In this document: piece after piece, positions 1 through 64,000 of the stretch
Numbering within the stretch: the stretch's first letter is position 1
Layout: each line of letters begins with the position of its first letter
Assembly (NCBI GenBank): GCA_023249645.1
Contig: JAHFCF010000003.1
Span: forward strand, 62,001-126,000
Reading direction: 5' to 3'
DNA: 64,000 nt
Source: Elusimicrobiota bacterium
GTDB taxonomy: Bacteria; Elusimicrobiota; Elusimicrobia; UBA1565; UBA9628
Notes under the pieces: generated by a model
Told to the model about the DNA's origin: nothing
Database searches by the model: none
Seen by the model: the letters and a program-made list of their open reading frames with translations, nothing else
Translations under genes and position numbers: made by a program

Positions 1-1992
1 GATCGTCAGGGCTTTTTGCGCCGCCTTGATCATGGGCTCGGCAGAGATCGGTCCGTTGATGGCCTCTCTCATCCACTCAGCCGGAGTCACGCTGCCGATG
101 CGGCAGAGGCGCTCCATCTCCTTGGCCAAAGAATGCGTCTTGAAAAAATCCTCAACCTGGAAGGCGATGACGTGCCCTAGAGGGTAGTCCGGGATGTAGA
201 GGGCGTAGCAGATGATGTGGGAATAGATGGCCAAGAGCGGGCAATCCTTCCCGCCGAAGAGCGGGGCATAGTATTTGTTCCACACACCCTGGGCGATGGA
301 GACCATGGCGTCGCGCGTCTCGGCGGGCGTGGCTTTCGGATGCTCGTACATCCAATGCCAGATCCGCATGTCCACCAAGGCGACCCCGGCGATCTCGCGC
401 GTCATCCAGAAGTCATCCAAGTCCTTCAAGGCCTGAGCTTTCGCGTCAGGCTTCTTCAGACCGAGGATTTCCAGGTCGCGGGCCTGGAACACGAAGGCGA
501 AGCCTTCGGTGAAGGCCGTGTTGGGCACGCCCTTGAGCAGATACTGGTCCATCTTGTTCAGGGAGAAGACTTGCTCCACGCAATGCCCCAGCTCGTGCAT
601 GGCCACGTTGAAGCCTTGATAATCCATCCCGTCCTTGCCCACGCGCGTTCGCAGATGGGCCTTTTCCTGGCGCATGTCCGCGCCCATGGCATGGCCGGCT
701 CCGCGGGCCGCGTTGACCTCGATGTGGGAGGCGAGGAACTCGGCTGTCTGCGGATCGAAACCGAGCTTGGCGAGGATATGGGGGATGTCCTTGTGGAAAG
801 ACTCCGCCGTGGGATAGCGCTTGCGGATCATGGCGTCGAGCTGATCCTGTGGGAGGCCCTTGGGCGGCTTGAAGGCGTCGTACCAGATGTCGAAGGCATT
901 GAGCTCGCGCTTCAAGCGTTTTTGGATCAGGGAAGCGGTCTCCTTGCCGGCCGGGGCCTCCAGTATGCTGATGAGGATGGCCTCGACCTCGGGCTCTGGG
1001 ATCTCGCGGTTGAGTTGGAAGAGCCTGTCCATGTGCGTGGGATGCGAGGGGTAATAGGGATCTTCCAGGCTGTGGGCGCGCCATACATTGAGAAGCGTGG
1101 CATAGCGTGTGTCCGGCTCGCGCTCAGCCGGCTTGCCATCCAGAGTGTTCTGGATCGGATCCCAGAGGTGGTCCTTGCCGGCCACGGCCGCCTTGGGGAT
1201 CTCCTGGCGGATGATGCGTTCCATGATGGCCTGAATGGTCTTTTGCCGTCCGAGGCCCTTGGGATCGGCGTAGAGGGCCTTGAGCTCGTCGCGTAGGCCC
1301 CAATGCGAGATGAGCTTGAGGTCTTTGCGGAAAAGAGGCTTGCCGTCTGGCCCGGCGACATGGTCCATGGAGATGTCATAGGTGTTGATGTAGTTCTCAG
1401 CCGCCGCGTGAGCGTCGGCCACCTTCTGCTTGACCTCGGCCGGGACGCGGAAGGCGAACATCTGCGCCAGGCGGGCCGCGGCCCATTGCCGGCGATCCCA
1501 GCTCGCGCCGAGCTTCAAGCTTTCCTCCAGGCTCGGGATCGGGAAGTTGAGCAGCACCGTGAAGGCGAGCTTGGACTTGAAGAGATCCGCGCTCAGATGC
1601 GCGGAGGGGGAATAGGCCGCGAACATCTTGTCCATGGGGGAGAGTTCTCCGCGGTCCTCGTCGAGCTCGCGGCGGAGCTCCAGCTCCATGGCCGTGAAAT
1701 GCCCGCGCAGGGCTTCCAGTTTGCTCTGGAAACGGTCGAGGATCAGCTCGCGCTTAGCTCCGACGACAAAATTCTCCATGCAGAACTTCTCAAACTCCTC
1801 GGGCGTTCCGTCCTCGATGGTCCAGCGCAGCGCCGCTTGGCGCACACCGGTCTCTAGGCGCGCCCTCTCGGATGCCGCGACCTGACTCGAGATCTTTTCA
1901 ATGACTTTCTTCACGGGGGCCTCCTGCAGGGCGCTCCGGGCCGGGACGGCGGAGAGGATCGCGGCCGCGGCGAGCGTCTTTGTGATGGTCAT
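1..1992 (-). CDS. Secreted gluzincin-type zinc metallopeptidase (partial, C-terminus beyond window)
   Basis: Minus-strand reading frame open from ATG at 1992 to the window edge; N-terminal signal-like MTITKTLAAAAILSAVPARS; HExxH motif in FNVAMHELGHCVEQ followed by TEGFAFVFQ. Start overlaps the stop of the upstream kinase gene (ATGA). Confidence 0.75.
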   Translation of the reverse strand, partial: MTITKTLAAAAILSAVPARSALQEAPVKKVIEKISSQVAASERARLETGVRQAALRWTIEDGTPEEFEKFCMENFVVGAKRELILDRFQSKLEALRGHFTAMELELRRELDEDRGELSPMDKMFAAYSPSAHLSADLFKSKLAFTVLLNFPIPSLEESLKLGASWDRRQWAAARLAQMFAFRVPAEVKQKVADAHAAAENYINTYDISMDHVAGPDGKPLFRKDLKLISHWGLRDELKALYADPKGLGRQKTIQAIMERIIRQEIPKAAVAGKDHLWDPIQNTLDGKPAEREPDTRYATLLNVWRAHSLEDPYYPSHPTHMDRLFQLNREIPEPEVEAILISILEAPAGKETASLIQKRLKRELNAFDIWYDAFKPPKGLPQDQLDAMIRKRYPTAESFHKDIPHILAKLGFDPQTAEFLASHIEVNAARGAGHAMGADMRQEKAHLRTRVGKDGMDYQGFNVAMHELGHCVEQVFSLNKMDQYLLKGVPNTAFTEGFAFVFQARDLEILGLKKPDAKAQALKDLDDFWMTREIAGVALVDMRIWHWMYEHPKATPAETRDAMVSIAQGVWNKYYAPLFGGKDCPLLAIYSHIICYALYIPDYPLGHVIAFQVEDFFKTHSLAKEMERLCRIGSVTPAEWMREAINGPISAEPMIKAAQKALTI

Positions 1993-4010
1993 GCGATGCG
2001 GCTTTCGAATGCCGTCGAGAAATCTTTGGCGTTGCGGAAGCGTTTCTCGCGGTCCGGCTGCAGCGCCTGCTGGAAGAAATCGTCCAGCCCCGGCACGCCG
2101 GCGGGGGGGAATCGGCCCTCGAGCTTGTCCTGCTGCGCGGTGGGCCCGGAAAAGGGCAGGCGTCCTGAGACCATCTGATAGAGGCTCACGCCGACGGCGT
2201 AGAGGTCGCTCTCCCGGCTCACGGACCCGAAGCCCTGCTCGGGCGCCATGTAGGCCGGAGTGCCCATGACGCAGTCGGTCTGGGTGTGGCCGTCCGGGTT
2301 CTGCGTCCGGTGGGCCAGTCCGAAGTCCATGATCTTGACGGCGCCCTGGGCGATCATGATGTTGGCGGGCTTGAGGTCTCTGTGGATGACGCCTTTGTCA
2401 TGGGCGTAGCCCAAAGCGGAGCAGACGCCGCGCAGCACGGAGAGGCATTCCTTCGGAGCGAGCGGTCCTCGGCGCGCGATGAGGTCATCGAGGGTCTCGC
2501 CTTCCAGCAGTTCGCAGACCATGTAGGACTGTCCATCTTCCTCGACGAGCGCATACACGTCCATGATGTTGGGGTGTTTGAAGTTCGCCACGATGGCGGC
2601 CTCATCTCTGAAGCGTCGGCGCTCTCCAGGATCTGCCCGCAGCGTCTGACAGATTTTCTTCAAGGCCACGCGGCGCTTGAGCTTCAAGTCGATGGCTTCA
2701 TAGACCACGCCCATGCCGCCTTCGCCGATGCGCCGCACGATCTTGTAGGACCCTCCGATGAGGGCGGGGGTATCGCCGGAGATCGGCTTTGGAGATGTCG
2801 GTTCTGCCTTCCCTCTCCGCAGGATGAGGACGAGCAAGAGCAGGAGTAGCGCGGTGCCGGCCAGGATGAGCCAGCCTGTCGTCTGACGGGAGTGCGGGGG
2901 AGCTGGCAGAGGCTGTGGCTTTGGCTGGGCCTGGGCCGTGTGAAGCTCAGCGACGACCGCGCGCATGTCCTCATACTCCTGCTTGTAGCGGGGGTCGAGG
3001 CTGGAGGCGGTCTTGAGGTCGTCGAGGAATGCGTCGGCAAACTGGGGCAGGTCGCCGATCTGTTTGTGGAGTTCGAAGCCGGCCCTGGCCCGGGTGTGGT
3101 AGGCTGTGGCGGCCTTGGGGTTCAGGCGCACGGCCATCTCGGCGTCGTAGACCGCCTCGCGGAAATTCTTGTTGTTGAAGAGGGTCTTGGCCCGGAGCAT
3201 GTAGGTGGTGTCCGAGGCCCATCCCATCTTGATGGCGCGGTCGGCGTCGAGGAAGGCTTCGTTGCCGCGGCCCATCTGCATGTAGACGATGGCGCGCTGG
3301 ACGTAGCCCATGGGGTCGGAGGGGGCGGCGGCGATGGCTTGGTTGGCGAAGGCGAGGGCGGCGTTGAGGTCTCCTTTCTTGCGGCTGGACATGGCGTTGA
3401 CGACGGCCTGGTAGGCTTGGCTCGGATTGGACTTCTGGCGGCTGGTCCAGTCTTCGGGGGAGTGGGCGACGAGGGGATTCTGCTGGGCCAGCTCTTCGGC
3501 GATGCGGCCGGCTGTCGGCGGCACGCGATTTCCGGCGAGCATGTGGACGGAGAAGGCGGCCTTGTTGGTTGGGTCCTGCTTTAAGGCGGCGAGGGCGTCT
3601 TGGTCGGCTGCGGCGTGGTCGCCTTTGGCGTACTCGGCCAGAGAACGAGTGGTTAGAGCTTCGGAGATGGCCTTCGGGTTGCCCGAAGTTTGGGCCGAGG
3701 CAATTGCGTATTTGCTTTGGTCGATGGCTTTGTCGTACTCGCCTGCCTGTGTCAATAGGCTGGTAAAAGCAGTTTGAACTTGGGTATTGGTAGAATTGTT
3801 TTTTGCAATTTCATTACCCCTAGCAATATCTCTATTGATAGCCTCCTTAGCAAGGTCTTGAGTTTTTTGATCTTTTGCAGTCTCAAGATCATGTTGCCGT
3901 CGGTTGATATCCTCGCTAAGTATCTGAAATCCCATAGATTGTTTGTTAATATCACTTGCGAAAGTGCAGGAAACTGGCAGGACGATAGAGAAAACCAATG
4001 AAAGCATCAT
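1989..4010 (-). CDS. TPR-repeat / transmembrane / C-terminal Ser/Thr protein kinase
   Basis: Signal-like N-terminus, TPR-like repeats, TM segment (GWLILAGTALLLLLLVLILRR), kinase motifs GEGGMGVVYEA, HRDLKPANIMI, DFGLA, GTPAYMAPEQ. Confidence 0.93.
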   Translation of the reverse strand: MMLSLVFSIVLPVSCTFASDINKQSMGFQILSEDINRRQHDLETAKDQKTQDLAKEAINRDIARGNEIAKNNSTNTQVQTAFTSLLTQAGEYDKAIDQSKYAIASAQTSGNPKAISEALTTRSLAEYAKGDHAAADQDALAALKQDPTNKAAFSVHMLAGNRVPPTAGRIAEELAQQNPLVAHSPEDWTSRQKSNPSQAYQAVVNAMSSRKKGDLNAALAFANQAIAAAPSDPMGYVQRAIVYMQMGRGNEAFLDADRAIKMGWASDTTYMLRAKTLFNNKNFREAVYDAEMAVRLNPKAATAYHTRARAGFELHKQIGDLPQFADAFLDDLKTASSLDPRYKQEYEDMRAVVAELHTAQAQPKPQPLPAPPHSRQTTGWLILAGTALLLLLLVLILRRGKAEPTSPKPISGDTPALIGGSYKIVRRIGEGGMGVVYEAIDLKLKRRVALKKICQTLRADPGERRRFRDEAAIVANFKHPNIMDVYALVEEDGQSYMVCELLEGETLDDLIARRGPLAPKECLSVLRGVCSALGYAHDKGVIHRDLKPANIMIAQGAVKIMDFGLAHRTQNPDGHTQTDCVMGTPAYMAPEQGFGSVSRESDLYAVGVSLYQMVSGRLPFSGPTAQQDKLEGRFPPAGVPGLDDFFQQALQPDREKRFRNAKDFSTAFESRIA

Positions 4011-4059
4011 GGGCAGATTATGTTAAAATACGTCGGATTTCACAAGGGAGATATTAAAT
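4011..4059. promoter_or_regulatory. Divergent promoter region of the kinase/caspase-like pair
   Basis: Core GGGCAGATTATGTTAAAATA (4011-4030). Minus: -35 TTGTGA (4045-4040), 17-bp spacer, -10 CATAAT (4022-4017), ATG at 4010. Plus: extended -10 TGtTAAAAT (4021-4029) and SD AAGGGAG before ATG 4060. The same 20 bp recurs at 63500-63519 in reverse complement. Confidence 0.7.
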
Positions 4060-5439
4060 ATGCACGCGCTACTTTTACTTCCGAGTCTCTTCTTCTCAGG
4101 CAACGTTAATTCCACAGTTATGCAGCCGCCTGTAGAGAAAAAAATAAAGGAAATTACATTTCATCAATTTATTCAGAACATGCTGGAAACCGGTGCGGAC
4201 TATTCTTTCGACGCTGGTCGATCCGGATTCTTGGAAGTTCCATCAGGGGCACCGTCAAAAACTGCAGAGTCAGATGAGAATTCGGATAATTTCACTCGTT
4301 CCAGCTACCTTGTTTTAAACCCATCTGCTGAAAAACCAGAACCCCTGTGCGTGGTGTTTCATGCTGGAAAAGAGGATCTTCCCAATCGAGAGGAGGCAGG
4401 TTACTACTTTCGTCTCACACCTGGCGGCGTTCTGGAAAAAGCCTTTAAGTCGCAAATCAAACTGGACGAAAAAGGTGAGGCTGTCCTAGGTTCCGGCGTT
4501 GTAACACCTAAGGACATCAGCTCCGTGGAAATTAAGGAGCGTTTCAAGCACGAACTCAACTTCTGGCTCAAAGGGATGTATCGCCTGAGCCCCGAAGAGA
4601 TCGCCGCGCGCAAAGCGGCGGCCAGCGGCGCCGCGGCCAAGCCGCCGGAATCCGTCGCGGTCCTCAATTCCGACGTGGACGAGCCCTCCTACCAAACGCC
4701 TGAAAACCCCGAGAACTATGCCGTCGTCGTTGGCATCGAGAAGTATTCCGACCTCCCGGAGGCGCGCTTTGCCGAGCGCGACGCCCAGGCCGTGCGCGCG
4801 CATCTCGTGGCCTTGGGCTACCCCCAGCGCAACATCCATCTCCTCCTGGGAGAAAAGGCGACCAAGACGGGGATCATCAAGAACGTCGAGACCTGGCTCG
4901 CCAACAACGTCGGCAAGGACTCCACGGTCTTTTTTTACTATTCAGGCCACGGGGCGCCGGAGACGAAATCCCGACAACCCTATCTCGTCCCATTCGACGG
5001 CGACCCGCAGTACATGGGAGACACCGGCTACCCCTTGCAGCGCCTCTACGCCAAGCTCGGAGCCCTCAAGGCCAAGCGCGTGATCATCGCTCTTGACTCC
5101 TGCTTCTCCGGCACGGGCGGGCGTTCGGTCCTGGCCAAAGGCACGAAGCCCCTGATCCTCCAGATGGACACCGCACCCGTCGGGCCCAAGGCCGTCGTCT
5201 TGAGCGCCTCGCGCTTCGACCAGATCTCGGGGACGATGGAGATGCAGGCCCACGGGACCTTCACCTACTTTCTGCTCAAGGGCTTGAACGGCGGCGCTGT
5301 CGATCGGGATGGAGGCATCACCACCCAGTCGCTCTATGACTATCTCGAGCCCAAGGTCGAAGACGCCGCGCGCCGTGAGAACCGCGATCAGGCGCCGCAG
5401 ATGATCCCGCCTAATGCCGCGGACGTCAAATTGAGGTAA
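4060..5439 (+). CDS. Novel N-terminal domain fused to caspase-like (C14/metacaspase) peptidase
   Basis: Caspase-like His motif VFFYYSGHGAP and Cys motif IALDSCFSGTGGRS; NYAVVVGIEKYSDLPEARFAERDAQAV; N-terminal ~170 aa resembles the protein at 62894-63469. Confidence 0.88.
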   Translation: MHALLLLPSLFFSGNVNSTVMQPPVEKKIKEITFHQFIQNMLETGADYSFDAGRSGFLEVPSGAPSKTAESDENSDNFTRSSYLVLNPSAEKPEPLCVVFHAGKEDLPNREEAGYYFRLTPGGVLEKAFKSQIKLDEKGEAVLGSGVVTPKDISSVEIKERFKHELNFWLKGMYRLSPEEIAARKAAASGAAAKPPESVAVLNSDVDEPSYQTPENPENYAVVVGIEKYSDLPEARFAERDAQAVRAHLVALGYPQRNIHLLLGEKATKTGIIKNVETWLANNVGKDSTVFFYYSGHGAPETKSRQPYLVPFDGDPQYMGDTGYPLQRLYAKLGALKAKRVIIALDSCFSGTGGRSVLAKGTKPLILQMDTAPVGPKAVVLSASRFDQISGTMEMQAHGTFTYFLLKGLNGGAVDRDGGITTQSLYDYLEPKVEDAARRENRDQAPQMIPPNAADVKLR

Positions 5440-5482
5440 AATACGGAAAATACGAGAAAGCCTGACACCCTAGGAGGCTGAT

Positions 5483-5746
5483 ATGGCACTGCGCGCATAT
5501 CTTTTAGTGAGACTCGCCGACACTGTGGACCGCGATGAGGCGGAGAAGGCCCTTCACCAGGTGGAGGCCATGCCCGAGGTGGATTTCGCCGATCCGGTGC
5601 TGGGAAGCTGCGACCTGGTCGTGATGGTCGAGGTCGCGGAGAGCGTCACGGCCGTGGCCGACCAGATGAGCAAGTTCCCCTGGGTCAAATCCGTCGAGAC
5701 TCTCAAGATCGTCTCCTCTTATGAGAGGCACCGCAGCATCGCTTAG
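5483..5746 (+). CDS. Stand-alone Lrp/AsnC-type ligand-binding (RAM) domain protein
   Basis: 87 aa; RAYLLVRLADTVDRDEAEKALHQVEAMPEVDFADPVLGSCDLVVMVEV; SD AGGAGG upstream. Confidence 0.75.
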   Translation: MALRAYLLVRLADTVDRDEAEKALHQVEAMPEVDFADPVLGSCDLVVMVEVAESVTAVADQMSKFPWVKSVETLKIVSSYERHRSIA

Positions 5747-5755
5747 GAGCCCGCT

Positions 5756-8068
5756 ATGCAGACCGTCGAGATCCAGCGCCAAGTCGACGTCCTGGTCGCT
5801 CAATTCGGCAAGAAGAAGGGCGCGCTCATCACGCTGCTTCAAAAGACCCAGGAGCGTCTGGGCTACCTGCCCCGTCCCGCCATCGAGAGGATCGCAGCAC
5901 AGCTCTCCATCCCCCTGGCCGAGATCATGGGGGTCCTGAGCTTCTACGCCCAGTTCCGGCTCAAGCCCGTGGGCCGTCAGCACATCCGCGTCTGCCACGG
6001 CACCGCCTGCCATGTCTCCGGTGCGGACAAGGTGAGCTTCGCCTTGAAAGAGGAGCTCGGCATCGGCCACGGCGAGACGTCCAAGGACGGCGAGTTCTCC
6101 ATCGAGGAAGTGGCGTGTCTGGGCTGCTGCAGCCTGGCCCCGGTCGTCATGGTGAAGGAGGAGACCTACGGCGCCATGAGCGGCGACAAGGTGAAGAAAG
6201 TCTTAAAAGAGCGGCGCGAGCCCCGTGCCGCTGTACAGCGGCACGGGACCTCTCTGGCCAGCGGGAATAAACCTGTTGAGGGGGTCATCGGCCTTCGCTT
6301 AGGCATGGGCTCCTGCGGCGTGGCCGCCGGCGCGCGCAAGACCTTGGAGACCCTGCTGCGGCTCTTGGATGAGAAATCCGTCTCCTTGAGCCTGATGTCC
6401 ACGGGCTGCAACGGGATGTGCCATCAAGAGCCTCTGCTGGAAGTGCTCTGCAAGGACGGGAAGAATTACCTTTACGGCGGCGTCCATCCTCCGGTTGCTC
6501 AGAAGATCCTGGAGGAGCATGTCCTCGGCGGGCGGCCGGTGGAGAAGCATCTCATCCTCTCGCCGGAAAAGCCCATGTCCGCGCATCCCTTCTACGCCAA
6601 ACAGAAGCGCATCGTCCTGCGCCACTGCGGGATCATCGATCCGGACTCCTTGGAGGCCTACAAGGCCGCCGGGGGCTATGAGGCCCTGCAAAAGGCCCTG
6701 CGCATGAAGCCCGAAGAAGTCATTGACGTGATCTTCAAGTCCGGCCTGCGCGGCCGCGGCGGGGCGGGATTCCCCACGGGGACCAAGTGGAAGTTCGCCC
6801 GGGCCGTCAACGATCCCATCAAGTACGTGATCTGCAACGGCGACGAGGGAGACCCCGGCGCGTTCATGGACCGCAGCGTCCTGGAGAGCGATCCGCACGC
6901 GGTGCTCGAGGGCCTCATGATCGCGGCCTATGCCGTGGGCGCCAACCGCGGCGTGTTCTACGTGCGCGCCGAGTATCCCCTGGCCGTGGAGCGCATCAAC
7001 CGCGCCATGGACCAGGCTCAGAAGGCGGGGATGCTGGGCGAGAAGATCTTCGGGAGCTCTTTTTCCTTCACGGCCAACCTCAAGGAGGGCGCGGGCGCTT
7101 TCGTGTGCGGCGAGGAGACCGCGCTCATCGCCTCGGTGGAGGGACGCCGCGGCATGCCGCGCATCCGCCCTCCCTATCCCGTGCAGTCCGGCGTCTTTGG
7201 GCATTCCACGACCATCAACAACGTGGAGACTTTGGCCTGCGTCCCCTGGATCGTGGACAACGGCGCCGAGGCTTTCGCGGCGTATGGAACGCCGAAGAGC
7301 AAGGGCTCCAAGGTCTTCGCCCTGGCTGGGAAGATCGCGCGCGGAGGCCTCGTCGAGGTCCCCATGGGCATGACACTGCGCGAGGTCATCAACGACGTGG
7401 GCGGCGGGGTACCGTCGGGAAAGAAGGTCAAGGCGGTGCAGATGGGCGGCCCCTCGGGCGGCTGCATCCCGGAGAGCCTCTTTGAGACTCCCATCGACTA
7501 TGACTCCTTGAACGCCACGGGCGCCATCATGGGTTCGGGCGGCATGGTGGTGATGGATGAGACCACCTGCATGGTGGACGTGGCCCGGTTCTTCCTGAAA
7601 TTCACGCAGAACGAGTCCTGCGGCAAGTGCACCTTCTGCCGCATCGGGACCAAGCGCATGCTGGAGATCCTGGAGCGCATCGTCGCCGGAAAAGGCAGGC
7701 CCGAGGACATCGACAAGCTCAAGGACCTGGGCGAGAACATCAAGAAGGCCTCTTTGTGCGGCTTGGGACAGACAGCGCCGAACCCCGTGCTCACCACCCT
7801 GCGCTATTTCGGCGAGGAGTACAAGGCGCACATCGAGGAAGGCCGCTGTCCGGCCAAGGTCTGCAAGGCCTTGATCCATTACGAGATCGACCAGGCCAAA
7901 TGCACGGGCTGCACGCTCTGCAAGAAGCGCTGCCCCTCGGCCGCGATCGAGGGAGAGCCGAAGAAGAAGCATCGCCTCCTCCAGGAGAAATGCGTCAAAT
8001 GCGGGGTCTGCTACGACGTGTGCAACTTCGACGCGGTGGCCGTGGTCTCCGCTGGAAGGGGGAAGTAA
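5756..8068 (+). CDS. Fused NuoE-NuoF-like flavoprotein subunit (HndA+HndC / StnA+StnB type) with C-terminal 2x[4Fe-4S]
   Basis: NuoE-like CHGTACHVSGA...CLGCCSLAP; NuoF N-terminal [2Fe-2S] GSCGVAAGA...TGCNGMCH; NuoF core GLRGRGGAGFPTGTKW, ESCGKCTFCRIGT; two CxxCxxC ferredoxin motifs. Confidence 0.9.
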   Translation: MQTVEIQRQVDVLVAQFGKKKGALITLLQKTQERLGYLPRPAIERIAAQLSIPLAEIMGVLSFYAQFRLKPVGRQHIRVCHGTACHVSGADKVSFALKEELGIGHGETSKDGEFSIEEVACLGCCSLAPVVMVKEETYGAMSGDKVKKVLKERREPRAAVQRHGTSLASGNKPVEGVIGLRLGMGSCGVAAGARKTLETLLRLLDEKSVSLSLMSTGCNGMCHQEPLLEVLCKDGKNYLYGGVHPPVAQKILEEHVLGGRPVEKHLILSPEKPMSAHPFYAKQKRIVLRHCGIIDPDSLEAYKAAGGYEALQKALRMKPEEVIDVIFKSGLRGRGGAGFPTGTKWKFARAVNDPIKYVICNGDEGDPGAFMDRSVLESDPHAVLEGLMIAAYAVGANRGVFYVRAEYPLAVERINRAMDQAQKAGMLGEKIFGSSFSFTANLKEGAGAFVCGEETALIASVEGRRGMPRIRPPYPVQSGVFGHSTTINNVETLACVPWIVDNGAEAFAAYGTPKSKGSKVFALAGKIARGGLVEVPMGMTLREVINDVGGGVPSGKKVKAVQMGGPSGGCIPESLFETPIDYDSLNATGAIMGSGGMVVMDETTCMVDVARFFLKFTQNESCGKCTFCRIGTKRMLEILERIVAGKGRPEDIDKLKDLGENIKKASLCGLGQTAPNPVLTTLRYFGEEYKAHIEEGRCPAKVCKALIHYEIDQAKCTGCTLCKKRCPSAAIEGEPKKKHRLLQEKCVKCGVCYDVCNFDAVAVVSAGRGK

Positions 8069-8069
8069 G

Positions 8070-11000
8070 ATGAAGACCTTCACCTTGAACCTGGACGGCA
8101 AGACGGTCGAGGCCCGCGAGGGGGAGACCCTCCTGCAGCTGGCGCGCCGTCTCGGCGTGGAGATCCCGGCCTTGTGCTATGATCCGCGCCTGCCCCCGTA
8201 CGCTTCGTGCTTCGTCTGCATCGTCGAGGTGGAGGGCCGCCGCGGGGTGGTCCCGGCCTGCGCGACCAAGTGCGAGGCGAACATGACCGTGCGCACGCGC
8301 ACGGAGAACATCGTGAAGCTGCGGCGCATGGCGCTGGATCTCCTGCTCTCCAACCATCACGGCGACTGCACGGCTCCCTGCACCATGACCTGCCCGGCCG
8401 GCATCGACATCCGCGCCTATCTGGCCGAGGTCGCCCACGGCAAGTATGCCAAGGCCCTGCGCATCATAAAGGAAAGAAACCCCTTCCCGTCGGTCTGCGG
8501 ACGCATCTGTCCGCATAAATGCGAGGATTCCTGCCGCCGCCATCTCGTCGATGATCCGGTGGCCATCAATCTGGTCAAGAGGTTCGTGGCTGACCTGGAT
8601 CGTTCGTCCGGAAATCCCTGGAAGCCGTCCCTGCGCCCCAAAAACGGCAAGAAGGTCGCGATCATCGGCGGCGGGCCGGGCGGCATGAGCGCGGCCTACT
8701 ACCTCGTCCAGCTCGGCTACGAGCCCACGGTGTTCGAGGCCATGCCCAAGGCCGGAGGCATGCTGCGCTACGGCGTGCCGGATTACCGTCTTCCTCAGGA
8801 TGTCCTCGACGCCGAGATCCGCCAGATCACGGACCTGGGCGTGAAGCTTGAGCCCCAGAAGACCTGGGGCAAGGATTTTCATCTGGACGACCTGCGGCGC
8901 CAGGGTTTCACCGCGATCCTGGTCGCGGTCGGCGCATGGGGAAGCTCGCGCATGGATGTGGAGGGGGAGGACCGCCCCGGCGTGTGGTCCGGGATCGATC
9001 TGCTCGAGAAAGTGGCCCGAGGAGAGAAGGTCTCCCTGGGCGCGCGCGTCGCCATCGTGGGCGGCGGCAACACGGCCATCGACGCGGCCAGGACCGCGCT
9101 GCGCCTGGGCGCGGCGGAGTCGGCCATCGTCTATCGCCGCAGCCGCCAGGAGATGCCCGCCAATCCCGAGGAGATCCATGAGGCTGAGGAGGAGGGCGTG
9201 CGCTTCCACTTCCTGACCGCCCCCGTCGGTTTCATCGGCGAGACGAAAGTGAGCTCCATGCGCTGCATCCGCATGCAGTTGGGCGAACCCGACCGCACGG
9301 GCCGGCGCCGGCCCGTGCCGATGCCGGGCTCCGAGTTCGAGCTCCCCGTCGATTCCGTGGTCGCGGCCATCGGTCAGAAGGTGTCCTGGGGCCATTTCGA
9401 CGGCGACGGGCTCAAGCTCACCAAGTGGGGCACCGTGGAGGCCGGAGAGCGGACCCTGCGCGCCAGTCAGCCGGATGTCTACGCTCTGGGAGACTGCTTC
9501 ACGGGACCGGCCACGGCCATCGAGGCCATCGCCGCCGGTCGCCGGGCCGCTTTGTCCCTGCATGTGGGCATGTCAGGAGAGCAGACGGAGATCGAACCCC
9601 ATCCCTTCAATGTGACCAAGGGAAAATTGAAAGACCTCGATCGCAAGGATTACGTGCATCATCCCCGCATCGCGCGGTCGAACGCTCCAGCCCTGGAGGC
9701 GTCGCACAGGGCCCGGACTTACGACGAAGTCCAGCAGACCGTTGCGGAGAAGACGGCGGTCGAGGAAGCCAAGCGCTGTCTGTTGTGCGGCTGCCAGGAG
9801 GTCTCATCCTGTCTGGTGCGCCGCTATTCCGGCGAGTACGGAGCGACGGGAGAGGCCTTCGCCGGCGAGAAGCTCAAGCCCGGACCGATCCCCGAGCATC
9901 CCTTCATCGTCCGCGATCCGGAGAAGTGCATCCTCTGCGGCCGCTGCGTGCGCGTCTGCTCCGAGCTCCAGGGCGTGGGGGCCATCGGCCTGGTCGGCCG
10001 CGGCTTCTCGACCCAGGTCATGCCGGCCTTCAACGAGACCCTTCAGGCGGTCAACTGCAAATCTTGCGGCCAGTGCATCGCCGCGTGCCCGGCGGGCGCC
10101 TTGCAGGCGAAGCTTAAAGACGAACGCGCGCCGGCCTGGCGCACGGAGGAGCGCGAGGTCGTCTGCCCCTATTGCGGCACCGGCTGCCGGCTCAAAGTCG
10201 CGCTCGCCGACGAAACCCCGGAGAGGATCCATCACAAGATGGGCGTGGAGCAAGGCGAGATCTCCGTCTGCGCCAAGGGATTCACGGGCTTCGACCTCTT
10301 CACCGGTGAGGAGCGTCTGCGCGAGCCCCTGATCAAGGAGAAGGGCGCTTGGCGCCCGGCTTCCTGGGAGCAGGCCCTGAAGGCGGCTTCTCTCGGGCTG
10401 GCCAGCGCGGCGAAGAAAGGCGGCAAGGGCGTGGCCGTCCTGGGTTCCTCGCGCCTGAGCAATGAGGCGCAGTACCTGCTGCAGAAGATCGCCCGCGCCG
10501 CTCTGGCGACCAACCATATCGGCGGCAAGGGCATCGGCGGCGAGGGAGACGTCTTGGCCCGGGCTTTCGGCGCGAACGTCTCGACGGCGACCCGCGAGGA
10601 CATCGCCCAGAGCGACCTGATCCTGACCGTGGGCCTCGATCCGGAAGCGGAATTCTCCGCCGTGGCGTCGCTCTTGAGGTCAGCTGTGAGCGGCGGGACC
10701 AAACTGCACGTCTTCCACAAGCGGGCCACCGGCGTGGACAAGGCCGCGTCGAGCACCCTGCGCATCGCCTATCCTGATACCTACGCACTCTTTGAATCCT
10801 GGTTGGGTGAACTTCTCAAGCAGAAGAGTGAATTCCCCGGGTCTCAAGAATTGAAGGCGGCTCTGGCCGTGGGTGAAAAACGGGCTCTTTCCGGCTGGCT
10901 CAAGCCGGAGCGCGTCGATCGTCTGCGCGATGAGTTCTTCGCCGCGCAGAGGCCGCTGGTGATCGTGGATGCCTCCAGCATCCGCGACAGCGAATTGGCC

Positions 11001-11753
11001 GCCTTGGCCGATCTCTTGATCCTGAAGCAGGCCGTGGGCAAGCCCGGCTGCGGCATCCTTCTTCTGCGCGGCTCCTGCAACGGGCAGGGCGCCTGGGATT
11101 TCGGCATGGACGGCCGCTGGCTACCGGGCTACAAGCCGGTCAGCGACGCGGCCTCGCGCCAGGCCTTGGAAGCGCTCTGGGGCAGGAAGATCCCGGATTG
11201 GGAAGGACTTTCCACGCCGGGGATCCTCGAGTCCGCGCGCGCGGGCATGATGAGCGCGGTGCTCTCTTGGGGAGACAATGGTCTGGCTGGATCTTCCTTC
11301 CCCAAGGCTTTCGTGGTGGCCGGCGAATGGATCAAGCCGGCGGCGGATCATCCGGCCAGCGTGGTCTTGCCGGCCGCGATCTTCCTGGATGAGGAAGGCT
11401 CTCTGACGAGCTGGGATAGGCGGGTGCAGAGCGTCTCGCCCTCGGGAGCCGCGTCGCCGAATTGGAAGATCCTCGGCCGCCTGGCCGAAGGACTGGGTCT
11501 CGGCGCCGCGTCCGACTTCAAAGCCCTGCATGAGGAGATGTCGCGCGCCAACCGGCTCTATCTGGGCTGGGACTACGGGGTCGGCGGATGGCAGCGCTGG
11601 GCCCTTCCCTCGGACGGCGAGGCGAGGTTTTTGGTTCCGCGGGATGAAGAAAGCCGCCGGCCTGTGGAGTTCTTCCAGTATCTTTCAGAGACCGACCAGG
11701 TCGCCAGATTCATCACCCAGCGGCTCAAGGAAGTGCGTTCTGCCGGTCGGTAA
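8070..11753 (+). CDS. Fused [2Fe-2S] / GltD-like FAD-NAD(P) / ferredoxin / truncated molybdopterin-oxidoreductase (NuoG-like) protein, StnC-like
   Basis: N-terminal Fd domain; KKVAIIGGGPGGMSAAYYL (GltD-like); CILCGRCVRVC and CKSCGQCIAACPAG clusters; CPYCGTGCRLKV and a MopB-like tail without recognisable catalytic Cys/Sec motif. Confidence 0.85.
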   Translation: MKTFTLNLDGKTVEAREGETLLQLARRLGVEIPALCYDPRLPPYASCFVCIVEVEGRRGVVPACATKCEANMTVRTRTENIVKLRRMALDLLLSNHHGDCTAPCTMTCPAGIDIRAYLAEVAHGKYAKALRIIKERNPFPSVCGRICPHKCEDSCRRHLVDDPVAINLVKRFVADLDRSSGNPWKPSLRPKNGKKVAIIGGGPGGMSAAYYLVQLGYEPTVFEAMPKAGGMLRYGVPDYRLPQDVLDAEIRQITDLGVKLEPQKTWGKDFHLDDLRRQGFTAILVAVGAWGSSRMDVEGEDRPGVWSGIDLLEKVARGEKVSLGARVAIVGGGNTAIDAARTALRLGAAESAIVYRRSRQEMPANPEEIHEAEEEGVRFHFLTAPVGFIGETKVSSMRCIRMQLGEPDRTGRRRPVPMPGSEFELPVDSVVAAIGQKVSWGHFDGDGLKLTKWGTVEAGERTLRASQPDVYALGDCFTGPATAIEAIAAGRRAALSLHVGMSGEQTEIEPHPFNVTKGKLKDLDRKDYVHHPRIARSNAPALEASHRARTYDEVQQTVAEKTAVEEAKRCLLCGCQEVSSCLVRRYSGEYGATGEAFAGEKLKPGPIPEHPFIVRDPEKCILCGRCVRVCSELQGVGAIGLVGRGFSTQVMPAFNETLQAVNCKSCGQCIAACPAGALQAKLKDERAPAWRTEEREVVCPYCGTGCRLKVALADETPERIHHKMGVEQGEISVCAKGFTGFDLFTGEERLREPLIKEKGAWRPASWEQALKAASLGLASAAKKGGKGVAVLGSSRLSNEAQYLLQKIARAALATNHIGGKGIGGEGDVLARAFGANVSTATREDIAQSDLILTVGLDPEAEFSAVASLLRSAVSGGTKLHVFHKRATGVDKAASSTLRIAYPDTYALFESWLGELLKQKSEFPGSQELKAALAVGEKRALSGWLKPERVDRLRDEFFAAQRPLVIVDASSIRDSELAALADLLILKQAVGKPGCGILLLRGSCNGQGAWDFGMDGRWLPGYKPVSDAASRQALEALWGRKIPDWEGLSTPGILESARAGMMSAVLSWGDNGLAGSSFPKAFVVAGEWIKPAADHPASVVLPAAIFLDEEGSLTSWDRRVQSVSPSGAASPNWKILGRLAEGLGLGAASDFKALHEEMSRANRLYLGWDYGVGGWQRWALPSDGEARFLVPRDEESRRPVEFFQYLSETDQVARFITQRLKEVRSAGR

Positions 11754-11782
11754 ATAGTTGTCCGCGGTTATTGACAGCCTGA

Positions 11783-13231
<1,449 letters not shown>

Positions 13232-13249
13232 ATCCGACGCATTCTGCAA

Positions 13250-13286
13250 GCTACCGGCACTAGCCAAAACGGCTAGTGCCGGTAGC
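13250..13286. repeat. Perfect 16-bp inverted repeat, possible bidirectional stem-loop after gdhA
   Basis: GCTACCGGCACTAGCC-AAAAC-GGCTAGTGCCGGTAGC; no clear T-tract on the + strand. Confidence 0.75.
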
Positions 13287-13326
13287 GCAATCAGATGATG
13301 ACGTTTCCGGATCTGTCATGCGGGCC

Positions 13327-13344
13327 ACTGTTGCCGGCAACAGT
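13327..13344. repeat. Palindrome ACTGTTGCCGGCAACAGT, copy 1
   Basis: Perfect 18-bp palindrome; same core at 40982-40999 and 46291-46308. Confidence 0.9.
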
Positions 13345-13428
13345 CCGATGCTCTCATCCGGGCCAATCAACTGTGTCCGGACACAGCATCTCCGTATGTC
13401 AGCTGTGGGCGCCCACAGTCGCCAGACA

Positions 13429-16404
13429 ATGATGAAAAACAAGTCCATTCGGCCTCTTGTCGGCAGCTACGACATCCAGTTCGGCGGCTTCGACAAGCTC
13501 ATGCCCTTCCGCATCCGGGAGGTGCTCCTGGTCGCGGCCCCCTACGATTCCTTTCTTCTGGCCGACGACGACGCCCTGACCGAGCTGGTCTTCAGCGAAT
13601 ACCTCGACTTGAACCTGCGCTACGCCCCTCGCGTGACCCGCGTCTCCACGGCCCAGGAGGCCCTCGCCCGCATCCAGGAGGAGAAGTTCGACCTCATCAT
13701 CACCATGGCGTCGATGGGCAACTTCGACTTGGCGGAGTTCGCGCGCCAGGCCAAGAGCCTGTCTCCGGGTCTGCCCGTCGTGCTTCTGGGATTCAACAGG
13801 CTGGAATTGGCCCAGCTCGAGCCGCGGGCCCGCTCGGCCGTGGACCGCGTCTTCCTGTGGCTGGGAGACCCGCGCATCTTCATGTCCATCATCAAGCTCA
13901 TCGAGGATGAGCGCAACATCGACCACGACGTCGCGCTCTCCAGCGTCCAGGCCATCATCGTGGTCGAGGATTCCGTGCGCTTTTATTCAAGCTACCTGCC
14001 GGTGCTCTATTCCGAGCTCATGAAGCAGACGCAGCTGCTCATGGCCGAGGGAATCAACCTCTCGCACAAGATGCTGCGCATGCGCGCGCGGCCCAAGATC
14101 CTCCTGGCCCACGACTACGAGTCCGCCTGGGCCCTCTACGAGAAGTACCGGGCCAATCTTCTGGGCGTCATCACGGACGTCGAATTCGCGAGGGGGGGCC
14201 GCGAGGACGCGCAGGCCGGCCTGCTCCTCGCCGAGAAGATCAAGGCCGACAACGCGGACATGCCGGTCCTCGTGCAGTCCTCAGACGCCTCGCAGGCCGC
14301 GCCGGCCGAGGCGGTGGGCGCTTCGTTCCTTCACAAGACATCCCCGACGCTCTTGAAGCAGCTGCAGGACTTCATGCTCAGATACTTCGGCTTCGGCGAT
14401 TTCGTCTTCCGCGACGCCGCGGGCAAGGAGCACGGCAAGGCCGCGGACCTGCACGCCCTCATCGAGACGCTCCGGTCCGTCCCGGACGGGTCCGTCGAGT
14501 TCCACGCCAACCGGAACCATTTCTCCAAATGGCTCATGGCCCGCACGGAATTCGAGATCGCCTACCGCATCCGGCCGCGCCAGGTGGCGGAGTTCAAGGA
14601 CATCGGGGGGCTGCGCCGCTATCTCATCGAGACCATGCACCAGTTCCTGCAGAAGACGCAGCTGGGCACCATCATCCAGTTCGACGGCCGCTTTTTCGAC
14701 GAGGAAAGCCCCTTCGTCAAGATCGGCAAGGGATCTGTCGGCGGCAAGGCCCGGGGCCTGGCCTTCGTCAATTTCCTGCTCTCCAAAACCGACCTGGCCT
14801 CCCGCTTCCCGGGGGTGCGCATCACGGTCCCCCACACCTCGGTCATCTCGACCGATGTCTTCGATTTCTTCATGGAGCAGAACGACCTGAACGCCGTCGT
14901 GCGCCACGAGCCCGACAACGAGACTCTGGCCGCGGCCTTCCTCAAGGCGGAGCTGCCGGCCTACGTCCTGAAGGACCTGCGCACCATGGCTCTGAGGATC
15001 CACGGCCCTCTGGCCGTGCGTTCCTCAAGCCTCCTGGAGGATTCCCGCTCGCAGCCCTTCGCCGGGGTCTACAAGACCTACATGCTGCCCAACAACGACC
15101 CCGACCCGGCCGTGCGCTTGGACGCCCTGGCGCGCGCGGTCAAGCTCGTCTATGCCTCCACCTTCTCGGTCGAGGCGCGCTCCTACCTGCGCCTCTCCAC
15201 GCATCTGCCCGACGAGGAGAAGATGGCGGTCATCGTCCAGCATCTGGTGGGCCGTCCCCGCATGGGAGGCCGGCGCTACTACCCCGGCATCTCGGGGATG
15301 GTTCAGTCCTACAACTACTACCCCGTGCCGCCTTTGGAGGCGGAGGATGCCGTGGCGGCGGTGGCCCTCGGGCTGGGCAAGACCATCATGGACGGTTACC
15401 GTTCCCTGCGCTTCTCGCCGCGCCATCCGCACCACCTGCACCAGTTCGCGACCGTGGCCGACACCTTGAACAACTCCCAGCGTGATTTCCTCGCCCTGGA
15501 TCTGGGCCCGGCCGCCGGCGAATTGAGCTACGACCATGAACCCAGCATGCTCAGGCACGGCCTGGACGCGGCCGAGGAGGACGCCACGCTCTGGCCGGTC
15601 GCCTCGACCTATTCCGCCGACAATGAGACGGTCTACGACGGCATCTCGCGGCCGGGGGCGAGGCTCATCACCTTTGCGCCCATATTGAAGAACGATGTCT
15701 TCCCGCTCACGGAGATCCTCAACGCCATCACCCAGATGGGGCGCGAGGCCCTGGGCTCGCACGTGGAGATGGAGTTCGCGGCGAATCTCGAGCCCGCCGA
15801 CGACGGCTTAAAAGAGTTCGCCATCCTGCAGATCCGGCCGATGATCTCGCGCTGGAGCACCCAGCAGGTGAAGCTCGACGACTTTGCTCCCGAGCGGGTG
15901 CTGTGCTCCTGCTCTCGGGCCTTGGGCAACGGCTACGTCCAGGACGTGCGCGACATCATCTACGTCAAGCCGGAGTCCTTCGATCCCGCCCGCAGCCGAC
16001 AGATCGCCTCGGAGATCGGCGAGATGAACCAGGCCTTGAAGATGGCGGGGCGCTCCTGCCTCTTGATCGGGCCGGGGCGTTGGGGATCGGCCGATCCGTG
16101 GCTGGGCATCCCCGTGCGCTGGCATCAGATCTCGACGTCTCGCGTCATCGTGGAGACGACTTTGGAGAATTTCGTCATCGACCCTTCCTTCGGGACCCAT
16201 TTCTTCCACAACGTCACCTCCCTGGGTCTGGGCTATTTCACCGTGGGCGCCCGCGAAGAGGAGGGGGGAGTCCGCTGGGGGTGGCTGAATTCTCAACCGG
16301 CCGCGGCAGAGACCAAGATGCTGCGCCAGGTGCGCCTGGACAAGCCCCTCGACATCCGCATCGATGGGGCCACGGGCCAGGGCGTGATCCTCACGCCGAA
16401 ATAA
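13429..16404 (+). CDS. PEP/pyruvate-binding-domain (PEP synthase-like) protein with N-terminal receiver-like region
   Basis: VKIGKGSVGGKARGLAFVN, LAVRSSSLLEDSRSQPFAGVYKTY; receiver-like N-terminus. ORF-track start 13276 lies in the palindrome-rich intergenic DNA, so the start is reassigned to ATG 13429. Confidence 0.78.
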   Translation: MMKNKSIRPLVGSYDIQFGGFDKLMPFRIREVLLVAAPYDSFLLADDDALTELVFSEYLDLNLRYAPRVTRVSTAQEALARIQEEKFDLIITMASMGNFDLAEFARQAKSLSPGLPVVLLGFNRLELAQLEPRARSAVDRVFLWLGDPRIFMSIIKLIEDERNIDHDVALSSVQAIIVVEDSVRFYSSYLPVLYSELMKQTQLLMAEGINLSHKMLRMRARPKILLAHDYESAWALYEKYRANLLGVITDVEFARGGREDAQAGLLLAEKIKADNADMPVLVQSSDASQAAPAEAVGASFLHKTSPTLLKQLQDFMLRYFGFGDFVFRDAAGKEHGKAADLHALIETLRSVPDGSVEFHANRNHFSKWLMARTEFEIAYRIRPRQVAEFKDIGGLRRYLIETMHQFLQKTQLGTIIQFDGRFFDEESPFVKIGKGSVGGKARGLAFVNFLLSKTDLASRFPGVRITVPHTSVISTDVFDFFMEQNDLNAVVRHEPDNETLAAAFLKAELPAYVLKDLRTMALRIHGPLAVRSSSLLEDSRSQPFAGVYKTYMLPNNDPDPAVRLDALARAVKLVYASTFSVEARSYLRLSTHLPDEEKMAVIVQHLVGRPRMGGRRYYPGISGMVQSYNYYPVPPLEAEDAVAAVALGLGKTIMDGYRSLRFSPRHPHHLHQFATVADTLNNSQRDFLALDLGPAAGELSYDHEPSMLRHGLDAAEEDATLWPVASTYSADNETVYDGISRPGARLITFAPILKNDVFPLTEILNAITQMGREALGSHVEMEFAANLEPADDGLKEFAILQIRPMISRWSTQQVKLDDFAPERVLCSCSRALGNGYVQDVRDIIYVKPESFDPARSRQIASEIGEMNQALKMAGRSCLLIGPGRWGSADPWLGIPVRWHQISTSRVIVETTLENFVIDPSFGTHFFHNVTSLGLGYFTVGAREEEGGVRWGWLNSQPAAAETKMLRQVRLDKPLDIRIDGATGQGVILTPK

Positions 16405-16438
16405 CATACTTTTCAGCCAAAGACAGTCCTTTCTGACG

Positions 16439-16468
16439 GGAACTTTTTTGCCTCTCGATCGTATATTA
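16439..16468 (+). repeat. Dispersed repeat GGAACTTTTTTGCCTCTCGATCGTATATTA (copy A)
   Basis: Similar to 49371-49405 (-) and 62581-62614 (+). Confidence 0.65.
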
Positions 16469-16491
16469 AACAGGTAGTCGTTGTATCGGTC

Positions 16492-16520
16492 TTGACAAAT
16501 GATATCACGGGTGATATAAT
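16492..16520 (+). promoter_or_regulatory. hicAB promoter with overlapping palindromic operator
   Basis: -35 TTGACA (16492-16497), 17-bp spacer, -10 TATAAT (16515-16520); inverted repeat ATATCAC-GG-GTGATAT (16502-16517). Confidence 0.8.
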
Positions 16521-16523
16521 ATT

Positions 16524-16766
16524 ATGAAGCCGGACGCGCTCCTGCAGCGGATACGCACGAAGAGACACAATGTCAGATTCTGGGATTTCATCCGTCTCGT
16601 GGAGGCTCACGGCTTTGAGTTCGCAGGGCAGGCAGGGAGCCATCGGGGTTATCGGCATCCTTGCGGTGCTGTCTTGAATCTTCAGGAGCGGGATGGAGAA
16701 GCTAAGCCGTATCAGATCGGGCAGTTCCTTCAGATGGTCGATGCCTTCGGTTTGGAGATGAGATGA
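16524..16766 (+). CDS. hicA: HicA-type mRNA interferase toxin
   Basis: 80 aa; GSHRGYRHP...VLNLQERDGEAKPYQIGQFLQMV; ATGA overlap with the HicB gene. Confidence 0.8.
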   Translation: MKPDALLQRIRTKRHNVRFWDFIRLVEAHGFEFAGQAGSHRGYRHPCGAVLNLQERDGEAKPYQIGQFLQMVDAFGLEMR

Positions 16767-17137
16767 ATAAAGAGGCTAAGAAGTCGGGCGAGGAGGCTTA
16801 TGTGCGCAAGGTGTTCTACAGCGCGGAGGACTCCTGCTGGGTGGCGATCGCTCCGGAGCTTCCCGGCTGTTCAGCCCTGGGCGCGACAGACGAGAAGGCC
16901 CTCAAGGAGCTCGACACTGCCATCAGCCTGCATCTGCGCATCAGGCAGGAGAGCGGCCTGTCCATCCCCAAGCCGCTTTATGGGCAGAACCTGCGCGGCA
17001 GATTCCTTCTGCGTCTTCCCAAGGCTTTGCAGAGGAGCTTGAAGGAGGAAGCGGCCGAGGAGGGAGTATCCGTCAATCAGTACGCGCTGTTTCTCATCGC
17101 CACGGCGCGCGGGCAATTGCATCCGGTCCGGGCTTGA
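16763..17137 (+). CDS. hicB: HicB-type antitoxin
   Basis: VFYSAEDSCWVAIAPELPGCSALGATDEKALKEL plus C-terminal RHH-like LRLPKALQRSLKEEAAEEGVSVNQYALFLIA. Confidence 0.85.
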   Translation: MNKEAKKSGEEAYVRKVFYSAEDSCWVAIAPELPGCSALGATDEKALKELDTAISLHLRIRQESGLSIPKPLYGQNLRGRFLLRLPKALQRSLKEEAAEEGVSVNQYALFLIATARGQLHPVRA

Positions 17138-17144
17138 ACGATTT

Positions 17145-17678
17145 TTAATTCAGCGCCGCGCCTTTCTTCAGCGCCTCGACGTTCAGCGCCAATATCTCCG
17201 GCTTGGCGCGCTTGAAGACCTTGGGCAGGGCCTTGGCTACGGCTTCGACGGACAAAGCCCCGGTGTGCTTGCAGAAGGCGCCCAAGGCCGCCATGTTGGC
17301 GATCTTCGGGGCCTTCAAGTCCGCGGCGATCTGGTTGCAGGGCACAAGCACGACCTTGATGTCCTGGCGCTTGGGCCTGGATTTCACCAGCGATTCGTTG
17401 ATGATCATCAGTCCACCGGATTTCACGAGAGGCTCGAACTTGGCCAAGGACGGCTCATTCATGATGATGACGGTGTCCGGCTGGGACACGACAGGCGTCG
17501 TCACCTCCTCGGAGGAGATCACGACCGAGCAGTTGGCCGTGCCGCCGCGCATCTCAGCGCCGTAGGAGGGAAAGAAGCTGACTTCCTTGCCGTCGAGCAT
17601 GCCGGCATAGGCCAGAAGGACGCCCGAGGAGATGATGCCTTGACCGCCGAATCCGGAGATCCTAATTCCTTGATACAT
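17145..17678 (-). CDS. 2-oxoacid:ferredoxin oxidoreductase gamma subunit
   Basis: MYQGIRISGFGGQGIISSGVLLAYAGMLDGKEVSFFPSYGAEMRGGTANCSV; start trimmed from ORF 17145..17828. Confidence 0.9.
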   Translation of the reverse strand: MYQGIRISGFGGQGIISSGVLLAYAGMLDGKEVSFFPSYGAEMRGGTANCSVVISSEEVTTPVVSQPDTVIIMNEPSLAKFEPLVKSGGLMIINESLVKSRPKRQDIKVVLVPCNQIAADLKAPKIANMAALGAFCKHTGALSVEAVAKALPKVFKRAKPEILALNVEALKKGAALN

Positions 17679-18426
17679 CGATCTTGCCTCCTTCGGCGCC
17701 CTTGTAGACTCCCAGCGGGTATTGCGCGAGCATCTTGTCCGCGATGAACTTGGTCGCCTCCAAGGGGCTGATCCCCATGTTGGTCGGGCACGTGGAGAGG
17801 ATCTCGACCAGGGAGAATCCCTTGCCATCGACCTGATTCTGGAAGGCCTTCTTGACCGCCTTCTTGGCCTTGATCACGTGCGCCGCCGTGTGGAGCGAGA
17901 CGCGCTCGAGATAGCGGGCGCCCTCCAGTTGGGCGAGCAGCTCGCAGACCTTGATGGGGTAGCCGTTGACCTGCGGATCGCGGCCCAAAGGGCACGTGCT
18001 GGCCTTCTGCCCCATAAGCGTCGTGGGAGCCATCTGTCCGCCGGTCATGCCGTAGGTGGCGTTGTTGATGAAGATGATGGTGATGTTCTCTCCGCGGGCG
18101 GCCGAGTGGATCGTCTCTCCCATGCCGATGGAGGCCAGGTCCCCGTCGCCCTGATAGGAGAAGACGATGCAGTCGGGCCGGGTGCGCTTCAAGCCCGTGG
18201 CGATCGCCGGGCCGCGGCCATGAGCGCCCTGGATCATGTCGCAGTTGAAGTAATCGTCGGAGAATACCGCGCAGCCCACGGGCGCGACCCCGATGGTCCG
18301 CTCGCGGATGCCCAGCTCGTCCATGGCCTCGGCGACAAGGCGGTGCGCGACGCCGTGGCCGCAGCCCGGGCAGTAGTGCATCTTGACGTCCACAAGGCTC
18401 TCGGGCCGCGGATTGATCAGTAGCAT
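17662..18426 (-). CDS. 2-oxoacid:ferredoxin oxidoreductase beta (TPP-binding) subunit
   Basis: MHYCPGCGHGVAHRLVAEAM, SYQGDGDLASIGMGETIHSAARGENITIIFINNATYGMTGGQ. Confidence 0.92.
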   Translation of the reverse strand: MLLINPRPESLVDVKMHYCPGCGHGVAHRLVAEAMDELGIRERTIGVAPVGCAVFSDDYFNCDMIQGAHGRGPAIATGLKRTRPDCIVFSYQGDGDLASIGMGETIHSAARGENITIIFINNATYGMTGGQMAPTTLMGQKASTCPLGRDPQVNGYPIKVCELLAQLEGARYLERVSLHTAAHVIKAKKAVKKAFQNQVDGKGFSLVEILSTCPTNMGISPLEATKFIADKMLAQYPLGVYKGAEGGKIDVSRN

Positions 18427-19502
18427 ACGTATTCTCCCTTCTGGGCCTTCAATTCCTCTTGGATCTGCGCGAAGATCTCCTCGCCGGTCGGCACCGCGCC
18501 GGAGGGCCGGGCATGCAGATGGACCGGCACGCGGCCATCGACGGCGAGGCGCACGTCGTCGACCAGCTGGCCCAGGCTCATCTCCACGACCAGAAAGGAG
18601 CTGGTCTTGGCGGCGAGCTCCTGGATCTTCTTCTTGGGGAACGGCCACAGGGTGATGGGCCGCAGAAGGCCGACCTTCAGGCCCTGGGCACGGGCCATCT
18701 TCAAAGCCGCGGTCGAGGCGCGCGCCGACGTGCCGTAGGCCACCAGGATGAGCTCGGCGTCCTCGCAGGATCGGGCCTCGAAAAGGACTTCCTTCTCCTC
18801 GATCTCCTTGTAGCGCTTGGCGCGGTTCAAGGTCATGATTTCGAGCGCGCCCTCGCTCAGATCGTAGGAGCGCACGATGCGCTTCTTGCGGCCCGTGCAG
18901 TCGCCCAAAGCCCAAGGCGGCGTCTTCAACGACTTGGGGTCCACGGTCTCGAACTTGAATTCCAAAGGCTCCATCATCTGGCCGAGTATGCCGTCGGCCA
19001 GGATCATGGCCGGCACGCGGTATTTCTCGGCCACTTCGTAGCAGTGGAGGGGGAAATTTCCCATCTCCGAGACCGAATCAGGGGCCATGACGAAGACGCG
19101 GTAGTCGCCGTGGCCGCCGCCTCGCACGGACTGGAAATAATCGCCTTGCGCGCCCGCGATGTTGCCCAAGCCGGGCCCGCCGCGCGCCACGTTGGCGTAG
19201 AAGATGGGAAGGTCCGCGCCCGCGCAGTAGGAGATGCCCTCCTGCTTCAGGCTGATCCCCGGCGAGGAAGAGGAGGTCATGGTCCTTATCCCCGTGGCCG
19301 CGGCCCCGTAGAGCATGTTGATGGCCGCCACCTCGGATTCGGCCTGGATGAAGCTGCCGCCCACCTCGGGCAGGCGCCAGGACATGTACTCAGGCACTTC
19401 GTTCTGCGGCGTGATGGGGTAGCCCGCGAAGAACCGGCAGCCCGCGCGCACGGTCCCCTCGGCAAAAGCCTCGTTGCCCTTCATGAGGAGCTTCTCGCTC
19501 AT
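18417..19502 (-). CDS. 2-oxoacid:ferredoxin oxidoreductase alpha subunit
   Basis: KGNEAFAEGTVRAGCRFFAGYPITPQNEVPEYMSWRLPEVGGSFIQAESEVAAINMLYGAAATG. Confidence 0.92.
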   Translation of the reverse strand: MSEKLLMKGNEAFAEGTVRAGCRFFAGYPITPQNEVPEYMSWRLPEVGGSFIQAESEVAAINMLYGAAATGIRTMTSSSSPGISLKQEGISYCAGADLPIFYANVARGGPGLGNIAGAQGDYFQSVRGGGHGDYRVFVMAPDSVSEMGNFPLHCYEVAEKYRVPAMILADGILGQMMEPLEFKFETVDPKSLKTPPWALGDCTGRKKRIVRSYDLSEGALEIMTLNRAKRYKEIEEKEVLFEARSCEDAELILVAYGTSARASTAALKMARAQGLKVGLLRPITLWPFPKKKIQELAAKTSSFLVVEMSLGQLVDDVRLAVDGRVPVHLHARPSGAVPTGEEIFAQIQEELKAQKGEYVCY

Positions 19503-19714
19503 CGCACCGCCTCCTTGAAGACCGAGATGGCCAGGTCGGGGCAGACCTGGGCGCAGAGGCCGCAGCCGGAGCAGAGCTCTGGGGCGCACAGGAAAGCCGG
19601 GTAATAGCCCGTGGCGCTGAAAGTCTTGGACATCGCGATGCACTTCTTGGCGCAGGCGGCGGCGCAGAGTTCGCAGCCCTTGCAGCGGGTCTCGTCCACT
19701 TCGATCTTCGCCAT
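19499..19714 (-). CDS. 2-oxoacid:ferredoxin oxidoreductase delta (2x[4Fe-4S]) subunit
   Basis: CKGCELCAAACAKKC and CSGCGLCAQVCPD. Confidence 0.9.
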   Translation of the reverse strand: MAKIEVDETRCKGCELCAAACAKKCIAMSKTFSATGYYPAFLCAPELCSGCGLCAQVCPDLAISVFKEAVR

Positions 19715-19865
19715 GGTTGGTCTCCTCGGCGATATGGTACAAAAAAACCGCGGAATGCAAGCGGCTGAACTAGACTTTAGGCCCAGAGCGGCCTAGGTCC
19801 TTTGTCCTCGCGAGATAGGTCCAAAGACCCTCCCGTATTGTTCATTTTCGCCCAATAATTAGTCT

Positions 19866-21272
19866 ATGAAGACGTTAGTGCTATCTGTTCTTCTGCTCTG
19901 CACCGGGCTCGTTCCTGTTCGGGCCGCGAATTCCGTCGCCAAGGTCGGGCCCGCGCCGGTCCAGCTGTGTCTGCTGCTGGCGGCGCCTCAGGCCGCGTTC
20001 TTGCGCGACAAGCTCCCGATCCGCACGGCGGAAACGCTGCGTTCCCTCCAAGAGCTGGATTTCCAAATATTGGCTGACCGCCAATTGGTCGGCGCTCTGA
20101 CCGCTACTCTGCCTCCGAATTTTTCCCAACGCCTGGAGGCTCTAGTCGCAACCCCGGAGCCCAACCCCGTCGAAGCCGCTGGCTTGGCGCAGCAGCTCTC
20201 CGGATCGTTCGAACAGGGCATGGCGCAGTTTCATGGCCAGATCCGGGATAGTGCGCAGAAGATCTCTGATCGCGCGCCGACCATGGCCCAAGCGCTGCTG
20301 GCCCATCTCGACGCCAGCCAGGAGGCGCTGTCGGTCGAGGCCGCGCAATCCACGCTAAAACCCTCCGGCCTTGTCTCGCCAAGTTCCCAGCTCCCGCGCG
20401 GTGTCCCCTGGGGCATAGAGACCCGCTGGCAGATCAAGAACAGGCAGTATCCCCAAGACCGAGATCTCGTGAGGTATATGAAATTGTTTGGAGAGCGACT
20501 CGGACTCAAATTGGGACAGGCCCTTCTGGGCTTGAATCCATCGCAGCATTGGCTCGATGCCGGCAGCGGACAGGGCGGAGCGCTGCGCACCTATTTCGCG
20601 AGCATCGATCCCGACCGGCTCGCGCAGATCGGCGGGAAACTCATCAGCTTTCACGACGAGCGCCCCATTTTCGACATTGTGACATCCATCGCAAAAAAAC
20701 CGCTCGCTTCCAAGGCCCGCGCCACGGGCATCACGTATTCGAGAAAGCCGGGCAAAATGGACTCCTGGTCGGTTGAGGAAGAACAGCCCTTCAGTCTCAG
20801 GGATGGGCTGGCGCAGACGGATGCCGCAGGGAAACTCCGAATCCTGTCCGGCAGGTTCTTCGATGATATCAGCGATGGAGAGATCGGGAAAGCCGATCTG
20901 ATCACCGATGTGTTCGGGATTTTTTCCTACGCCGCGAATCCGATGCAGGTTTTGACAAGGTACCTGGATCTGCTGCGCGTCGGAGGGGCGGTCTATTGCC
21001 ACTTCGGCGAGACTGTCTACGTGGCTGACAAAGGAGCTCCGGATTTCAGGAGCATGAATCGCTCTTGGAATCTGTGCTCTTGGGCCCTTTTATTCCATCA
21101 ATGGCTCGAGTCGCAGAGCTTCCCGGGATTGGCGGTCGAAACTTACCCTGGGAGCGCCGCTTTTATACTGACAAAATTAAGCCACAACGTGAGGCTGCCG
21201 ATGCTGAGGGTTGGCGCAACGAGGAAAGGCATCCCGATCGCAAAACTGCTTATCCCACCCTCATCGACATAA
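19866..21272 (+). CDS. Secreted protein with class I SAM-methyltransferase-like region
   Basis: Signal peptide MKTLVLSVLLLCTGLVPVRAANS; HWLDAGSGQGGALRTYF and ADLITDVFGIFSYAANPMQVLTRYLDLLRVGGAVYCHFGE. Confidence 0.55.
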   Translation: MKTLVLSVLLLCTGLVPVRAANSVAKVGPAPVQLCLLLAAPQAAFLRDKLPIRTAETLRSLQELDFQILADRQLVGALTATLPPNFSQRLEALVATPEPNPVEAAGLAQQLSGSFEQGMAQFHGQIRDSAQKISDRAPTMAQALLAHLDASQEALSVEAAQSTLKPSGLVSPSSQLPRGVPWGIETRWQIKNRQYPQDRDLVRYMKLFGERLGLKLGQALLGLNPSQHWLDAGSGQGGALRTYFASIDPDRLAQIGGKLISFHDERPIFDIVTSIAKKPLASKARATGITYSRKPGKMDSWSVEEEQPFSLRDGLAQTDAAGKLRILSGRFFDDISDGEIGKADLITDVFGIFSYAANPMQVLTRYLDLLRVGGAVYCHFGETVYVADKGAPDFRSMNRSWNLCSWALLFHQWLESQSFPGLAVETYPGSAAFILTKLSHNVRLPMLRVGATRKGIPIAKLLIPPSST

Positions 21273-22910
21273 GATGCCGTGCTGTCGCAGGCGTTCTGCG
21301 TCCGTGCGCGCGACCTTGATGCGCCGTCCCTCCGGGTCTATCCCCGCGTAGAACATGGCCGTTGCCACCGTCCCAGGCGTCGGGAGAAAGCACTGAACCT
21401 GCCGCGGCTTCCAACCTCGGGCCGCCAGCCACTCTGAGAGCTCCCGCATGTCCTCATCCGTGCAGCCGGGAAATCCGCTCATGAGATAGGGCACCACATA
21501 CTGCTCCTTGCCGGCGGCGCGGGATTGCTTGTCGAAGATCGTGAGAAAGCGCTCGAAGCTCGCGAAAGCGGGCTTGCGCATGAGCTTGAGCACCGCGTCG
21601 CTGCAATGCTCCGGCGCGAGCTTGAGCTGGCCTCCGGTGAATCGCGCGGCCAGGGCGCGGACATAGGCCGGGCTCCTCATGGCCAGGTCATGGCGCACGC
21701 CGCTGGCGACGCGCAGGTGCCTGACCCCATGGATTTGACTCAGGCCCTGCAGAAGTCGAGCCAGCTCGTCCTGGTTGTCTTGAAAATTCGGGCAGAGAGA
21801 CGGCGTCAAGCAGCTTGGTCTTTTGCAGGCTTTGGGGTCGGCCGTGCAGCGCGCGCCCCACATGTTGGCGCTGGGCCCGCCCACGTCCGTGATGGAGCCG
21901 GTCCAGTCCTTGCGCCGGGTGAGTCCTCGGACCTCCGTTTCCAGAGACTCGCGGCTGCGCGACGCGATGCGCCGGCCCTGGTGCAAGGCCAAGGAGCAGA
22001 AGGAGCAGCCTCCGGCGCAGCCCCTGTGCGAGGTGATGCTGAACTGGATCATCTCCACGGCCGGGATCGGTTCTTTATAGGAAGGATGCGGCGATCTCGT
22101 GAAGTCCAGCGTGTAGAGCTTGTCCATCTCCTGCGTCGAGAGTGGCTCGGCTGGGGGGGTGAAAACAACATCTCGGCCCGCGTGCGCCTGGCTGGCCCAG
22201 ACGCCTTGGCGCATCTGTTCCTCCAGGCCCAGAGTCGCTGTCATGAGCTTCTTCGGGTCGGCCTGGATCTCCTCATAAGAGGGAAGGCGCAGCGCGGCGA
22301 CGCAGGTCCCGATGAAGGCAGTGCCTGGGATGTTCTTCAGGCTTTGCTGATCAGCCGATCGCCGGGCGATCTCCAAGATCGCGCGTTCGCCCATCCCGTA
22401 GACCAGGAGGTCGGCCTTGGAGTCGAGAAGGATGGAGCGCCGCACGCAGTCGCTCCAGAAATCGTAATGCGCGGCCCGGCGCAGGGAGGCTTCCACGCCG
22501 CCCAGCACGATGGGCAGGCCGGGGAAGGCTTTTTTGATCAGGCTGGCATAGACGATGGCGGCCCGGTTGGGTCTTTTCCCTGCCAAGCCTCCCGGCGTGT
22601 AGGCGTCATCCGAGCGCTTCTTGCGAAAGGCGGTGTAATGGGCGACCAGGGAGTCCAGGGCCCCGGCGCTGACCCCCGCGAAGAGGCGCGGCCGTCCCAG
22701 CCGCATGACGTCCTCGGGCGTATCCCAATGCGGCTGGGGCACGATCCCCACGCGCCAGCCATGCGCCGCCAGCCACCGGCCCAGGAGCGCCGCGCCGAAG
22801 GAGGGATGGTCGACGTAGGCGTCGCCGCTGACCAGGAGGATGTCGAGTTCGTCGTAGCCGAGCTGCTCCATCTCTCGGCGCGTGGTGGGCAGGAAGCGGG
22901 GGGGATTCAT
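21261..22910 (-). CDS. ygiQ: YgiQ family radical SAM protein
   Basis: GYDELDILLVSGDAYVDHPSFGAALLGRWLAAHGWRVGI; radical SAM CAGGCSFC; LAPEHCSDAVLKLMRKP. Confidence 0.93.
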   Translation of the reverse strand: MNPPRFLPTTRREMEQLGYDELDILLVSGDAYVDHPSFGAALLGRWLAAHGWRVGIVPQPHWDTPEDVMRLGRPRLFAGVSAGALDSLVAHYTAFRKKRSDDAYTPGGLAGKRPNRAAIVYASLIKKAFPGLPIVLGGVEASLRRAAHYDFWSDCVRRSILLDSKADLLVYGMGERAILEIARRSADQQSLKNIPGTAFIGTCVAALRLPSYEEIQADPKKLMTATLGLEEQMRQGVWASQAHAGRDVVFTPPAEPLSTQEMDKLYTLDFTRSPHPSYKEPIPAVEMIQFSITSHRGCAGGCSFCSLALHQGRRIASRSRESLETEVRGLTRRKDWTGSITDVGGPSANMWGARCTADPKACKRPSCLTPSLCPNFQDNQDELARLLQGLSQIHGVRHLRVASGVRHDLAMRSPAYVRALAARFTGGQLKLAPEHCSDAVLKLMRKPAFASFERFLTIFDKQSRAAGKEQYVVPYLMSGFPGCTDEDMRELSEWLAARGWKPRQVQCFLPTPGTVATAMFYAGIDPEGRRIKVARTDAERLRQHGILCR

Positions 22911-22920
22911 CAGGGGAGCC

Positions 22921-22993
22921 TAAAACACAAAACCCCCTTTCGGGGGCTTGGTCCTGACATTACTTGTTTCAGGTTCGAAAGCTTCTTAGGACC
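22921..22993 (-). ncRNA. Candidate ~73-nt structured leader or small RNA ending in an intrinsic terminator, upstream of ygiQ
   Basis: Minus promoter TTGACT (23028-23023), 17-bp spacer, TATACT (23005-23000); stem GGTCCT/AGGACC; terminator GCCCCC-GAAA-GGGGG followed by TTTTGTGTTTT. Confidence 0.45.
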
Positions 22994-22999
22994 GACATC

Positions 23000-23048
23000 A
23001 GTATATCATGGATCCGCGATTGAGTCAAGCGATTTTTGATAATATAAA
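23000..23048. promoter_or_regulatory. Back-to-back promoters between ygiQ leader and mgtA
   Basis: Plus -35 TTGAGT (23020-23025), 17-bp spacer, -10 TATAAA (23043-23048); minus -35 TTGACT shares the TTGAGTCAA sequence. Confidence 0.55.
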
Positions 23049-23055
23049 GTTTGCC

Positions 23056-25662
23056 ATGCCTATGGCCACGACCGCCGGGCAGTCCGAACGCGAGCTCTTG
23101 GACCTAGGGACCCTCAACCCCGACGAAGCTCTCGGACGCCTGGGCGCCAACACCCAGGGTTTGGGCGAGGAAGAGGCGCAGGAGCGCCTGGAGCGCTACG
23201 GCCACAACGAGGTCGAACGCGCACGCCGGCTCGGTTTCTTCGGCGAAATGGCCCAGCGCTGCAAGAACCCGCTCGTCATCCAGCTCTTCGTCATCGCGGT
23301 CGTCTCCCTGGTCATGGGCGATGCGCGCGCCTCCGTCGTGGTCGGCGCCATGCTCGTCTTGAGCGTGCTTCTGGGCTACGTCCAGGAGAAGCGTTCGAGC
23401 TACGCGGTCGAGCGCCTGCTCACCCTCATCAAGGCGAACTGCGTGGTCATGCGCGGGGGCCATGAGGTCGAGCTGCCCCTGCGCGACCTCGTGCCCGGCG
23501 ACATCGTGGTTCTGGCCGCCGGTTCCATCGTGCCGGCCGATCTTCGGCTTCTGCTGAGCAAGGACTTCTACGTCAGCCAGTCCGCCTTGACCGGCGAGTC
23601 CATGCCCGTGGAAAAGCACGCCGGAGCCTGCGACGCGGCGGGCAAGAACGCGGTCGATCTGATCAATACCTGCTTCCAGGGCTCCAACGTCCTGAGCGGC
23701 ACGGCCCGAGGCGTGGTCGTGCACACCGGCAGCCGCACGGTCTTCGGCGCCATCACCCAGAAGCTCGCCGGCCAGCGGGTGCTGACGAGCTTTGACCGCG
23801 GCATCGAGGGCTTCACCTGGCTCATGATCCGCTTCATGGTCATCATGGTCGCCACGGTCTTCTTCATCGTGGGCTTGAGCAAGCACAACTGGGTCGACGC
23901 TCTGCTCTTCGGCCTCTCGGTCGCCGTGGGCCTCACCCCCGAGATGCTGCCCATGATCGTGACGGTCAACCTCTCCAAGGGCGCCTTGGCCATGTCGCGC
24001 AAGAAGGTCATCGTCAAGAGGCTCAATTCCATCCAGAATTTCGGGGCCATGGACGTGCTGTGCACGGACAAGACCGGGACCCTGACGCAGGACCGCATCG
24101 TTCTGGAGCGCTACGTGGACGTCACCAACCGCCAGTCCGAAGACGTCATGCGTTACGCGTACATGAACTCCCACTACCAGACGGGGCTGCGCAATCTGCT
24201 CGACCGAGCCATCCTCGCGCACTCGGATCTCGACGTGGAGCGAACCTGCCGCAAGGTCGACGAGATCCCCTTCGATTTCCAGCGCCGGCGCATGTCCGTC
24301 ATCATCGACTACGAAGAGGAGCACGTCCTCATCTGCAAGGGCGCTGTCGAGGAGACCTTCAAGGCCTGCAGCCGCTATCAGGTGGATGATGAGATCCATC
24401 CCTTGATCGACGTGCTCAAGCAGGATCTCATGGAGGAGTACGAGACCCTGAGCAGCGACGGCTACCGGGTGGTCGCCATCGCCTATCGGGAATTCCCGCG
24501 GACCAAGGAGGTCTTCTCCGCGGCCGATGAGTCGGACCTGGTGCTCCTGGGCTATCTGGCCTTCTTCGACCCGCCCCGGGATTCCTCGGCCGCGGCCCTG
24601 GAGGCTCTGCGCAAGGCCGGCGTGGCGACGAAGATCCTGACCGGCGACAACGCGCTGGTCACGCGCAAGGTCTGCCGCGAGGTGGGCATCCCGGTCGAGA
24701 ACCTCATGACCGGCGATGAGCTGGCCAAGCTCTCGCCTGAGGAGCTCACGGCGGCCGTGGAGAGGGGGACGGTCTTCGCGCGCCTGACCCCGTCGCAGAA
24801 GGAGGAGATCATCCGCGCCCTTCAGCGCGCGGGCCACGTGGTGGGATTTCTGGGCGACGGCATCAACGACGCGCCGGCCATGAAGACCGCGGATGTCGGC
24901 ATCTCGGTCGACACCGCGGTGGACGTGGCCAAGGAATCCGCCGACATCATCCTGCTCAAGAAAAGCCTCTTGATCCTCGAGGACGGCATCATCGAGGGAC
25001 GCAAGGTCTTCGGCAACATCATCAAGTACATCAAGATGAGCGCGAGCTCCAACTACGGCAACATGTTCAGCGTGGTGGGGGGCAGCTACTTTTTGCCCTT
25101 CCTCCCCATGGCGCCGATCCAGATCCTGCTCAACAACCTCCTCTATGATTTCTCGCAGGTCGGCATACCGGCCGACCGCGTCGACGAGGAGTATCTGGTC
25201 AGTCCGCGGCGCTGGAACATCGCGAGCATCAAGAGGTTCATGCTCTGGATCGGGCCGATGAGCTCGATCTTCGACTACACCACCTATTTCCTGATGCTCT
25301 ACTTCTACGGCTGCATCGCCTTCAAGACCACGGCGGACCCGGCCTTGAAGGCCCACTACGAGAGCCTCTTCCACACGGGCTGGTTCGTCGAGTCGCTGCT
25401 GACCCAGACGCTCATCGTGCACATCATCCGCACCAACCGCATCCCCTTCTTCCAGAGCCGGGCGAGCCTGGCCCTGACTTTTACCACGCTCTCGGCCATG
25501 CTTGCGGCCTCCCTGCTGCCCTATTCGCCTTTCGCTGCCTATTTCGGCTTGACGCCCCTGCCTGCCTCCTTCTGGCTCTGGATGGCGGCGACCCTGGGGA
25601 CCTATGCGGTGCTGACGCATTTTGTTAAGATGAGATTCCTCAAGAAGTATGGGATCGACTAA
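23056..25662 (+). CDS. mgtA: Magnesium-translocating P-type ATPase
   Basis: CTDKTGTLTQD, TGES, GDGINDAPAMKTADVGISVDTAVDVAKESADIILL; start refined from 23008 because the promoter elements cover the upstream ATG. Confidence 0.9.
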   Translation: MPMATTAGQSERELLDLGTLNPDEALGRLGANTQGLGEEEAQERLERYGHNEVERARRLGFFGEMAQRCKNPLVIQLFVIAVVSLVMGDARASVVVGAMLVLSVLLGYVQEKRSSYAVERLLTLIKANCVVMRGGHEVELPLRDLVPGDIVVLAAGSIVPADLRLLLSKDFYVSQSALTGESMPVEKHAGACDAAGKNAVDLINTCFQGSNVLSGTARGVVVHTGSRTVFGAITQKLAGQRVLTSFDRGIEGFTWLMIRFMVIMVATVFFIVGLSKHNWVDALLFGLSVAVGLTPEMLPMIVTVNLSKGALAMSRKKVIVKRLNSIQNFGAMDVLCTDKTGTLTQDRIVLERYVDVTNRQSEDVMRYAYMNSHYQTGLRNLLDRAILAHSDLDVERTCRKVDEIPFDFQRRRMSVIIDYEEEHVLICKGAVEETFKACSRYQVDDEIHPLIDVLKQDLMEEYETLSSDGYRVVAIAYREFPRTKEVFSAADESDLVLLGYLAFFDPPRDSSAAALEALRKAGVATKILTGDNALVTRKVCREVGIPVENLMTGDELAKLSPEELTAAVERGTVFARLTPSQKEEIIRALQRAGHVVGFLGDGINDAPAMKTADVGISVDTAVDVAKESADIILLKKSLLILEDGIIEGRKVFGNIIKYIKMSASSNYGNMFSVVGGSYFLPFLPMAPIQILLNNLLYDFSQVGIPADRVDEEYLVSPRRWNIASIKRFMLWIGPMSSIFDYTTYFLMLYFYGCIAFKTTADPALKAHYESLFHTGWFVESLLTQTLIVHIIRTNRIPFFQSRASLALTFTTLSAMLAASLLPYSPFAAYFGLTPLPASFWLWMAATLGTYAVLTHFVKMRFLKKYGID

Positions 25663-26445
25663 ATGAAGAGTCTGCTCAACGCGCTCGAAGAGGGCCGCCT
25701 GGTCGAACTGCCCGACATGGACAAGGGCAAGGCCCTGCAGTATCTGGCTCATCTTCTGGAGGCTGTCCCGGACCTCTCCGGCATGCCGGATCTTTACGAG
25801 GCCATGCTCGTGCGCGAGAACGCCCAGAACACGGCCCTGGGCCTCGGCGTGGCCTGCCCGCACGTGCGCGCGCCGGGCAGCGGCGAGATCTTCTGCGCCG
25901 TGGGCTGGAGCCCCTCAGGCATCGACTACGGCGCTCCGGACAGCAAGAAGGTCCACTTGGTCGTGATGTACTACATCCCCGAGTCCCACAAGAACGTCTA
26001 TCTCAAGGAGATCTCGGGCCTGGCTGCGGCCGTGCGCAAGGAGGGAGGCATCGCCTCCATCGCCGCGGCCCAGGACATCGCGACCGTGCGCGAGCGCCTC
26101 TTGGACTGGGTCTCCACCGCCATCGAGGCCAGCATCCCCGAGGCCAAGGCGCGCATGATCCGCCTGGAGGCCCGCCAGGCCGCTGTCGAGGCCCTGCCGG
26201 CCGTGCCTGCCGGAGCGCTCGATGTGACCACCGCTTTATTCGTGACCGTCAACGGCTCGCGCCCCGTGGTCCTCTGCCAGAATCCCGAGCTCGCCGCCGC
26301 CCTGGACAAGGCCGATGGTTTGGGGGAAAAGCTCAAGGCCCAGGCCCAGTTCGATCTGGGCCGCTACAAGCTCGTCTGCCGATCCTCCACTCCCTACGGC
26401 ATGGGTCGTTCGCTCTACGAGTACCTGGCTATTAAGACGGCTTGA
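25663..26445 (+). CDS. PTS EIIA-like domain protein
   Basis: LYEAMLVRENAQNTALGLGVACPHVRAPG...IDYGAPDSKKVHLVVMYYIPESHKNVYLKEISGLA; begins directly after the mgtA stop codon. Confidence 0.75.
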   Translation: MKSLLNALEEGRLVELPDMDKGKALQYLAHLLEAVPDLSGMPDLYEAMLVRENAQNTALGLGVACPHVRAPGSGEIFCAVGWSPSGIDYGAPDSKKVHLVVMYYIPESHKNVYLKEISGLAAAVRKEGGIASIAAAQDIATVRERLLDWVSTAIEASIPEAKARMIRLEARQAAVEALPAVPAGALDVTTALFVTVNGSRPVVLCQNPELAAALDKADGLGEKLKAQAQFDLGRYKLVCRSSTPYGMGRSLYEYLAIKTA

Positions 26446-26941
26446 GCAATTCGTCCATATCCAGGATCATGTCAGCCCGGCTGTAGGAAGCCAGCTCGAC
26501 GAAATCCACGTCCATCCGGATGGCGTCCACGGGGCAGGCCTCGACGCAGTGGCCGCAGAACACGCACATCCCTAAGTCGATATCGAAGGTCTTGGCCCGC
26601 TTTTCCACCATCACATCCGGGCTCTCCTCGGCCGTGATGCGGATGCAGCGGGCCGGGCAGATGGTCTCGCAGAGCAGGCACGAGGTGCAGCGCGGCGCTC
26701 CGTCCTCGCGCCTTAAGAGGCGATGGCGCGTGCGGGCCCGCGCTCCCAGGACGGCAGGCACGTCGGGATACTGGATGGTCGCGGCACCCGGCTTGCCCGG
26801 CAGTCCGATCAGGGCCAGGATGTGGCGCGTCAGGTTCACGAAGAAGTGGCGGAAGGTGATCCCCAAGCCGCGCACGACCTCCCAGATATAGATCTGTTCC
26901 AGGAGTCCGCGGGATGGGCGCGAGACGGTCTTCACGGTCAT
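26432..26941 (-). CDS. nuoI: NADH-quinone oxidoreductase subunit I
   Basis: CTSCLLCETICPARCI and CVFCGHCVEACPVDAIRM. Confidence 0.93.
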   Translation of the reverse strand: MTVKTVSRPSRGLLEQIYIWEVVRGLGITFRHFFVNLTRHILALIGLPGKPGAATIQYPDVPAVLGARARTRHRLLRREDGAPRCTSCLLCETICPARCIRITAEESPDVMVEKRAKTFDIDLGMCVFCGHCVEACPVDAIRMDVDFVELASYSRADMILDMDELLKPS

Positions 26942-27930
26942 CGCCATAGCCAGACCCCCCAGACGGTCGCGAGGAAATTGATCAAGGCCAGAGGCAGGAT
27001 GTTCTTCCATCCGAGATCGAGGAGCTGGTCGAAGCGCAGGCGCGGCAGTGTCCAGCGCACCTGCATGAGCAAGAAGAGGAGCGCGCAGGTCTTCGCACAG
27101 AAGGAAGCGACCATGGCCGCTTCTCCCATGGTGCCGGAGAGATGAACGAAGGGCACCTGCCAGCCGCCCAGGAACAGGGCCGTGCCCAGGCCGGCGACGA
27201 CGATGTTCTCGATGAAGTCAGACATCATGAACATGCCGAACTTCATGCCCGAGTATTCGACGTGATAGCCCACGATCTCGGATTCTCCCTCGGGCAGGTC
27301 GAAGGGGATGCGCTTGGAGGCCGCCATGCCGGCGACCAAGAAGAGGAGGAAGGCCAGGGGCTGGCTGAACATCCCCCAGAGCCCGGCCTGGGCGCGCACG
27401 GCCTGGGCCAGGTCGAGCGTGCCGTAGAGGAACATCGGGCCCGCGAGTATGGCGGCCAGGCACACCTCATAGGCGACCATCTGGGCAACGCCGCGCAGGC
27501 CGCCCAAAAGTCCGTAGTTCGAGCCCGAGGCATAGCCGGCCATGACCACGCCGTGCGCGCCCAGGCCCAAGAGCGCCAGCACATAGACGAGCCCGACCGG
27601 GCTTTCCCAGGCCTGGAAGTTCGCGCCGAAAGGAAGAGCGGCCAGGCACAGCATACAGCAGCCCAAGGAGATCATGGGCGCCAAAGCGTGGAAGGGCTGT
27701 CTCACCTGGGAAGCCGCGAAATCCTCCTTGCTGATGAGCTTCAAGGCGTCGGCGATGGGGTGGAAGAGGCCGAGGATGCGAAAGCCGAAGATGTCGGCGC
27801 GGTTGGCGCCGATGCGGTCCTGCAGCACCGCGCTCTGCTTGCGTTCGACCCAGCCCAACAGCCCCGCCAGCCCGAGGCCGAAGCTCAGGGCAAAGCCGAC
27901 CTTGAGAGCGGTCCAGGCCAAAAGGATCAT
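26938..27930 (-). CDS. nuoH: NADH-quinone oxidoreductase subunit H
   Basis: VERKQSAVLQDRIGANRAD, LKLISKEDF, FDLPEGESEIVGYHVEYSGMKFGMF. Confidence 0.95.
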   Translation of the reverse strand: MILLAWTALKVGFALSFGLGLAGLLGWVERKQSAVLQDRIGANRADIFGFRILGLFHPIADALKLISKEDFAASQVRQPFHALAPMISLGCCMLCLAALPFGANFQAWESPVGLVYVLALLGLGAHGVVMAGYASGSNYGLLGGLRGVAQMVAYEVCLAAILAGPMFLYGTLDLAQAVRAQAGLWGMFSQPLAFLLFLVAGMAASKRIPFDLPEGESEIVGYHVEYSGMKFGMFMMSDFIENIVVAGLGTALFLGGWQVPFVHLSGTMGEAAMVASFCAKTCALLFLLMQVRWTLPRLRFDQLLDLGWKNILPLALINFLATVWGVWLWR

Positions 27931-29345
27931 AGCCCGGCCTCCAGGTCGGCGAAGATCTTCCAATCCGGGCGGGCATCTCCCAGAGGCTTCAGGGCTTGGC
28001 GATACTCCTGGATCTTGCCCTGAAAATTGGTGAAGTGTCCGTTCTCCTCCAGCCAGTCCGTGGCAGGCAGGCGGTAGCGGGCCAAGCCCCCTGTTTTGCC
28101 CATGCGTGGGCCTTGGTAGATCAAAAGCTCGAGTTTGTGCAGGAGCTTCTCTCCCAAAACCTTGGCCGGGTCGCGGTCCACGACGTAGAGGCTGCGCACC
28201 CGCCCCCCGGCGATGTCCTGGCCCAGGCTCTCCCACGTGAGGGACTTGATCTCCGTGCCGAACCCTAGAGCTCGTCCGCCTTCCAGATTGGGCACCTTCT
28301 CTCTGCGTCGCAGCAGCTCGTCTTCGCTGCCGACCTGATCCGGCTCGGGAGTGAAGAGGAAGCGCTTGACCTTGAGCTTGTCGACGAAGAGGCTCTTGAA
28401 GGCCTTCCAGTCTTCATTGGAAAGGGAACCGGAAGCCACGACGGCTAGATCATCTCGATGGGTCTGCAGGGCTGATCTCACCTCGGACAAGGGGGCCGTG
28501 AGTCTGCCCAGGCGGTCTGAATCGAAATCAGAGAATCCATAGCGGCCCTCATCGCAGAGCCAGTCGAGCACGCGCGGTTTGAGACGAGCCAGGCGCCGGC
28601 CCTTGTTGTGCCAGGGCCGCTGCGTGCTGGTGTGCGCCGAGATGGGGCAGCCGCGGCTGCAGCCAGGGCAGATCGACTCCGTCTCATCGAGATACCACAC
28701 GCGCACCTGGAAGCGGAAGTCGCGGTCGGTGAGAGCCCCGACCGGACAGATGTCCGCGAGGTTTCCGGAATAGGGATTGTCCAGGGTCCTGCCCGGGACC
28801 AGGTCCACGGCCTCGTTGTGGCCGCGGCCGAAGATGCCCAGCTCGTGGGATTTGGAGATCTGGGCGACGAACCGCGTGCAGCGGGTGCACAGGATGCAGC
28901 GCTCCTGATCGAGGACGATGTGCGGCCCGAGGACCTGGCGCTTCTTGGCGTGGGCCTTGTCCTCGCGTAGGACGCTCACGTAGCGGCCGATGCCCATGTA
29001 GTAGTCCTGCAGCCCGCACTCGCCGGACTGGTCGCAGACCGGGCAGTCCAAGGGATGGTCCACGAGGTGCAGCTCTAAGGCCGAGGTCTGCGCGCGTTTG
29101 GCCGCCGGCGAGAGGCTCTTGACCACGAGGCCCTCGCGCGCGGGCAGGCGGCAGGAGACCTGCGGCTTGGGAGTTCCCTCGACTTCGACGAGGCACATGC
29201 GGCAGTTGCCGGGATTGCCGAGAGAGCGGTGCCAGCAGTAATGCGGGATCATGATGCCCGCGTCCGTCGCCGCCTCGAGCACGGTCTGGCCCTCGCGAGC
29301 TTCGAGGGCTTTGCCGTCCAGGGTGAATGTGACTTTCTTAGTCAT
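27927..29345 (-). CDS. nuoG: NADH-quinone oxidoreductase subunit G, short form
   Basis: N-terminal [2Fe-2S], DHPLDCPVCDQSGECGLQDYYMG, CILCTRCTRF, CPGCSRGC; only 472 aa. Confidence 0.9.
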   Translation of the reverse strand: MTKKVTFTLDGKALEAREGQTVLEAATDAGIMIPHYCWHRSLGNPGNCRMCLVEVEGTPKPQVSCRLPAREGLVVKSLSPAAKRAQTSALELHLVDHPLDCPVCDQSGECGLQDYYMGIGRYVSVLREDKAHAKKRQVLGPHIVLDQERCILCTRCTRFVAQISKSHELGIFGRGHNEAVDLVPGRTLDNPYSGNLADICPVGALTDRDFRFQVRVWYLDETESICPGCSRGCPISAHTSTQRPWHNKGRRLARLKPRVLDWLCDEGRYGFSDFDSDRLGRLTAPLSEVRSALQTHRDDLAVVASGSLSNEDWKAFKSLFVDKLKVKRFLFTPEPDQVGSEDELLRRREKVPNLEGGRALGFGTEIKSLTWESLGQDIAGGRVRSLYVVDRDPAKVLGEKLLHKLELLIYQGPRMGKTGGLARYRLPATDWLEENGHFTNFQGKIQEYRQALKPLGDARPDWKIFADLEAGL

Positions 29346-30585
29346 GGAACTTCGCCTTGAAATCCTCGGGGAACTTCTTCATGAGCGCCCGGGTGACCAC
29401 GCCGACCGTGTCTCCCAAGGCGCAGATGACCTTGCCCGTGATGTTCTCGCCCACGCGCTCCAGGGTGGCGAGGTCCTGGGCCGTGCCGCCGCCCTCCAGG
29501 CCGCGCGCGAGTATGCGTTCGTGCCAGAAGCTGCCCTGGCGGCAGGGAGTGCACTGGCCGCAGGATTCGTGCGTCAAGAATCTCTCGATGTTGTGCGCGA
29601 CCATGACCATGTCCGTCGTTTCATCGAGCACGATGACCCCGCCCGCGCCCAAGAAGGAGCCCTTGGCGCGCGGTCCCTCGAAATCCATGACCGTGTCGAG
29701 CTCATCCGCGGTCAAGACCGGTGTTGAGACGCCGCCCGGGATCACGGCCTTGAGCTTTTTGCCGCCCTTGACCCCGCCCGCGGCAGCGAGGATCTCGCGC
29801 AAGGGAACGCCCATGGGGAATTCATACACGCCGGGCTTCTCCACGTGCCCGCTCACGCTGAAGAGGACCGTGCCGCCGGACTTGGGCGTGCCGAGCTTGG
29901 CGAACCAATCGCCGCCATTCTCAACGATATGCGGCAGCATGGAGAGTGTCTCCACGTTGTTGACCACCGTGGGCCGGCCCATCAGGCCGGCGACCGTCGG
30001 AAAGGGGGGAGGCTGGCGCGGCCAGGCCTTCTTGCCTTCCATGGTCTCGAGAAGCGCCGTGTCGAGCCCGGAGATGTAGGCCCCGGCCCCGCGCATGAGC
30101 TCGATGGAGCATGCGCCGAGCAGACCGGCGGCCTTGGCTTCGGCTAGAGCCTTTTCCAGGATCTTGTACTGGACTTCGTACTCGCCGCGGATGAAGATGA
30201 AGGCATGCCGGGCGTCGATGGCATAGGCCGCGATGAGCAGGCCCTCGATGAGCTGGTGCGGGTTCTTCGTGACCAGGACCCGGTCCTTGAAGCAGCCCGG
30301 CTCGGACTCGTCGCAGTTGACCACCACGAAGCGCGGTCCCGGGTTCTTCTCCTCGGAAGGCACCGTGCTCCACTTCATGGCCGTGGCAAAGCCCGCCCCG
30401 CCCAGGCCGCGCAGGTTGGACTTGCCGATCTCGGCCATCAGCTTCTCTCGGCCAGACGCTAAAGCCTTCTTCAAGCCTTCGTAGCCGCCCAGCCGGCGGT
30501 AGGTCTCCAGCTCCTGGAGCCTCGGCTCGTCGAAATCCTTCGTCAGAATGGGGTCAGGTCTTGACTTTTGACTGAGAGGATTCAA
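29338..30585 (-). CDS. nuoF: NADH-quinone oxidoreductase subunit F
   Basis: LRGLGGAGFATAMKW, ESCGQCTPCRQGS; TTG start with SD GGAGGA. Confidence 0.95.
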   Translation of the reverse strand: MNPLSQKSRPDPILTKDFDEPRLQELETYRRLGGYEGLKKALASGREKLMAEIGKSNLRGLGGAGFATAMKWSTVPSEEKNPGPRFVVVNCDESEPGCFKDRVLVTKNPHQLIEGLLIAAYAIDARHAFIFIRGEYEVQYKILEKALAEAKAAGLLGACSIELMRGAGAYISGLDTALLETMEGKKAWPRQPPPFPTVAGLMGRPTVVNNVETLSMLPHIVENGGDWFAKLGTPKSGGTVLFSVSGHVEKPGVYEFPMGVPLREILAAAGGVKGGKKLKAVIPGGVSTPVLTADELDTVMDFEGPRAKGSFLGAGGVIVLDETTDMVMVAHNIERFLTHESCGQCTPCRQGSFWHERILARGLEGGGTAQDLATLERVGENITGKVICALGDTVGVVTRALMKKFPEDFKAKFHD

Positions 30586-31052
30586 CGAAGTTCCTCCGTC
30601 AACTTTTCGATGAGTTCTTCCGTGGCAGCGCCCTTGAGTTCGTCATTGACGATCAAGGCCGGGCCTTGATCGCAGGCGCCCAGGCACTCCATGCGCTCAA
30701 AAGAGAACCGGCCGTCCGGCGTGGTCTCGCCGGCCCGCACTCCCAGCTTCTTCTCCAGGCATCGGCAGGCGTGTTCCGCCCCGGCCAAGGAGCAGGAGAG
30801 GCCTTGGCACACGCCGATGCGATGGCGCCCCGTGGGTCTCTGGGTGAAAGCCGGGAAGAAGGTCGCGACCTCATGGATGCGGGTGCGGGGAAGGCTGAAA
30901 AGCTTGGCGAGATATTCCTCGTCCGCATCCGTCACGCAGCGATGCCAGTCCTGGACCTGGCGCAGGGCCTCGATGAGTCCCATGACCGGATAGGGATATT
31001 CCTTGGTCCAGGCTTCGAGGACCTTGACTTGCTCCGGGGTGAAAGCGCTCAT
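30582..31052 (-). CDS. nuoE: NADH-quinone oxidoreductase subunit E
   Basis: VCQGLSCSLAGAEH...MECLGACDQGPALIVND. Confidence 0.93.
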   Translation of the reverse strand: MSAFTPEQVKVLEAWTKEYPYPVMGLIEALRQVQDWHRCVTDADEEYLAKLFSLPRTRIHEVATFFPAFTQRPTGRHRIGVCQGLSCSLAGAEHACRCLEKKLGVRAGETTPDGRFSFERMECLGACDQGPALIVNDELKGAATEELIEKLTEELR

Positions 31053-32365
31053 CGGTCGAGTTCCCCGGCGATCATGTTGACCGAGCCGAAAGTCGCGACC
31101 ACGTCGGCGACGTAGCTGCCCCGCAGCAGCTTGGGCAGGGCGGACATGATGAAAAGGCAGGGCGGCCGGCAGCGCACGCGGTAGGGCCTGTCCGAGCCGT
31201 CCGAGAGGACGTGGAATCCCAGCTCTCCGTTGCCGCCCTCCACCGCCTGATAGGCCTCTCCGGCCGGGATGCGCGCGCCCCAGCTCCACATGACCATCTC
31301 GAATTGGTTCATAAGGCCTTCGATGGAGCCGTAGACCTCTTCCTTGGGCGGCAGGACAGCGGCCGGTTCCTGGACCAGGATGCCGCTCGTATGCTCCCGT
31401 CCCGCGCCTTCCAGGGTCCGGCAGGTCTTGGCCGCGCAGCGCGGCAGGAGTGCCGTGTTGCCGCGCTTGCCCATGTCCTCGAAATCAGCGGCCTCCTTCA
31501 CCTCGCGCGCGGCCAAGGAGTGCGGGCCTGCGGGCAGGGTCTTCAAGCATTGCTCGATGATGCGCAGGCTCTGCTCGATCTCGGCCAGGCGGACGAGATA
31601 GCGGTCCAGGTTGTCGCCGCGGCTGCCGACCGGGATCTCGAAGTCGAGCCGGTCATAGACGAGGTAGGGATGGGCCCGGCGCACGTCGTAGGGCACGCCC
31701 GTGGAGCGCAAGAACGGCCCGGTGATGCCATAGGCCAGAGCGTCCTCTTTGGAAATCGTTCCCACGCCTTCGACCCGGTCCAGGAAGATCCGGTTCTTGT
31801 TGAGCAGGGCTTCGGAATCCGCGACGAACTTGCGGATCTTGGGAAAGATCTCTCCGCATTTTTCTGCGAAGCCCGCGGGCAGGTCGCCCTTCACCCCGCC
31901 CACGCGGCAGTAGTCGGTCGTGACGCGCGCGCCGCAGAGATGGTCGATGAGCTGGTAGAGGAGTTCGCGGCCTTCCATCAGGTATAGGAAGACCGTGAAG
32001 GCGCCCAGCTCCATGGCGTTGGCGCCGATGCAGGTGAGATGGTCGGCGACGCGCGAGACCTCAGAGGCGATCACGCGCAGGTACTGGCCGCGCTCGGGGA
32101 CCGCGAGACCCGCGATCTTCTCGACGGTCAGACAGTAGCCCGCGTTGTTGATGAGGGGCGAGACATAGTTGAGCCGGTCCGTGTAGGGCAGCACGTTGTT
32201 CCAGGTCGAGCTTTCCGCGTGCTTCTCGAAGGCGCGGTGCAGATAGCCGATCTCGACGTCGGCCTTCACGATCTTCTCGCCTTCCAGCTCGAGGATGAGG
32301 CGGATGACCCCGTGCATGGCCGGGTGGGCCGGGCCCATATTGAGGAAGAAGGTCTTCTGCGTCAT
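31049..32365 (-). CDS. nuoD: NADH-quinone oxidoreductase subunit D
   Basis: MTQKTFFLNMGPAHPAMHGVIRL, VEIGYLHRAFEKHAESSTWNNVLPYTDRLNY. Confidence 0.95.
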   Translation of the reverse strand: MTQKTFFLNMGPAHPAMHGVIRLILELEGEKIVKADVEIGYLHRAFEKHAESSTWNNVLPYTDRLNYVSPLINNAGYCLTVEKIAGLAVPERGQYLRVIASEVSRVADHLTCIGANAMELGAFTVFLYLMEGRELLYQLIDHLCGARVTTDYCRVGGVKGDLPAGFAEKCGEIFPKIRKFVADSEALLNKNRIFLDRVEGVGTISKEDALAYGITGPFLRSTGVPYDVRRAHPYLVYDRLDFEIPVGSRGDNLDRYLVRLAEIEQSLRIIEQCLKTLPAGPHSLAAREVKEAADFEDMGKRGNTALLPRCAAKTCRTLEGAGREHTSGILVQEPAAVLPPKEEVYGSIEGLMNQFEMVMWSWGARIPAGEAYQAVEGGNGELGFHVLSDGSDRPYRVRCRPPCLFIMSALPKLLRGSYVADVVATFGSVNMIAGELDR

Positions 32366-32865
32366 TCGAAGGGGATCTCCTGACGCACGATGTTGAAGCT
32401 CGGGCTGCCCTCGAGCTCGCCGGACTCGGGCCCGATCAAGGGCTGGCGCTTGTTGAGCGGATAGTCCTTGCGCAGGGGATGGCCGACGAACTCCTTGTAG
32501 AGCAAAAGGCGCTGGATGCCGGGGCGGTCCTGGAACGGGATGCCGAACATGTCCCAGACCTCGCGCTCGAGCCAGTCCGCGTTGGGCCACAGGGACATGA
32601 CGGAGAAAGCGGGGCTCTTCTCGGCGAGCGGGATGCGGACCTCGACGCGGCTCTTGGATTCCAGGCCCGTGGAGGGATCGATGCTCGCCAGGCGGTAGAC
32701 GAGCTCGAAGCGCTCTTTTCTGGGCGCCGGAGCTCCAGAATCGAAATTGCGCTCCCAGCCCATGGGACCCTGACACACGCCGTAGAGCGAGCGATCCACG
32801 GCCGTGAGGTCGATCAAGACATTGTAGCCCTCGGTCTTGAGCTGGCGGAACTCCGCGAAAGTCAT
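32362..32865 (-). CDS. nuoC: NADH-quinone oxidoreductase subunit C
   Basis: ADWLEREVWDMFGIPFQDRPGIQRLLLYKEFVGHPLRKDYPL. Confidence 0.94.
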   Translation of the reverse strand: MTFAEFRQLKTEGYNVLIDLTAVDRSLYGVCQGPMGWERNFDSGAPAPRKERFELVYRLASIDPSTGLESKSRVEVRIPLAEKSPAFSVMSLWPNADWLEREVWDMFGIPFQDRPGIQRLLLYKEFVGHPLRKDYPLNKRQPLIGPESGELEGSPSFNIVRQEIPFE

Positions 32866-33341
32866 CGTCCGTACCTTCCCTGCTTCTGGATCTTCGCCTG
32901 CAGGAGAGTGAGCCCGTGCAGAACCATCTCGGGGCGCGGCGGGCAGCCCGGGATGTAGACGTCCACCGGTAGGATCGTGTCGATGCCCTGGACCGTGGAG
33001 TAGTCGTCGTAGAACCCGCCCGTGCACGTGCACACGCCGAAAGCGACCACCCATTTGGGCGCGGCCATCTGGTCGTAGATGCGCCGCAAGACCGGCGCGA
33101 TCTTGTGGCTGATCGTGCCCACGACCATCAAGAGGTCCGCCTGCCGGGGAGAGAAGCGCGGGAAGCCCGCGCCGAAGCGGTCCATGTCGTAGTGCGAGGC
33201 CGCCGTGGACATGTACTCCATGCCGCAGCAGGCGGTCACGAACGGGTACTGGAAGATCGAATATTTGCGCGCCCAGCCCAGGGCCTCGTCCACGCGCGTG
33301 GCGATGAGCCCGGTCTGGGGAAGCTTCTCGATCAGCGGCAT
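32862..33341 (-). CDS. nuoB: NADH-quinone oxidoreductase subunit B
   Basis: TACCGMEYM, VVGTISHKIAPVLRRIYDQM, VDVYIPGCPPRPEMVLHG. Confidence 0.96.
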   Translation of the reverse strand: MPLIEKLPQTGLIATRVDEALGWARKYSIFQYPFVTACCGMEYMSTAASHYDMDRFGAGFPRFSPRQADLLMVVGTISHKIAPVLRRIYDQMAAPKWVVAFGVCTCTGGFYDDYSTVQGIDTILPVDVYIPGCPPRPEMVLHGLTLLQAKIQKQGRYGR

Positions 33342-33676
33342 GAGAGAGCCCCCTTCCTCCAGAAATAGCCGAGCATGAAGAGCAGCAGCCCGACGAAGAC
33401 AGTGACGGCCGCCAGGGGCGTTGAATCGAGCGAAGCTCGATTCAACGCCCAGGGCAGCAGGAAGACCAGGTCCACGTCGAAGACCACGAAGAGGACGGCG
33501 AAGCGCCAGTAGAGCGCGCTCATGCCGGGGCCCGTCTCCTGCAGGGGCCTCATGCCGGTCTCGAAGGGCAGATCCGCGTCGCCCTGATGGCGCACCTCGG
33601 GCCCGAAGATCCTGCCCGCGTTGGACATGAAGACCACGAAGAAGGCGACCGCGGCCAGAGTGAAGATCAGAGCCAT
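33332..33676 (-). CDS. nuoA: NADH-quinone oxidoreductase subunit A
   Basis: YWRFAVLFVVFDVDLVFLLPWA; C-terminal FWRKGAL. Confidence 0.92.
   Translation of the reverse strand: MALIFTLAAVAFFVVFMSNAGRIFGPEVRHQGDADLPFETGMRPLQETGPGMSALYWRFAVLFVVFDVDLVFLLPWALNRASLDSTPLAAVTVFVGLLLFMLGYFWRKGALSCR
33416..33450. repeat. Perfect 16-bp inverted repeat inside nuoA
   Basis: GGGCGTTGAATCGAGC-GAA-GCTCGATTCAACGCCC. Confidence 0.9.
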
Positions 33677-34989
33677 GGCATCAGCCCCAGGAGGATCGAT
33701 GCGATCGCGCAGGCCAGGACCACGGCGCGGGCGGGATGGGGCGCTGAGGCGAGCGGCTTGGTTCCCTCTTCGAAATACATGTCGCGGATCAGGCCCAAGT
33801 AGTAGCCCAAGGAGACCAAGGCTCCCAGACCGGCCAGGATCAAGGGGACATAAAGTCCGGCCTTGAACGCTTCCCAGAAGACTAGGAATTTGGCGGCGAA
33901 GCCCGCCGTGGGCGGGATGCCCGCCAGCGATAAAAGAAGTACGGCGAGAGCCGCCGCGCTCAAGGGCCGGGCCTTGCCCAGGCCGCGCATCTCCTCGCGT
34001 TCGGAGACTCCCTCGGTCTTGAGCCACAGGAAGGTCCCGGTGCTCATGAAGAGATAGGCGGCCAGGTAGAAGAAGACCGCCAGGCTCGCCCGGGGCGATC
34101 GGCCCTGGGCCATCCAGGCGGCCACGGCCAGCAGCATGAAGCCCGCGTGCGAGATGGAGGAATAGGCCAAGAGGCGCTGCAGGTTCTTCTGTCGCAGGGC
34201 GACCAGCGCGCCGAAGAGGATGGTGAGCGCGGCGGCCCAGGCCATGGCCCAGGGCGGGGCCAGGGGCGCCAATCGCGTCAGGAAAAGGACGGCCGCGGCT
34301 TTCAATCCCGTGGAGAAGAACGCAGTCAGCTCCGGGTCCGAAGCCTCGTACACGTCCGGCAGCCAGAAATGCAGAGGCACGGCTCCCAGCTTGAAGAGGG
34401 CGGTCGCGATCATGAGGAAGGCTCCCGCGATCCCCAAGGGATCCGTGGACGGCTCCAGGCTCAGAGCGCCTGTCGCCGCGAAGTGCAGGGCCATGCCCAT
34501 GAGGAAGATCGCGCCGGCCGCGCTGCCGGCGAAGAAGTATTTGACCGCTCCTTCCAGGGCCTGCGGGGATCGTGACCGCGCCACCAGAAGATAGGCGGGC
34601 AAAGACATCATCTCCAAGCCGATGAACAGCATCAGGAGATTTCCCGACACGGCGATCAGGCCCATGCCCAGCACGCTGGCCAGGACCAGTGCCGGCGGGA
34701 TCTCGTCGGCGGGCTTCATGAGATACAAGAGCGGAAGGGCGGCGCAGAGGAAGAGCCCTTGGAAGGCCCAGCCCAGGATGTCGGAGCTCAAGAGGGGCGG
34801 GCTGGCGGCCCAGAACGGCGTGGTCATCAGCATGAGCAGCGCCGCCAAGACGCTCGCGCCGGCCATGGCCTTGATCAGGCCCAGGCCCACGCGCCGGGAA
34901 GCTCCTGCCGCCAGGACGCAGAGGGCTCCGACGGCGAGCACGGCCTGGGGCTGGAGAAGCTCCAAGGGCGGGCGCAGAAGCCAGATCAT
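33667..34989 (-). CDS. nuoN: NADH-quinone oxidoreductase subunit N
   Basis: Multi-TM antiporter-like; FWLPDVYEASDPELTAFFSTGLKAAAV; LLAYSSISHAGFMLLA. Confidence 0.93.
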   Translation of the reverse strand: MIWLLRPPLELLQPQAVLAVGALCVLAAGASRRVGLGLIKAMAGASVLAALLMLMTTPFWAASPPLLSSDILGWAFQGLFLCAALPLLYLMKPADEIPPALVLASVLGMGLIAVSGNLLMLFIGLEMMSLPAYLLVARSRSPQALEGAVKYFFAGSAAGAIFLMGMALHFAATGALSLEPSTDPLGIAGAFLMIATALFKLGAVPLHFWLPDVYEASDPELTAFFSTGLKAAAVLFLTRLAPLAPPWAMAWAAALTILFGALVALRQKNLQRLLAYSSISHAGFMLLAVAAWMAQGRSPRASLAVFFYLAAYLFMSTGTFLWLKTEGVSEREEMRGLGKARPLSAAALAVLLLSLAGIPPTAGFAAKFLVFWEAFKAGLYVPLILAGLGALVSLGYYLGLIRDMYFEEGTKPLASAPHPARAVVLACAIASILLGLMPWL

Positions 34990-36407
34990 GGCACCAACCC
35001 CAAAAGGAACGGCTGCATGACGCGCAGAAGCGGGCCCGGATAGAGCCCGAGGAGCAGCATGAGTCCGGCCATCACGCTCAGAAGGGCCATCTCCCGGGCG
35101 TCCAAGTCGGTGACCAGATGGCTGACCGAGCCCTTGCCTGGCGCGTCCCAGAACACGGCCTGATACGCGGGCAAGGAGTAGGCCGCCGCGAGAGTCACCC
35201 CGACCACGCCGAGCAGGGCGAAGATGGGCAGAGCCCGCGCCATGCCCAAGAGCGACATGAACTCGCCCACGAAGCCGTTCAAGCCCGGCAGGCCGATGGA
35301 GGCCAGCATGGTGAAGCCGAAGAAGAAGGTCATCCAGGGAGCGCGGCGGAAAAGCTCGCCGTAATCTCCCAGGCCGCGGCGATGGCCGCGGTCATAGAGG
35401 AAGCCCACGAGCAGGAAGAGGGTCCCGGTCGTCAGGCCGTGGTTGATCATCTGGATGCTGCCGCCCAAGAGGCCCTCGGGCGTGCGCGAGAGAATGCCCA
35501 AGAGGCAGAAGCCCAGATGCGCGACGCTCGAATACGCGATGAGGCGCTTGAGATCGTTCTGCGCCATGGCGCACAGGGCGCCGTAGATGACGTTGATCGA
35601 GGCTGCCAGGCCGAGCCACGGCAAAAGCTGCCAGGTCAGCTGCGGGAAGACCGGCCAGAGGATGCGCACGAAGCCGTAGATGCCCATCTTGAGGAGCACT
35701 CCAGCCAGCATCACGGAGCCGGCGGCCGGGGCTTCGGTGTGCGCGTCCGGAAGCCAGGTGTGCAAAGGCACCAGCGGGATCTTGACCGCGAAGCCGATCG
35801 CCATGGCCGCGAAGACGGCCAACCCCGCCCTTCCCGACGGGCCTTTGAGGACCGCCATGTCCCAGGTCCAGATCCCGGTCGCCGCGTGATGATAGGTCAC
35901 GAGCGCGATCGAGCCGATCAAGAGGAAGATGCTGCCGAAGAACGTGAAGAGGAAGAACTTCATGGCCGCTTTGCGCCGGCCTTCCATGCCCCAGAGCCCG
36001 ATGATGAAGAACATGGGGATGAGCACCGCTTCCCAGAACACGAAGAAGAGCAGCAGGTCCCGCGCGAGGAACACGCCCAGCAGGGCCGCCTCGAGGAAGA
36101 GGAAGGCGGCCCAGTAGCCGGGGGTGAAATCCTTTTTCCAGGACGCGATGACGCAGATCAGCGTCAAGAAGGCGGTCAGCCAGCACAGAGAGAGGGAAAG
36201 CCCGTCGCAGGCCAAGGAGTAGCTGATGCCGAAAGGACCAGTCGGTGAAGAGGATATCACGGCACCGCCAGGAAAAGAGAATGAGTAGATCAAGGTCCCG
36301 GCGGAGACCAGCAGGGCGACCCAGCGGCTGTGCCTGCCGCCGGCCAGCGCGGCCAAACCTCCTACGGCAGGCAGGGCCCAGAGCATCGTCAGCCAGTGAG
36401 CGCTCAT
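34986..36407 (-). CDS. nuoM: NADH-quinone oxidoreductase subunit M
   Basis: VPLHTWLPDAHTEAPAAGSVMLAGVLLKMGIYG; LKRLIAYSSVAHLGF. Confidence 0.95.
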   Translation of the reverse strand: MSAHWLTMLWALPAVGGLAALAGGRHSRWVALLVSAGTLIYSFSFPGGAVISSSPTGPFGISYSLACDGLSLSLCWLTAFLTLICVIASWKKDFTPGYWAAFLFLEAALLGVFLARDLLLFFVFWEAVLIPMFFIIGLWGMEGRRKAAMKFFLFTFFGSIFLLIGSIALVTYHHAATGIWTWDMAVLKGPSGRAGLAVFAAMAIGFAVKIPLVPLHTWLPDAHTEAPAAGSVMLAGVLLKMGIYGFVRILWPVFPQLTWQLLPWLGLAASINVIYGALCAMAQNDLKRLIAYSSVAHLGFCLLGILSRTPEGLLGGSIQMINHGLTTGTLFLLVGFLYDRGHRRGLGDYGELFRRAPWMTFFFGFTMLASIGLPGLNGFVGEFMSLLGMARALPIFALLGVVGVTLAAAYSLPAYQAVFWDAPGKGSVSHLVTDLDAREMALLSVMAGLMLLLGLYPGPLLRVMQPFLLGLVP

Positions 36408-38266
36408 CGTAGACCCGCCCAGGCCAGGAGCGCGGCCGCTCCGGTCATCAGCCACCACAGGGAATCCGAGAGGCTGCCCGTGGCCAAGGACGAACCGGTT
36501 TGAGAGAGTTTCTGGCAGGCATCCGCGGATTTCTCGATGGCCGCGTCGAGGACCTCATGGTCGAAGACCCGGCCGATCCTGTCCGCGCCGCGGACGACGA
36601 CAGCGGCGAACCACGCGACGACCTTCCTCCAGCCCAGGTCGCAGGCGAAGGCCGCTTCCAGGCCGGGATGGCGTCGCCGCCAGTCCCAGTCAAAGGAAGG
36701 CAGGCGCATGGTCAAGACATAGGAGATGGCTACGCCGCAGCCCATGGCCGCCAGTCCCATGCCCGAGACCTTGGCGCTGAGCTCCGGCAGGACCGGCAAA
36801 GGCACGGTCTCGGGCCAGCCGGAGAGCAGCAGGTGCGTGAAATGGCGGCCCAGCCAGCCCACGGAGAAGGCGCCGACGACGATCAGCGCCACGGGCAGGA
36901 TCATGATGAGCGGGGCCTCGTGCACGTGCTCGCCGGGCTTCTGCTCGGCGCGCGGCCCGAAGAAGGTCAAGAAGAGCATCCGGGAGATGTAGAGCGCGCC
37001 GCCCATGGCGATGGCCAGTCCAGCGGCCATGGCCCAGGGACCGCGCTCGCAGGCCGCGTCCAGGATCGCGTCCTTGCTGTAGAAACCGGCCAAGGGCCAC
37101 ACTCCGGCCAGGGACATGGCCGCGATGGCGAAGCAGGCATAGGTCAGAGGCAGGCTGCGCTTCAGGCCCCCGGCCTCGTCCACGGAGACGGTGGGTTTGC
37201 CCGAGCCGTGCGCCACGTTGCCCGCGCAGAGGAAGAGGGCCGCCTTGAAGAAGCCGTGGACCACCAGGTGGAAGAGCGCGGCCGCGACCTGCCCCAATCC
37301 CAGGGCGAAGGCCATCAGGCCCAGATGGCTCACCGTGGAATAGGCCAGGATCCGCTTGAGGTCCTTCTGCGTGCAGGCCAGAAGTGCTGCGCCGATCGCT
37401 GTCGCTGCTCCGACAGCGGCGATGAAGTTCGGCAGGCCCGGCACGCTGCCGATCAAGGGCCAGGAGCGCACCAACAGGAAGATGCCGGCGGTCACCATCG
37501 TGGCCGCGTGCATGAGGGCTGAGACCGGGGTGGGGCCCTCCATGGCGTCGGGCAGCCAGAAATAGAGGGGGAACTGCGCGGATTTAGCCGCGGCCGCCCA
37601 GAAGAACAGGAAGCCGCTCAGGGCCAGGAGCTCGGGCGCCATGCCCGGGGCGATGGTGTAGAGCATGGCAAAGCGCGTGTTGTGGTAGCGCGCCAGGATC
37701 AGCAGGACGGCCAGCATGAGCCCGAAATCTCCCACGCGGTTGGTCATGAAGGCCTGCAAGGCCGCGCGGCGCGCCGTGGGCTTGTGCAGCCAGTGCGCGA
37801 TCAGGAAATACGAGCAGGCGCCGACGAGCTCCCAGAAGAGATAGAACTGGACGTAGTTGTTGGAGACGAGCAGACCGATCATGGCCAGATAGAAGAGGTG
37901 GAAGAAAAGGAAGAAGCGCGAGAATCCCGGATCGCCCTTCATGTAGCCCGCGGCGTAAAAATGGATGAGCGCGCCCACGAGCGAGACCATGCTCAGGACC
38001 GCGACGCCGATGCCGTCCACGCGCACGCCGAACACGATGCTCCAGTCGCCGGCCATCATCCAGCGGAACAGGGTGCCGTCGAGGCCGTGGCCGGAATAGA
38101 CGAAGGCGGCCAAAAAAGCGGTGGAGATCGTGACCACGACGCACGAGATCAGGATCGGGATGTGGGTCCATTCCGGCTTCCAGGGCCTCAGGATGAAGAA
38201 GCCGAAGGCCAGGGCGGTCAGGGGGGCGAGGAAGAGGAGATAGACGGCCAGCGGGATCTGGATCAT
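36404..38266 (-). CDS. nuoL: NADH-quinone oxidoreductase subunit L
   Basis: FPLYFWLPDAMEGPTPVSALMHAATMVTAG; LKRILAYSTVSHLGLM. Confidence 0.95.
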   Translation of the reverse strand: MIQIPLAVYLLFLAPLTALAFGFFILRPWKPEWTHIPILISCVVVTISTAFLAAFVYSGHGLDGTLFRWMMAGDWSIVFGVRVDGIGVAVLSMVSLVGALIHFYAAGYMKGDPGFSRFFLFFHLFYLAMIGLLVSNNYVQFYLFWELVGACSYFLIAHWLHKPTARRAALQAFMTNRVGDFGLMLAVLLILARYHNTRFAMLYTIAPGMAPELLALSGFLFFWAAAAKSAQFPLYFWLPDAMEGPTPVSALMHAATMVTAGIFLLVRSWPLIGSVPGLPNFIAAVGAATAIGAALLACTQKDLKRILAYSTVSHLGLMAFALGLGQVAAALFHLVVHGFFKAALFLCAGNVAHGSGKPTVSVDEAGGLKRSLPLTYACFAIAAMSLAGVWPLAGFYSKDAILDAACERGPWAMAAGLAIAMGGALYISRMLFLTFFGPRAEQKPGEHVHEAPLIMILPVALIVVGAFSVGWLGRHFTHLLLSGWPETVPLPVLPELSAKVSGMGLAAMGCGVAISYVLTMRLPSFDWDWRRRHPGLEAAFACDLGWRKVVAWFAAVVVRGADRIGRVFDHEVLDAAIEKSADACQKLSQTGSSLATGSLSDSLWWLMTGAAALLAWAGLR

Positions 38267-38559
38267 CCCTTGAGCTCTCTCAGTGCTTCCGTCTCAGGCG
38301 GACGGCCCGACCAGTGCACCCTCAAGATCAAGGTCAGGCCCACGACGGCTTCCGCCGCGGCGATGGCCAGGATCAGCAGCACGGCGACGAAGCCTTCAGA
38401 ATCACCCAGCCGCGCCGCGGTCTCTCCCAAGGCCAGGACAGCGGCCAGGACCATGAGCTCGAGCCCCAGGAACATGGCCAGAAGTTCGCGGCGCAGGATC
38501 AGGGCGGCCAGGCCGAACAAGAAGAGCGTGGCGCTGGCGCTCCAGACGAGGGGGTTCAT
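38263..38559 (-). CDS. nuoK: NADH-quinone oxidoreductase subunit K
   Basis: ELLAMFLGLELMVLAAVLAL; AIAAAEAVVGLTLIL. Confidence 0.92.
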   Translation of the reverse strand: MNPLVWSASATLFLFGLAALILRRELLAMFLGLELMVLAAVLALGETAARLGDSEGFVAVLLILAIAAAEAVVGLTLILRVHWSGRPPETEALRELKG

Positions 38560-39014
38560 ATCACGGCCAGGGCGGCGAAGAGGATGAGCAGAGCCACGGC
38601 CTCGGAGGCGATGGCATAGGGCCCGAAGAGCATGCGTCCGAGCATGAGGTCTCCGGCTCCCGCCGCGCTCTGCGGCGCGCCCAGTCCCAGGAGCAGGGCG
38701 GCGGCTTCAGCCAAGGGGATGAGGAATCCGGCCAGCACCAGGGATCTCGGCAGACCCGAGCGGCTCCAGATCGGCGTGCCGGGCCTCTGCGCGGTCTGTA
38801 TCGAGACGACGATCAGCACCGCCATGGCTCCGGCATAGATGAGCACGAGGAGCAGAGCCAGCAGCTTGGCCCCGCAGCCGAAGAGGAGCGCCGCCGCCTG
38901 GAGGATGACGGCCAAGAAGCAGATGGCCGCGCCGTAGAGGGTGCGCTGAAAGATCATCAGGGCCGCGAAAACAGCCGCCGCGAGCGCGGCCAAGGGGATG
39001 ATCCAAGCTGCCAT
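38556..39014 (-). CDS. nuoJ: NADH-quinone oxidoreductase subunit J
   Basis: Small multi-TM protein; LLVLIYAGAMAVLIVVSIQ. Confidence 0.88.
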   Translation of the reverse strand: MAAWIIPLAALAAAVFAALMIFQRTLYGAAICFLAVILQAAALLFGCGAKLLALLLVLIYAGAMAVLIVVSIQTAQRPGTPIWSRSGLPRSLVLAGFLIPLAEAAALLLGLGAPQSAAGAGDLMLGRMLFGPYAIASEAVALLILFAALAVI

Positions 39015-39082
39015 ATATAAGGAGCATATTCTAGCTCATCCGAGCAGGACAGGCAATGCGGTTGACGCGGTCGGGCGGGGAT

Positions 39083-40651
39083 CTACGGCCGGTCGTCCAG
39101 GATGACGCGCTCGCGGCCGTAGGCGCGCGCCCAACCCTCGACGACGTCGGCGATCATCCCGGCGCGGCTGGCGATGGCAACGGCTTCCTCATGAGTCAGA
39201 GGCACCTGGGCCTGGCGCGCCGCCCCTTGCACCGCATCGGCATCCGCGGCCTTGAGCCGGCGCAGCACCGAGGCGCGGTAGAAGCCCGGCACCGCCCCGC
39301 GCCGCCACACCCGGTTCTCCGGGGCGATCAAGGCGTTGGAAACGGGCAGGTTGCGCTGCACGGCCTCGCGCAGCGGCAGGCTTTTTAAAGAGGAGAGATC
39401 CCAGTCGATGGCCACGAGCTTGGTCCCGTCGGCCAGGAGGTTGCCGGGCTTGCCGCGGTCTATGTTCCCCATGATCATGTCGAGGGCCTGAAGGTGCGAG
39501 GCTTCCAAGAGGCGGCTGGCGTCGCCCTGGGCATCGCCCCAGTCCATCTGGGCCGCGCGGATCTTGAGCTGCGCGATGCTGCCGTCATGCAGCATCACGG
39601 CGGGGGGAGTCAGGTTCATGCCGAAGAGGCGGTCCAACGCGAAAGCGAGGACCTCCATGCGCGGGGAGTTGGAGAAATTCGAAAAAGCCGAGATGCGCCC
39701 TTCTCCCATGTCGCTGCGCCGGTGCAGGCGCTTGAGCACGGCCGCCTGGCCGTCGCCCAGGGAGCGGAAAAAAGTCCCATTCTGCACGGGCTGGGCCGAG
39801 GAGAACGGATCTGGGTCCTTGTCGAGGTCGCCCAAGAGACGCAGGGCGGAGTCTGTCTTAAGGCCATTGAGCGATTCCGGCGTCCGCGCCGAAGCCTCTC
39901 GCCAGACGGCTTCGTATCGGGAGCGGCTCTCGGCCTGATAGCGCCGCACGCGCTCTTCGCGCTGCTCCGGGTGTCCCAACAGCCATGAGCGCGCGCGCGC
40001 CAACGCGCTGAGGGGGCCAGGGGTTGGGGGCTGGGCGGCCGGGACCTGTTCACGGCTCCGGGCCGCCTGGGGCACGGGCTTGCTCAGCGCCGCAGTCCGA
40101 CGGACCGGGCCAGGCCCCCCGGCGTCCACCGGCCGAGCGTCCGCCTTGCGGCGCGCCGCGCCTGAATACAGGGTCTCGAAGTTCTGGATGATCTGGTCCG
40201 GGTCATCCAGGGCGAGCGGTCCGCCCTGCGGCCAGAGTCGCTGGCGCAGGCGCTGCAGGAATTCCCTGGCCGCGGGGTCTTTCTCCATCTTGCGGGCGAT
40301 CGCCGCGATGCGGGAGAGGCTGCGATCGCCTCCCAGCGCCTGGCGGCCTTGGATCTTCGTCGGATCCGACGCCATGTCGGGGTGGGCTGCCAGGGCGACG
40401 ATGAGCCGCTCCGCCTTCTGCTGGAGGCTCAGGTCCTGTCCCAGGGGCAGGGCCTGGAATCTCTGCAGGAGTTGGGGGGCGGAGATCCCCTCCAGGCTGC
40501 TCAGACTGGAGTCGAACGATCGACGGCATTCCGGAGAAGCGATGGAGAACGGCGCGGCCGAGCGCGCGGAGGCCTCGCCTCCCGGCGCATGAGGCTGCGC
40601 CGCCGCGGCGAGAGCCGGCAGCAGGAGAACAAAGACGCTGAACCGACGCAT
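39083..40651 (-). CDS. Secreted protein with atypical (FAM20/HipA/PI4K-like) kinase motifs
   Basis: Signal peptide MRRFSVFVLLLPALAAAAQ; QAAVLKRLH...RMEVLAFALDRLFGMNLTPPAVML; ALDMIMGNIDRGKPGNLLADGTKLVAIDWDLS. Confidence 0.55.
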   Translation of the reverse strand: MRRFSVFVLLLPALAAAAQPHAPGGEASARSAAPFSIASPECRRSFDSSLSSLEGISAPQLLQRFQALPLGQDLSLQQKAERLIVALAAHPDMASDPTKIQGRQALGGDRSLSRIAAIARKMEKDPAAREFLQRLRQRLWPQGGPLALDDPDQIIQNFETLYSGAARRKADARPVDAGGPGPVRRTAALSKPVPQAARSREQVPAAQPPTPGPLSALARARSWLLGHPEQREERVRRYQAESRSRYEAVWREASARTPESLNGLKTDSALRLLGDLDKDPDPFSSAQPVQNGTFFRSLGDGQAAVLKRLHRRSDMGEGRISAFSNFSNSPRMEVLAFALDRLFGMNLTPPAVMLHDGSIAQLKIRAAQMDWGDAQGDASRLLEASHLQALDMIMGNIDRGKPGNLLADGTKLVAIDWDLSSLKSLPLREAVQRNLPVSNALIAPENRVWRRGAVPGFYRASVLRRLKAADADAVQGAARQAQVPLTHEEAVAIASRAGMIADVVEGWARAYGRERVILDDRP

Positions 40652-40702
40652 AAGGGAAGTGTAATCCCGGCTTCCATTTTTGTCAAGGGCAGGATCAGCG
40701 CA

Positions 40703-41062
40703 TGCCAGGAATTTTTTAAAATGCATACCCTGAAATGGAGGTTTTCAGCCCGACGGAGTCGGGATGAAAACCCCGGCACCGACACTCAGGTCGGTGCCGA
40801 GCCGTTGTTGTAGCCATCCCCTGAACCCACGCCATCTCTTACGCGCCTCGTGCGCGTAACTTCGTCCTGAAGCAAATACCCGTGTCAGGGCGAAGTTTCT
40901 CACAGACAAATTCGATGCTTTCAGAATTCCCTTGAAGCAGTATCGTGAACTGCAGGCATTTTTTGCTGCTTAATCTGATCAACTGTTGCCGGCAACAGTT
41001 GATCCAAAGAATTATGACTAATGCTCTTTAGGGGTATGCACTTTTAAAAAACGCCCAACAGC
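40703..41062 (+). ncRNA. Candidate structured intergenic element, copy 1
   Basis: Outer inverted repeat TTTTTTAAAATGCATACCC (40712-40730) / GGGTATGCAcTTTTAAAAAA (41032-41051); stems A (40740-40772), B (40774-40799), C (40839-40859), D (AACTTCGTCCTGA/TCAGGGCGAAGTT); flanked by direct repeat GCAGGATCAGCGCA (40689-40702, 41063-41076). Strand inferred. Confidence 0.5.
40977..41004. repeat. Palindrome copy 2, extended to 28 bp
   Basis: GATCAACTGTTGCCGGCAACAGTTGATC, perfect palindrome. Confidence 0.92.
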
Positions 41063-41068
41063 GCAGGA

Positions 41069-41332
41069 TCAGCGCAGCTCGAGGTTGAGGCGCAGGCTCA
41101 GGCCGCCGACCGAGGCGATGGTGACCCGGCCCATGAACATGCCGGCCAGACGGGCGAAGCGGTTGAGCGGGCTCGTCGAGCGCGGAACCTTCGCGAGGTC
41201 GGCCAGGCAGAGCGTCATCCCCGGCGTCTGCGGGCAGAGGGAGATGAAATCCTGCGCCGAGGCTCGACCGAGTCCGAGGGTCAGAAGGGCCAGGCTCAGC
41301 AGGGCGCTTGTGGTCCGCCGAGGAAACCGCAT
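41069..41332 (-). CDS. Small hypothetical secreted protein
   Basis: 87 aa with signal peptide MRFPRRTTSALLSLALLTLGLGRASAQ. Confidence 0.5.
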   Translation of the reverse strand: MRFPRRTTSALLSLALLTLGLGRASAQDFISLCPQTPGMTLCLADLAKVPRSTSPLNRFARLAGMFMGRVTIASVGGLSLRLNLELR

Positions 41333-41375
41333 ATCCCGAAACTATAACAGGCGGATGCGAAGGATTTATTGCCGA

Positions 41376-42020
41376 TTAAAGCAGCGGGAGCAGATCGCGG
41401 GGCTTCTTGATGAGCACGCGCGCGCCGAAGCGCCTGAGCTCGTCGGCGTCCCGGAAGCCCCAGAGCGCTCCCACGGCGAACATCCCGGCGGCATTGGCCG
41501 CCTTCATGTCCACGCTGGTGTCGCCCAGATAGAGGATATCCGCGGGCTGAACGCGCATCTTGCGGGCGGCGGCCAGGGGGGCCGTCGGGTCGGGCTTGAG
41601 CGGGATGCCGGTCCTCGCCCCGCGCACGACCTCGAAGCGCCAGCGCGGCAGAAGCCTCTTCACGCAGATCTCGGTGAAGCGCTGGGGCTTGTTCGAGACC
41701 ACGGCCATGGGCAGGCCGCGGCGGACCACGCCGTCGAGCATGCGGGCGATCCCCGGGTAGGGTCGCGTCTCGTCCAAGGCGTGCTGGGCGTAGAGCCGCC
41801 TGAACCGCAAGGCCCGAAGCCGCATCCCGTTGCCGCGCAAGACTCGGGCAGGCATGGCGCGAGTCAGAAGCTCACGCAGCCCGTCGCCAACGAAATGGCG
41901 GTAGGCGTCGACCGGATGGGGGGAGAGTCCCAGATCAGCGCGCACGGTGTTCGCGCACAGGGCGATGTCATCCAGGGTGTCGAGCAGGGTGCCGTCCAGG
42001 TCGAAGATGACGGCTTTCAT
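41376..42020 (-). CDS. HAD-superfamily phosphatase (phosphoglycolate phosphatase-like)
   Basis: MKAVIFDLDGTLLDTLDDIA; VSNKPQRF; YLGDTSVDMKAANAAGM. Confidence 0.92.
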   Translation of the reverse strand: MKAVIFDLDGTLLDTLDDIALCANTVRADLGLSPHPVDAYRHFVGDGLRELLTRAMPARVLRGNGMRLRALRFRRLYAQHALDETRPYPGIARMLDGVVRRGLPMAVVSNKPQRFTEICVKRLLPRWRFEVVRGARTGIPLKPDPTAPLAAARKMRVQPADILYLGDTSVDMKAANAAGMFAVGALWGFRDADELRRFGARVLIKKPRDLLPLL

Positions 42021-43237
42021 GCGCGTATTCTAGCAGTTCGCCGCACCCAGACCCAGGCGAGCGCCGCCACGCAGGCCAAGGCGGCCGCGCCTCCCGCGAC
42101 ATAGGCCGCCGACACGCCGAAGGAGTGCGCCAGCGTGCCCATGAGAAACGAGCCGATGGGAGAGACTCCGGCGAAGACGAAGGTGTAGAGGCTCAGGACC
42201 CGGCCGCGCATGTGGTCGGGCGCCTCGGCCTGCAGCATGGTGTTGGAGCTGGCCATGAAGAGGATCTGGAAGAAGCCGACCAGGGTGAGCAGGATCATGG
42301 CGGGCGCGAACTGGTCGACGAAGCCCAGAGCGGCGGTCAGGGCCGATGAGAAGACGGCGGTGGCGAAGAGAAGCCGCAGGGGCGGCTGGCGTCCCCACCA
42401 GGCGAAGATCAGCGCCCCGATGACGGACCCGGTGCCCAGGGCGGACATCATGAGACCGAAGCCGTGCGCCCCCTGCTGGAGCTTCACGCGCGCCAACAGC
42501 GGGACCATCACGTTGTGGTTGATGGCGAAGAGGCTGACGCAGAAGATGACGCAGAGCACGATGAGCACCTCGGGCGTGTGCTGCGCGTAGCGCAGGCCGG
42601 CGAGCATGTCGTCCTTGATCGAGCCTTTCTCGCCGAGGCTGGGCGGCCCGTCAGATCGCATCGCGGCCAGGGCGAAGATCACGGCCAAGAAGCTCAAGGC
42701 GTTGAGGGCGAAGGCCGTGGCCACTCCCCAGCGGGCGATGACCAGGCCCGCCACGGCCGGCCCGATCATGCGCGCGCCGTTGAACATGGCCGAGTTGATC
42801 GCGATGGCGTTGGGCAGGTCGGCCTTGCCGTCGACCATCTCCACGACGAAGGACTGGCGCACGGGCATGTCGAGCGTGTTGGCCAGTCCGTAGCCCGCGG
42901 CCAGGAGCGCCACGTGCCAGAAGCGCGCGTGGCCCGACCAGCACAAGAGAGCCAGCGCGAAGGCCTGGAGCATGAGTACGGACTGCGTGGCCATGATCAT
43001 GCGGCGCTTCTGCACCCTGTCGGCCACGGCGCCGGCCAGAAACGAGAAGAGCAGCACGGGGCCGAACTGCAGCGTGCCGATGATGCCGAGCTTGAAGGCC
43101 GAGCCGGTCAGCTCCAGCACGAGCCAGGCCTGCGCCACGCTCTGCATCCAGGTGCCGACCATGGAGATGAGCTGGCCGCAGAAGAAGAGCCGGAAGTCGC
43201 GGTGATTGAGCGCCCGCAGGCTGTGGGGAAAGCGCAT
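42017..43237 (-). CDS. MFS transporter
   Basis: RDFRLFFCGQLISMVGTWMQSVAQAWLVLELTGSAFKLGIIGTLQFGPVLL; ~12 TM pattern. Confidence 0.92.
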   Translation of the reverse strand: MRFPHSLRALNHRDFRLFFCGQLISMVGTWMQSVAQAWLVLELTGSAFKLGIIGTLQFGPVLLFSFLAGAVADRVQKRRMIMATQSVLMLQAFALALLCWSGHARFWHVALLAAGYGLANTLDMPVRQSFVVEMVDGKADLPNAIAINSAMFNGARMIGPAVAGLVIARWGVATAFALNALSFLAVIFALAAMRSDGPPSLGEKGSIKDDMLAGLRYAQHTPEVLIVLCVIFCVSLFAINHNVMVPLLARVKLQQGAHGFGLMMSALGTGSVIGALIFAWWGRQPPLRLLFATAVFSSALTAALGFVDQFAPAMILLTLVGFFQILFMASSNTMLQAEAPDHMRGRVLSLYTFVFAGVSPIGSFLMGTLAHSFGVSAAYVAGGAAALACVAALAWVWVRRTARIRA

Positions 43238-43267
43238 ACGAGCAGATTATCTTAAAATTCGTGTACA

Positions 43268-44260
43268 ATGTCTCGCATGAGACTCTCCCTCTGGGCGTTG
43301 GCGCTCTCGTCGAACCTCTTCTTCGCGGCGACGGCCGCCGCGCAGGACCGCCTGGTCTTCGTCGTGGACGTCATCCGCCACGGCGACCGCACGCCGCTCA
43401 TCGATCTGCCGGCGGTGCACCATGTGTGGCCGCAGGGCCTCGGGCAGCTGACCCCCGCGGGCATGCGCCAAGAAGCCGAGCTCGGGGCCAGACTTCGCTC
43501 GGTCTACGTGGACCAGCAGGGCCTGCTTCCGCCTTCCTACACGCCCGGGACCATGTCCGTGCGCTCCACCGACATGGACCGGACTTTGATGAGCGCGGAG
43601 TCCTTCCTGATGGGCCTCTACCCGGCCCAGCCCGTCCCCATCCACACGCTGCCCATTTCCGGCGACACCTTGCTCAACCCCGAAGCCGCGGGCAATAAAC
43701 TCGATGAGGCGCTGGCTCGCGAACAGTCATGGAAGGACCTGAGCTCCCGGCTGCAGCCGAGATTCGCCTCTTGGAGCCGCGCCACGGGCATGGCGATCAC
43801 GACCGTGGATCAGCTGATCTTCCTGCGAGACACGCTCATGATCGACCAGCGCTATCATGTGCCGCTGCCTCAAGCCCTCAGCGAGGAGGATATCCAGATG
43901 ATCCTTGATGAAGGAAGCCGGATCTTCCTGGAGAAGTTCAGCCTGACCGCCCCCAGCACCGGGCGCGAGCTGCTGCAGAGCATCGCCAAGGATATGCAGC
44001 AAGCCAGCCAGGAGAAGTCGCCCCTGAGATACGTCCTCTTCTTCGCGCACGACACGACCCTCATCAGCCAGATGAGCGTTCTGCAAGCGCCTCTGAGCTC
44101 GACCCCGCCTTACGCGTCGCGCCTGAATTTCGCCCTGCTGGACACGGGGAGAAAGGGTTTTGCGATCAAGGTCTTCTACAACGACCAGCCCGTGAAGATC
44201 CCGGCGTGCGGGGGGACTTCCTGCTCTTTGGCGCAGTTCGCGGCCCTGGCCGGGCAGTAG
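43268..44260 (+). CDS. Secreted histidine acid phosphatase
   Basis: Signal peptide; VVDVIRHGDRTPL (RHGxRxP) and LFFAHDTTLISQ (HD). Confidence 0.9.
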   Translation: MSRMRLSLWALALSSNLFFAATAAAQDRLVFVVDVIRHGDRTPLIDLPAVHHVWPQGLGQLTPAGMRQEAELGARLRSVYVDQQGLLPPSYTPGTMSVRSTDMDRTLMSAESFLMGLYPAQPVPIHTLPISGDTLLNPEAAGNKLDEALAREQSWKDLSSRLQPRFASWSRATGMAITTVDQLIFLRDTLMIDQRYHVPLPQALSEEDIQMILDEGSRIFLEKFSLTAPSTGRELLQSIAKDMQQASQEKSPLRYVLFFAHDTTLISQMSVLQAPLSSTPPYASRLNFALLDTGRKGFAIKVFYNDQPVKIPACGGTSCSLAQFAALAGQ

Positions 44261-44263
44261 CGC

Positions 44264-46024
44264 ATGATCACGCTTCAGAACGTCACGAAATCCTTCGGGC
44301 AGCAGCTGCTCTTCGAAGGTGCCTGCCTGCAGATCAACGAGGGCGACCGCTACGTCCTCGTCGGCCCGAACGGCGCGGGAAAATCCACGCTTTTTAAGAT
44401 CCTCCTAGGCACGGAGGAGGCTGACGAGGGCAAGTTCTCGATCAAGCGCGGCTCGGTGGTGGGCTATCTGCCGCAGGAGAACGCGCCGGTGACCGAGGAC
44501 ACGGTCCTGGCAACGGCCCTGGCCCATCACGAGGACCCGGACGGCCGCCTCACAGCCAAGGCCAAGGCCATCCTCATGGGCCTGGGCTTCAAGGTGATCG
44601 ATTTTGAAAAAAAGCTCAATACGCTCAGCGGCGGCTGGGCCATGCGCGCGGCCATGGCCAAGCTCCTCATGCAGGAGCCGGACCTCCTGCTCTTGGATGA
44701 GCCGACCAACCATCTCGACATCGACGCGCTTTTCTGGCTGCAGAACTACCTGCAGTCCTACACGGGCGCCATCTTCCTCATCTCGCACGATCGGGCCTTC
44801 ATCAACGCGGTCAGCCGCGCCATCGTCAGCATCCAGGACCGCACGCTCAAGGTCTATCACGGCGACTACGAGTTCTACCAGCGCGAGCGCCAGGCGCAGA
44901 ACGATCGGCTGCTCTCGGCCTTCAAGCAGCAGCAAGTCGAGATCGCGGCCATGCAGGACTTCATCGACCGCAACCGCGCCCGCGTCTCGACGGCCAACCG
45001 CGCCCAGAGCATGATCAAGCGCTTGGAGAAGCTCGAGCGCGTCACCCTGCCGCAGGAAGCCAAGACGATCAGGATCCGATTCCCCCAGCCCACGCGCACC
45101 GGCGTGCGGGTCCTGGCCTTGAAGAACGCCAAAAAATCCTACGGGGACGTGAAAGTCTATGACGGCCTGAACTTCGAGCTTGAGCGCGGCTGGAAGGTGG
45201 CCTTCGTGGGCCACAACGGGGCGGGCAAATCCACGCTGCTCAAGATACTCGCCGGGGCCATCCCTCTGGACTCAGGCGAAAGATTCGTCAATCCCGAAGC
45301 ATCCGTGGGCTATTTCTCGCAGCACAGGGAAGGCCAGTTCAACCGGACCAAGACTGTGCTCGAGGAAGCCCAGAGTGTGGGACGAATGAACCCCGACCTC
45401 TTCACGCGCACGGTGCTGGGCACCTTCCTTTTTCCCGGAGACGCGGTCTACAAGCCCGTGAGCGTGCTCAGCGGCGGCGAGAAAAGCCGCCTGGCTTTGG
45501 TCAAGCTCCTGCTCGATCCTCCGAACGTTCTGCTCTTAGACGAGCCCACGACACACCTCGACATGGCCAGCGTCGACGCCTTAGTCGAGGCCCTGCGCGA
45601 TTTCGAGGGCACCATCTGCTGCATCAGCCACGACCTCTACTTCCTCAACGCCCTGGCCGACCATGTGGCGCACATCGAGAACGGGAAAGTGACGTGGTAT
45701 CCCGGCAACTACGAGTACTTCAAGAGCCGCCAGGCGCAGTGGCACGAGGACAATCCGGCAGCCGTCGAGGTACCCAAGGTGGAGAAGGCCAAGCACGCGG
45801 CGCCCAAGAAAGCCAGGCCGCAGGACAAGGGCAAGCTCGAGGCCGCGGTGCTCAAGCTCCACGCAGAACTCGAGGAACTCGCGGGCAAGCTCTCGGACCC
45901 GGCGCTCTACGAGGATTTCGCCAAGGTCCAGGAGATCGGCGAGAGGATGGAGGTCGTGCAGGCCGACATCCAGGCGAAGGAAGCGGAGCTGAGAATTCTG
46001 GGGACACCTTACTCAATTCAATAG
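44264..46024 (+). CDS. ABC-F family ATPase
   Basis: Two Walker A (GPNGAGKSTLFK, GHNGAGKSTLLK), two signature motifs (LSGGW, LSGGEKSR), DEPTNHLD and DEPTTHLD. Confidence 0.95.
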   Translation: MITLQNVTKSFGQQLLFEGACLQINEGDRYVLVGPNGAGKSTLFKILLGTEEADEGKFSIKRGSVVGYLPQENAPVTEDTVLATALAHHEDPDGRLTAKAKAILMGLGFKVIDFEKKLNTLSGGWAMRAAMAKLLMQEPDLLLLDEPTNHLDIDALFWLQNYLQSYTGAIFLISHDRAFINAVSRAIVSIQDRTLKVYHGDYEFYQRERQAQNDRLLSAFKQQQVEIAAMQDFIDRNRARVSTANRAQSMIKRLEKLERVTLPQEAKTIRIRFPQPTRTGVRVLALKNAKKSYGDVKVYDGLNFELERGWKVAFVGHNGAGKSTLLKILAGAIPLDSGERFVNPEASVGYFSQHREGQFNRTKTVLEEAQSVGRMNPDLFTRTVLGTFLFPGDAVYKPVSVLSGGEKSRLALVKLLLDPPNVLLLDEPTTHLDMASVDALVEALRDFEGTICCISHDLYFLNALADHVAHIENGKVTWYPGNYEYFKSRQAQWHEDNPAAVEVPKVEKAKHAAPKKARPQDKGKLEAAVLKLHAELEELAGKLSDPALYEDFAKVQEIGERMEVVQADIQAKEAELRILGTPYSIQ

Positions 46025-46030
46025 CCGGGG

Positions 46031-46093
46031 CAGCCCGCCCCATATCTTTCTTTTTCGATTTTTCAAACTCCCCAGGAGGGTTTTGTCGCAATG
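46031..46093 (+). repeat. 63-bp dispersed intergenic repeat, copy 1
   Basis: CAGCCCGCCCCATATCTTTCTTTTTCGATTTTTCAAACTCCCCAGGAGGGTTTTGTCGCAATG; near match at 49415-49475. Confidence 0.8.
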
Positions 46094-46130
46094 GCATATT
46101 TGTTGTGGTAAACTATAATGGTGCCTCCAG

Positions 46131-46517
46131 TTAACCTGAATTCTTCAGTTCAGCAGATCATCCGGCTCCGCGGCTGAAAAAAGAGATTATTTTTTTCGTC
46201 TCTTTTTCCATCTATTTCCAGCTGCGCTTCAGTTGGAAATTATGCAACCGAGCAACTCGGTATGCGCACCCAAACTGAAAATCAGGTCGAACTGTTGCCG
46301 GCAACAGTTGCTTGAAAATTTTTTTGAAGACCAAGCGAGGTTTACGCCCCGACAGCGAAGCTGGCGGGACGGAAACCCCGGCGCCGACTGTCCCGTCGGC
46401 GCCGAGGCCGCTGTTCACCCTACTGGTTGGATCAACAATCTCTTACGCTCTTCGGGAGCGTGATTCAGCGCGCAACAGCGCGCTGAATTCAAGCTTCAAC
46501 TGAACTTTTCAGGTTAA
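46131..46517 (+). ncRNA. Candidate structured intergenic element, copy 2
   Basis: Outer inverted repeat TTAACCTGAATTCTTCAGTT / AACTGAACTTTTCAGGTTAA; stems A (46339-46377), B (46379-46404), C (46443-46463), D (ATTCAGCGCGC/GCGCGCTGAAT) in the same order as copy 1; possible -10 TATAAT at 46114-46119. Confidence 0.5.
46290..46309. repeat. Palindrome copy 3 (20 bp)
   Basis: AACTGTTGCCGGCAACAGTT. Confidence 0.92.
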
Positions 46518-46629
46518 AGCATCTATTCGAGACATTTAACCGTCTTATCTGCGGACAGGTGTCTTATTTGAATCAATTATAACTGGATGCCAAGGTCAAA
46601 GAGATCGGCGAGAGGATTAAAGGCCTGAG

Positions 46630-47538
46630 CTAGATATCCAGCGTCTTTCGCAACTGGACGAGCTGCTCCTGCCTCTTGGCAGGAGACATCTTGCCGATGT
46701 TCTTGAGCTTCCAGAGAACCGCGGGTAGCCTTTCCGTGCCAGCGACGCCGAGAAGAGGCCAGTCGGGTCTGCCTTCCTTCATCGAAACAAGGAACCTTCG
46801 CTCGTCCGCAGTCAGGTCCGCCCCGAGCCGAGCGATCAGGCGTTGCCTGGCGTCGATGAGCGCGTCATATTCCACGGCTTCGTCGGTCATTTCCAGGAGC
46901 TCTGATTCAAAGATATCGCGCACGTCCTTGAGGGTTGGTTCGATGAGTTCGTGCATCGGGCGGTCGTGGCTGATCAGGTGGACCAGGAAGCTCTTGCGGA
47001 TCTCCTCGGTGACTCCCGGCCCGTCGAGCAGCCCTTTGACATCGAAAAGGTCGCGCGGGTGCTGGCGGTCGAGGGCCGCGCAGATCTTGCCGCCGAAGAG
47101 CTCGGGTATCGCCAAGACCGGCGCCTTCACGGCGGCCTCGAAGGCAGTGCGCGCCTTCTGGGAAAGATCGCGCGTCGCCGCGCCGTAGAGAGAGCCCCGC
47201 ATCACCGTGTTTGGCTCAACCTTCACCTCGGCGTCGGCAGAGCGGACGACCAGCTTGAAGACGAGACCGCCGGCTGCGGTCTCGTGCACGTTGGAATCAG
47301 GGAAGGACTTCGCGATCGATCTCTTGATGCGCAGGAGCGCCTCGCTGATGCCTCGCAAAGACTCCGCGCGCGGCGCGATGGGGAGATACGTCAGGTCGAT
47401 GTCCACGGAAAGCCGCGGCATGTCCCAGATGAAGAAGTTGATCGCCGTCCCGCCCTTGAGCGCGAAACGATCCTCGAGCGCCACGTGCGCCAGCACACGC
47501 AGCATCAGCCGCGCCTGGTCGAGGTATTCCTTTCTCAT
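46630..47538 (-). CDS. abiEii: AbiEii-type nucleotidyltransferase toxin
   Basis: RFALKGGTAINFFIWDMPRLSVDIDLTYLP; paired with upstream antitoxin-like gene by ATGA overlap. Confidence 0.87.
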   Translation of the reverse strand: MRKEYLDQARLMLRVLAHVALEDRFALKGGTAINFFIWDMPRLSVDIDLTYLPIAPRAESLRGISEALLRIKRSIAKSFPDSNVHETAAGGLVFKLVVRSADAEVKVEPNTVMRGSLYGAATRDLSQKARTAFEAAVKAPVLAIPELFGGKICAALDRQHPRDLFDVKGLLDGPGVTEEIRKSFLVHLISHDRPMHELIEPTLKDVRDIFESELLEMTDEAVEYDALIDARQRLIARLGADLTADERRFLVSMKEGRPDWPLLGVAGTERLPAVLWKLKNIGKMSPAKRQEQLVQLRKTLDI

Positions 47539-48332
47539 GGACCTTCGCGCACAACGGACGCGTCTGGGTTGGGCTCGACTGTTATCTGATACTGGGCATC
47601 GAACCGGCCGCCCTTGACTATCGAGCGCTTGCCTTTGCCCAGGTCGATCTTCGAAAGATCCAGCTCCTTGACCCAGGCATGCTCCGCCTCTTGCGCCAGG
47701 AAGAGGAAAAGCCGTTTGGCCTTGACCGACCGGCAGGCTTCAAGCAGCTCCTGCACGAGTTCGGGCCGCAGCGTCGGCAGGCCTCCCATGAAGAGACGCG
47801 CCTCCTCGAAAGACTGAAGCCGCGGCACGTCCTCAAGCGCCTCCAGCATGGCGCGCTCCGCAGCGGAAAGGCGCAGGGAAAAATCCCCGAAGGGACGCTC
47901 GGTCAGCCCGGCATCCATCTTGCCGCGGAAAAGATCGGCCGCCGTGAACGAGAGCTTCACGCCCCAGTCGTGGCGGAGGAACCAGGCGGGCAGACGCGTC
48001 CCGCGCGCGGCGTAGAGGCGCAGCCTGCCGCCCTCCCGCTGGCGCGCGTAATGGCCGTAGCCCTGCGCTTCCAGCGCTCTCTTGGCGCCCAGATGCACCG
48101 GCAGCTTGAGCTGGTACTGGAGCGCGTGAAGCGCGCCGGTCCACTCCACGGCATCGTCCAGGCGTCCATAGGCGCCGCGTTCCAGGCGCCGGACCCAGCC
48201 GGAGCGGTGGTATTTCCTCACCAGGTCGCGCGACACTCCTTGCTGTTCCAGCCAGGGGGGGGTGGCGACCACTCCCTTCGGCCATACGGCCAAGAGTTCG
48301 CTGAGCTTCTGACGGTTAGAATCTTTTTTCAT
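47535..48332 (-). CDS. abiEi: AbiEi-type antitoxin / transcriptional regulator
   Basis: N-terminal wHTH VATPPWLEQQGVSRDLVRKYHRSGWVRRLERGAYGRLDD; directly precedes the toxin gene. Confidence 0.85.
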   Translation of the reverse strand: MKKDSNRQKLSELLAVWPKGVVATPPWLEQQGVSRDLVRKYHRSGWVRRLERGAYGRLDDAVEWTGALHALQYQLKLPVHLGAKRALEAQGYGHYARQREGGRLRLYAARGTRLPAWFLRHDWGVKLSFTAADLFRGKMDAGLTERPFGDFSLRLSAAERAMLEALEDVPRLQSFEEARLFMGGLPTLRPELVQELLEACRSVKAKRLFLFLAQEAEHAWVKELDLSKIDLGKGKRSIVKGGRFDAQYQITVEPNPDASVVREGP

Positions 48333-48355
48333 TGGTTTATTCCATTATATATTTT

Positions 48356-48434
48356 GAGTACTTATAGTACGCATTTAAGTATTATAATAAACTATTAGTT
48401 TATTTAAGAGCAAATAAGAGTACTAGAAGTACTC
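48356..48434. promoter_or_regulatory. Operator-like inverted repeats upstream of abiEi (first pair)
   Basis: GTACT-TAT-AGTAC (48358-48370), AATAAACTA-T-TAGTTTATT (48386-48404), GAGTACT-AGA-AGTACTC (48418-48434). Confidence 0.65.
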
Positions 48435-48477
48435 TAAACTGCTTCTAAATAAACTATAGCAGATAAATGTGAAATTT

Positions 48478-49357
48478 TCAAGGGCCCTTCAGCCGCTCGC
48501 GGGCCAGGCGGATGGCCTCATGCAGCTTGCCCTCCAGGGTGTTTTTGGCCGGCAGATCGGTCATGTACTGCGCGCCGCGGAACAAGGAAGACGTTTCCGC
48601 GGTGCCTGGCCATTTCCATAAGGCCAGGCGACGCGGATGCCGCTCTCGCTCCCCCGGGCGCCTTTCGTGCCTGTCGAGCCAGCGCAGGTAGAGCTTTAGC
48701 TGCCCCTTGTCCGCGGCCCGGAAACCTGTCGAGCTTGAGCTCGATGGCCACCAGCCGCCGCATGCCGCGGTGATAGAACAAGAGGTCGATGTAATAGCCT
48801 CGGCAAAATCCCCGCCCAGCTCGATGAGGGGTCGCGGAAGACGAGGTCCGGGGTGAGGCGGTCTTGCTCCCGCAGATCGGCCACTTCCTGGCGGGCCAGC
48901 TGGGAGGGCTTCCTTGATAGGGCCGTCCTCTCGACTTAAGGGCACGCACGCTCCAACGCTCCAAGCGGCACATCTCAGCGTAGAAGTCACGCTGGAGGTC
49001 ATCTTCGAGGTAAATGATGAGCCGGAAATGGCTCCAGCCCAATTTTGCACACAGTGTGTGCAAAATCTCCCGGTTCGGGAATACCTCGGCGAAACGCACC
49101 ATGTATGCGAGATTGCGCGCCCCGAATCCTTCTCCATATGCGCTGACCAATTGTCGACTCAGTGAGTAGACAATCTGCTGGGCATATTTGGCGCGCTTAT
49201 TGCCTAGGATGTCCTGCCGGATGCGCCGCCCGATGCTCCAGTAGAGCATGACCAACCCGGCGTTGACTGCCTGGGCCACCCGGCCCCGCGCGGCCTCGAT
49301 CAAGGACCGGATGTCGCCGAGCAGCGACGCTTGCGATTCTTGCAGCTGTTTTTTCAT
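48478..49357 (-). pseudogene. DUF1016 (YhcG/PDDEXK) family nuclease, frameshifted with internal loss
   Basis: N-terminus MKKQLQESQASLLGDIRSLIEAARGRVAQAVN...SYGEGFGARNLAYMVRFAEVFP; later motifs DRLTPDLVFRDP, YYIDLLFYHRGMRRLVAIELKLDRF, KLYLRWLDRHER...LEGKLHEAIRLARE fall in different frames. Confidence 0.8.
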
Positions 49358-49370
49358 AAGCGGTTTCTCC

Positions 49371-49405
49371 CTGCCATACATACGATCGAGGGCCGAAAAA
49401 GTTCC
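49371..49405 (-). repeat. Dispersed repeat copy B
   Basis: GGAACTTTTTCGGCCCTCGATCGTATGTATGGCAG on the minus strand, just upstream of the DUF1016 remnant. Confidence 0.7.
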
Positions 49406-49414
49406 ATCAGCCTC

Positions 49415-49475
49415 CAGCCCGTCCTATATCTTTTTTGCGGTTTTTCGAACTCCCCTGGGGGGTTTTGTCGCAGTG
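49415..49475 (+). repeat. 63-bp dispersed intergenic repeat, copy 2
   Basis: CAGCCCGTCCTATATCTTTTTTGCGGTTTTTCGAACTCCCCTGGGGGGTTTTGTCGCAGTG. Confidence 0.8.
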
Positions 49476-49659
49476 CAGCCCATGGGGATCGTGGGAAAGG
49501 TACCAGAACTTGGGCGACGTTTTGGTATTATTCTCTTGCCAAGCCCGTGCAGAGGCCTGAGCGGGATGGCAGCTTACAATGATTCCTGAATATATTTGCA
49601 GGCAGCCAGCGTATCCTGCCCTTAATCTAAGTTATACTTGTAACTGATTTGGAGACAAT

Positions 49660-51279
49660 ATGTCTAAAGTAGCAGCCCCTGGCAGCAAGGTCGGCAAGGC
49701 AAAGAAACAAGAGTCATTGGAAGCCTCCCTTTGGCAGTCGGCGGATAAGCTGCGGAAAAATATAAATGCCGCCGATTACAAGGATGTGGTGCTCGGTCTT
49801 GTCTTTCTGAAATACATATCCGACGCCTTTGAGGTTCTGCACGCCAAGCTTGTCGCCGGCAAGGGCGAGCATGAAGGCTCCCTTCCGGAAGATCCCAATG
49901 AATATACGGCTGAAAAAGTCTTCTTTGTTCCGCCCGTAGCCCGCTGGAAGCGCATCTCCGATAACGCCAAAAAGACTGAAATTCTCCTTGAGAACGGCAA
50001 AAAGGTGGATATCGGCGGCTATGTGGACGAGGCTATGGAATCCATCGAACGCCGGAACTCTTCCTTAAAAGGCGTTCTCCCGAAGGTTTACACGAAGCCG
50101 AATCTGGACCGGGCCAGCCTGGGCGGGCTGATCGATACTATCGGCACGATAGCCCTTGGCAGCGAGGAAGCCAAGAGCAGGGATCTGCTGGGCCGGGTGT
50201 ACGAGTATTTCCTCGGCCAATTTGCGCTTGCCGAGGGACAGAAGGGCGGTCAATTTTACACGCCCGCCAGCGTGGTTAAGCTGCTTGTCGCCATGCTTGA
50301 GCCTTACGAGGGCCGGGTGTTCGACCCCTGCTGCGGTTCCGGCGGCATGTTCGTGCAAAGCGAGAAGTTTGTCGAGGCTCATCGGGATCACTACAAGAAG
50401 AAAAACACAGGCGCGAGCCTGAACCCCGCCGACATGATTTCCATATACGGCCAGGAATCCAACCTGACCACTTGGCGTCTGGCCAAAATGAATTTGGCGA
50501 TCCGAGGCATAGACAGCTCGAACATCAAGTGGAACAACGAGGGCTCGTTCCTCAACGACGCACACAAAGACCTTAAGGCCGATTTTGTTATCGCCAATCC
50601 GCCGTTCAACGATTCCGACTGGTCGGGCCACCTCTTGAAAGACGATGCCCGCTGGAAGTACGGCGTTCCTCCCGCCGGCAACGCCAACTACGCGTGGATT
50701 CAGCATTTTATCTATCACATCTCGCCCAAAGGCATGGCCGGTTTTGTCCTCGCCAAAGGTTCGCTGACTTCCAAAACCAACAGCGAAGGCGACATCCGCA
50801 AGGCCATTATCGAAGCCGGCCTTCTGGACTGCATTGTTAATCTCCCGCCAAAGCTTTTCGTGAATACTCAGATTCCTGCCTGCCTTTGGTTCTTGTCGCG
50901 CCGCAAAGAGGGCCGCCTGGACAAGGTGTTGTTTATCGATGCCCGCAACCTCGGCTATCTGGTCAACCGCCGGTCAAAAAACTTTACCGATGCCGACATT
51001 GCCAAGATAACCGAAACCTACCACCACTGGCACAATAAGACTGACGGGTACGCGGATGTGCCTGGATTCTGCAAGTCAGTGCCTCTCGATGAGATCCGGG
51101 CGAAAGATTATGTGCTCACGCCGGGGCGCTATATCGGCCTGCCGGATGAGGAGGATGATTTTAATTTCGCGGAACGCTTCGGCAAGCTGAAGGCGGAGCT
51201 TGATGAGCAGATGAAAGAAGAAGTCAGGCTGAATGAACTGATCCGCAACAACTTAGCCAAGGTGGTGGTGTGCAAATGA
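49660..51279 (+). CDS. hsdM: Type I restriction-modification methyltransferase subunit M
   Basis: GGQFYTPASVVKLLVAMLEP, FDPCCGSGGMFVQ, ADFVIANPPFNDSDW. Confidence 0.95.
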   Translation: MSKVAAPGSKVGKAKKQESLEASLWQSADKLRKNINAADYKDVVLGLVFLKYISDAFEVLHAKLVAGKGEHEGSLPEDPNEYTAEKVFFVPPVARWKRISDNAKKTEILLENGKKVDIGGYVDEAMESIERRNSSLKGVLPKVYTKPNLDRASLGGLIDTIGTIALGSEEAKSRDLLGRVYEYFLGQFALAEGQKGGQFYTPASVVKLLVAMLEPYEGRVFDPCCGSGGMFVQSEKFVEAHRDHYKKKNTGASLNPADMISIYGQESNLTTWRLAKMNLAIRGIDSSNIKWNNEGSFLNDAHKDLKADFVIANPPFNDSDWSGHLLKDDARWKYGVPPAGNANYAWIQHFIYHISPKGMAGFVLAKGSLTSKTNSEGDIRKAIIEAGLLDCIVNLPPKLFVNTQIPACLWFLSRRKEGRLDKVLFIDARNLGYLVNRRSKNFTDADIAKITETYHHWHNKTDGYADVPGFCKSVPLDEIRAKDYVLTPGRYIGLPDEEDDFNFAERFGKLKAELDEQMKEEVRLNELIRNNLAKVVVCK

Positions 51280-51503
51280 AAGTCCGCGAATTGATGGAAA
51301 CTCTTAAGAAATTTCCCGGCGACATGCTGGTTTTAACTGATGGCTATGAAAGCGGATTTGAAGAAACCCGTCGCCCCGAGATTATTAAAGTTAAACGCGA
51401 ACCCAAGCAACCATATTACGACGGTGAATATCAAAGCGCGGAAGAGAAAGCCGGTAGCTCAATAAAGGCAGTGGTTATCGGCAGAAACCGTCGTGCTGAT
51501 TAA
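51270..51503 (+). CDS. Small hypothetical protein between hsdM and hsdS
   Basis: 77-aa ORF overlapping both neighbours; KVRELMETLKKFPGDMLVLTDGYESGFEE. Confidence 0.6.
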   Translation: MQMKVRELMETLKKFPGDMLVLTDGYESGFEETRRPEIIKVKREPKQPYYDGEYQSAEEKAGSSIKAVVIGRNRRAD

Positions 51504-52758
51504 GACTGAACGTGAAGAGCGAATAATGCTTTCTGCAAAAGCAGGGGTGTCTCCTCCACAATTCGCGGGAACGAGGACGTGGAAGGACTATAAGTTGGGA
51601 GATTTATGCCGCAATATTTCCTATGGATACACAGAAAGTGCCTCATTGGAAGCAATCGGGCCGAAATTCCTTCGCATCACGGATATTGTCTCAGGCCGTG
51701 TTAATTGGACTGCTGTTCCATACTGCCAGATCTCCAGCGATCATCACGCGAAGTACAAGCTGCAAGCAGGTGACATCGTTATTGCCCGCACTGGCGCTTC
51801 AACTGGACATACGTACACAATCAAACCAAGCGACTTAAAGCATGACGCGATTTTCGCATCATATTTGATTCGTTATCGTGTCGACAATAAAAAAGCCGAC
51901 CCCTATTTTGTTGGGCAGCTACTGACAAGTTCGATATGGAAAGGTTTTGTCGAGGGCATTCTCGGCGGGTCGGCACAGCCTGGCGCAAACGCAAAACTAT
52001 TTGCGGATTTTGACATTCTCCTGCCGCCACTCCCTGAGCAACGCGCCATCGCAGCCGTGCTTTCCAGCCTTGATGACAAAATAGACCTCCTTCACCGCCA
52101 AAACAAAACCCTTGAAGGCTTAGCCGAGACGATATTTAGATGCTTTTTCGTTGATAATCAGAAGAAGACTTGGAAAGAATCCACCGTTGATGAACTTGCC
52201 CACCATGACAAAACAAGTATTTCCCCAAACAGAAATCCATCTACCCTGTTTCATCATTACAGCATTCCAGCTTTCGATGAATCACATATGCCCATTTGTG
52301 AGCTTGGGGCGTTAATACAAAGCAACAAATATAAGGTCACGGAAGATGTGATTCTTTTTTCCAAATTAAACCCGCACCGAGACAAGAGACTCTGGCTTGT
52401 CCCAGGATCCATACCAGAAAATTCAATATGTTCAACTGAATTTCAGGTCATCAAGCCAAAAGCTCGACAATATCTTTTCTTTCTTTACGGATTCGTCGGC
52501 TATTCTGAAAACTACGATCAAATTGCGGCAGGTGTTGGAGGGACAAGCGGCAGCCACCAGCGCATTGGTCCAGAGGTGATATTCAAAACAAAATGTTTCT
52601 TGCCTGATGATACCACTCTGACGAAATACAATGAAATGGTCGAAGGTGTTTTCAAAAAGACACATAATAATCGCGCGGAGATGAGAGACCTCTCTCGTCT
52701 CCGCGACATGATTCTCCCGAAGTTGATGTCCGGCGAAGTGAGGGTGAATCAGAACTAA
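51493..52758 (+). CDS. hsdS: Type I restriction-modification specificity subunit S
   Basis: WKDYKLGDLCRNISYGYTES; LPPLPEQRAIAAVLSSLDDKIDLLHRQNKTLEGLAETIFRCFF. Confidence 0.92.
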   Translation: MLIKTEREERIMLSAKAGVSPPQFAGTRTWKDYKLGDLCRNISYGYTESASLEAIGPKFLRITDIVSGRVNWTAVPYCQISSDHHAKYKLQAGDIVIARTGASTGHTYTIKPSDLKHDAIFASYLIRYRVDNKKADPYFVGQLLTSSIWKGFVEGILGGSAQPGANAKLFADFDILLPPLPEQRAIAAVLSSLDDKIDLLHRQNKTLEGLAETIFRCFFVDNQKKTWKESTVDELAHHDKTSISPNRNPSTLFHHYSIPAFDESHMPICELGALIQSNKYKVTEDVILFSKLNPHRDKRLWLVPGSIPENSICSTEFQVIKPKARQYLFFLYGFVGYSENYDQIAAGVGGTSGSHQRIGPEVIFKTKCFLPDDTTLTKYNEMVEGVFKKTHNNRAEMRDLSRLRDMILPKLMSGEVRVNQN

Positions 52759-52763
52759 CAAAT

Positions 52764-53942
52764 ATGTTCATAAAACAATTTGATGCAATCACCAAGGATG
52801 ATATCCTTGCCCTTGTCACCAATCAGACACCGGAAAGCCGCATATTAGACTACAAGCAGGCTTTGCCGGGACGAACTGATGGCGACAAGAAAGAGTTCCT
52901 CGCAGATGTATCATCTTTTGCAAATTCTGCCGGCGGCTGGCTCGTGTACGGTGTTGAGGAGAAGCGAGAAAACAACAAGGCGACTGGGCTTCCTGAAACC
53001 GCCAGTGGCCTTGATGGCGCTAATGGTGAACAAGAGCGGCAGCGGCTTGAGTCGATTTTGCAGTATGGTGTTGAGCCGCGAATAGCTGGAGTGCGAATTA
53101 GGTCAATATCGGGCTTTCCAAAGGGCCCCGCTATTTTGCTTTATGTTCCTAAAAGTTGGAACTCGCCACACATGGTTTCCTTTCAGGAATCTTCAAAGTT
53201 TTGGACCAGATCGGATGGTAGAAAACGCCAACTTGATTTGGGGGAAATACGTGCTGCTTTTGCTCTATCTGAGACCCTGCCAGAGAAAATCAGAAGATTC
53301 CGCGACGATCGAATCGCGAAAATTCTGGCTGATGAGACGCCCATTCCACTTCAAGGCAAGCATCGAGTCGTATTGCATTTGATCCCATTTTCTTCGATGG
53401 CATTTTCAGCCGCAGTAGACCTGGAACTGGCAGCGAAAAATAGCTCCAATCTTCCACCGATTGGATCTACCGGCTACGCCAGTTGTCGGCATAATTTCGA
53501 TGGGCTCGTTGCTCAGGATTACGAGGATTATTTGCAGCTGTTTCGAAATGGTGCAATCGAGGCCGTGAATTCCTCGCTGCTCACTGTTCAGGATATTATT
53601 CCTGCCTCTGCTTTTGAGTCTAATGTATTCGGCGCGGTTGATCGTTACCTTAAGTTACAGCATGATCTTGCGGTCAGTCCACCTATTGTCCTCTTGCTGA
53701 CCCTGATTGGCGTTAACGGCTATGTCACCGAAACGCAGCAGGGGTCCATGATGAGAGGCCTGGGCACGATTAAAGGAGCTATCGATCGAGATATCTTGGC
53801 TTTGCCCGATATGATGATTGAAGATATGGCAAGACCCGCAGATGAGATTCTTCGACCCGCTTTCGACATCATTTGGCAGGCCTGCGGCTTCAAATGCTGT
53901 CCAAATTACGATAACGGTCATTGGAAAAGATTCGGAAGCTAA
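52764..53942 (+). CDS. AlbA_2/Schlafen-like ATP/DNA-binding domain protein
   Basis: ESRILDYKQALPGRTDGDKKEFLADVSSFANSAGGWLVYGVEEK. Confidence 0.8.
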   Translation: MFIKQFDAITKDDILALVTNQTPESRILDYKQALPGRTDGDKKEFLADVSSFANSAGGWLVYGVEEKRENNKATGLPETASGLDGANGEQERQRLESILQYGVEPRIAGVRIRSISGFPKGPAILLYVPKSWNSPHMVSFQESSKFWTRSDGRKRQLDLGEIRAAFALSETLPEKIRRFRDDRIAKILADETPIPLQGKHRVVLHLIPFSSMAFSAAVDLELAAKNSSNLPPIGSTGYASCRHNFDGLVAQDYEDYLQLFRNGAIEAVNSSLLTVQDIIPASAFESNVFGAVDRYLKLQHDLAVSPPIVLLLTLIGVNGYVTETQQGSMMRGLGTIKGAIDRDILALPDMMIEDMARPADEILRPAFDIIWQACGFKCCPNYDNGHWKRFGS

Positions 53943-53972
53943 ATATTGCACAATATCCGTAAGGAGTTGTTT

Positions 53973-55208
53973 ATGAGCGCCATAAAACAGACAGACAACA
54001 CCGTCCCACGCATTGAATTTTTAAGCGTCCAAAATTACCGCGCGCTTAAAAACATCGAACTCAAAAAACTCACGCCGCTTACAATTTTTTTAGGCCCCAA
54101 CGGCAGCGGTAAATCCACCGTCTTCGACGTCTTCGCTTTCCTCTCGGAATGCTTTTCGGTGGGCTTGCGCAAAGCATGGGACAAGCGCGGCCGATTCAAG
54201 GAATTGCGAACCCGCGGCCAAGACGGCCCAGTTGTCATTGAAATCAAATACCGCGAAAAACCAGAAATCCCCAGCATCACGTATCATCTCGCCATCGATG
54301 AAGACCTCAAAGGCCCATTCGTGGCGGAAGAGTGGCTTCGCTGGGTGCGCAACGCTCCTGCCCAGCCGTTTAAGTTTTTGAATTTCAAAAACGGTTCCGG
54401 GGAAGTCGTTTCCGGTGATGAGCCGGATGCCACGGCCGAACGCATTGACGAAAGCCTGGAGTCGCGCGAAATGCTTGCCGTAAATACCCTGGGGCAATTG
54501 GCGAAACATCCGCGCGTCAGCGCCCTGCGCCGTTTTATAACCGGCTGGTATTTATCATATCTGACCGCGGACAACACGCGCGGCACTCCAGACGTGGGGC
54601 CGCAAGAACGCCTTTCTTCCAATGGGGATAACCTGCCTAATGTCATCCAATACCTCAAAGAGCAGCATGCCGGGAGGCTCGACGAAATATTAAGAATTCT
54701 GTCGGCCAGAGTCCCGCGCCTTGAAAGAGTTGACGCTGAACCCATGCCGAACGGGCAGCTCTTGCTCCAAATCAAGGATGCTCCGTTCGACAGGCCGATA
54801 CTATCGAAATTTGCGTCGGACGGCACGTTGAAAATGCTGGCTTATCTTACCTTGCTGCACGATCCCGAACCGCCGCAGCTGATAGGAATCGAGGAGCCTG
54901 AAAATCAGCTGCATCCGCGTCTTTTGGTCGGGTTGGCGGAGGAGTGCCGCAAGGCAGCCGTGGCATCCCAGCTGATGATTACGACACATTCACCGCATTT
55001 CGTAAGCGGGATCATCCCCAAGGAACTGTGGGTTTTATTCCGGGACCAGAACGGTTTTACACAAGCCAAAAATGCCGCCGCCATGCCAGGGGTCGAAAAA
55101 TTCGTGGCCGCCGGAGCATCTTTGGGGGATTTGTGGATGGAAGGCCATTTTGAATTCGGCGATCCTCTTACAAATTCGGGCGCTCCAAAATCTTCCAAAA
55201 AGGCATAA
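53973..55208 (+). CDS. AAA ATPase (OLD/RecF-like ABC-ATPase fold)
   Basis: [21 protein letters not shown] (Walker A), [14 protein letters not shown] (Walker B), [21 protein letters not shown] before ATG 53973. Confidence 0.88.
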
Positions 55209-55219
55209 GGATTTTTTCG

Positions 55220-55831
55220 ATGCCTTCGCATATTGAATTTTTGGTTGAGGAACAGTCGGCGGAGAGCGCGCTGGCCAATCTGCTGCCGAAAATACTGCCG
55301 GCAGGAGTCGGATTTGATATCCATCCGCACAACGGCAAATCTGATTTGCTGAAAAAACTTCCCTCCCGCTTGACCGGATATAAATCCTGGATTCCGAACG
55401 ATTGGAAAATAGTCGTGCTTATTGACGAAGACAGGGGGAATTGCGCGGATATAAAAAACCGTCTGGAAACTGCTGCGGAACAGGCTGGATTCTCAACAAA
55501 ATCATCGCAGGCTGGGAATTTTCAGGTTTTAACACGCATAGCAATCGAAGAGCTGGAGGCCTGGTTTTTTGGCGATATCCCCGCTTTGGTTGCCGCATAT
55601 CCGGGAGTGTCGCAGACATTGGCGGCCCAAGCGGGATATCGGAACCCTGATACCATCCGGGGTGGGACATGGGAAAAACTGCTAAAAGTGCTTCAGCGTG
55701 CAGGATACTTCTCCACCGGTCTGCCCAAAGTCGAGGTGGCAGCCGAAATTTCAAAGCACATGATCCCCGAGAATAACCGATCAAAAAGTTTCCAGGTTTT
55801 TCTTGCTGGAATAAAAGCCATGTTCCCCTAG
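55220..55831 (+). CDS. DUF4276-like (possible TOPRIM-related) protein paired with the ATPase
   Basis: IEFLVEEQSAESALANLLPKIL; WKIVVLIDEDRGNC; IAIEELEAWFFGDIPAL. Confidence 0.75.
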   Translation: MPSHIEFLVEEQSAESALANLLPKILPAGVGFDIHPHNGKSDLLKKLPSRLTGYKSWIPNDWKIVVLIDEDRGNCADIKNRLETAAEQAGFSTKSSQAGNFQVLTRIAIEELEAWFFGDIPALVAAYPGVSQTLAAQAGYRNPDTIRGGTWEKLLKVLQRAGYFSTGLPKVEVAAEISKHMIPENNRSKSFQVFLAGIKAMFP

Positions 55832-55840
55832 CAAAACGGA

Positions 55841-59085
<3,245 letters not shown>

Positions 59086-59086
<1 letters not shown>

Positions 59087-59835
59087 TGAATATAAAATCA
59101 GCTGCCATGACGGCACTGTGGTTTTTCGCATCGCCGGCCCTTGCCTTGCCTCCCGCGGAAGCGGTCGAGGCCTTGGCGGCGGACGCGTCCGACCGCGATG
59201 CCCTGTGGAAGCTCGTCTCCAACTGTCTGAGCGATGAAAACCACGAGGGCGCCGAATATTGCGCGAACTGTTCCTCTCCCCTGCTCCCTCTACTGCCGAC
59301 CTGCTCCAACACTCGCGGCTGGAGCGCGTACACCATCTGCCGCCACTCGACGGAGGTCTGGCTTCAGACCTCGGAATTCGTCGCGATCAGAGGCAGCCGG
59401 ATGTGCGGCTGTCCCGAGAGCTTCGTCCACGGCATGGCGCTGCCCCTGCGCCAGGTGACGGGCGTCGAGGATCCATCCAAGCCGGCCGGCCTATGGCAGT
59501 TCTCCTGGGAAGAGGCGAGCGCGAAGATCTCCGACAAGAACGAGATCGTCCTGGCCGCCAATCCGCGCAGCCGCCGCACGCAGGACCAGCTCCACATCCA
59601 CCTCATGCGTCTGGCCAAGGGCGCGCGGACAAAGCTCATGGATCTTCATCCGACCAGGGTCAGGAGCCTCTCGGACGTCTGGGGTGTCGCCGCGCGGCAC
59701 GCCGCGGCCGCTAGATCGCCGAGGAACAATTACGGCGTCGCGGTCGTCCGCGACCAGGAGAACGACGGGTTTCTTGTCGCCACTTCTCCCAGGAATCTCG
59801 AGCGCCTGCTCGGCGAGTACTCCTGCAGGCCTTGA
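59086..59835 (+). CDS. CDP-diacylglycerol diphosphatase-like (Cdh/HIT-fold) secreted protein
   Basis: Signal peptide; FVHGMALPLRQVTGVEDP; RSRRTQDQLHIHLMRLAKGART. Start overlaps the hsdR stop. Confidence 0.7.
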
Positions 59836-59983
59836 ACGCTTCGACGCGCGAATTTTATGTTTCATTTGACAAATCAGCCTACCAATAAATATAGATTAAA
59901 TAATAACAAGCAAATGTAAGGATTATTCCTATATTTTAAGCTTGCTTCTTGTCACAGAAAACTATGGATTTGTGTGACAAAAT

Positions 59984-60826
59984 TTAACGCGAAAGCGCCT
60001 TAAAGAAGCCGTTCAGGACGCCAAAAGCCGCCTCGATATCCTGCGGCAGCCCGCACTCAGCCGCCATGACCGCGAAAGGCCGCTGCCATGCGCTGGGAGG
60101 CGGTTCCAGGTTGAGAGGCAGGGCGTGCGTCTTGCGCCGCTTGAAAGTCGCCGCGATGTCCGCAGCGGTCTTCTTCTTGTCCAGCGTCCCGCCAATCAAC
60201 AGCGCCATGTCCACGAGGTCTCTGGCGCGCGAGTTGGGAGTCTGCCGCGGGAGCGTGTAGGCGTGGAGTTTCTCGGCGAAATGCTGTTCCTTGGAGATCG
60301 TGGGGAATTTCCCCGGCCGTATTCCAGCGAACTTGAGCCAATCGCGGCCATGGGTCATCTCGAGGGGCGTGAGGACCACGTCGCCGGCCGCGACATCGAC
60401 ATGGAACTTGACGAAGGTCCTGGCGTCCATGCTGGCCTCCACGGGGAAGCGAGCCCCTCCATAGGGGGCGGCATCGAGATCCCGCATGATCTCACCGACC
60501 TGGAACTCGAAGAAATCCCCGAGGTCCAGCGCGACGGCGTTTCTCAAGGCTTCGAGGGTCGCCTCATTGGGGGATGCGCGACGCAGGACGAGATCTATAT
60601 CCCTCGTGGCTCGGGCCTCATGCATGCGCAGCTCCAGAGCGTAGCCGCCTTTGAGGACCCACGGAGCGTCGTCCCGGGCGAAGAGACGCGCCAGCAGGCG
60701 GTCGAAGGCGACCTCGCGGCGCACGCGCTCCAACGCAAGGCGCTCCTTGGCCGCGATCAGCTTGAGCCGATCCTCAAGGGCGCGGCGAAACGCCGTGGCC
60801 GTGGCGTATGTCTTCGGCTTATCCAA
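59984..60826 (-). CDS. abiEii: AbiEii-type nucleotidyltransferase toxin, second pair
   Basis: PWVLKGGYALELRMHEARATRDIDLVLRRASPNEATLEALRNAV. Confidence 0.85.
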   Translation of the reverse strand: MDKPKTYATATAFRRALEDRLKLIAAKERLALERVRREVAFDRLLARLFARDDAPWVLKGGYALELRMHEARATRDIDLVLRRASPNEATLEALRNAVALDLGDFFEFQVGEIMRDLDAAPYGGARFPVEASMDARTFVKFHVDVAAGDVVLTPLEMTHGRDWLKFAGIRPGKFPTISKEQHFAEKLHAYTLPRQTPNSRARDLVDMALLIGGTLDKKKTAADIAATFKRRKTHALPLNLEPPPSAWQRPFAVMAAECGLPQDIEAAFGVLNGFFKALSR

Positions 60827-61433
60827 GGGGCTTGTCCCTCAGCCGCTCGATCTGCCGCTTGATGCTGTCGGGGATCCTGGCGGCGCTTTTGAGCTGGCTG
60901 CGTGTGATGAGCCCGCGCTGGAAGGCCTGCTTCACCGCCTGTTCCATGTGGTCCATCTGGACCGAGCCTTCGGCCAGGAGGTCCGCGATGGTGCGCAGCG
61001 GCCTGGTGATCCTGAACCCCTGCGCAGCCTGCACGTCATCTTTATGGAACGTTCCCCGATGCAGGACGAGCACTTTCGGGAGCTTGCCGCTGCGTCTGAA
61101 CCGCGCAGGCACCGTCATATGCAGCTTGGAGGGGTTGACGTCCGAGAGGTCATGGAAGCTCAGGGCCGTCTGGTGGGAATAGACCCCCTGCGGCTCGCCG
61201 GCCTGGCTGCGAGACCAAAGGTACCACAGCACCATGTCCGAGTGCTCTGCCAGCGGATACTTCGCCAGCCGATAGATGCCCCTGTGCTCACGGATCCAAT
61301 TGCCGGCCTTGACGTGGAATGAGTGCACGTTGTCAGTATAGCCGGCTTCAATGGCCTGCTTGGTGGTGAAGTAGCCTTGCTGATCCGCGGCGATCCCATA
61401 GAGGCGATCGTAGGTGGCTCTATATTTGCCCAT
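60819..61433 (-). CDS. abiEi: AbiEi-type antitoxin, second pair
   Basis: GYFTTKQAIEAGYTDNVHSFHVKAGNWIREHRGIYRLAKYP; overlaps the toxin gene start. Confidence 0.85.
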   Translation of the reverse strand: MGKYRATYDRLYGIAADQQGYFTTKQAIEAGYTDNVHSFHVKAGNWIREHRGIYRLAKYPLAEHSDMVLWYLWSRSQAGEPQGVYSHQTALSFHDLSDVNPSKLHMTVPARFRRSGKLPKVLVLHRGTFHKDDVQAAQGFRITRPLRTIADLLAEGSVQMDHMEQAVKQAFQRGLITRSQLKSAARIPDSIKRQIERLRDKPLG

Positions 61434-61441
61434 GCATATAT

Positions 61442-61488
61442 CCTCAACTTTCTTGAGGTATTATACATCGAAAACGCGATAAAATCAA
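61442..61488 (-). promoter_or_regulatory. abiE (second pair) promoter with operator palindrome
   Basis: Minus -35 TTGATT (61488-61483), 17-bp spacer, -10 TATAAT (61465-61460), then CCTCAA-GAAAG-TTGAGG (61458-61442). Confidence 0.75.
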
Positions 61489-61538
61489 GACCCATTGAGA
61501 GAGAATCTCTGCCCGAAAATCCGCTAGAATATCCTATC

Positions 61539-62012
61539 ATGGACCTCGCCGCCGCGCGCGCCCTCGCCCTCGAGCTCATGGCCGTACACGGCATACTCGA
61601 CTGGGACTTCGCCTTCGACAACTCCCGCCGCCGCTTCGGAGTCTGCCGCTGGCACAGCCGCATCATCGGCCTCTCGCGCCCCTTGACCCTCTTGAACGGC
61701 GAAGCGCCGGTGCGCGACACGCTCCTGCATGAGATCGCCCACGTCAAGGCCGGCCGCGCGGCCGGACACGGCCCCGCCTGGAAAGCCGTCGCCCGCGCCA
61801 TCGGCGCCAAGCCCCGCCGCTGCTACGAGGACCACGCCGTGCTCACCCCGCCTCTGCCCTATCTCTGCCGATGCCCCGCCTGCGGCCGCTCGCAACAGAC
61901 CGCGCGCCGGCCCCGCCGGCGCCGCTCGTGCGGCCGCTGCTCGCCCACCTTCGACGCGCGCTTTCTGCTGCAGATCGAGCCCAACCCCGCTTACGCGGGC
62001 CGAAAGCCATGA
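61539..62012 (+). CDS. SprT-like zinc metalloprotease domain protein
   Basis: LLHEIAHVKAGRAAGHGPAWKAVARAIGA; C-terminal zinc-ribbon-like CRCPACGRSQQTARRPRRRRSCGRC. Confidence 0.87.
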   Translation: MDLAAARALALELMAVHGILDWDFAFDNSRRRFGVCRWHSRIIGLSRPLTLLNGEAPVRDTLLHEIAHVKAGRAAGHGPAWKAVARAIGAKPRRCYEDHAVLTPPLPYLCRCPACGRSQQTARRPRRRRSCGRCSPTFDARFLLQIEPNPAYAGRKP

Positions 62013-62476
62013 GTCGGGCTTTTGTTAAGGAAGACGCGGGCGACCCGGACGAGCTGCCGGAGCTCCACCAGAGCTCGGCTCCCAACTACGTGACCTTGGC
62101 CGGGCTTGAGGCCCTGCGGGCCGCGGCAGTGCGGCTGCGCGAACGCCTGGGGGCTCTGCCGCCGGAGAGCCGTGAGGTGTTGGCGGCCAAGCGCGACCTG
62201 CGCTACTTCGAAGGCCGAGTGGCCAGCGCCATTCCCGTCGACTCCAGGACCGGGCCCGCGGATGAGGTCCGCTTCGGGGCGACGGTGGTCCTTCGCGGGG
62301 AGGACGGCAAGACCCGCAGTGTTGAGATCGTGGGGCAGGATGAGGCAAAGGGCGCTTTGGGCAAGGTCGCCTGGGACTCGGCCTTGGCTCTCATGGGCGC
62401 CAAGAAGGGCGAGACCCGCGAGACCGAGGACTTCGGCGTCGCGACCATCCTGGATATCAGATATCTGGGACGCTGA
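62009..62476 (+). CDS. GreA/GreB family elongation factor
   Basis: NYVTLAGLEALRAAAVRLRERLG...VRFGATVVLRGEDGKTRSVEIVGQDEA...SALALMGAKKGE; ATGA overlap with the SprT gene. Confidence 0.88.
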   Translation: MSRAFVKEDAGDPDELPELHQSSAPNYVTLAGLEALRAAAVRLRERLGALPPESREVLAAKRDLRYFEGRVASAIPVDSRTGPADEVRFGATVVLRGEDGKTRSVEIVGQDEAKGALGKVAWDSALALMGAKKGETRETEDFGVATILDIRYLGR

Positions 62477-62522
62477 TCCAGAGAGATTGCGCAGACACAG
62501 TCTGAAAAATTGAAGCAATCAC

Positions 62523-62549
62523 AATATTCCAGACAGTGTCTGGAATATT
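62523..62549. repeat. 27-bp inverted repeat downstream of the Gre-factor gene
   Basis: AATATTCCAGACA-G-TGTCTGGAATATT. Confidence 0.9.
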
Positions 62550-62580
62550 GGTTAGGAATGCCCTTCGCGCCACTGTGCCG

Positions 62581-62614
62581 GGAACTTTTTTGGCCCTCGA
62601 TCGTATGTAGGGAG
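62581..62614 (+). repeat. Dispersed repeat copy C
   Basis: GGAACTTTTTTGGCCCTCGATCGTATGTAGGGAG. Confidence 0.7.
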
Positions 62615-62636
62615 GGGGGAAGATAGGACCAAAAAT

Positions 62637-62899
62637 AAGTAATAGGACATTTTCAAAATACATATATGTCCCGCCCCCCTGGCAGTCAACAAGCCCTGGA
62701 AGAACGCCGCCGCCGCGCACTGACCCTATTCAGGCAGGGTGTGAGCGCCATCGAGGTCGCCAGAAGGATCGGCTGCGCGCGCAGTGCGGTCTATGCGTGG
62801 TGGCATATATTCCGCGAAGACGGATCAGAAGGCCTCAGAGCCAGGCTGATACCGGGAAGGCCGCGCCAAAGCCCTTGAGCGGGGAATGTCCTATTACTT
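62637..62899 (+). mobile_element. 263-bp TIR-bounded element encoding only an HTH domain (IS-derived)
   Basis: 15-bp perfect TIRs AAGTAATAGGACATT (62637-62651) / AATGTCCTATTACTT (62885-62899). Confidence 0.75.
62666..62878 (+). CDS. IS630-like transposase N-terminal HTH domain (70 aa)
   Basis: RRRALTLFRQGVSAIEVARRIGCARSAVYAWWHIFREDGSEGLRARLIPGRPRQ. Confidence 0.7.
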   Translation: MSRPPGSQQALEERRRRALTLFRQGVSAIEVARRIGCARSAVYAWWHIFREDGSEGLRARLIPGRPRQSP

Positions 62900-63469
62900 C
62901 GTCGGGGCGGCGGGCTTGTCTGTCGGCTTGCGATACATGCCTTTGAGCCAGAAGTCGAGCTCGTGCTGGAGGCGGTCTTTGATCTCTTTGGAGCCGATGT
63001 CTTTGGGCTCCGGAACGCCTGAACCAGGGATAACCTTTCCACTCGCATCTCGCTTCCCATGAAGCACGAATGCTCTATCTAAAACCCCTTTCTGCGTGAG
63101 GCGGAAATAATAGCTTTCTCTTTCTAATTTTTCCGGGGTCTCCCTGACCGTAAAGAGCACCAGGCAAATGGGTGTAGGATTGTCCGCAGAAGGGTCGAGG
63201 ACCAAGGCGCTGTTATGGCCCATATCATCAGTCGCCTTGCCAGAAGAAAATCCTCGTCCTCTGATCGGTGCACCTGTCGGAACATCCAGGAATTTAGCCC
63301 GTCCGGCCCCAATGGTCGAGTTCTCGCCATCCTTGAGTATGTGCTGGATAAAATCCGGCATGGTTATGGCGCTTGCTTCTTGATTGTGATTTGTAACTAA
63401 ATTCTTAGGTGTTGTAGCCTGGACTGCCGATGTTAGACTGGTTGCTAAGAATAAAATTGAGAAATTCAT
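62894..63469 (-). CDS. Paralogue of the N-terminal domain of the 4060-5439 protein, lacking the caspase-like domain
   Basis: YYFRLTQKGVLDRAF...GSGVPEPKDIGSKEIKDRLQHELDFWLKGMYRK versus YYFRLTPGGVLEKAF...GSGVVTPKDISSVEIKERFKHELNFWLKGMYRL. Start refined from 63583 to the signal-peptide Met MNFSILFLATSL. Confidence 0.85.
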   Translation of the reverse strand: MNFSILFLATSLTSAVQATTPKNLVTNHNQEASAITMPDFIQHILKDGENSTIGAGRAKFLDVPTGAPIRGRGFSSGKATDDMGHNSALVLDPSADNPTPICLVLFTVRETPEKLERESYYFRLTQKGVLDRAFVLHGKRDASGKVIPGSGVPEPKDIGSKEIKDRLQHELDFWLKGMYRKPTDKPAAPTK

Positions 63470-63522
63470 TGTTTTTTCTCCGTCTTGCGCAAAGCGGCCT
63501 ATTTTAACATAATCTGCCCAAG
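63470..63522. promoter_or_regulatory. Divergent promoter region of the right-end module
   Basis: TATTTTAACATAATCTGCCC (63500-63519) is the exact reverse complement of 4011-4030. Plus: -35 TTGCGC (63485-63490), 17-bp spacer, -10 CATAAT (63508-63513), ATG 63523. Confidence 0.7.
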
Positions 63523-64000
63523 ATGCTCGCCCTTCTATTTGCATTCTTATTTCACTTATCTGGATACTGTGCTGATCCTCCAAAAAATCCTCCGCCTATA
63601 CCTGGTGCAGGATCAGACTTTCAGGGCATGAGTGCAGATGATGAGGCAACCAGTATCAATCCTGAAGTCAAAAAGGCTCAAGATGCCTTTCAGAAAACAA
63701 AAGAAGCGGCGGCGCGCATGAAGGACAAGGTGCAAGCCGCTCATCAGGTCGGCGCGGCCCAGGCGACGCGCGACGCCATCATCAACGAGCAGATCAAGGC
63801 GGATCCCAGCCCCGCCACCTACAACAGCGCCGGACTCGCCAAGCTTTCGGACGGCGACTACCGGCAGGCCCACGACTACGTCGACCGCGCCAAGACCCTC
63901 GCCGCGAGCGATCCCAGCAAACTGGCCCCCTTGTACGACACGAGCGCGCGGATCTATTTCGAGGAGCGCAACTACGCCCAGGCGGCCAAGGAAGCCAAGC
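63523..64000 (+). CDS. Secreted TPR-like protein (partial; possible TPR-kinase paralogue)
   Basis: Frame open from ATG 63523 to the window end: MLALLFAFLFHLSGYCADPPKN...SAGLAKLSDGDYRQAHDYVDRAKTLAASDPSKLAPLYDTSARIYFEERNYAQAAKEAK. Confidence 0.7.
   Translation, partial: MLALLFAFLFHLSGYCADPPKNPPPIPGAGSDFQGMSADDEATSINPEVKKAQDAFQKTKEAAARMKDKVQAAHQVGAAQATRDAIINEQIKADPSPATYNSAGLAKLSDGDYRQAHDYVDRAKTLAASDPSKLAPLYDTSARIYFEERNYAQAAKEAK

Follow-up and report, generated by a model that had tools for sequence, protein, structure and literature searches.

Two pairs of divergent genes, one at each end of the window (the whole 64,000-nucleotide stretch of Elusimicrobiota bacterium DNA analysed here), each join a TPR gene to the gene of a secreted protein with a DUF domain. 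A window search located exact copies of a 20-mer, GGGCAGATTATGTTAAAATA, between the genes of both pairs, at 4011-4030 (plus strand) and 63500-63519 (minus strand), so that the copies are mutually inverted. The features of the two modules, and of a third related site, are as follows.

1989-4010, minus strand: TPR / Ser-Thr kinase gene of module 1 (673 aa), its ATG 6 nt (or a second ATG 9 nt) past CATAAT
4011-4030, plus strand: 20-mer of module 1, with the core ATTATGTTAAAAT at 4017-4029
4017-4022, minus strand: -10 CATAAT, toward the TPR-kinase gene
4021-4029, plus strand: extended -10 TGTTAAAAT for the caspase-like gene, with a TG that is the CA of the opposing CATAAT
4040-4045, minus strand: -35 TTGTGA for the TPR-kinase gene, with a 17-bp spacer to CATAAT
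4046-4050, plus strand: GGGAG, Shine-Dalgarno-like, of the caspase-like gene
4060-5439, plus strand: gene of a secreted caspase-like protein with an N-terminal DUF domain, module 1
43240-43259, plus strand: third related site (3 mismatches), in the gap between divergent MFS and histidine-phosphatase genes
62894-63469, minus strand: gene of a secreted DUF protein of module 2 (191 aa), paralogous to the caspase-like protein's N-terminal domain
63485-63490, plus strand: -35 TTGCGC for the module 2 TPR gene, with a 17-bp spacer to CATAAT
63500-63519, minus strand: 20-mer of module 2, found in the window and genome searches
63501-63509, minus strand: extended -10 TGTTAAAAT, toward the module 2 DUF gene
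63508-63513, plus strand: -10 CATAAT, toward the module 2 TPR gene
63523-64000, plus strand, continuing beyond the window (L004:5523-6731): TPR gene of module 2, without kinase (402 aa), its ATG 9 nt past CATAAT

Judged by protein and DNA comparison, the two modules are inverted paralogs: their DUF domains are 46% identical and their DNA matches, in inverted orientation, over 130 nt at 71% and over 44 nt at 84% spanning the promoter. The initial annotation had predicted a leaderless kinase mRNA in both modules, a description that fits the TPR protein of module 1, which has a kinase, but not that of module 2, which consists of TPRs only and has no kinase domain. The secreted domain (62894-63469; 4060-4617) is present in 29 of the 56 genomes of the order, carries a conserved HELDFWLKG close to its end and, in the window, stands by itself in one protein and is joined to a caspase-like domain in the other; the 191-aa protein of module 2 has no Pfam match. 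Genome-collection scans with the kinase and with a broad alignment returned no matches, and a narrower alignment returned three relatives.

When up to 3 mismatches are allowed, the window contains three matches to the 20-mer, where none is expected in a shuffled window, and a pattern search of the whole 2.27-Mb genome found these same three sites only, two of them exact and one with 3 mismatches. The exact reverse complementarity of the two copies between divergent genes, noted in the initial annotation, was recovered at the same coordinates, and the genome-wide search that it had proposed as a check placed both exact copies at the module gene pairs and none elsewhere. The MFS / histidine-phosphatase gap that holds the third site is 39 bp long (window 43238-43276) and looks leaderless for both genes, with GATAAT, 8 nt and ATG on the MFS side and TACAAT, 7 nt and ATG at 43277 on the opposite side.

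The elements read toward the TPR genes were found as described in both modules, namely a -35 (TTGTGA or TTGCGC, the latter, in module 2, being a weak -35), a 17-bp spacer, the -10 CATAAT and 6-9 nt to the ATG. Toward the DUF/caspase side, the extended -10 TGtTAAAAT is likewise present in both modules and has the extended -10 form (TGnTAnnnT) with no recognisable -35. The direction with a -35 has no TG and the direction with a TG has no -35. The opposed hexamers CATAAT and TAAAAT lie on opposite strands of a single core flanked by divergent genes, separated by 1 bp and not overlapping; being separate, they do not reciprocally share key -10 bases on the two strands, and only the TG and the -18T of the forward-side extended -10 fall within the reverse hexamer. 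At six TPR/DUF loci and at the MFS site 5-9 nt separate the end of the -10 from the start codon, which leaves no room for a Shine-Dalgarno sequence, as expected of leaderless genes. The predicted start sites would be 26 bp apart with the usual -10-to-start distance, or 23-25 bp apart if the start sites shift.

The 13-mer ATTATGTTAAAAT is kept at the TPR/DUF pair in four further loci of three other genomes (G008, G036, with two copies, and G038). In each of these orthologous loci a TTG-type -35 precedes CATAAT by 17-18 bp, falling within the opposite gene's leader or first codons, and an ATG or GTG 5-9 nt past CATAAT opens a protein with a signal-peptide-like stretch. The GGGCAG end of the 20-mer is not kept and, by this comparison, the functional part of the 20-mer is the 13-mer. 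The conservation of the 20-mer claimed in the initial annotation therefore stands for its 13-mer core, but part of the identity between the two modules is inherited, since they are paralogous. In G036 the DUF gene also starts 8 nt after its own -10, and this pair looks leaderless on both sides. The core is not obligatory, because the closest DUF-gene homolog (G044) and many others lack it or the divergent arrangement; many have kept nothing but a TAnAAT-type -10 or are no longer arranged divergently. The proposal of a bidirectional core with a near-leaderless TPR mRNA (predicted) is nevertheless well supported, by orthologs of other genera and families, in which the core, its spacing to the -35 and a start codon at 5-9 nt are retained while the rest has changed, and further by the reuse of the core between unrelated divergent genes.

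This reuse was counted in 56 genomes of the order, with plain ORFs rather than curated genes as gene calls. ATTATGTTAAAAT has 12 matches against 0 for the reversed control; an ORF of at least 80 aa starts within 60 nt on both sides in 10 of the 11 loci with sufficient flank, and some of these loci lie between unrelated gene pairs, one of which we take, from its sequence, to be rhomboid/release-factor-like. A relaxed core, ATTATGNTANAAT, gives 43 matches versus 4 in controls. In a 410-kb sample of the bacterium's own genome the extended -10 TGNTANAAT occurs 27 times, versus 8 and 7 in two controls, and usually upstream of genes. The symmetric core ATTNTANTANAAT has 116 sites versus 28 in the control (summed counts) and lies between divergent ORFs at 24 of 27 readable sites, with a start codon 5-9 nt from the hexamer on the left in 20 and on the right in 20 (6% at random); one such pair, with about 28 bp between start codons, is presumably HemB/GuaB-like, going by the N-terminal sequences. 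Across the cores tested, 12 distinct gene-family pairs are leaderless-like on both sides. The pattern CAT-N6-ATTnTA-N(0-12)-TAnAAT has 221 matches in the 56 genomes versus 7 in controls. Phylum-wide, the n=1 pattern is less specific (131 versus 45 in our own count) and its loci are leaderless-like on both sides in only 2 of 30, so the claim is confined to the order. Within the order, the 20-mer looks like one case of a compact bidirectional layout that recurs between many unrelated neighbouring genes.

A 23-bp geometry, ATTNTANAAT, was considered as the main promoter type of the bacterium's own genome and rejected despite a count of 30 versus 4: leaderless-like starts on both sides are seen at none of the 30, and about half of these sites lie in a dispersed AT-rich palindromic repeat. 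Combined with CATN6, this core is found order-wide 86 times versus 6 in controls, with a leaderless-like far side in only 5 of 29. The AT-rich palindromic elements, of about 100 bp in a GC-rich genome (window 16434-16464, 62576-62606 and, on the minus strand, 49365-49405; L187 1483-1586; L195 1491-1578; L190), differ in their central GC palindromes (e.g. AGCGCT, CCCCGGGG, CCACCGGTGG), and at least one copy (L190) has an outer GGGAACTTTTTT..TCGATCGTATG that matches the window repeats; they look like a mobile or terminator-like repeat family. The window also holds three copies of an exact palindrome, ACTGTTGCCGGCAACAGT (13327-13344, 40982-40999 and 46291-46308), possibly an operator or a terminator stem.

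The distance between the opposed -10s appears to be structured. Among the 150 matches listed (of the 221), 37 have a gap of 0 bp and 28 of 1 bp, followed by a trough of 2 each at 4, 5 and 6 bp and a second peak of 13, 12 and 21 at 8, 9 and 10 bp. When identical cores are collapsed, the trough (2, 2, 2) and the second peak (9, 11, 18) persist and the first peak shrinks to 6 and 17, partly since gaps of 0-1 bp allow few different sequences. In a histogram built without the CAT requirement the first peak is clear (21, 29) and the second is weak. The data are thus suggestive of a two-peak rule (0-1 and 8-10 bp). Gaps of 8-10 bp, about one helical turn from the first peak, are seen in leaderless-like divergent pairs at L113, L117 and L120 and among these matches.

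We consider it very probable that the 20-mer acts as a sigma70-type promoter that is bidirectional and asymmetric, gives a leaderless or near-leaderless TPR mRNA and belongs to a compact layout found across the order. In the mechanism that we infer from the observed sequence, conservation, placement and enrichment, polymerase binding, start sites (all predicted) and leaderless translation would combine as follows. In the TPR direction, the polymerase would use the TTG-type -35, the 17-18 bp spacer and CATAAT, and the 5' end of the transcript would fall on the start codon or no more than about 3 nt from it, yielding a leaderless or nearly leaderless mRNA. In the DUF/caspase direction, it would use the extended -10 TGtTAAAAT with no recognisable -35, the TG and the -18 T of this promoter belonging at the same time to the opposing -10. 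For the two window modules, a leader of about 24 nt that carries a Shine-Dalgarno sequence is predicted in this direction. The layout would be general in this order of Elusimicrobiota, often leaderless on one or both sides. Given the adjacent -10s, it is unlikely that both directions are occupied simultaneously.

The initial annotation went further and read the core as a switch, under selection to keep expression of the two genes of each module mutually exclusive. The adjacent hexamers indeed leave no room for two polymerases at once and the core is kept in several TPR/DUF pairs, but we find such a switch unlikely. At basal activity the two directions do not compete in the five E. coli bidirectional promoters tested, where interference required one side to be strongly activated (PMC12825309). 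The layout of the core, moreover, is clade-general rather than a module-specific device, used by unrelated gene pairs and probably by housekeeping genes, where exclusion would be unexpected. Co-expression of the TPR and DUF proteins, both of which have signal peptides, is equally possible.

A recent or gene-converted duplication of the module would explain the identity of the 20-mers without selection. The modules are paralogous and their match runs over 44 nt at 84%, yet the adjoining homologous coding DNA is only about 71% identical and the 13-mer core is kept, between different flanks, in orthologs of other genera and families, which makes this explanation improbable. Even less credence is due to the 20-mer as the operator of a transcription factor common to both modules rather than a promoter core. 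Its only two genome copies do lie at divergent genes, but the conserved bases are exactly those of the two -10 hexamers and the extended -10 TG, at a fixed distance to start codons and -35, and degenerate forms obeying the -10 rules occur at many unrelated genes.

Like the bidirectional promoters with pseudo-symmetric -10 described by Warman, Grainger and co-workers (PMC12825309, PMC10268837), these predicted promoters have opposed -10s in a short AT-rich core enriched between divergent genes, with steric exclusion of two polymerases and extra elements that influence direction. Those of E. coli and Salmonella are defined by divergent start sites 7-25 bp apart (PMC10268837), mostly 18, also 10 or 23 bp apart (PMC12825309); the predicted separation of 26 bp would fall just outside this definition, or inside it, at 23-25 bp, should the start sites shift. 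Their hexamers usually share bases, whereas here they stand back to back at 0-1 bp (predicted starts 25-26 bp apart) or are separated by 8-10 bp, and leaderless-like genes are frequent right at the core. The TAnnnT-type -10 ending 5-9 nt before the start codon, with no Shine-Dalgarno sequence, recalls the leaderless genes of Actinobacteria and Deinococcus-Thermus (PMC3160421, PMC12340547, PMC3898074), except that here it stands on one or both sides of a bidirectional core. M. tuberculosis is described as having divergent promoters in close juxtaposition and, in one case, a divergent pair whose mRNAs are leaderless (PMC3898074); neither Elusimicrobia nor any divergent or bidirectional pair turned up when the texts of PMC3160421 and PMC12340547 were searched. 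The DUF/caspase direction, TGtTAAAAT with no -35, resembles extended -10 promoters (TGnTAnnnT, -35 weak or absent), but its TG doubles as the CA of the opposing -10. The parts are thus already known. In the literature searched, outside which lies the 2021 Nature Microbiology paper that first described bidirectional promoters as widespread, we found neither the leaderless and bidirectional combination as a standard Elusimicrobiota layout, nor its spacing, nor a transcription-start-site study for the phylum.

Chances appear evenly balanced that the standard layout of this order is a bidirectional promoter with -10s 0-1 bp or 8-10 bp (about one helical turn further) apart and one or both genes leaderless, so that a gap of about 25-35 bp would carry all the start signals for two genes. 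Such a layout joins bidirectional promoters and leaderless mRNAs, phenomena usually handled apart, and offers a testable spacing rule. The two-peak spacing, if true, would be a sign of a rotational rule governing how opposed polymerases bind, unlike the E. coli spacings, and the start codons of many divergent genes in these genomes could be re-annotated from DNA alone.

Follow-up and report, generated by a model that had tools for sequence, protein, structure and literature searches.

A covarying five-hairpin cassette carried by an IS1380-type MITE in Elusimicrobiota

Results

Anatomy of the element at 46131–46517

The window analysed here is a 64,000-nucleotide stretch of contig JAHFCF010000003.1 from an Elusimicrobiota bacterium (genome G000). 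An element lacking a transposase gene is inserted in it at a TTAA site, between two convergent genes. Its features are as follows.

46131–46134, unstranded: left target-site duplication TTAA, identical to 46514–46517
46135–46513, plus strand: IS1380-type MITE, 379 bp, without a transposase gene; ends match an autonomous IS1380 element
46135–46150, plus strand: left terminal inverted repeat
46290–46309, unstranded: perfect palindrome AACTGTTGCCGGCAACAGTT, a repeat separate from the cassette, about 20 times in the genome
46338–46489, plus strand: cassette A-B-E-C-D, about 150 nt, defined by aligned homologues
46339–46377, plus strand: hairpin A, the fastest-changing helix; double compensatory changes in 7 of 12 pairs
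46379–46404, plus strand: hairpin B, CGGCGCCGAC-tgtccc-GTCGGCGCCG, 10 bp and a loop-closing pair (CG in 17 copies, GC in 10)
46412–46437, plus strand: hairpin E, weak; TGTT of the conserved tail pairs with a downstream AACA; 82% of cells paired, little covariation
46443–46463, plus strand: hairpin C, TTACGCTC-ttcgg-GAGCGTGA (TTACG..CGTGA); double changes in 3 of 7 pairs
46464–46487, plus strand: hairpin D, TTCAGCGCGC-aaca-GCGCGCTGAA; double changes in 5 of 5 pairs, 78% paired
46498–46513, minus strand: right terminal inverted repeat
46514–46517, unstranded: right target-site duplication TTAA

The outer repeats, taken with the flanking bases (TTAACCTGAATTCTTCAGTT, 46131–46150; AACTGAACTTTTCAGGTTAA, 46498–46517), are 85% complementary. 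The terminal repeats proper (CCTGAATTCTTCAGTT...AACTGAACTTTTCAGG) match the ends at G002:C45:104695-106411, in a genome of the same genus as that of the window, and the CCTGAATTCTTCAGTT ends and their complement also bound other, AT-rich interiors (loci L021 and L025–L028). Identical 4-bp flanks, mostly YTAR, were present in 13 of the 17 elements having both ends, where a match to Y and R alone would leave about a quarter identical by chance. The exact flanks come in five versions (TTAA, TTAT, TTAG, CTAA and CTAG). Since they pair as direct repeats (TTAG/TTAG, CTAG/CTAG), the outermost bases belong to the target and form no paired stem.

Genome-wide counts for G000, a 2.27 Mb assembly of 38 contigs that is 93% complete, were drawn from searches and fetched stretches. 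About nine elements bounded by the terminal repeats were found in it. A DNA search returned long homologues of 46131–46517, full or partial, at four other sites (C15:3573, C19:48798, C2:53942 and C11:16456; E = 1e-31 to 4e-59), together with many short matches to both ends. The initial annotation had described the interval as the second copy of a structured element first seen at 40737–40897; the two are indeed homologous, but there are more than two copies.

Close to where an ABC-F gene ends, a 29-bp sequence (45920–45948) recurs at 93% identity just past the MITE (46589–46617); the repeat looks like what is left of the 3′ end of another ABC-F gene.

An autonomous relative and its kin

The end pair in G002 (L070:2700-4408), about 1.71 kb apart, bounds a gene for a 445-aa transposase that scored 238 bits against the cut-off of 180 for NF033539, the NCBIfam IS1380 family, and also matched Pfam DDE_Tnp_1_4. 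This autonomous element is flanked by CTAG/CTAG. In a pattern search of related genomes the same IS1380-type ends recurred, 25 times in G058. We conclude that the 46131–46517 interval is almost certainly a non-autonomous IS1380-family transposon, or MITE, with its target duplication; it is not a free-standing RNA gene. An IS1380 transposase acting in trans would have mobilized it, and this mobilization would have spread the five-hairpin cassette inside it. No IS1380 transposase match was found at E ≤ 1e-10 in the G000 assembly, which suggests either that the MITE is now immobile or that its partner is missing from the assembly.

The G002 autonomous element carries the cassette between its left end and the transposase gene, directed away from that gene. 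Close IS1380 relatives in G010 and G013, with transposases 78% and 76% identical, have no cassette, and the cassette is thus a passenger.

Two further features of these elements were noted. An 11-bp inverted repeat (CCATCGTCTCG..CGAGACGATGG, L070:2885-2970) has the start codon of the G002 transposase within one of its arms, and a similar repeat occurs in G010 and G013; it may limit translation. In G058 (L215–L233) twelve or more short elements have IS1380-type ends, and no IS1380 transposase is among the matches listed.

Copy 1 lies in a different element

The other cassette of the window is enclosed by unrelated ends.

40712–40735, plus strand: left inverted repeat of the copy 1 element, unrelated to the IS1380 ends; pairs with 41027–41050 at 83%
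40737–40897, plus strand: copy 1 of the cassette (R1 match of 81.7 bits, and alignment)
41027–41050, minus strand: right inverted repeat of the copy 1 element

These 24-nt inverted repeats lie between direct repeats at 40686–40702 and 41060–41076 (AGGGCAGGATCAGCGCA, 16 of 17 bp), and the left part of the whole element (40686–41076) is also present at L056. Copy 1 therefore sits in a second transposon-like element, different from the IS1380 MITE.

In the initial annotation the outer repeats of the two copies, alike in placement and different in sequence, had been taken as a covarying stem. This claim is withdrawn: they are the terminal repeats of two unrelated elements, and as they belong to two different transposon ends the difference between them is not covariation. 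A TATAAT box had likewise been proposed as the promoter of the element. The box exists, at 46114–46119, but it falls beyond the end of the MITE, in host sequence that is absent next to the other copies, and so is not the promoter of the element. An alternative in which the whole 387 nt is a single RNA, closed by the outer repeat and transcribed from this box, would account for a promoter scan that finds ATGGCA-17-TATAAT (10 of 12) and for a predicted fold that closes through the outer repeat. It can be given almost no credence, as the outer repeat, with its target duplication, is the end of a transposon and is shared by elements of other content; the promoter is within host flank, and the ends of copy 1 are unrelated.

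Structure and covariation of the cassette

The hairpins, linker and outer inverted repeat of the initial annotation were all located in the sequence, with stem B and its tgtccc loop, stem C and its ttcgg loop, and a linker, AGGCCG...AATCTC, of 38 nt here and 39 nt in copy 1. The folding of 46131–46517 as RNA is far beyond chance (z = -8.9 against dinucleotide shuffles). The other strand gave -8.6, and as both strands fold about equally stably, folding energy does not tell the strand. Counts of G-U against A-C pairs, a test of the functional strand, were 33 to 16, and 7 to 15 once one pair was left out.

Covariation was scored on 28 copies of the A-B part, from nine genomes and one stray Elusimicrobiota-like contig, aligned with MAFFT without structure; the structure was read from these same sequences. 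Paired cells made up 94.5% of the alignment, and 11 pairs change on both sides with pairing kept. There were 64 double-compensated cells, compared with 17.8 ± 3.8 in shuffled alignments and at most 9 with partners slid. The covariation proposed from two copies thus holds with 28, the score being 0.279 where shuffled alignments gave 0.098 ± 0.010 and slid partners no more than 0.058. The slid control flatters the covariation somewhat because the structure was read from the aligned sequences. For the full cassette (11 copies) the score was 0.334, against 0.141 ± 0.015 shuffled.

The helices differ in how they vary. Helix A varies almost freely with its pairing kept; helix B is near invariant except for its loop-closing pair, which alternates between C-G and G-C; a T.G pair is conserved in hairpin C; and other copies have a different hairpin in place of D. 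Outside the helices the loop and the CCGTTGTT sequence are conserved. We conclude that the cassette is a structured module conserved in its own right, whose shape is kept while its sequence changes.

Palindromes can mutate in concerted fashion, and paired changes might in principle arise when the two arms of a hairpin undergo template switching or gene conversion, with no selection on structure; the recent common ancestry of many of the 41 copies in G003, which are closely related and not independent, is compatible with such an origin. We consider it very unlikely. The inner pair of helix A is a G-A mismatch in 36 of 69 copies, which arm correction would erase, and conservation extends to sequence outside the helices. 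Moreover, at two loci the module is common to G001 and G002 and absent from G004 and G006, and the orthologous copies differ in helix A with pairing kept, by one compensated pair in one case and by an almost complete rewrite in the other, while B and the tail stayed unchanged where helix A was rewritten.

Distribution and contexts of the A-B module

Searched with a covariance model of A-B, G003 has 41 copies, G002 and G005 have 8 apiece and G000 has 5, while other members of the family, order and class have few. Across the phylum the module occurred in 14 of 345 Elusimicrobiota genomes, at 1 to 41 copies, many of the loci lying on fragmented assemblies. Among the sequences searched it was confined to Elusimicrobiota. 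At the gathering score, Rfam gave no match in the window or in 12 related loci, the best weak match reaching 17.8 bits against 56.

Five contexts were seen. Besides the autonomous IS1380 element of G002 and the second transposon-like element with copy 1, the module occurs in IS1380-type MITEs, directly past the stop codons of host genes, and in the leaders of IS21-type elements from five genera (G047, G005, G032 and G227, and in degenerate form G168). The IS21-type elements have the order end repeats, A-B module, small Cys-rich ORF, ParB-like ORF, IstA, IstB, and the orientation of the cassette in them is the opposite of that in the autonomous IS1380 element. In the IS21-type element of L071 (G047:C173) the two extra ORFs before istA encode a 104-aa Cys-rich product, which has no Pfam or NCBIfam match, and a ParB-like product of 365 aa.

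That three or more kinds of mobile element carry the module, and that both strands fold equally well, could mean that the hairpins act as DNA, whether as cruciforms or single-strand hairpins aiding transposition or replication, or as insertion targets beside which several element families come to lie. Such a role is quite unlikely. The near autonomous IS1380 relatives manage without the cassette; the IS21 copies occupy one fixed site, internal to the element and not beside it; and RAYT/Y1 transposase genes are without good flanking copies, save one match near a G004 gene.

Several other identities were considered and set aside. Mobilization of the REP/RAYT kind was rejected, since Y1_Tnp genes occur in 13 of the 14 genomes searched and good module copies do not flank them (the G004 match, the only one above 30 bits, came from a search near 30 Y1_Tnp loci). 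Integron attC sites, suggested by the tandem spacing in G003, were dropped, as the inverted R-box arrangement is absent by eye. A phage or plasmid origin was rejected when neither blastn against phage and plasmid records nor an exact-pattern search of viral contigs returned the A-B module.

Two observations concern particular genomes. Scanning named genomes for the terminal-repeat pattern returned one Elusimicrobia record (L057) and three odd bins. Among the latter, a contig binned as Micrarchaeota (L056, JAHFEC010000120.1) bears an IS1380-type end and an A-B copy that closely resembles copy 1, and is probably mis-binned Elusimicrobiota DNA. In G003 (L061, L059, L067) a second repeated double-hairpin unit (CACCCCAACGG..CCGGCGCCCCC..GCGC..TTAACGGCA) alternates with A-B modules, and in some copies TATACT-like boxes lie between this unit and A-B.

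Placement of the module and its possible role

Neighbouring genes were called with a simple codon-usage script. Where both neighbours were called, 25 of 46 A-B copies lay between convergent genes, and this 3′ bias may largely reflect the tolerance of insertions at such sites. Between co-directional genes 8 copies were sense and 7 antisense. A count of copies by whether the upstream gene was on the same strand (41 to 19) was dropped because both orientations score alike between convergent genes, and was replaced by a near-stop test. In that test, stand-alone copies at most 50 nt past a stop codon were sense in 12 cases and antisense in 2 (p = 0.013), a small count that is not wholly independent, since it includes orthologous pairs, and that uses crude gene calls and a loose terminal-repeat pattern. 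In the IS21-type elements the module precedes the first ORF and is oriented as incoming outside transcription would be.

From the near-stop bias and the IS21 placement, a transcription block is taken as the likeliest role. Hairpins A and B would fold once RNA polymerase had passed, and the conserved U-containing CCGUUGUU tail would follow B; the cassette would then terminate transcription arriving from upstream genes and protect IS21 operons against read-through. The CCGTTGTT tail is moderately U-rich, with a poor T-tract (it is U-richer in G013 L169), and a simple terminator scan of the plus strand did not call hairpins A–D. The reversed orientation of the cassette in the autonomous IS1380 element also speaks against this role. 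A mobile hairpin cluster serving as terminator or insulator is therefore a plausible but tentative proposal, drawn from placement.

The reading of the initial annotation, selection on RNA structure, stands in so far as the hairpins covary; conserved structure by itself does not make an RNA gene, and the placement fits a 3′ end or insulator at least as well. It is unlikely that mobile elements acquired the cassette as a true structured non-coding RNA, acting in trans or regulating in cis, whose hairpins are kept because it binds a protein or target, although it would suit the five ordered hairpins with their compensatory changes, the conservation of the loop and CCGTTGTT beyond the helices, the T.G pair kept in hairpin C, and possible -10 boxes (TATACT) seen by eye just behind A-B in several G003 copies. 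Its patchy occurrence and variable copy number are unlike those of one conserved gene, A-B is often present alone, no conserved promoter precedes A, and Rfam offers no match. The explanation that we find fairly probable overall is a MITE with an independently conserved, transcription-blocking passenger cassette.

Perfect loopless palindromes (AACTGTTGCCGGCAACAGTT, ACTGTGTCCGGACACAGT and TTTACCGCCAGCGCTGGCGGTAAA) were also observed between genes, at 46290–46309, 40977–41004 and 13327–13344 and at about 20 sites in the genome. Of 23 intergenic palindromes with known neighbours in the fetched loci, 22 lay between co-directional or convergent genes and one between divergent genes, as expected for terminators.

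Discussion

The MITE family is real and new, of a known kind, and carries a new structured cassette. MITEAba12 (PMC6382973) and the Coxiella MITEs (PMC5896051) are likewise short, multi-copy, without transposase, with ends shared with autonomous IS elements, and with target duplications. MITEAba12 is about 113 bp long; its predicted structure is weak, and no terminators are predicted in it (PMC6382973). Small RNAs have been linked to the Coxiella MITEs (PMC5896051). The element of the window differs from both in its IS1380-type ends, 4-bp duplications and covarying five-hairpin interior. The Correia/NEMIS repeats of Neisseria are also small and mobile and affect the expression of neighbours, and RNase III can bind or cleave CREE (PMC2649163); their ends and host are other, whereas the folded part of the present element is a cassette that can be separated from it and occurs in several element families. 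REP/REPIN sequences with RAYT transposases (PMC3116915) resemble it as repeated GC-rich intergenic hairpins, but here the Y1/RAYT genes are without good flanking cassette copies. Intrinsic (Rho-independent) terminators share the GC-rich hairpin and T-containing tail, and stand-alone copies near stops are mostly in sense orientation; the cassette differs in its poor T-tract, its two to five ordered hairpins, its conserved loop and tail, and its mobility. One group of the IS21 family has A-B in the leader before the first ORF, and the window element is no IS21 derivative.

MITEs that alter neighbouring transcripts are already known, for example the Coxiella MITEs (PMC5896051) and CREE (PMC2649163). 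No covarying multi-hairpin cassette common to IS1380, IS21 and host 3′ ends was found in Rfam or in searches of open-access literature, whose silence is weak evidence of novelty. It is possible, if doubtful, that the cassette represents an undescribed class of structured RNA in Elusimicrobiota, a five-hairpin module that ends transcription or regulates, and that moves between unrelated transposons and host 3′ ends. If so, mobile elements would distribute ready-made RNA 3′ ends through genomes. Compensatory changes are usually read as the signature of a functional RNA gene; here they occur within a mobile element, and its outermost 'stem' is only a transposon end. Should the cassette end or insulate transcription, it would be a concrete case in which regulatory 3′ ends are supplied by mobile DNA. 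The A-B covariance model provides a search tool for a largely uncultured phylum in which terminators and RNAs are hardly known.

Follow-up and report, generated by a model that had tools for sequence, protein, structure and literature searches.

At the right end of the window (the whole 64,000-nucleotide stretch analysed here, on contig G000:C20 of a host genome assembly of 2.27 Mb in 38 contigs), the minus strand carries a gene at positions 62894-63469 (ATG at 63469, stop codon ending at 62894) that encodes a 191-aa protein. This protein consists of a predicted signal peptide followed by a domain of about 155 aa, denoted DOM here, which ends in HELDFWLKGMYR. Export is predicted from the hydrophobic N-terminus, recognised by inspection; signal peptides and transmembrane (TM) helices were judged throughout by simple hydropathy and by eye. 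As originally predicted, the protein aligns with the N-terminus of the caspase protein encoded at 4060-5439 on the plus strand, at the left end of the window (BLASTP: 48% identity and 65% positives over 146 aa, E = 1e-43), and the alignment closes with the block HELDFWLKGMYRK / HELNFWLKGMYRL. The score of 136 bits compares with 24.6 bits for the best of 1000 shuffles of the other sequence. The left-end protein joins DOM (residues about 28-180) to a C14 caspase domain (residues 220-448; PF00656, E 9.8e-16, above the cutoff) with a His297/Cys348 dyad; the match to the model "caspase, EACC1-associated" (NF047832) reaches 89.5 bits, below the curated cutoff of 140. The right-end protein stops after DOM and lacks a caspase domain, in agreement with the original prediction. 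These are the two copies of DOM in the host genome assembly, both located within the window.

Each DOM gene lies head-to-head with a gene for a tetratricopeptide repeat (TPR) protein, in mirrored orientation at the two ends of the window, with 53 bp between the start codons of the right pair and 49 bp between those of the left pair. The left-end partner (1989-4010, minus strand) is predicted to comprise a signal peptide, a TPR ectodomain, one TM helix (at about residue 379) and a C-terminal Ser/Thr kinase domain with intact HRD and DFG motifs (PF00069, E 1.2e-51). The PASTA kinase model NF033483 matches only the kinase part of this protein (E 4.5e-75), at 253.8 bits, below the curated cutoff of 450. 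The right-end partner starts at 63523 on the plus strand and extends past the window end at 64000 to coordinate 64731, which gives a protein of 402 aa with a predicted signal peptide, TPRs, a single C-terminal TM helix and a basic tail. The complete protein contains TPRs and no kinase domain, and a tblastn search detected no kinase remnant downstream of the gene. Thus, the right end does not carry a second copy of a kinase/caspase module, as had been proposed: the partner lacks the kinase and the exported protein lacks the caspase. The presumed relationship between the two TPR proteins stands at the level of a weak similarity when the complete right-end protein is used (33% over 120 aa, E = 8e-08); the similarity of its in-window part alone is not above chance. 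The structural model of the TPR ectodomain is poor (pLDDT 62). The host genome encodes further TPR-kinase proteins, including a tandem pair, that have no adjoining DOM gene (L144, G000:C18:3836-8879, and L145, G000:C35:1-1695).

A 20-bp promoter block, GGGCAGATTATGTTAAAATA, is identical in the two divergent pairs. It is located at 63500-63519 (minus strand) and 4011-4030 (plus strand), with an extended -10 element (TGTTAAAAT) reading into DOM. The block occupies the same position and orientation relative to both genes in both pairs, with 0 such occurrences expected by chance, and about 20 related divergent pairs of other genomes have a TGnTANAAT element conserved in the same place. We considered this motif as a module-specific operator and rejected the possibility: because unrelated divergent genes of the host genome also have the core between them (at window position 43240 and in L136), the block is best described as an ordinary extended -10 promoter. 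The near copy at 43240-43259, with 3 mismatches, lies between genes identified by eye as an MFS-type transporter and a histidine-phosphatase-like protein.

Several other features surround the right-end pair. Leading up to it, region 55841-61433 encodes a type I restriction HsdR-like protein followed by an AbiEii/AbiEi type IV toxin-antitoxin pair. A perfect palindrome, CAATATTCCAGACA-G-TGTCTGGAATATTG, present in a single copy in the window (62522-62550), is a possible trace of a mobile element, and a 70-aa open reading frame with a transposase-type helix-turn-helix (HTH) lies close to it (62666-62878). Beyond the window, the right-end TPR gene is followed by two tandem genes for related exported proteins (window coordinates 64775-65554 and 65578-66351; L004:6776-7555 and 7579-8352). 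The first of these proteins contains a HEARHAE motif and is a possible metallopeptidase without a Pfam match; it was rejected as a third component of the module, given that no homologue was found in the other loci.

DOM is an undescribed, unannotated family: no Pfam or NCBIfam model and no PDB sequence matched it. A profile built from 20 members, including the right-end protein itself (which matches it at 1.5e-66), detected DOM in 31 of the 59 genomes of one Elusimicrobiota order, with up to 8 copies per genome, and produced 2 matches, both weak, in the remaining 286 genomes of the phylum. Thus, DOM is almost confined to one order, and its named relatives are from Elusimicrobia metagenome-assembled genomes (MAGs). 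The most conserved positions, G48, G128, E170 and W174, are invariant in 20 sequences. DOM is fused to ankyrin repeats in L062; in L125 it appears joined to a tRNA methyltransferase, which may be a genuine fusion or an assembly join. A viral origin of DOM was rejected, as no relative was found among viral contigs. A role of the pair in anti-phage defence was likewise rejected: no PADLOC model matched DOM or the right-end TPR protein, and the PADLOC matches of the left-end kinase and caspase are to generic domains.

The AlphaFold model of DOM is a compact independent domain (pLDDT 88.3, pTM 0.83) consisting of a helix, a short strand, a second helix, antiparallel strands and a long C-terminal helix. 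This arrangement of an antiparallel sheet and a long C-terminal helix is common among small-molecule-binding domains, and the weak, non-significant fold matches include lipocalin, PRELI/START-like and SnoaL-like proteins. DOM could therefore sense or bind a small molecule or a wall component in the envelope, with the TPR protein serving as the membrane part that reads its loaded state. We regard this as a rather unlikely alternative, however, considering that Foldseek searches of the PDB and of viral models returned nothing at E <= 0.001. No known fold is matched in these two sets, and we do not claim a new one.

Head-to-head pairs of DOM with a signal peptide-TPR-TM gene were identified in 22 loci. 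In 14 of these, the partner carries a C-terminal Ser/Thr kinase (L005, L038-L041, L044-L046, L048, L052, L057, L060, L098 and L103; in L038, DOM is interrupted and split over two short frames); five partners have no kinase (L004, which is the right-end pair, L036, L056, L059 and L058, the last being a 141-aa mini form assigned to TPR proteins by eye); and three are cut by contig ends (L035, L099 and L100). Another 15 loci show a co-directional arrangement, with DOM first, often a 4-bp overlap (genes of the related loci were called with a home-made tool that places starts roughly), and a signal peptide-TPR-TM partner of ~370-410 aa without a kinase (L104, L109, L111, L112, L114, L116-L122, L124, L127 and L129; three partners are cut). 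The right-end pair has both components of this module, a predicted exported DOM protein and an adjoining signal peptide-TPR-TM gene.

The association was quantified with the TPRs of the window as queries and with the window loci excluded, in place of a first adjacency test that was circular, its profile having been built from the neighbours themselves. A TPR match was found in 34 of 121 DOM neighbours, compared to 5 of 488 other genes (odds ratio 38, p about 5e-21). With a partner profile, itself derived from these partners, a TPR-TM gene was detected directly adjacent to 39 of 69 DOM genes, nearly always divergent upstream or on the same strand downstream; about 30 of the 69 have no recognisable TPR neighbour, some of them at contig ends, the MAG contigs being fragmented. 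The pairing holds in both gene orders. The conserved companion of DOM is a receptor-like TPR-TM protein, not a protease. Co-expression alone could explain the pairing. The recurrent position of DOM beside a receptor-like protein that often bears a kinase suggests a dedicated partner-receptor signalling pair.

All 14 partner kinases retain the HRD motif, and DFG is canonical in 12 of them, with DFD in L038 and DLG in L048; hydropathy predicts a single TM helix between the ectodomain and the kinase in every complete case. Conservation of catalytic motifs bears on the possibility that both genes are parts of envelope assembly or maturation, the TPR protein being a scaffold and DOM its exported client, with no signalling involved and with kinases added secondarily to some scaffolds. 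Such a role would accommodate the 15 co-directional loci, in which the partners have no kinase and which occupy their own region in both the DOM and the ectodomain trees, but fourteen divergent partners bear kinases with conserved catalytic motifs, for which a pure scaffold would have no use, and we consider this explanation quite improbable.

Fusion to a caspase is the exception in this family. Because no second DOM-caspase fusion was detected among about 70 DOM genes, the caspase-less right-end DOM represents the usual state, and the notion of the kinase/caspase module as an ancestral unit is not supported. The left-end fusion resembles prokaryotic caspase homologues (orthocaspases, PF00656) in its C14 domain with the HC dyad, from which the right-end copy differs in lacking a caspase altogether. 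Exported caspase-like proteins (L151-L170 among them) are massively expanded in the order, with varied N-termini and an SDVDxP-type linker before the caspase domain. Caspase matches were obtained in 54 of the 59 genomes, with 10 matches in the host genome and up to 28 in another, in contrast to a 2012 survey that placed Elusimicrobia among the groups without metacaspases (PMC3501461). Metacaspases with a TM helix or a signal peptide are known (PMC3501461). By eye, the N-termini of 20 sampled other caspases include lipoprotein-like and ankyrin-like regions. Such N-termini were rejected as distant relatives of DOM, since the DOM profile had no match in 22 N-terminal regions. Given that the left-end fusion is the sole one found and that the sampled caspase N-termini lack DOM, the fusion arose once, as far as the data show.

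In a tree of 65 DOM sequences, the two copies from the window are sisters (support 100/71), with L034 and L035 next to them. In the ectodomain tree, the two TPR proteins of the window are not sisters (p-AU 0.029), which is moderate evidence because the right-end ectodomain forms the longest branch of that tree (1.64). Of the duplication that was originally proposed, the part concerning DOM holds, in view of the sister relationship, the two copies in the assembly and the common promoter block, whereas duplication of the module as a whole is doubtful, as the TPR ectodomains are not sisters and the right-end partner lacks the kinase. Trees of the two components disagree elsewhere as well. L056 combines a DOM from a divergent-pair clade (100/99) with an ectodomain of the co-directional type (100/100), and the two trees are similarly discordant for L059. 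Because the pairing persists despite this discordance, partners appear to have been exchanged but kept; both cases point to partner exchange.

Kinase-bearing and kinase-less divergent pairs coexist in four genomes (G000, G009, G018 and G035). The four kinase-less divergent partners that are long enough for the tree occupy four separate positions among the ectodomains, which hardly fits the view of the right-end copy as a decaying duplicate that lost its kinase and is disappearing as a pair. Decay would account for the absence of the kinase and for the long branch of the ectodomain, and the HTH frame and the palindrome lie nearby. However, neither right-end frame is disrupted, the hydrophobic N-termini and the TM helix are in place, and the promoter block is perfectly conserved, so we regard decay as highly improbable.

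On balance, we consider it somewhat probable that the right-end pair belongs to a recurrent two-gene module of the envelope, in which docking of DOM on the TPR ectodomain determines the signalling state of the receptor, the kinase-less copy being a decoy or a co-receptor. Under this model, a small exported DOM protein would be made together with the TPR protein, whose repeats would be anchored by one TM helix and face outwards from the cytoplasmic membrane; export of both proteins, the single membrane span and the internal location of the kinase are predicted from hydropathy and position. With a kinase-bearing partner, such as the left-end protein, the docked DOM would control the cytoplasmic kinase across the membrane, in a layout similar to that of type I receptor kinases, and the right-end TPR protein would be a decoy or a co-receptor. 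All of these roles, from binding of the ectodomain by DOM and control of its output to that of decoy or co-receptor, are proposed by association. The same docking surface would carry the caspase of the left-end DOM to the receptor, and the existence of a DOM-caspase fusion fits such recruitment of a protease. The suggestion that DOM is a partner independent of the protease is borne out insofar as DOM occurs without a protease and has the TPR-TM gene as a conserved companion; its function as a partner is a prediction from these genomic data.

The left-end partner resembles membrane Ser/Thr kinases of the PknB/PASTA type (NF033483) in its kinase domain, single TM helix and outside sensor. It differs from them in the reversed order of these parts, with an N-terminal TPR ectodomain behind a signal peptide and a C-terminal kinase, in the lack of PASTA repeats and in the dedicated exported protein encoded alongside. 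LuxP/LuxQ and ChvE/VirA are examples of sensor kinases that work with a periplasmic binding protein; they involve histidine kinases and partners of the sugar-binding type. The likeness is limited to the proposed logic, an exported protein docking on the ectodomain of a membrane kinase, whereas the DOM system has a Ser/Thr kinase or none, a TPR ectodomain and an unrelated small domain.

We found no literature on TPR kinases of Elusimicrobia. More broadly, and tentatively, DOM may represent an undescribed family of dedicated protein partners for type I receptor-like Ser/Thr kinases with TPR ectodomains, with decoys, partner exchange and one caspase-armed lineage, a possibility to which we assign a low probability. 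To our knowledge, an input has been identified for only a minority of bacterial membrane Ser/Thr kinases. In the present case, a candidate input is encoded beside the receptor-like protein in dozens of loci and is therefore directly testable, and the caspase fusion provides a natural hint at what the receptor might recruit.
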